NCBI GenBank assembly: GCA_014730235.1 | Contig: WJIO01000145.1 | Span: 1 to 15,620, forward strand | Direction of reading: 5' to 3' | DNA: 15,620 nt | Source of the DNA: Candidatus Poribacteria bacterium | Lineage (GTDB): Bacteria > Poribacteria > DTPJ01 > WJIO01 | Shown: one piece after another, positions 1 through 15,620 of the stretch | How the letters are laid out: each line of letters opens with the position of its first letter | Numbering within the stretch: position 1 is the stretch's first letter | Notes under the pieces: model-generated | The model's database searches: none | Seen by the model: only the letters and a program-made list of their open reading frames with translations | What the model was told of the DNA's origin: nothing | Translations under genes and position numbers: made by a program

Positions 1-873
1 AATGCTTCCATATTGGGGTAGAAGCTCATATTTTCCGCTGAAGGTTATAGCTGCATCTTTGGTGAGTGTTTTTGTTTCAGACGCCGGGGTATTATAGCCA
101 TCCACATCACCATAAGTTATGGTATATTCGCCTACTGGTGCTTCGGCTACACTGAAGGATTTTCCATTACCAGTATAGCTTTCCGGGCCTGACATTTGAA
201 AGACAGCCGAATCCAGATTAGTTGTTACTGATATACTACCAAACTGACGTTCAGTAATGGATATCGATGTATTTACCCCCCAGGAACAACCAAGAGTCGC
301 CGACGCTGTTCCTCCGACTCCTATATCTTTGGTGTTAGTTACTGTAGCGCTGGTATCAGATAGGCCAATACTGACATTATCCGATTTTTGCATTATTGAG
401 AGGCTGTAGCCATTGGTAACCTTAAAATTTCCAATTGCACCAGGTATGGAGTTGTTAAATTGCCATATTGAGGCAGCATTATCAGTTACAGTAGTCGGGC
501 TTCCGTAAATCTGTGGAGGCGTTCCCGTAAGTTCCATGTGGTAGCTCTCTGAAACGGTGTATGTGCCAATTTTTTCCAGGTTTACAGTACCTCCAAATAT
601 GCCTACAGTGGAAACAACCTTACCATCGGGATCAGTAACAGTGGCTGTTCCTGATATATTAACAGATATGCTAATGGATACAGAAATAAGGTTTGCAGGT
701 ATAACAATCTGAAGTGGGTTTGTGGCTGAATAGCTGTAGGATGTAAATCCTGACACACTAGCCCGGGCGTTATTACCTAAAAAAGCCAACATCATAATAA
801 GTATAAATACTCTGAATATCCGGTGATAATCAGCTTTAAAATATTTGCCGTATAATAATTTAAGTTTTGACAT
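1..873 (-). CDS. Secreted PEGA-domain protein (C-terminus beyond left edge)
   Basis: I translated this open frame by hand: 291 codons, no stop before the window edge, so the protein is incomplete at its C-terminus. ATG at 873 is preceded by GGAGG (884-888) with 10-nt spacing. Residues 20-38 form a signal peptide (hydrophobic FILIMMLAFLG, then a likely ARA|S cleavage), so the product is exported. The mature part is rich in Ser, Thr, Val and Gly and predicted beta-rich. Residues about 211-283 (GSISVTTNLDSAVF..., APVGEYTITYGDVDGYNTP, ending ITFSGKYE) match the layout of PEGA domains, small beta modules of surface proteins; that is a motif call, not a search result. It lies 109 nt downstream of the peptidase gene on the same strand and may be the tail of that operon. 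The rest of the ectodomain is not recognised, and the specific function is unknown. Confidence 0.8.
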   Translation of the reverse strand, partial: MSKLKLLYGKYFKADYHRIFRVFILIMMLAFLGNNARASVSGFTSYSYSATNPLQIVIPANLISVSISISVNISGTATVTDPDGKVVSTVGIFGGTVNLEKIGTYTVSESYHMELTGTPPQIYGSPTTVTDNAASIWQFNNSIPGAIGNFKVTNGYSLSIMQKSDNVSIGLSDTSATVTNTKDIGVGGTASATLGCSWGVNTSISITERQFGSISVTTNLDSAVFQMSGPESYTGNGKSFSVAEAPVGEYTITYGDVDGYNTPASETKTLTKDAAITFSGKYELLPQYGSI

Positions 874-982
874 ATCCAGGTAGCCTCCGATTTGCGAATT
901 ATAAAAATATAATTTAATTTAAATGGATAAATTCCCTCGTTTATTTATGACGTATATAAGATACTGTTTCGGTCATATTATG

Positions 983-1738
983 TTAGTCTGTAATCGGTGG
1001 TAATTTTGATCTGCCGTAAACAAAATTAGAGAAAAATTCTGTAAAATCGTATCCCGTTACTTCATTAAGAGTTACCATAATATCCTGAGAAGAATATTTT
1101 CTATTCCTAAACTTATTGAACATTTTTCGCATAAGATCATCCAGGTCCTTCTCATCATTTGTAATATTTCTTATCTCTCTATCCATTAAAGCGGCTACCA
1201 GCGGGCCCTTGAAATACATGGTCATGAGCCTGAGGCTTTCCCCGTGTTCATGTCCTTCCTGCCGGGCCAATTCCTCTTTAACTTTCGATAAGGTCATATC
1301 CTTACCTGATTCATAACGATCGATGTATTCCTGATAATCATTTTCCAGGTGTTCCAGAAATTTATCCTCACTGTATAAGTCGATCCGATAAGGTGTAAGG
1401 TATCCGTAATACTGGGTAAAACCTTCCTTAAACCAGCCCTCATAGTTGGACTTCTGTTTTATTATACCCGCGTTCCATACATGGAATATTTCATGGGCAA
1501 GAAAGGTATATTCCACAGCTACCGGTCCTGCAAAACCAATTTCATGGGCGCTGCTGCCTGTTATATAATAACCTTCCGGGGATTTGTCTGTAAATACTGC
1601 CAGGTATTTTTTATATGGAAAATCACCAAACCTGTCTATGTAATCCCTGAATATACTCAAAACTTGCTCTGAGCGTTGTTCCAGCGATGGATTTTCCCTG
1701 ACTGCTGGCATTTTCCAGAGCTTCAGGATATGATTCAA
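983..1738 (-). CDS. M61-like zinc metallopeptidase catalytic region (probably 3' part of a frameshifted gene)
   Basis: The frame carries a gluzincin-type zinc peptidase signature: HEIFH at residues 82-86 (two His zinc ligands and the catalytic Glu) and a third ligand, E105, in GWFKEGFTQYYGY. The preceding RFGDFPYKKYLAVF and following AALMDREIR...GYDFTEFFSNFVYG segments fit the C-terminal half of peptidase family M61 (glycyl aminopeptidase-like). The frame opens only with TTG at 1738 and has no visible ribosome binding site, and its first 15 residues look unlike the family. The overlapping frame upstream (1623-1877) supplies a lipoprotein signal, and removing one base in the AAAA run near 1691-1695 would join the two. 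I therefore read this as the 3' part of a disrupted lipoprotein peptidase gene. If joined, the enzyme would be periplasmic and lipid-anchored. It would also lack the usual large N-terminal region of M61, so a deletion is possible too. Confidence 0.75.
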   Translation of the reverse strand: MNHILKLWKMPAVRENPSLEQRSEQVLSIFRDYIDRFGDFPYKKYLAVFTDKSPEGYYITGSSAHEIGFAGPVAVEYTFLAHEIFHVWNAGIIKQKSNYEGWFKEGFTQYYGYLTPYRIDLYSEDKFLEHLENDYQEYIDRYESGKDMTLSKVKEELARQEGHEHGESLRLMTMYFKGPLVAALMDREIRNITNDEKDLDDLMRKMFNKFRNRKYSSQDIMVTLNEVTGYDFTEFFSNFVYGRSKLPPITD

Positions 1739-1877
1739 TCCATTTTATACCAGTCTGATTAACTGTGTCATTTTTTACAATACTACGGGTTTGGTAAACT
1801 CCGGCACAACCACAAAAAAAGCTTATCAGTATAATAGCAATAATAAAATTAGAACAGCGGAGCCTGAGTTCCGTCAT
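1623..1877 (-). CDS. Lipoprotein signal and N-terminal fragment, out of frame with the M61-like peptidase
   Basis: From ATG 1877 the frame reads MTELRLRCSNFIIAIILISF followed by FCGCAG, a lipoprotein-type signal with a plausible lipobox Cys. Then comes IKWIESYPEALENASSQGKS, which resembles the first strand and helix of thioredoxin-like domains (W...Y.EAL..A...GK). After that the frame degenerates and stops at 1623 with no recognisable continuation, while the M61-like reading begins in the +1 frame. The open frame extends further upstream to ATG 1925, but that adds a charged stretch before the signal; 1877 gives a normal signal peptide. Neither start has a clear Shine-Dalgarno, and the start overlaps the end of the upstream lipoprotein gene by 29 nt, so translational coupling is likely. 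Read as the 5' part of a frameshifted gene; a genuine tiny lipoprotein is the less likely alternative. Confidence 0.5.
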   Translation of the reverse strand: MTELRLRCSNFIIAIILISFFCGCAGVYQTRSIVKNDTVNQTGIKWIESYPEALENASSQGKSIAGTTLRASFEYIQGLHRQVW

Positions 1878-2514
1878 GTTTTTCAGTATCTTTTTCAATA
1901 TCTTGTGTATCATGTTTAATTTCATCTGGCTTAGAACCGGTTGATTTAAAGCCGTATATTTCTATCTCTTTTATTACAGGGGGTTCTACCTTTGAGGTAC
2001 GCATGCTTATTATACCTCCGTTGGCAACACCTCTTTGTGTTCCATCAAAAACCGATTTTGCCCTGGCTCTTATCTTTATCCTGTCAGCTACGGCTGAAGC
2101 TCTTATAGTTATCTGATCTTCTGTGTTATTATCAAATTCCTCTATAATTTTCCACTCGCTGTTGTCTCCCAGAGAAGAAAGCACACTAAAGGATTCCAGA
2201 TCTTCGCTGTATATAACTATCTTTCTTATAGATTTTTTTTCTGGCAGTATAACCTCCGCTTCTGCGCTGGGAAACGCCCCATAAATTGTCTTTCCATATA
2301 CCTTTTCAGGAAAAACAGCTTCTCCGGATGTTCCAAGATCACCGTCTACCATTTCCGGTGAGGTACTTTCAACCCCGTCAGCCAGGGCATAGTTATCGCT
2401 CCATTCCTGTTCCTTGAAAACGGTCTGCATGAGTTTTGAGCTACAGCCAATTAATAATGTAAACGTGATTATAAGACAGATTATTAAAGCTAACTTTTGC
2501 ATTATCCAGAGCAT
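1849..2514 (-). CDS. Lipoprotein with a discoidin (F5/8 type C)-like domain
   Basis: The N-terminus (KLALIICLIITFTLLIGC) is a type II signal with lipobox LIGC, so the mature protein should be lipid-anchored. The body has the rhythm of a galactose-binding-like (F5/8 type C, discoidin) fold: SPEMVDGDLGTSG near the start, AEVILPEKKSIRKIVIYSED, a middle 'W.II.EF..N' strand, and VIKEIEIYGF closing the domain. This is fold-level recognition only. A charged, low-complexity tail rich in Lys, Asp and Glu follows. ATG 2514 is the first in-frame ATG; a second at 2502 (MQKLALI) gives an equally good signal. A strong AAAGGAGG (2536-2543) is too far from both (21 and 33 nt) but is well placed for a 7-codon TTG leader ORF that ends in TAATG on the 2502 start. 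The gene overlaps the downstream fragment. A ligand-binding surface role is inferred. Confidence 0.75.
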   Translation of the reverse strand: MLWIMQKLALIICLIITFTLLIGCSSKLMQTVFKEQEWSDNYALADGVESTSPEMVDGDLGTSGEAVFPEKVYGKTIYGAFPSAEAEVILPEKKSIRKIVIYSEDLESFSVLSSLGDNSEWKIIEEFDNNTEDQITIRASAVADRIKIRARAKSVFDGTQRGVANGGIISMRTSKVEPPVIKEIEIYGFKSTGSKPDEIKHDTQDIEKDTEKHDGTQAPLF

Positions 2515-2525
2515 ATCCAGATCAA
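2502..2525 (-). other. Possible 7-codon leader ORF coupled to the discoidin-like lipoprotein
   Basis: TTG at 2525 lies 10 nt from the only strong Shine-Dalgarno in the gap (AAAGGAGG, 2536-2543). It reads seven codons (MIWICSG) and ends with TAA at 2504-2502, whose last base is the A of ATG 2502 (TAATG). This arrangement would allow termination-reinitiation into the lipoprotein. A small indel that misplaced the Shine-Dalgarno would give the same picture. Confidence 0.3.
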
Positions 2526-2580
2526 GGATATACTTCCTCCTTTCGATTAAAATTATAAAAACGTCAATGATTTTATAGTC

Positions 2581-3237
2581 CTATAAACCCAGTATTCGGA
2601 AGTTACTTATAATTGGCTCAACAACGGACAGCATATTTTCATATTCATCTTTTGGTGCCCAGTAGGCTATTATATAGCCTCGATCGTGTTTTGCAAAGAA
2701 CGCCCATTTCACCGTCCAGTCATCACCCACATTAGTAGGAACAGAAAGAACGGCTTCATAACCGGTGGTATTAATGGCGGCAACTGGTCCCCGGGATAAA
2801 GTTTCAACACCGGCCCATTCCCAGTTACTTATCCATGTATCCATAATATCTTTGGCTAAATCAGGTTTACTGGGAAGGCTGGGATCCGGGCCATATACAG
2901 AGACTTCAATATGCACAATGTTTTTTTCTACCAATTCATCCAGATCGGTGGTGAATTGATCTTGGGTAGTATTTGCCATAAGGAGTAATTTTTCAATGAT
3001 TCCAGTCCTATAATTTCTGGTCTGGATAACCCAATTCGAAGTCGGTAAATTACTTATACGAAAACCATGTTTAACGTTCAGGTATTCTGTTCCTGAGATC
3101 CCTGTCTCTATGGTTTCATCTTCATCATCATCTTTTACAGGTGTATCTTCACCACATCCTAAAATAAAGGCCGTTGCTATTATAAATAAAACTATTTTAA
3201 CTACTATATATAATTTGTTACGAAAGTATGGCATCAT
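2581..3237 (-). CDS. Lipoprotein with PsbP/Mog1-like fold (hypothetical)
   Basis: ATG 3237 (ATGATG, second Met at 3234) follows a G-rich ribosome binding site (GGGGGG, 3244-3249) at 6-nt spacing. The first 28 residues form a lipoprotein signal ending FILGC, followed by an acidic linker (DTPVKDDDEDETIE) typical of lipid-anchored proteins held away from the membrane. The mature domain starts TEYLNVKHGFRISNLP..W, contains 'IHIEVSVYG'-like strands and a central WAGVETLSRGPVAAINTTGYEAVLSV stretch, and closes with YIIAYWAPKDEYENMLSVVEPIISNFRIL. That order resembles PsbP/Mog1-like or DUF1795-type domains, recognised by pattern only. It starts 20 nt after the FmdE-like gene and precedes the discoidin-like lipoprotein, so the three are probably co-transcribed. 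The function is unknown. Confidence 0.7.
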   Translation of the reverse strand: MMPYFRNKLYIVVKIVLFIIATAFILGCGEDTPVKDDDEDETIETGISGTEYLNVKHGFRISNLPTSNWVIQTRNYRTGIIEKLLLMANTTQDQFTTDLDELVEKNIVHIEVSVYGPDPSLPSKPDLAKDIMDTWISNWEWAGVETLSRGPVAAINTTGYEAVLSVPTNVGDDWTVKWAFFAKHDRGYIIAYWAPKDEYENMLSVVEPIISNFRILGL

Positions 3238-3257
3238 TTATAACCCCCCATACAAAA

Positions 3258-3752
3258 TTACTTATTTGTAATCTCTTGATAACAAGGCTCGCAAAGGTGT
3301 TTTCCATCCAGTATATGTATCCTTGTTTCCATGGCACTTTCTCCGCACCTTGAACATTCTATTGACTTATGGATACGTGCGCGCTTTGGTATTTCCTCTT
3401 TGGGTTCACTTACCTCAAAAAGGTCTTCGCCTTTGGCTGACATAATATCGTCAAAGTTTGTGCCTTTTTTCCTGGATATTCTTATACTCTGGCCCGTGTT
3501 CCTGTTGAAAAACGTGTATACATGTTTTCCGTAGTCTTTGAATATAAAGTTACCTTTTCCAAAAGTGCATCCTGTTACATATTGTATTGCATCAACTGCA
3601 CATGAGTCATTTTCAACTATAACAACAAGTTCCTCGTCTGAGGCTCTGTCGAAATTCAGCTTTTCCAGAGCAAACAGAGCAACTTTATATCCCCATGTCA
3701 GGCCGCCGCATTGATGCCCGTGAAATTTTACCGTTTCTTCCCATAATGTCAT
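3258..3752 (-). CDS. FmdE-family protein with C-terminal zinc ribbon
   Basis: This 164-residue protein matches the FmdE family, named after a gene in the molybdenum formylmethanofuran dehydrogenase operon. It has FHGHQCGGLTWGYK at residues 10-23 (His11, His13 and Cys15 as likely metal ligands), then VENDSCAVDAIQYVTGCTFGKGN (Cys51, Asp54, Cys62) and FKDYGKHVYTFF. A C-terminal zinc ribbon follows, with pairs C133-x2-C136 and C154-x2-C157. There is no signal peptide, so it is cytosolic. ATG 3752 has a GGAAGG Shine-Dalgarno at 8-nt spacing. It is the first gene of the minus-strand block and is followed after 20 nt by a lipoprotein gene. No formylmethanofuran dehydrogenase or other molybdoenzyme subunit is visible nearby. 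In bacteria such proteins are often of unknown role; metal or cofactor handling is an inference. Confidence 0.9.
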   Translation of the reverse strand: MTLWEETVKFHGHQCGGLTWGYKVALFALEKLNFDRASDEELVVIVENDSCAVDAIQYVTGCTFGKGNFIFKDYGKHVYTFFNRNTGQSIRISRKKGTNFDDIMSAKGEDLFEVSEPKEEIPKRARIHKSIECSRCGESAMETRIHILDGKHLCEPCYQEITNK

Positions 3753-3794
3753 CTGGCATACCTTCCCATGAAAACAGCTTAATTTAATGCTGAT

Positions 3795-3822
3795 TTTATA
3801 GATAATATTAGTAATTTGTTGA
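3795..3822 (-). promoter_or_regulatory. Putative promoter of the FmdE-led operon
   Basis: On the minus strand TCAACA (3822-3817) and TATAAA (3800-3795) are separated by 16 nt, about 40 nt upstream of the FmdE-like start. The -35 shows 4/6 and the -10 shows 5/6 agreement with the sigma-70 consensus. Its -35 overlaps that of the divergent xylanase promoter. Confidence 0.35.
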
Positions 3823-3847
3823 TGTAGGACTTACAATTCGATATAAT
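3819..3847 (+). promoter_or_regulatory. Putative sigma-70 promoter of the GH10 xylanase gene
   Basis: TTGATG (3819-3824) and a perfect TATAAT (3842-3847) are separated by exactly 17 nt. The start of transcription would fall near 3854, giving an untranslated leader of roughly 170 nt that contains the 3881-3907 stem-loop. The -35 overlaps the -35 of the divergent minus-strand promoter, so the two may compete or share a regulator. Confidence 0.5.
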
Positions 3848-3880
3848 GATATGAATTGAACCACCTGACGATTAGATTTC

Positions 3881-3907
3881 TGTCAGCAAGTCCAGACATT
3901 GCTGGCA
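3881..3907 (+). promoter_or_regulatory. Stem-loop in the xylanase leader
   Basis: TGTCAGCAA (3881-3889) and TTGCTGGCA (3899-3907) form a 9-bp inverted repeat with one G-U pair around a 9-nt loop. It lies just downstream of the predicted transcription start and has no T-tract after it, so it is not a terminator. It could be an operator for a sugar-responsive repressor or an RNA structure; the sequence does not decide between these. Confidence 0.35.
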
Positions 3908-4027
3908 TGTAAAGCAGGAATTATCTGCTAATCAATTATAGCATGGGATGTATTTGTAAACAAGTAAAATTAGATGACTTATCAGTACCAGGTATTAGAA
4001 TAACCATATTACAAAGGAGACATAATT

Positions 4028-5242
4028 ATGTCTATGGACGAAAGAATTTTTGAAAATGCCGATGAACGCATAGAAAAATACCGCATGGAAGATGTAACTA
4101 TTCAGATAACAGACAGGGCTGAAAATCCCGTTGCAGATGCTGAGATAGAGGTCAAACAGACTAAGCACGCTTTCCTTTTTGGTTGTAATATTTTCATGCT
4201 GGGAAGATATAATGAGGATGCAAAAAACTCCCGGTATGAAGAGCTTTTCAGCGATCTGCTTAACTATGCCACACTTCCCTTTTACTGGGGTGGATTTGAA
4301 CCTGAACCCGGAAAGAAAAACTATGACCGTCTTGACTGGATGGCAAAACGCTGTAAGGATTTAAATATAACCACCAAGGGACATCCTTTGGTATGGCATG
4401 AAGTTGTGCCCAAATGGGTCCCGACGGATTTAACCCTACTGGAAGCTCGCCTTAGAAATCGGGTTAAAGAGATCGTTCAGCACTACAAAGGACTTATTAA
4501 CAAATGGGATGTAATCAACGAGGCCACTGTATCAGCAAGAGCTGATAATCCTGTGGGAAAATGGGTCAAAAAATACAGGGATGATGTTTGCGTTGGACTT
4601 ACCCTTGATTGGGCTTACGCGGCAAACCCGGATGCCACTCTTCTTGTCAACGACTTCAACATTTCTCCGGCTTACGAAAAGCAGTTGGAAAGCCTTAAGA
4701 ACATGGAAAAGCCGTTTAATACTATCGGCATCCAGAGCCACATGCACTCAAGGCTTTGGGATTTTTCCAAGGCATGGGAAGTATGCGAAACCTATAAGCG
4801 TTACGATGTGCCCCTGCACTTCACAGAGTTGACAGTATTAAGCGGACACATGAAAACCGACAGCGATTGGCATAAAAGACACGACGACTGGCCCACAACT
4901 CCGGAAGGCGAGGAAAAGCAGTTGGATTATGTCCAGAAGTTATACCGACTGCTGTTTAGCCATCCGGCTATGGAGGCCATAACCTGGTGGGATTTCCCCG
5001 ACGGGTGCTGGCAGGGCGCGCCGGCAGGACTGGTAAGGGCTGATCTGACCCCTAAACCCATATATCATCGTCTGAAAGAGATGATCAAAGGCGAGTGGTG
5101 GACACATAAAAACGGCAAAACCGACGAAAACGGTCAGTATAAAATGCGAGGGTTCTGTGGCGATTATGAAATCTCAGTCATGGATAAAGAGGAAAGCTTT
5201 ACCCTGATAAAAGGGGAAAATTGCTGGAAAATCCACATATAA
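4028..5242 (+). CDS. GH10 endo-1,4-beta-xylanase-like glycoside hydrolase, no signal peptide
   Basis: The protein (404 aa) is a family GH10 glycoside hydrolase, which cleaves beta-1,4-xylosidic bonds with retention. Landmarks in order: WGGFEPEPGK (87-96), GHPLVWH (118-124), KWDVINEA with acid/base Glu165, and HFTELTV with the nucleophile Glu267, followed by ITWWDFPDG. The first 60 residues form a small beta domain (VTIQITDRAENPVADAEIEV) seen in a GH10 subgroup, and residues 365-404 form a short beta tail. No signal peptide is present, so it should act in the cytosol on imported xylo-oligosaccharides rather than polymeric xylan, which is unusual for GH10. ATG 4028 is preceded by AAAGGAG (4013-4019). 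The gene is monocistronic, with its own promoter and terminator. No transporter or xylosidase gene lies next to it. Confidence 0.9.
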   Translation: MSMDERIFENADERIEKYRMEDVTIQITDRAENPVADAEIEVKQTKHAFLFGCNIFMLGRYNEDAKNSRYEELFSDLLNYATLPFYWGGFEPEPGKKNYDRLDWMAKRCKDLNITTKGHPLVWHEVVPKWVPTDLTLLEARLRNRVKEIVQHYKGLINKWDVINEATVSARADNPVGKWVKKYRDDVCVGLTLDWAYAANPDATLLVNDFNISPAYEKQLESLKNMEKPFNTIGIQSHMHSRLWDFSKAWEVCETYKRYDVPLHFTELTVLSGHMKTDSDWHKRHDDWPTTPEGEEKQLDYVQKLYRLLFSHPAMEAITWWDFPDGCWQGAPAGLVRADLTPKPIYHRLKEMIKGEWWTHKNGKTDENGQYKMRGFCGDYEISVMDKEESFTLIKGENCWKIHI

Positions 5243-5250
5243 CAACCATC

Positions 5251-5331
5251 CGGGAGGGTGAAGCTCCTGCTGAGCTTTTTGCCTGATAGGGATTGCTAAA
5301 CTCAACAAAAGCTTCAACCTTCCGTTTTTTT
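5251..5331 (+). terminator. Bipartite intrinsic terminator after the xylanase gene
   Basis: Arms 5251-5265 and 5310-5324 pair over 15 positions (one G-U, one mismatch) and are followed by seven T (5325-5331). Inside the 5' arm a shorter alternative hairpin, AAGCTC-CTGCT-GAGCTT (5261-5277), is followed by its own short T-tract ending at 5280. The two stems share bases 5261-5265 and cannot form together. Confidence 0.75.
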
Positions 5332-5426
5332 CTGATAAAAATTACTTGCTACATTCCAGAGAGCAGTGTTATAATATCCAGAGATTTCCATTAAAGTAAA
5401 ATTATATCTTGAGACAGAAGCTAAAT

Positions 5427-5969
5427 ATGAACTGGATTGATATTGCCATACTTATAACGATCTTCTTTACCACCCTTATAGGCTTTAAGATTGGCCTAAT
5501 AAGGTCGGCTTTTTTGCTGGGTAGCTTTCTGGTGGCTATTGTGGTCACACCCCAGTTAGCGGGATTATTCGACGAATATCTCAAGGAAGCTATTGACGAG
5601 GAAAAAGTCCGTTACGCTGTCAGCTTTGGTGCTGCATTTATAATTTTGCTGTTGGGCGTTAACCTTCTTGGAGTTATTACATACCGGTTGGTAAAATATA
5701 CACCGTTAAGATGGGTTGACCAGTGGATCGGTGTGGCCCTGGGATTTTTGGCGGGGATTATAATCGTGGGTATAATTATTATGTACCTTACGGATTATCC
5801 GTTGGGGGATTCCAAAAAATGGCTTAGAGAATCATTTACCGCCCCTATTGTTCAGGACTTTCTCAGCCAGATCATCCGGGAATTTATGGAAAAAGACTAT
5901 ACAAAGCTAATGATACTTCAACCTTGTTTTAATCTTACCTATGGTGAATTCAAAATAGGGCCAGCCTGA
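5427..5969 (+). CDS. CvpA-family inner-membrane protein
   Basis: ATG 5427 gives MNWIDIAILITIFFTTLIGF, the usual opening of CvpA-family proteins (colicin V production protein family). An upstream in-frame TTG at 5409 adds six residues without family resemblance. Four hydrophobic segments can be seen, at about residues 4-22, 26-45, 59-82 and 96-118. The characteristic KIGLIRSAFLLGSF and RWVDQWIGVALGFLAG stretches are present. CvpA proteins are needed for colicin V secretion in E. coli and for envelope-stress tolerance in other bacteria. The last 20 or so codons (MILQPCFNLTYGEF...) are encoded antisense to the end of the kinase gene and look unlike the family, so the natural stop may be lost. 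The Shine-Dalgarno is weak (AGAAG). The gene is probably cut off from the xylanase by the terminator. Confidence 0.8.
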   Translation: MNWIDIAILITIFFTTLIGFKIGLIRSAFLLGSFLVAIVVTPQLAGLFDEYLKEAIDEEKVRYAVSFGAAFIILLLGVNLLGVITYRLVKYTPLRWVDQWIGVALGFLAGIIIVGIIIMYLTDYPLGDSKKWLRESFTAPIVQDFLSQIIREFMEKDYTKLMILQPCFNLTYGEFKIGPA

Positions 5970-6944
5970 GATACAGTCTTCCTCTATGCCGTTTAAATCA
6001 TAGCTGTCCTGCTCATCCGTTGTGTTTTCATAAAGGATTCGCACTATCCAGTCTGTCAAGTCTTCCAGATTACGGCGATAATAATAAAATCCAAATACAT
6101 CAGCGTTCATCTTTGCAGGGCCGAATTCCTGTTCATATTCCGGCAGAAAAATCTCCCAGAACCTATCCTCCCATGCAATAAAGAATAAGTCATGCTCTAA
6201 TGGAGCTAAAATTGCCCCTTCCCAATCAAGGATGTAAAGCTCTCCGCTATTTCCCCTGATCATGTTTCCACCGTGTAGGTCTGTATGACAAAGCACCTTT
6301 GGCTTGTCTATTTTCCGGGCGATGGCCTGGAGTTCCTTTAACCTTTTAAGATACCCGATAACTTCATCCCTTCGGGGTAAAAGCATATCCCGAAGCTGTT
6401 GTTTACCCCTGGAATCACCGGAAGTTATAGATTCCATGGCCTTAAAACCATTTAGCATTTCGGGTTCAAAAGGTATTCCATAATCCTCTGCTTTAATGCC
6501 CTGTATGTCCAGTTCTGGAGTGCTTTTATGTAGTTTTCCTATGATTGTTCCCAATTCTTTTATCACAATATCAGACAGAGGGTCTTCAAAGCCTATTACT
6601 TCTCCCTGGATATAATTAAACATTACCAGAGGTTGGTTTTCAAAATCAGTTCTGAAAGAGCCAGAGATGTTTTTTATTGGGTACGGCACGTTAGGCAGGA
6701 TATTTTTATTATGAAGTTGCCATGTCAGGAAAAGATAATGATCCAGCCTTTCCGCACTGATTCTGGCCAACCGAGAATCGCCGAAATATTTCAGGAAGTA
6801 ACGCTTATTGTCATTGCTATCGGCAATATAGCAGTATCCTACCTCTCCGGCGGGGATGAAAGTAAGTTCCTTGATGCTGATGCCATATTCCTGATTTATC
6901 CTTTTGATCAAAGCTTCCCGATCTATGTAAATCTCGTATTTCAT
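5907..6944 (-). CDS. APH/ChoK-family phosphotransferase (kinase-like)
   Basis: The 345-residue protein has the aminoglycoside phosphotransferase-type kinase fold. A nucleotide-binding Lys lies in RYFLKYFG (about Lys52). The catalytic loop is CHTDLHGGN (His220, Asp222, Asn227), and ILDWE supplies the metal-binding Asp240, followed by PLEHDL. The N-terminal half (GISIKELTFIPAGEVGYCYI) resembles the spectinomycin-phosphotransferase-like branch. The family also includes choline, homoserine and sugar kinases, and no resistance cassette surrounds the gene, so the substrate is open. It is cytosolic. ATG 6944 has no clear Shine-Dalgarno. A MITE lies 41 bp upstream and may have separated the gene from its former promoter. 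Its 3' end overlaps the convergent CvpA-like gene by 63 nt. Confidence 0.8.
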   Translation of the reverse strand: MKYEIYIDREALIKRINQEYGISIKELTFIPAGEVGYCYIADSNDNKRYFLKYFGDSRLARISAERLDHYLFLTWQLHNKNILPNVPYPIKNISGSFRTDFENQPLVMFNYIQGEVIGFEDPLSDIVIKELGTIIGKLHKSTPELDIQGIKAEDYGIPFEPEMLNGFKAMESITSGDSRGKQQLRDMLLPRRDEVIGYLKRLKELQAIARKIDKPKVLCHTDLHGGNMIRGNSGELYILDWEGAILAPLEHDLFFIAWEDRFWEIFLPEYEQEFGPAKMNADVFGFYYYRRNLEDLTDWIVRILYENTTDEQDSYDLNGIEEDCISGWPYFEFTIGKIKTRLKYH

Positions 6945-6985
6945 AATTGTAAAAGATAGAAAATAAATATGAATATAAAATATCT

Positions 6986-7094
6986 GGCTCTTTCGGGTTC
7001 AGTGTGGTAAAGATAAGAAACTTCTGTATGCTGTTATTCCTGCTTTCGCAGGAATGACAAGCTGAGGGATAACCACACCGAACCCGGAAGAGCC
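6986..7094. mobile_element. MITE copy 1 (ISL3-like ends, perfect 8-bp target duplication)
   Basis: The element is bounded by GGCTCTTTCGGGTTCAGTGT on the left and a near-perfect inverted copy ending GAACCCGGAAGAGCC on the right. It is flanked by AAATATCT at 6978-6985 and again at 7095-7102, an exact 8-bp target-site duplication. At 109 bp it has no coding capacity. The core ATTCCTGC-TTTC-GCAGGAAT (7036-7055) is a hairpin. ISL3-family insertion sequences have GGC-starting ends and 8-bp duplications, so mobilisation by an ISL3-type transposase elsewhere is inferred. It lies between the deacetylase and the kinase genes, both on the minus strand. Confidence 0.85.
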
Positions 7095-7158
7095 AAATAT
7101 CTCATATATGCACTCTTCAAAACATTATATTACCGCGAAGAATCAACCGCTTATCTAT

Positions 7159-8220
7159 TTAAAAGTCTACAGCTTCTTTTATATCTTCCCAGCCAATAAG
7201 TTTAATTTCCAGTTCATCAATCAACACCTGCGTTTCCAGGTCGGTAAAGACCATATAATCAATATAGCGGGCCATATAATTTCTGTCTATATCTTTAACT
7301 TCATCATCATCAATACCCAGGTGGACGATAAGCTGATTTACCCCGGGTTTTAAATCTCTTAATCTAGCATAATATGCGGCTTTTTTTTCTTCATAGGTGT
7401 TTCCAGCAACCCCTAGAATAAGATTATCCAGGAGAGGGTATCGAGCTTTCTGAACTATCTTATAAAACAGCTCTATTTCTCTCTCAGTAACATGTTCTAT
7501 ATACCTGTTGACAATTTCAGGTGTAAATTTAACCAGCAAAGGTGGAATATCATATTCCTTTGCCAACCGGGCATAGATCAGAAAAATGTCTTTCCTGACA
7601 AGAATTGCACCCATATGTGTATCCAGATGAGTGGGTTTTATACCGTTTTCCAGTGCCTTTTCGATTTGTGCCCGAAGTTCAATTTCGACCTCTTCACTTT
7701 CCGCATTATTTTTTATATCCCATAAATTCCCCCACATGTATCCCTCTTCATCGACAAGACTGGGAACTTTATCTACAGGGGCTACAGGTCCCCATCGGTG
7801 ATTTTCTAATTCACTGGTAAGGGTAAAATGCACGCCCATATCAACCTGTGGATGTTCCCGACAATATTCGGCAACTTCGGGGAAATCAGGGCATGGAACC
7901 ATCACACTGCCGCATGTAACTATATTAAATTCAAAGGCATTAAACGCGCCTGCATTTGCCGCGCTGGTCAAACCTATATCATCAGCATGTATTATTAACA
8001 GTTTTTCATGATTAGCATAACCAAGCTTTTCCGATAACGTAAGGACATCATCAGAAGAATCCAGATGACTTTCCAGAAAATCTTTTATTAAAGAACCACC
8101 GGTTCTATTTTTATGACCAGCTTTCCATATATCGGCTTGTTTTTTACCTGATCTTTTAAGAATTTTAGCAATAAAATAGTCTTTGAATTTATTTTTAAAA
8201 TAATTCTCTTCAATATTCAA
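7159..8220 (-). CDS. ChbG/YdjC-family carbohydrate deacetylase with N-terminal extension
   Basis: YdjC/ChbG-family metal-dependent deacetylases remove acetyl groups from oligosaccharides such as chitobiose. The metal site can be read directly: LLIIHADDIGLTSAANAG (His79, Asp81 and Asp82 counted from TTG 8223), GVHFTLT (His132) and PTHLDTHMG (His199, Asp201, His203). About 65 basic residues precede the LSEKLGYANHEKLLIIHADD segment, a longer N-terminus than in enterobacterial ChbG. There is no signal peptide. The start is a TTG: TTGTTG occurs at 8223 and 8220, and GGG at 8228-8230 gives 4- or 7-nt spacing, so I chose 8220. It begins 14 nt after the stop of the secreted lectin-like gene, so the two form an operon. 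This pairing suggests glycan capture and deacetylation; the substrate is unknown. Confidence 0.85.
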   Translation of the reverse strand: MNIEENYFKNKFKDYFIAKILKRSGKKQADIWKAGHKNRTGGSLIKDFLESHLDSSDDVLTLSEKLGYANHEKLLIIHADDIGLTSAANAGAFNAFEFNIVTCGSVMVPCPDFPEVAEYCREHPQVDMGVHFTLTSELENHRWGPVAPVDKVPSLVDEEGYMWGNLWDIKNNAESEEVEIELRAQIEKALENGIKPTHLDTHMGAILVRKDIFLIYARLAKEYDIPPLLVKFTPEIVNRYIEHVTEREIELFYKIVQKARYPLLDNLILGVAGNTYEEKKAAYYARLRDLKPGVNQLIVHLGIDDDEVKDIDRNYMARYIDYMVFTDLETQVLIDELEIKLIGWEDIKEAVDF

Positions 8221-8234
8221 CAAACTACCCTTTC

Positions 8235-8969
8235 TTACTTTTTAATCTCACCCCAGGTTTTGGCCAGGCTAGATTCGGGTTCTACAGACATAGGTCTTTT
8301 GTCACCTTCATCACCTTCATAAAGGACAATATCGTCGAAATATGTTTCAAACGTTGTTCCACCGTTGCCAACATTGGCCGCATTAAACTTATCAACACCC
8401 TGGTTACCGCCGTAATTTCTAAAAGATGCCCCTGCCACCATCTCTTCATCGTCATAATAAAAATCATATTTATTATTGTCCAGATGCATTACCAGCTTAA
8501 AATTATGCCATACTCCTGAAACAATTTGACCGCAGTGAATCCATGCCCCGTCATGATATTCCAGGGTAGGATTTTTCCCCGGAAGCATGGCAACACAAAC
8601 GCCTGACCAATCATCCGGAGCCTGTTGATTCATTATGTAAAAAATCTCCACATCGCTTCCGGCACTTTCCTGAACAAGCCACATAAACTCCAGGGATACA
8701 ACACCTTCTTCTATCATGGGATCCAATATTAAAGTCATCCCGCCGCCGCTTCCGTTATCCGTAACCCTGACGCTTTTATTACTGGCATCAGGAAAATCCT
8801 CCACAACAATTTCCCCTGCCCCTGTAGGCTTCCATGGCTCTGACGGGGGGTCACCTATGGTTTCGTCGTTAAAATCGTAGTAGAATATGAATTCTTCCTC
8901 CAGTTGAGCAATGCATAAAAGGGGAAACAAAAGAACCAAAAAATAAACACAAAATAAATATTTTATCAA
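8235..8969 (-). CDS. Secreted concanavalin A-like lectin/glucanase-domain protein
   Basis: TTG at 8969 lies 6 nt from a consensus GGAGG (8976-8980) with no nearby ATG, so a TTG start is well supported. The first 21 residues (YLFCVYFLVLLFPLLCIAQ) are a secretion signal, cleaved near CIA|Q or possibly lipidated at the Cys. The mature part reads as a jelly-roll, LamG or DUF1080-like domain: FIFYYDFNDETIGDPP.PW, DASNKSVRVTDN, GVVSLEFMWLV, WHNFKLVMHLDNNKYDFYYDDE and TTFETYFDDIVLYEGD. These are typical of secreted carbohydrate-associated proteins in polysaccharide degraders. No catalytic residues can be assigned, so a binding role is more likely than hydrolysis. It is followed at once by the ChbG-like deacetylase. 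A MITE lies 44 bp upstream of its start. Confidence 0.8.
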   Translation of the reverse strand: MIKYLFCVYFLVLLFPLLCIAQLEEEFIFYYDFNDETIGDPPSEPWKPTGAGEIVVEDFPDASNKSVRVTDNGSGGGMTLILDPMIEEGVVSLEFMWLVQESAGSDVEIFYIMNQQAPDDWSGVCVAMLPGKNPTLEYHDGAWIHCGQIVSGVWHNFKLVMHLDNNKYDFYYDDEEMVAGASFRNYGGNQGVDKFNAANVGNGGTTFETYFDDIVLYEGDEGDKRPMSVEPESSLAKTWGEIKK

Positions 8970-9013
8970 TGTATACCTCCATAATTTAAAAAGTTTGTTA
9001 AATCAAAAGAAAT

Positions 9014-9177
9014 GGTTCTTCCGGCTTTAGTGTGTCTATAATTGAAAATTCTCTCAGCTTGTCATTCCTGCGAAATCAGGAATCCATTCTTTATGCAGAT
9101 CTACCGGATTCCCGCTTTCGCAGGAACGACAGCATAAAGAAGTTTCTTATCTTTACCCCACTGAACCCGGAAGAGCC
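9014..9177. mobile_element. MITE copy 2 (perfect 8-bp target duplication)
   Basis: The left end is a decayed GGTTCTTCCGGCTTTAGTGT; the right end is intact (CCACTGAACCCGGAAGAGCC). AAAGAAAT occurs exactly on both sides (9006-9013 and 9178-9185), an 8-bp target duplication. The interior holds an inverted repeat (9061-9085 with 9106-9130, 22 of 25 matching) starting GTCATTCCTGCG. Its right arm matches the left arm of copy 1 (AAAGATAAGAAACTTCT..ATGCTGT), while its left arm matches copy 3 (TTGAAAATT.TCTCAGCTTG). Any frame here is a shadow; there is no coding function. Confidence 0.85.
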
Positions 9178-9185
9178 AAAGAAAT

Positions 9186-9432
9186 TAACCTTATCATTAT
9201 ATTATCTGCTTTAGCGATCAGATAAAATCATTACAAAATTGCTCATAGATTTTAACAACCTATAATAACTATGTCAATATTTCTTTAACTAATCATAAAA
9301 TTTATGCCTGGTATTTAATAAAAATATGGATAATAATACAAATTTTAGCATAAATTTGTATTATTATCTAGTCTGGAAAATAGGCCATGAAAATGATATA
9401 AAAATGATTATAATTTAATGGAGTTAAATTCT
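9186..9432. other. AT-rich intergenic region
   Basis: Together with copy 2 this fills the gap between the lectin-like gene and the acetyltransferase gene. It contains the near-palindrome CATAAAATTTATG (from 9294) and the perfect hairpin at 9329-9368. I see no gene or RNA gene in it. Confidence 0.5.
9329..9368 (+). repeat. Perfect 17-bp inverted repeat upstream of the acetyltransferase
   Basis: GATAATAATACAAATTT (9329-9345) is repeated exactly in inverted form at 9352-9368 around the 6-nt loop TAGCAT. It ends 64 nt before the acetyltransferase start and has no T-tract. The stem is very AT-rich. It could be an operator or a DNA cruciform; an RNA terminator role is less likely. Confidence 0.6.
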
Positions 9433-9918
9433 ATGGGACAGTTAAAACCAGAAATTAGAAATATGGCACCAGAGGATATAAATAGTATCAGGGAACTTGT
9501 TAAAGATTACCCCCCTCTAACAGCCCACGAAAATTATGTATATCGGATATTGGCTGAATACTTTTCGGAAACATGCTTTGTTGTCGAATTTGAAGGTGAA
9601 TTAGTAGGCTTCGCTTCTGGATTTATAAGCCAAAAAGATCCATCAGTATTTTTTATCTGGCAGGTTTGCATTGACGACAGTCATCGTAAAAAGCTAATCA
9701 TGAGACTTATAAGAGAGCATATAAAAAAAGTAGCAAAGACTATGGGATGCAAAAAAATGCAGTTCACCGCAATGGTTGGTACAGATATAGGCAGTTCCAT
9801 GAGTAAACTGGCAAAGCTGCCATTAACACCAGTTTCCGGCCCAAAGGAATTTTTAAGATCGGTTAATGAAAAGACAGGTAAAGAAGAGATAGAACTTTTG
9901 TATGAAGTTAAGATATAG
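9433..9918 (+). CDS. EctA-like GNAT acetyltransferase (orphan)
   Basis: The 161-residue protein aligns by eye with EctA, the L-2,4-diaminobutyrate N-gamma-acetyltransferase of ectoine synthesis. Shared segments are IRNMAPEDINSIRELVKDYPPL, ENYVYRILAEYFSETCFVVE, GELVGFASGFI and PSVFFIWQVCIDDSHR. The usual acetyl-CoA loop R-x-x-G-x-G/A is replaced by HRKKLIMRLI, without glycines, so CoA binding may be altered or lost. No ectB or ectC is nearby, so ectoine synthesis from this locus is unlikely; acetylation of another diamine or amino acid is possible. I chose ATG 9433 because GGAG (9420-9423) sits 9 nt before it; ATG 9418 lacks such a site. A perfect hairpin lies upstream and a ligase relic downstream. 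It is cytosolic. Confidence 0.7.
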   Translation: MGQLKPEIRNMAPEDINSIRELVKDYPPLTAHENYVYRILAEYFSETCFVVEFEGELVGFASGFISQKDPSVFFIWQVCIDDSHRKKLIMRLIREHIKKVAKTMGCKKMQFTAMVGTDIGSSMSKLAKLPLTPVSGPKEFLRSVNEKTGKEEIELLYEVKI

Positions 9919-9950
9919 AATTAAATTGAAAGAAATGTATACATAATTTC

Positions 9951-10073
9951 ATGAATTTACAAACGTTCGAAAAACCCGGAAATGAAGCCGCAATTGGTAT
10001 TAATCGTCCTTTACTTACATATACCCATATTGAGTATTTAGTCAATGCAATTATTAATTCTTATTACTTATAG
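9951..10073 (+). pseudogene. Relic of an AMP-forming acyl-CoA ligase N-terminus
   Basis: This 40-residue frame reads MNLQTFEKPGNEAAIGINRP then LLTYTHIEYLVNAIINSYYL and stop. The pattern 'AIG..RPLLTY..I..LV..I' is the characteristic opening of AMP-binding (acyl-CoA synthetase/ligase) enzymes, normally about 500 aa long. Here it ends at the point where it meets the 3' end of the convergent PilP-like gene, overlapping it by 20 nt. No ribosome binding site is evident. I read it as the surviving 5' end of a ligase gene cut by a rearrangement. Chance similarity of a short ORF is the alternative. Confidence 0.4.
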
Positions 10074-10746
10074 CCCTTTCAACCACCTCTAATTTTTCCA
10101 TTGCTCCTCTGTATTCCTCAGGATTCCTGATACCTTTCATCTGTAAGCCATCAATGTGCTTCTCTATTTCCCGTCTTATATTATGGAGTTCATCCACACT
10201 CATTTTCCTGGCCCACTCGTGCTCTCCTTCGGGCTTTTTCCCTCTGTCCCAACTTTCTTTTTTAACAGAATTTGCAGAACCTTTTTCTTTATTTCCTTTT
10301 TTATAACTATCCTGCCGCTGCATATTTCCGCCGCCCTCTGACCCTTTGTTGTTGCTGGTAAGTTGAGAAGTGGGAAGTTTTATCTCTTTCTCACTGCCTT
10401 CATGAATTATATAAACACTTTCTTTACCTACTTTTATAAGTTTTACGTCATGGGCAAATCTCTGACCCTCTGTAACATAATAACTCTTATCCGAACCCCG
10501 AATCTGTATAAAGGCAGAATTTCCCATAATACCTGTCAGGACAAATTCTACCGTCTTGATTTCATCACCCGAACCTAAAGGCATGAATAGATTATTATTT
10601 ATAATACTACTGTATTTATCAATTTCAGAAACATCTGATTTTTCATGCTTTATATCAGCATCCTGGGCATTTATTCCGTAATTGATAATCAGTATAAGGC
10701 TTGATATTAATATAAATAAAATTTTAAAATTTGTCTTAGGTTTCAT
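10054..10746 (-). CDS. PilP/GspC-like periplasmic protein with charged tail
   Basis: ATG 10746 is chosen because AAGGAG (10754-10759) lies 7 nt upstream; the frame also opens at 10779 without support. MKPKTNFKILFILISSLILI and following NYGINAQ act as a signal peptide or N-terminal anchor. The segment YSSIINNNLFMPLGSG...VEFVLTGIMGNSAFIQIRGSDKSYYVTEGQ...VKLIKVGKESVYIIHEGSEKEI has the order of the PilP/GspC homology domain: a 'NLF' strand, 'L.GI', 'YVTEGQ', and a closing 'V.I...G' strand. These domains link inner- and outer-membrane parts of type IV pilus or type II secretion machines. A long Lys-, Glu- and Gly-rich linker and a helical C-terminus (MSVDELHNIRREIEKHI...) follow, which are not typical. 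No other secretion genes are present, so it is an orphan and its role is uncertain. Confidence 0.65.
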   Translation of the reverse strand: MKPKTNFKILFILISSLILIINYGINAQDADIKHEKSDVSEIDKYSSIINNNLFMPLGSGDEIKTVEFVLTGIMGNSAFIQIRGSDKSYYVTEGQRFAHDVKLIKVGKESVYIIHEGSEKEIKLPTSQLTSNNKGSEGGGNMQRQDSYKKGNKEKGSANSVKKESWDRGKKPEGEHEWARKMSVDELHNIRREIEKHIDGLQMKGIRNPEEYRGAMEKLEVVERAISNKN

Positions 10747-10774
10747 TATCCTGCTCCTTAATTTATTACTCCCA

Positions 10775-10936
10775 AGCATAAAATTTATGAGTATGGTAAT
10801 AATTTGAAAATTTTCTCAGCTTGTCATTCCTGCTTCAAGCTTTTTGAAAAAGCTTGAAGCAGGAATGACAAATGGAGGATGTTTTTTCTTAATTGGACAA
10901 TGTTTTTTATACTTCCACACTCAAACTGGATGAGCC
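10775..10936. mobile_element. MITE copy 3 (decayed left end)
   Basis: The right end reads CACACTCAAACTGGATGAGCC, an inverted form of the family end. The left end is recognisable only from GAGTATGGTAATAATT (cf. TTAGTGTGGTAATAATT in copy 4); its outer part is replaced, so the boundary near 10775 is inferred from spacing to copy 4. The right arm shares GAGGATGTTTTTTC, TTAATTGGACAATG and TTTTTTA with copy 4. The centre is the 51-bp palindrome listed separately. No target duplication can be seen. Confidence 0.7.
10821..10871. repeat. 51-bp perfect palindrome with 1-nt centre
   Basis: Arms 10821-10845 and 10847-10871 are exact inverted copies of 25 bp, beginning TTGTCATTCCTGC and running through TTCAAGCTTTTT, around the single base G10846. 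It forms the core of MITE copy 3. Such a long, nearly spacer-free palindrome is normally unstable in bacterial DNA. Confidence 0.85.
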
Positions 10937-11157
10937 AAAACTTCTGATACAGACTAAAAACTTTATTTATTACTCCGTTCTTCGCAATAACACAGGGATG
11001 TAAAATTTATGCTTGGTTATTACTCAAAAGACTTGATTTTAACATTGATATTCCTGTATAATTCAAAATGAAAAACAATTGATGTAAAATTTTGCCAGAT
11101 CATTTCAAATATGAAGTCAGGTTTACCATATCGGCTTTCCAGAACCGCACTTCGTAA
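10937..11157. other. Intergenic leader before the glycosyltransferase
   Basis: No gene is seen here. It contains TAAAATTTATGCTTGGT (11001-11017), also present in variant form at 9296 and 10779, and the promoter at 11033-11062. A 16-codon frame at 11111-11161 overlaps the glycosyltransferase start but lacks a ribosome binding site. Confidence 0.4.
11033..11062 (+). promoter_or_regulatory. Putative promoter of the glycosyltransferase gene
   Basis: TTGATT (11033-11038) and TATAAT (11057-11062) are separated by 18 nt, about 95 nt upstream of the glycosyltransferase start. The -10 is a perfect sigma-70 match. Confidence 0.4.
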
Positions 11158-11928
11158 ATGATGCATCAAAGAGAGAGAAATATCTTGACATATACAAAGC
11201 TTTCCATAGTAATACCTGTCTATAACGAGATCGAAACCATATACGAAATACTTAGACGAGTAAGTAATGTTGAAGTTGACCTGGAAAAAGAAATTATATT
11301 AGTTGACGATTGCTCTAAAGATGGAACAAGGGAAATATTGCAAAAAATAGCCGATAAAGACCCTGAAACCATGAGCGAAATTAACCCTAAAGAATCCTGC
11401 ACTTTTAAAGTAATTTTACATGAACAAAACGCCGGCAAGGGTGGAGCTTTACGCACCGGATTTAAACATATTACCGGCGAAATAATGCTGATACAGGACG
11501 CTGACCTGGAATATGAACCCGAAGAATACCCTATATTGCTAAAACCTATCCTGGACGGTGAAGCCGACGTTGTTTACGGCTCAAGATTCCTGGGTAAAAA
11601 ACGCCCGGAGGGAATCCTTTTCAGTAGTTTTGTCGCTAATAAAGTTTTAACATGGTTGTCCAATTTGCTTTCAGGCATAAAAGTGACAGATATGGAAACC
11701 TGCTATAAAGTAATAAAAACGCCTATACTAAAAGAAATTGAATTAACATCCGACCGGTTCGGTATTGAACCGGAAATAACAGCCAAATTAGCCAAGAAAA
11801 ATGTCCGCCTTGTGGAAATTCCTATCTCATATCACGGCAGGGATCACGCAACCGGAAAAAAAATAAACTGGAAAGACGGATTTTCAGCCATCTTTCATAT
11901 AATTCGGTTCAACCTGGATAGAGATTGA
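11158..11928 (+). CDS. GT2-family glycosyltransferase (DPM1/dolichyl-phosphate-mannose-synthase-like)
   Basis: The fold is GT-A. It has KLSIVIPVYNE at residues 14-24, IILVDDCSKDGT (nucleotide-binding Asp pair), NAGKGGALRTGF, IQDADLEYEPEEYP (the DAD metal motif, with the usual Y.PEEYP tail) and YGSRFLG. This layout is that of dolichyl/undecaprenyl-phosphate sugar transferases, which load a sugar onto a polyprenyl phosphate at the cytoplasmic face. Length (256 aa) fits the catalytic domain alone, without a C-terminal GtrA or membrane part, so it is likely peripheral. Start: ATG 11158 lacks a good Shine-Dalgarno, whereas TTG 11185 (LTYTKLSIV) has GAGAGAG about 7 nt upstream, so the true start may be 11185. 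The truncated hicB begins 11 nt after its stop, so the two are probably co-transcribed. Confidence 0.9.
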   Translation: MMHQRERNILTYTKLSIVIPVYNEIETIYEILRRVSNVEVDLEKEIILVDDCSKDGTREILQKIADKDPETMSEINPKESCTFKVILHEQNAGKGGALRTGFKHITGEIMLIQDADLEYEPEEYPILLKPILDGEADVVYGSRFLGKKRPEGILFSSFVANKVLTWLSNLLSGIKVTDMETCYKVIKTPILKEIELTSDRFGIEPEITAKLAKKNVRLVEIPISYHGRDHATGKKINWKDGFSAIFHIIRFNLDRD

Positions 11929-11939
11929 GGAAAATTAAA

Positions 11940-12107
11940 ATGAAAATATATGATCTATCCGTCATAATAGAAAAAGACGAAGATGGATATTATGTAGCTA
12001 CTATACCTGCGCTTAAAAGTTGTTACACTCAAGCTAAAACTTTAGAAGAACTTTATCCAAGAATACAGGAAGTTGTAGAGTTGTGTTTACCTCTATCTAT
12101 GAGCTAA
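11940..12107 (+). CDS. HicB-like antitoxin fragment (orphan, C-terminally truncated)
   Basis: ATG 11940 follows GAGG (11927-11930) at 9-nt spacing; an upstream TTG at 11925 only adds MRKIK. The 55 residues read LSVIIEKDEDGYYVATIPAL, KSCYTQAKTLEELYPRIQEV, VELCL, which is the HicB partial RNase H-like fold (DEDGYYVA, P.L..C.TQ..T.EE...I.E). HicB neutralises HicA, an mRNA interferase. Here the reading ends abruptly with PLSMS, encoded antisense to the last codons of the UroD-like gene (15-nt overlap), and the usual tail is missing. No hicA precedes or follows. It is either a short stand-alone HicB-like protein or, more likely, one truncated at a rearrangement breakpoint. It follows the glycosyltransferase gene closely. 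Confidence 0.65.
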   Translation: MKIYDLSVIIEKDEDGYYVATIPALKSCYTQAKTLEELYPRIQEVVELCLPLSMS

Positions 12108-13202
12108 TTCGGCAGAAAAGTCCAGGTATTTCTTTATGCCTTCGGGTGTAACGTTCCAGGGGACATGGTTTCCGATGCACATCATGTATCCTCCGGTCAT
12201 TTTAGCTGTTTCCACCATGCTTTCTACCATTGCCCTTATTTCTTCCGTATTGTTTCGGGTTAATACCCGGTTGTCACCCTCACCAGCGGCAAAGCAGTCT
12301 TTGTGCTTTCTTGCCATGGTTTTGTAATCTGTATATGGTTCGCTGATGATCCCCCTTGCTCCGCAGGCGAAGACATCGTCGGCATAGGCATCAATACAGC
12401 CATCCACCATAAATATTACTTCCTTACCGGCTGATTTTAACATGCCCCAGAATTCTTCATATCGAGGGAATATATACTTGTGCATCCATTTTGGAGAGCA
12501 TACAGGTCCACGTGATGTAACTATGTCGTCATGGCAGATTACAAAATTCACCGGAAGTCTTGCGAAAGTACGGAAAACCCGACGATTGATCTCGGCGAAT
12601 TCGTCCATTATCCTTTCAAAACGCTTATCCAAACATGTCTCCAGAAAGAGATTCCAGCCGAAGGTAAGTAAAGGCCACATAAACATGGTGTTATAAAAAC
12701 CTGTAGAAGCGGTAGAACCTTCAGGGGCTTTATCACCCCATTCAGCGGGATAACCCTTGCGGTACATTTCATAGAGCTTTTCCTCATCCGAGTAATCTCT
12801 GGACTCTACGACAGGTATATGTGTGAAATCTCCCTGTTCCAGGGGAGAAAATGCGAATACATCCTCGGGGGTTTTGAATTTTGCTCCCCAATCCCAATGG
12901 CTTGTAACGCTGTCACCCCATCGCACTCTGAGCCTTCCTTCTTCGTCTTTTGTGGAGCTTTGTCCTTCCAGATCGAGCTTTGGGCGGGGTTTTGGATCAT
13001 CAGTAGCCGGAATCCCAAGGCCCAATTGCGGATATAATTCCCGCAGTTTTAATCTACATTCCCTGGGATGTTCGTAATAGTCAATACCCGTCAGGTATGT
13101 TTCAGCATCAGGACAAGACCAGTGCTCCCAATGAGGTATATTTTTTGGCGCTAAACCCATGTAGGCCATGTACCTGTCACTATATTCGGGTTTTTCTGGC
13201 AT
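12093..13202 (-). CDS. Uroporphyrinogen decarboxylase-fold (URO-D/MtaA-CmuA type) methyltransferase-like protein
   Basis: The 369-residue protein has the URO-D superfamily layout used by haem UroD and by cobalamin-linked methyltransferases such as MtaA and CmuA. Recognisable segments are the N-terminal DRYMAYMGLAPKNIPHWEHW, FMWPLLTFGWNLFLETCLDKR, VICHDDIVTSRGPVCSPKWM, KYIFPRYEEFWGMLKSAGKEVIFMVDG, ARGIISEPYTDY and the C-terminal GGYMMCIGNHVPWNVTPEGIKKYL. His and Cys residues in ICHDD and CIGNH are candidates for metal binding, as in the methyltransferase branch. The haem-enzyme N-terminal Arg signature is absent, so a haem role is unlikely. No corrinoid protein lies next to it. Cytosolic. ATG 13202 has AAAGGAG about 11 nt upstream. 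A MITE lies 38 bp before the start. It converges on the truncated hicB. Confidence 0.8.
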   Translation of the reverse strand: MPEKPEYSDRYMAYMGLAPKNIPHWEHWSCPDAETYLTGIDYYEHPRECRLKLRELYPQLGLGIPATDDPKPRPKLDLEGQSSTKDEEGRLRVRWGDSVTSHWDWGAKFKTPEDVFAFSPLEQGDFTHIPVVESRDYSDEEKLYEMYRKGYPAEWGDKAPEGSTASTGFYNTMFMWPLLTFGWNLFLETCLDKRFERIMDEFAEINRRVFRTFARLPVNFVICHDDIVTSRGPVCSPKWMHKYIFPRYEEFWGMLKSAGKEVIFMVDGCIDAYADDVFACGARGIISEPYTDYKTMARKHKDCFAAGEGDNRVLTRNNTEEIRAMVESMVETAKMTGGYMMCIGNHVPWNVTPEGIKKYLDFSAELAHR

Positions 13203-13240
13203 ATTTATTTAGACTCCTTTTGTATATTTTAAGATTATTT

Positions 13241-13381
13241 GGCTCTTTCGGGTTTAGTGTGGTAATAATTAACAAACTCTCTAAGCCTGTCATTCCTGCA
13301 AATGCAGGAATGACAAACAGAGGATATTTTTTCCTAATTGGACAATATTTTTTACATTTTCACACTCAAGTCGAAAAAGCC
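13241..13381. mobile_element. MITE copy 4 (8-bp target duplication, 7 of 8)
   Basis: Left end GGCTCTTTCGGGTTTAGTGT; right end CACACTCAAGTCGAAAAAGCC. The flanks are GATTATTT (13233-13240) and GATTATTA (13382-13389), a target duplication with one difference. The core TGTCATTCCTGCA-AA-TGCAGGAATGACA (13288-13315) is a perfect 13-bp hairpin. The right arm shares the GAGGATATTTTTTC and TAATTGGACAAT segments with copy 3. It sits upstream of the UroD-like gene. Confidence 0.85.
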
Positions 13382-13410
13382 GATTATTATAAATAATTTG
13401 GTTACATATA

Positions 13411-13593
13411 GTAATCGTTAAAAAATGGATATAATTTAGTTGTCATTCCTGGGAAAGCAGGAATCCAGTCTCCCAATATAGTGTTTTTTCTGGATTCCTG
13501 CTTTCCCAGGAATGACAAATTTTGTAATTTACCATCATTATAAAGGTATTTTCAGGTATTTTCTAAACACATTTTTCATTTTTTAACGATTAC
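13411..13593. mobile_element. Second type of inverted-repeat element with 17-bp perfect ends
   Basis: GTAATCGTTAAAAAATG (13411-13427) recurs as an exact inverted copy at 13577-13593, giving a 183-bp unit. ATATA flanks both sides (13406-13410 and 13594-13598), a possible 5-bp target duplication in AT-rich DNA. The interior contains the 29-bp palindrome at 13440-13518. These ends differ from the ISL3-like family. No coding capacity. Confidence 0.65.
13440..13518. repeat. 29-bp perfect inverted repeat with the GTCATTCCTG core
   Basis: Arms 13440-13468 and 13490-13518 are exact inverted copies of 29 bp, starting TTGTCATTCCTGGGAAAGC, around a 21-nt loop. The core is the same as in the four MITEs but here sits in an unrelated inverted-repeat unit. 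Confidence 0.85.
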
Positions 13594-13811
13594 ATATATT
13601 ATAATACTATACGGAAAAATAATCCATATCTTATCCAAAAACTGCTATTTTTGCAAGATTCATTCATCTTTAGCACAATCCATGCCATACAGCCAATATT
13701 TCACATCTACAGGCGAAATTAACGTCATTTTTATTCTGTTTTTACTTTACGTTATAACCTGTAATATGCTATAATTAGCTATGAAAGCCGGAGTGAAAGG
13801 AGTAGGACGTT
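13594..13811. other. Intergenic region before lpxL-like gene
   Basis: AT-rich, with no gene or RNA gene visible except the promoter at 13746-13775. A 12-codon ATG frame at 13781-13819 overlaps the ribosome binding site but shows no sign of being real. Confidence 0.4.
13746..13775 (+). promoter_or_regulatory. Putative promoter of the lpxL-like gene
   Basis: TTTACG (13746-13751) and a perfect TATAAT (13770-13775) are separated by 18 nt. The predicted start of transcription near 13782 gives a leader of about 30 nt containing the AAAGGAG ribosome binding site. Confidence 0.35.
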
Positions 13812-14714
13812 CTGCTTAAGAAAATAAAGAGGTACATTTACTATTTGATAGTAATAACAACCAGGCAGATGGTCTTATTTCTGCCTCGAAAGGCAGCACT
13901 TAAGCTGGGAATCCTCCTGATAAATGCTATGTATCCCCTTATAAAAGGAGAAAAAGAAAAAGCATTAAATAGTTTAAATACAGCCTTTGGAAAGGAAAAA
14001 AGTTCTGAAGAATTGACAGAAATCTGCCGATATTTTTTTCAGAACCTGGTAAAAGGTTTAATGGAAGTGCTTCAATTTTCCCGGCTGAATTCAGGCAATC
14101 TTAGTAAGATTGTAACCTTCGAGGGAAAGTATTATATTGATGAAGCCCTTAAGCCGGGAAACGGAGTTATAATTCTCACAGCCCATTTCGGCAACTGGGA
14201 GCTTTTAGGAGCAAGCCTGGCACTTTCGGGATATAAAATAAATTTTATTGTGCGCCCTGTCAGAAATCATCGGCTAGATGAATTGGTAACTCAAAACCGG
14301 GAGAGCAAAGGTATAAAATGCATATCCAGGGGTGCATCAATAAAATCTGCCCTTAAATGTCTTAAGAGAAATGAACTGCTGGGTATATTGGCTGATATTG
14401 ATACAAAGGTAGACGGTGTGTTCGTGGACTTTTTCGGCAACCCGGCCTTTACTCCCCGAGGTCCGGCAAGTATTGCATTGAGAACCGGGGCGGCTGTAGT
14501 TCCGGCTTTTATAGTAAGACAGAATGATGATACCCATAGAATTATAATTCAACCAGCTTTGAAACTGATAAAAACAGGCAATCAAGAAAAAGATATAGAA
14601 GCTAACACAGAATATTTTAACAAAGTAATCGAATCATTCATCAGAAAATACCCGGAACAGTGGATATGGATGCACCAACGCTGGAAAACCAAACCGGAAG
14701 ACGTATCAAATTAG
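13812..14714 (+). CDS. LpxL/HtrB-family lipid A (lauroyl/myristoyl) acyltransferase, possible CTG start
   Basis: The family (LpxL/LpxM/HtrB) adds secondary acyl chains to lipid A at the inner membrane. The catalytic HX4E motif reads TAHFGNWELLGAS (His125 and Glu130 in my numbering). Other family marks are ALNSLNTAFG, FVDFFGNPAFTPRGPASIALRTGAAVVPAFI and the C-terminal RKYPEQWIWMHQRWKT. Length (about 300 aa) fits the family. The first usable ATG-type start is TTG 13845, but the frame is open upstream to 13806. It there encodes LLKKIKRYIYYLIV, a typical LpxL N-terminus, with AAAGGAG (13797-13803) 8 nt before CTG 13812. I therefore chose CTG 13812, a rare start codon; a sequencing error or the TTG start (AGAGG, 12 nt upstream) remain possible. 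The gene implies an LPS-type outer membrane. It is followed after 65 nt by the AAA ATPase gene. Confidence 0.85.
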   Translation: MLKKIKRYIYYLIVITTRQMVLFLPRKAALKLGILLINAMYPLIKGEKEKALNSLNTAFGKEKSSEELTEICRYFFQNLVKGLMEVLQFSRLNSGNLSKIVTFEGKYYIDEALKPGNGVIILTAHFGNWELLGASLALSGYKINFIVRPVRNHRLDELVTQNRESKGIKCISRGASIKSALKCLKRNELLGILADIDTKVDGVFVDFFGNPAFTPRGPASIALRTGAAVVPAFIVRQNDDTHRIIIQPALKLIKTGNQEKDIEANTEYFNKVIESFIRKYPEQWIWMHQRWKTKPEDVSN

Positions 14715-14779
14715 AACACCCGATATAAGCCTTTTGAAGCTACTATAGGTATAGGGTTTGCTGATAAAAAGATAACAAA

Positions 14780-15620
14780 ATGAAGATAAGCAAAATCAGA
14801 GTAAAAAATTTTAAGAGCTTTAGAGATATGGAAATTGAGCTTGGTGACCTAAGTGTACTTATAGGTGCTAATGCTTCGGGCAAGTCTAATTTTGTCCAGT
14901 TGTTTAAATTCCTGAGAGATATACAACAGTTTGGTCTGGATGATGCGATTTCAAGGCAGGGGGGAATTGAATATCTCATGAATACGAGAGGAGAGAATAA
15001 ACAAATATTATTTATTGAGATATCTGCAGATCAAAACTTAGCCTTTTATACCGAGTTAGACAGAAGAACTTTTAGGGTACAGATAAAGCAAGTAACATAT
15101 TACTTCAAAATAAGTTTTTCAAAACAAACTTATTTACATGAAATAATTGAAGATAAAATTATCTACAAATGCGACTTTATGGAAGTAAAAGAGAAGAATG
15201 AAAAAGATAAATCTACTATTTCGGGAGAAATTACTATATCAAATAAAAAAGGAAAATTACATTTTAATATAGAACCAAAAAGGATGTATCCAGAAGCCAT
15301 TTCTCCTTCAAACATATACTCTGAAAGACGTTTGCTTCTTGAGACACTCTATTTCTTTATAGATAATATAATACTAATACTATTTCGAAAACCCTTGGAT
15401 TTCAAAGAGAAAGACGATATAGGATTGGAGATGGCAATTAGCGGTTTTAAAAGCATCTCAATATATGATTTCGATCCTAAAATATCCAAAAAAGCAATGT
15501 CAATTAATGTGCCAGGAAAATTAAGTGAAGATGGTGATAATCTTACTACAGTTCTAAAAAATATATTAAGGGATGAGGAAGAGAAGAGAAAATTATATAA
15601 TCTTGTAGATTATCTTTTGC
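14780..15620 (+). CDS. OLD/AAA_21-type ATPase (N-terminal part, runs off right edge)
   Basis: From ATG 14780 the frame is open to the last base (280 full codons). MKISKIRVKNFKSFRDMEIE then LGDLSVLIGANASGKSN contains the Walker A motif GANASGKSN (residues 29-37). LMNTRGENKQILFIEISA fits the AAA_21 insertion, and KLSEDGDNLTTVLKNILRDE is the 'dG.NL..vL' element found in this family before the signature and Walker B motifs, which lie beyond the edge. Such stand-alone SMC/ABC-like ATPases are often in mobile or defence gene pairs, for example with DUF4276 or a TOPRIM protein, but no partner is visible here. Codon use is noticeably more AT-rich than in the xylanase or UroD-like genes, hinting at separate acquisition. 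The Shine-Dalgarno is weak. It is cytosolic, and its function is not determined. Confidence 0.85.
   Translation, partial: MKISKIRVKNFKSFRDMEIELGDLSVLIGANASGKSNFVQLFKFLRDIQQFGLDDAISRQGGIEYLMNTRGENKQILFIEISADQNLAFYTELDRRTFRVQIKQVTYYFKISFSKQTYLHEIIEDKIIYKCDFMEVKEKNEKDKSTISGEITISNKKGKLHFNIEPKRMYPEAISPSNIYSERRLLLETLYFFIDNIILILFRKPLDFKEKDDIGLEMAISGFKSISIYDFDPKISKKAMSINVPGKLSEDGDNLTTVLKNILRDEEEKRKLYNLVDYLL

Follow-up and report, generated by a model that had tools for sequence, protein, structure and literature searches.

REPs of the CGTC-1 class, which include dRS3 of Neisseria and RPE-6 of Rickettsia, have a CGTC or TGTC tag, an 8-bp stem beginning with AT, a 4-nt loop and a CCA tail, and form head-head dimers (PMC3733652). 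The 2013 survey that defined the CGTC REPs reported them with no dedicated or associated transposase and mostly apart from other repeats; what moves them was left open, and the possible role of other transposases was raised as a question (PMC3733652). In Halothiobacillus neapolitanus, CGTC-1 dimers lie within 41-bp palindromes, and for these palindromes neither target duplication nor mobility was reported (PMC3733652). One MITE that contains a REP is already known: QMITE2 of Coxiella burnetii, a single family with a GTAG REP and 7-11-bp direct repeats (PMC5896051). In the Candidatus Poribacteria genome analysed here the REP is instead of the CGTC type, and it is shared by three repeat families with several hundred copies and cross-family chimeras. 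As in H. neapolitanus, REP dimers are enclosed by a palindrome, but this palindrome is a MITE, hereafter F1, that duplicates its target.

The window, that is, the whole stretch of 15,620 bp that was analysed, is one complete contig of a MAG (5.53 Mb, 451 contigs). It carries four F1 elements, all on the forward strand and all intergenic between predicted genes. Element 1 (6986..7094, 109 bp) has both terminal inverted repeats intact and a hairpin core at 7032..7059 (+; TGTTATTCCTGC-TTTC-GCAGGAATGACA), and is flanked by the target duplication AAATATCT (6978..6985 on the left, 7095-7102 on the right, 8/8). Element 2 (9014..9177, 164 bp) is flanked by AAAGAAAT (9006..9013 and 9178-9185, 8/8), and its core at 9060..9131 (+) is an inverted repeat made of CGTC-1-type REP hairpins in a head-head dimer. 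Element 4 (13241..13381, 141 bp) has a right arm of type B, a core at 13288..13315 (+) and flanks that agree at 7/8 positions (GATTATTT at 13233..13240, GATTATTA at 13382-13389). An earlier sequence-only reading of the window had proposed these three elements with exactly these boundaries and ends, together with the two perfect duplications and the 7/8 one, and all of this stands.

The same reading had placed the remaining element at about 10775-10936, and here only the right end holds (reverse complement GGCTCATCCAGTTTGAGTGTGG, last base 10936). Position 10775 is no terminus, and the stretch 10771-10789 is part of a surrounding repeat, F4, so that element 3 is a remnant at 10790..10936 with its left tip deleted. 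This was revealed by sister copies of F4 with F1 inside, in the order CCAAGCATAAAATTTATG-TCCGTGAAAACTTT-GGCTCTTCCGGTTTGAGTATGG, relative to which element 3 lacks about 29 bp, left tip included, by a short deletion. The left remnant of F4 lies at 10771..10789 (+; CCCAAGCATAAAATTTATG) and its right side at 10937..11016 (+), starting with AAAACTTC and ending with TAAAATTTATGCTTGG; the right flank AAAACTTC of element 3 is the duplication seen in the sister copies (AAAACTTT/AAAACTTC). The core of element 3 is of an extended form (TGTCATTCCTGC..TTCAAGCTTTTTGAAAAAGCTTGAA..GCAGGAATGACA, 10822..10870, +). F4, with CCAAGCATAAAATTTATG ends, was seen in the window at 10771-11016 and at about 9296-9324, and had 54 end-like matches in a 1.36-Mb sample of the genome. 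Downstream of element 4 lies a copy of F2, a family unrelated to F1 (13411..13593, +; GTAATCGTTAAAAAATG..CATTTTTTAACGATTAC), with the same type of hairpin as a head-head dimer at 13441-13517. The predicted RNA fold of element 1 reached -62.7 kcal/mol (z -11.5) and that of element 4 a z of -7.5; transcribed F1 copies would thus be expected to fold into strong hairpins, with possible effects on adjacent mRNA. Rfam gave no match in the window.

To profile F1 across the genome, the end pattern GGCTCTTYCGGGTTYAGTGTG was searched at ≤3 mismatches in all 5.53 Mb. A total of 812 sites were found (400 forward, 412 reverse), compared with none for the reversed pattern used as the control, which is far more than chance would give. 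The 1.36-Mb sample, mostly regions picked for end sites, was then scanned with an end profile built from 303 ends (GGYTCTTCCGGGTTYAGTGTGGTAAWRATW), which detected 419 ends, against one for the reversed control. These data extrapolate to about 1000 ends and about 400-500 F1 elements in the whole genome, a rough estimate since the sample was selected, and they bear out the heavy amplification that the sequence-only reading had deduced from four copies. Many F4 copies hold F1 at one identical site, so amplification of F4 may supply part of this number. Compared with the 711 ERIC copies of Photorhabdus (cited in PMC10969869), the copy number of F1 comes close to the top of what has been reported in bacteria.

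A total of 140 paired F1 elements, 62-244 bp in length, were found in the sample. Perfect 8-bp duplications flanked 56 of them (0.5 with shuffled flanks) and 7/8 duplications another 27 (3.7 with shuffled flanks), while exact matches of 9-12 bp were found in 0/140, so the duplication is exactly 8 bp long; further copies with such duplications were what the earlier reading had proposed to look for. The duplicated targets were 90% A+T. F1 has terminal inverted repeats GGYTCTTCCGGGTTYAGTGTGGTAA, with ends of the GGYTCTTCCGGGTTYAGTGTGG type, and no coding capacity; it is thus short, non-coding, bounded by inverted termini, target-duplicating and present in many copies, as MITEs are. In the 120-bp class, the mean divergence of the copies from the consensus was 10.6% (range 3-32%), and the family is therefore neither brand new nor ancient. 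The lengths clustered near 120, 141, 163, 184 and 205 bp, and these steps of about 21-22 bp are at least in part due to hairpin variants. Precise insertion is directly seen at locus L109, where an F1 copy nested in F2 (7231-7351) is flanked by the duplicated target TCATTTTT. When the L109 flanks were joined, they matched more than 10 unfilled F2 copies across the junction at identities from about 90%, several of them at 92-98%, and one of the unfilled matches is in the window itself (13537-13598, 89% identity).

F1 has a modular layout, and nearly every copy carries along, between its two arms, a hairpin of the form TGTCATTCCTGC..GCAGGAATGACA. It takes three forms: a 28-bp monomer whose loop is GAAA or TTTC, a head-head dimer, and extended versions with CTTCAAGCTTTTTGAAAAAGCTTGAAG inside; the commonest in this genome is the 28-bp monomer with GTC on either side. 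The dimer reads TGTC-ATTCCTGC-GAAA-GCAGGAAT-CCA..TGG-ATTCCTGC-TTTC-GCAGGAAT-GACA, that is, a TGTC-tagged unit with an AT-starting 8-bp stem, a 4-nt loop and a CCA tail, plus its inverted partner. Judged from these sequence features, the core hairpin fits the CGTC-1 REP class. It differs from the described members in its context, as those are mostly apart from other repeats, whereas at least 191 of the 203 hairpins in the 1.36-Mb sample touch F1, F2 or F3 and lie inside repeat-family arms. Of the remaining 12, the majority appear, by our reading of the sequences, to be hairpins with decayed arms. Within F1 the arms are combined non-randomly (left types A1/C pair with right types A2/B), and the core is oriented about randomly relative to the arms (GAAA 14, TTTC 15). 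The shared core, the other families that carry it and the position of element 3 inside another repeat are observations beyond the sequence-only reading.

Outside F1, the same hairpin was found in F2 (GTAATCGTTAAAAAATGG..CATTTTTTAACGATTAC) and F3 (CTGAGAATTCTAAAAAATCTCTAAAACC..), both unrelated to F1. Both sides of the hairpin were F1 in 119 of the 203 cases, F2 in 10 and F3 in 6, and about 20 were cross-family chimeras joined at the hairpin (F1-F2 15, F1-F3 3-4, F2-F3 1). F2 has terminal repeats GTAATCGTTAAAAAATG, and its left arm had more than 30 matches in 1.36 Mb, some of them hairpin-less. F3, starting with CTGAGAATTCTAAAAAATCTCTAAAACC, was seen at L048, L049, L052, L099, L103 and other loci. 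At L109, an F2 carries F1 within its right arm, and L089 consists of an F2 left arm, the hairpin, an F1 right arm and then the F2 tail TCATTTTTTAACGATTAC as in L109. By arrangement, L109 resembles the substrate, and L089 the product, of a single hairpin-hairpin deletion. In other chimeras the adjoining sequence is unique DNA, consistent with insertion next to the partner MITE and not within it. An inversion model was considered for the chimera at L126 and rejected as the predicted continuation was not seen; deletion alone is claimed.

We compared F1 with ISL3 elements, the family to which the sequence-only reading had tentatively assigned its ends. Ends were resolvable in seven of nine reference ISL3 loci from plasmids (those of ISKpn25 and ISEc53 were not resolved), and perfect 8-bp duplications were present in all seven. 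The tips were mostly of the GGNTC(A/T)TC type (e.g., GGTTCATCCGG, GGTTCTTCGCGG, GGCTCTTCG, GGGTCTTCC): GGTTCATCCGG in the ISL3 element of Pseudodesulfovibrio profundus, GGTTCTTCGCGG/GGTTCATCGCGG in ISAeme19, GGTTCATCGCGG in that of Vibrio diabolicus, GGGTCTTCCC in ISKox3 and ISCfr12, and GGTTCTATA/GGCTCTTCG in IS1476, where TTGTGTTGG follows further inward; the Metabacillus element has a more distant pair, GATTCATCACC/GTCTCTTCACC. In the genome itself, the PF01610 (ISL3) profile detected three partial genes, each at a contig end. On contig C342, the remnant terminates with ..ACCGGATGAACC at the stop codon of its transposase gene, reading inward GGTTCATCCGG, and the one on C391 has the end GGATTCATCCGGG, which does not align to F1 without a gap. 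Over the first 11 bp, F1 is identical to the P. profundus and C342 tips except at position 6 (A/T), and the agreement is weaker with ISKox3, ISAeme19, IS1476 and the Metabacillus element. F1 thus has both an 8-bp target duplication and an ISL3-type terminal sequence, and shares GGNTC(A/T)TC-type tips and perfect 8-bp duplications with ISL3 insertion sequences (P. profundus ISL3, ISAeme19, IS1476, ISKox3, ISCfr12), which agrees with the earlier assignment. Unlike them, it is without a transposase, is only 62-244 bp long and has an inner end, GGGTTYAGTGTGGTAA, that was on no autonomous element found. The full-length ISL3 transposase gene with the same ends that the earlier reading had suggested searching for did not turn up, only remnants: no autonomous parent with the 22-bp ends of F1 was found beside the ISL3 fragments, all of which are at contig ends, no long copies (260-6000 bp) lay between F1 ends in 1.36 Mb, about a quarter of the genome, and the ISL3 zinc ribbon (PF14690) had no match in the genome. 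From the terminal sequences we infer ISL3 as the best candidate family for F1, short of a demonstration because no autonomous element with F1 ends was found.

Taken jointly, the data are, in our judgement, probably explained by F1 being a high-copy MITE with ISL3-type ends that an ISL3-family DDE transposase mobilised in trans, with a CGTC-1-type REP core that the MITE amplified as its passenger and with arms exchanged between families through nested or adjacent insertion and hairpin-hairpin deletion. The transposase would now be lost or unassembled, and the hairpin would not be self-mobile; a MITE would insert within or next to a second one, and deletional recombination between their hairpins would then leave the arms swapped. 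A different origin of F1 has to be weighed, as target duplications in the IS6, IS1595, IS256 and IS66 families are likewise 8 bp or 8-9 bp long, IS6 ends begin with GGTTCTG, and the genome has a single IS256-type gene. We regard derivation from one of these families as very unlikely: among the families searched, IS1595 and IS6/IS240 transposases were absent from the genome, the IS256-type gene was rejected as the parent as it has no F1-type end nearby, and the ISL3 reference ends fit F1 better over the first 11 bp. The chimeras could in turn be assembly artefacts, as the short-read MAG, in 451 contigs, contains near-identical palindromes of 24-64 bp by the hundred. Usual sequencing reads are longer than these hairpins, however, and one nested insertion point recurs at two separate loci, L089 and L109, which is expected of a real deletion; an artefact seems an unlikely source of the swapped arms.

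It is also conceivable, though we lean clearly against it, that the CGTC-type hairpin is itself the mobile unit and was inserted independently into existing MITEs, e.g., at palindromes, by an IS200/IS605-like single-strand enzyme. Identical hairpin variants in three unrelated families would fit such insertions, as would the few hairpins without a recognised MITE arm, the presence of one Y1 transposase gene in the genome and the location of the H. neapolitanus dimers, likewise within palindromes (PMC3733652). Free-standing hairpins, however, are almost absent, and the F2 and F3 copies without a hairpin appear to have lost it by deletion, with the hairpin foot TGTCATT retained, and do not resemble clean empty sites. 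The Y1/RAYT-like gene, with no CATTCC hairpin adjoining it, was rejected as the mover. Hitchhiking of the hairpin inside MITEs is well supported, and how it changes its carrier family is what we infer from the chimeras. Whether the passenger model extends to CGTC-type REP hairpins as such, so that they would be multiplied in the cores of DDE-transposase MITEs and move between families through nesting and hairpin recombination, giving interchangeable arms on a common core, is a tentative proposal to which we would give slightly less than an even chance.

In this lineage, the passenger model would offer a concrete answer to the question raised in the 2013 survey (PMC3733652), with CGTC hairpins riding in DDE-type MITEs with readable 8-bp duplications, and would mean that unrelated MITE families can swap halves by way of short hairpins. 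MITEs themselves are known, and F1 is a new member with ISL3-type ends; likewise, the REP inside a MITE follows the GTAG-type precedent of Coxiella. We found no description of several MITE families that share a CGTC-type REP core and form chimeras with one another, in literature of incomplete coverage that gives no proof of novelty, and no papers on ISL3-derived or Poribacteria MITEs by name, in a search that extended to few subscription journals.

To reveal the distribution of F1 within the phylum, we scanned Poribacteria genomes for the 25-bp F1 end and for the short hairpin. The end was found at 738 sites in this genome, whereas three other genomes had only 1 to 7 sites apiece, all with 3 mismatches. 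The hairpin was detected at about 344 places here (the palindrome counted once per strand) and in 0 of the 83 other Poribacteria genomes. A scan of viral contigs for the F1 end pattern gave nothing. Elements with related ends (GGYTCTTCAGRGTTAAGTGTGG, GGCTCATCAGGGTTCAGTGTGG) were seen in three distant Poribacteria, G004, G029 and G057 (loci L138-L148). These were 134, 270, 469 and 561 bp long and non-coding, or cut at contig edges, and no transposase was found between the related ends, some of which were cut off at contig edges. PF01610 had no match in G004 and G029, and the related-end copies of G004 all stop at contig ends. Perfect 8-bp duplications flanked two of the elements (270 and 561 bp), and the 134-bp element of G057 has a different central hairpin. 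In a contig scan for the related end, matches occurred in Poribacteria records only.
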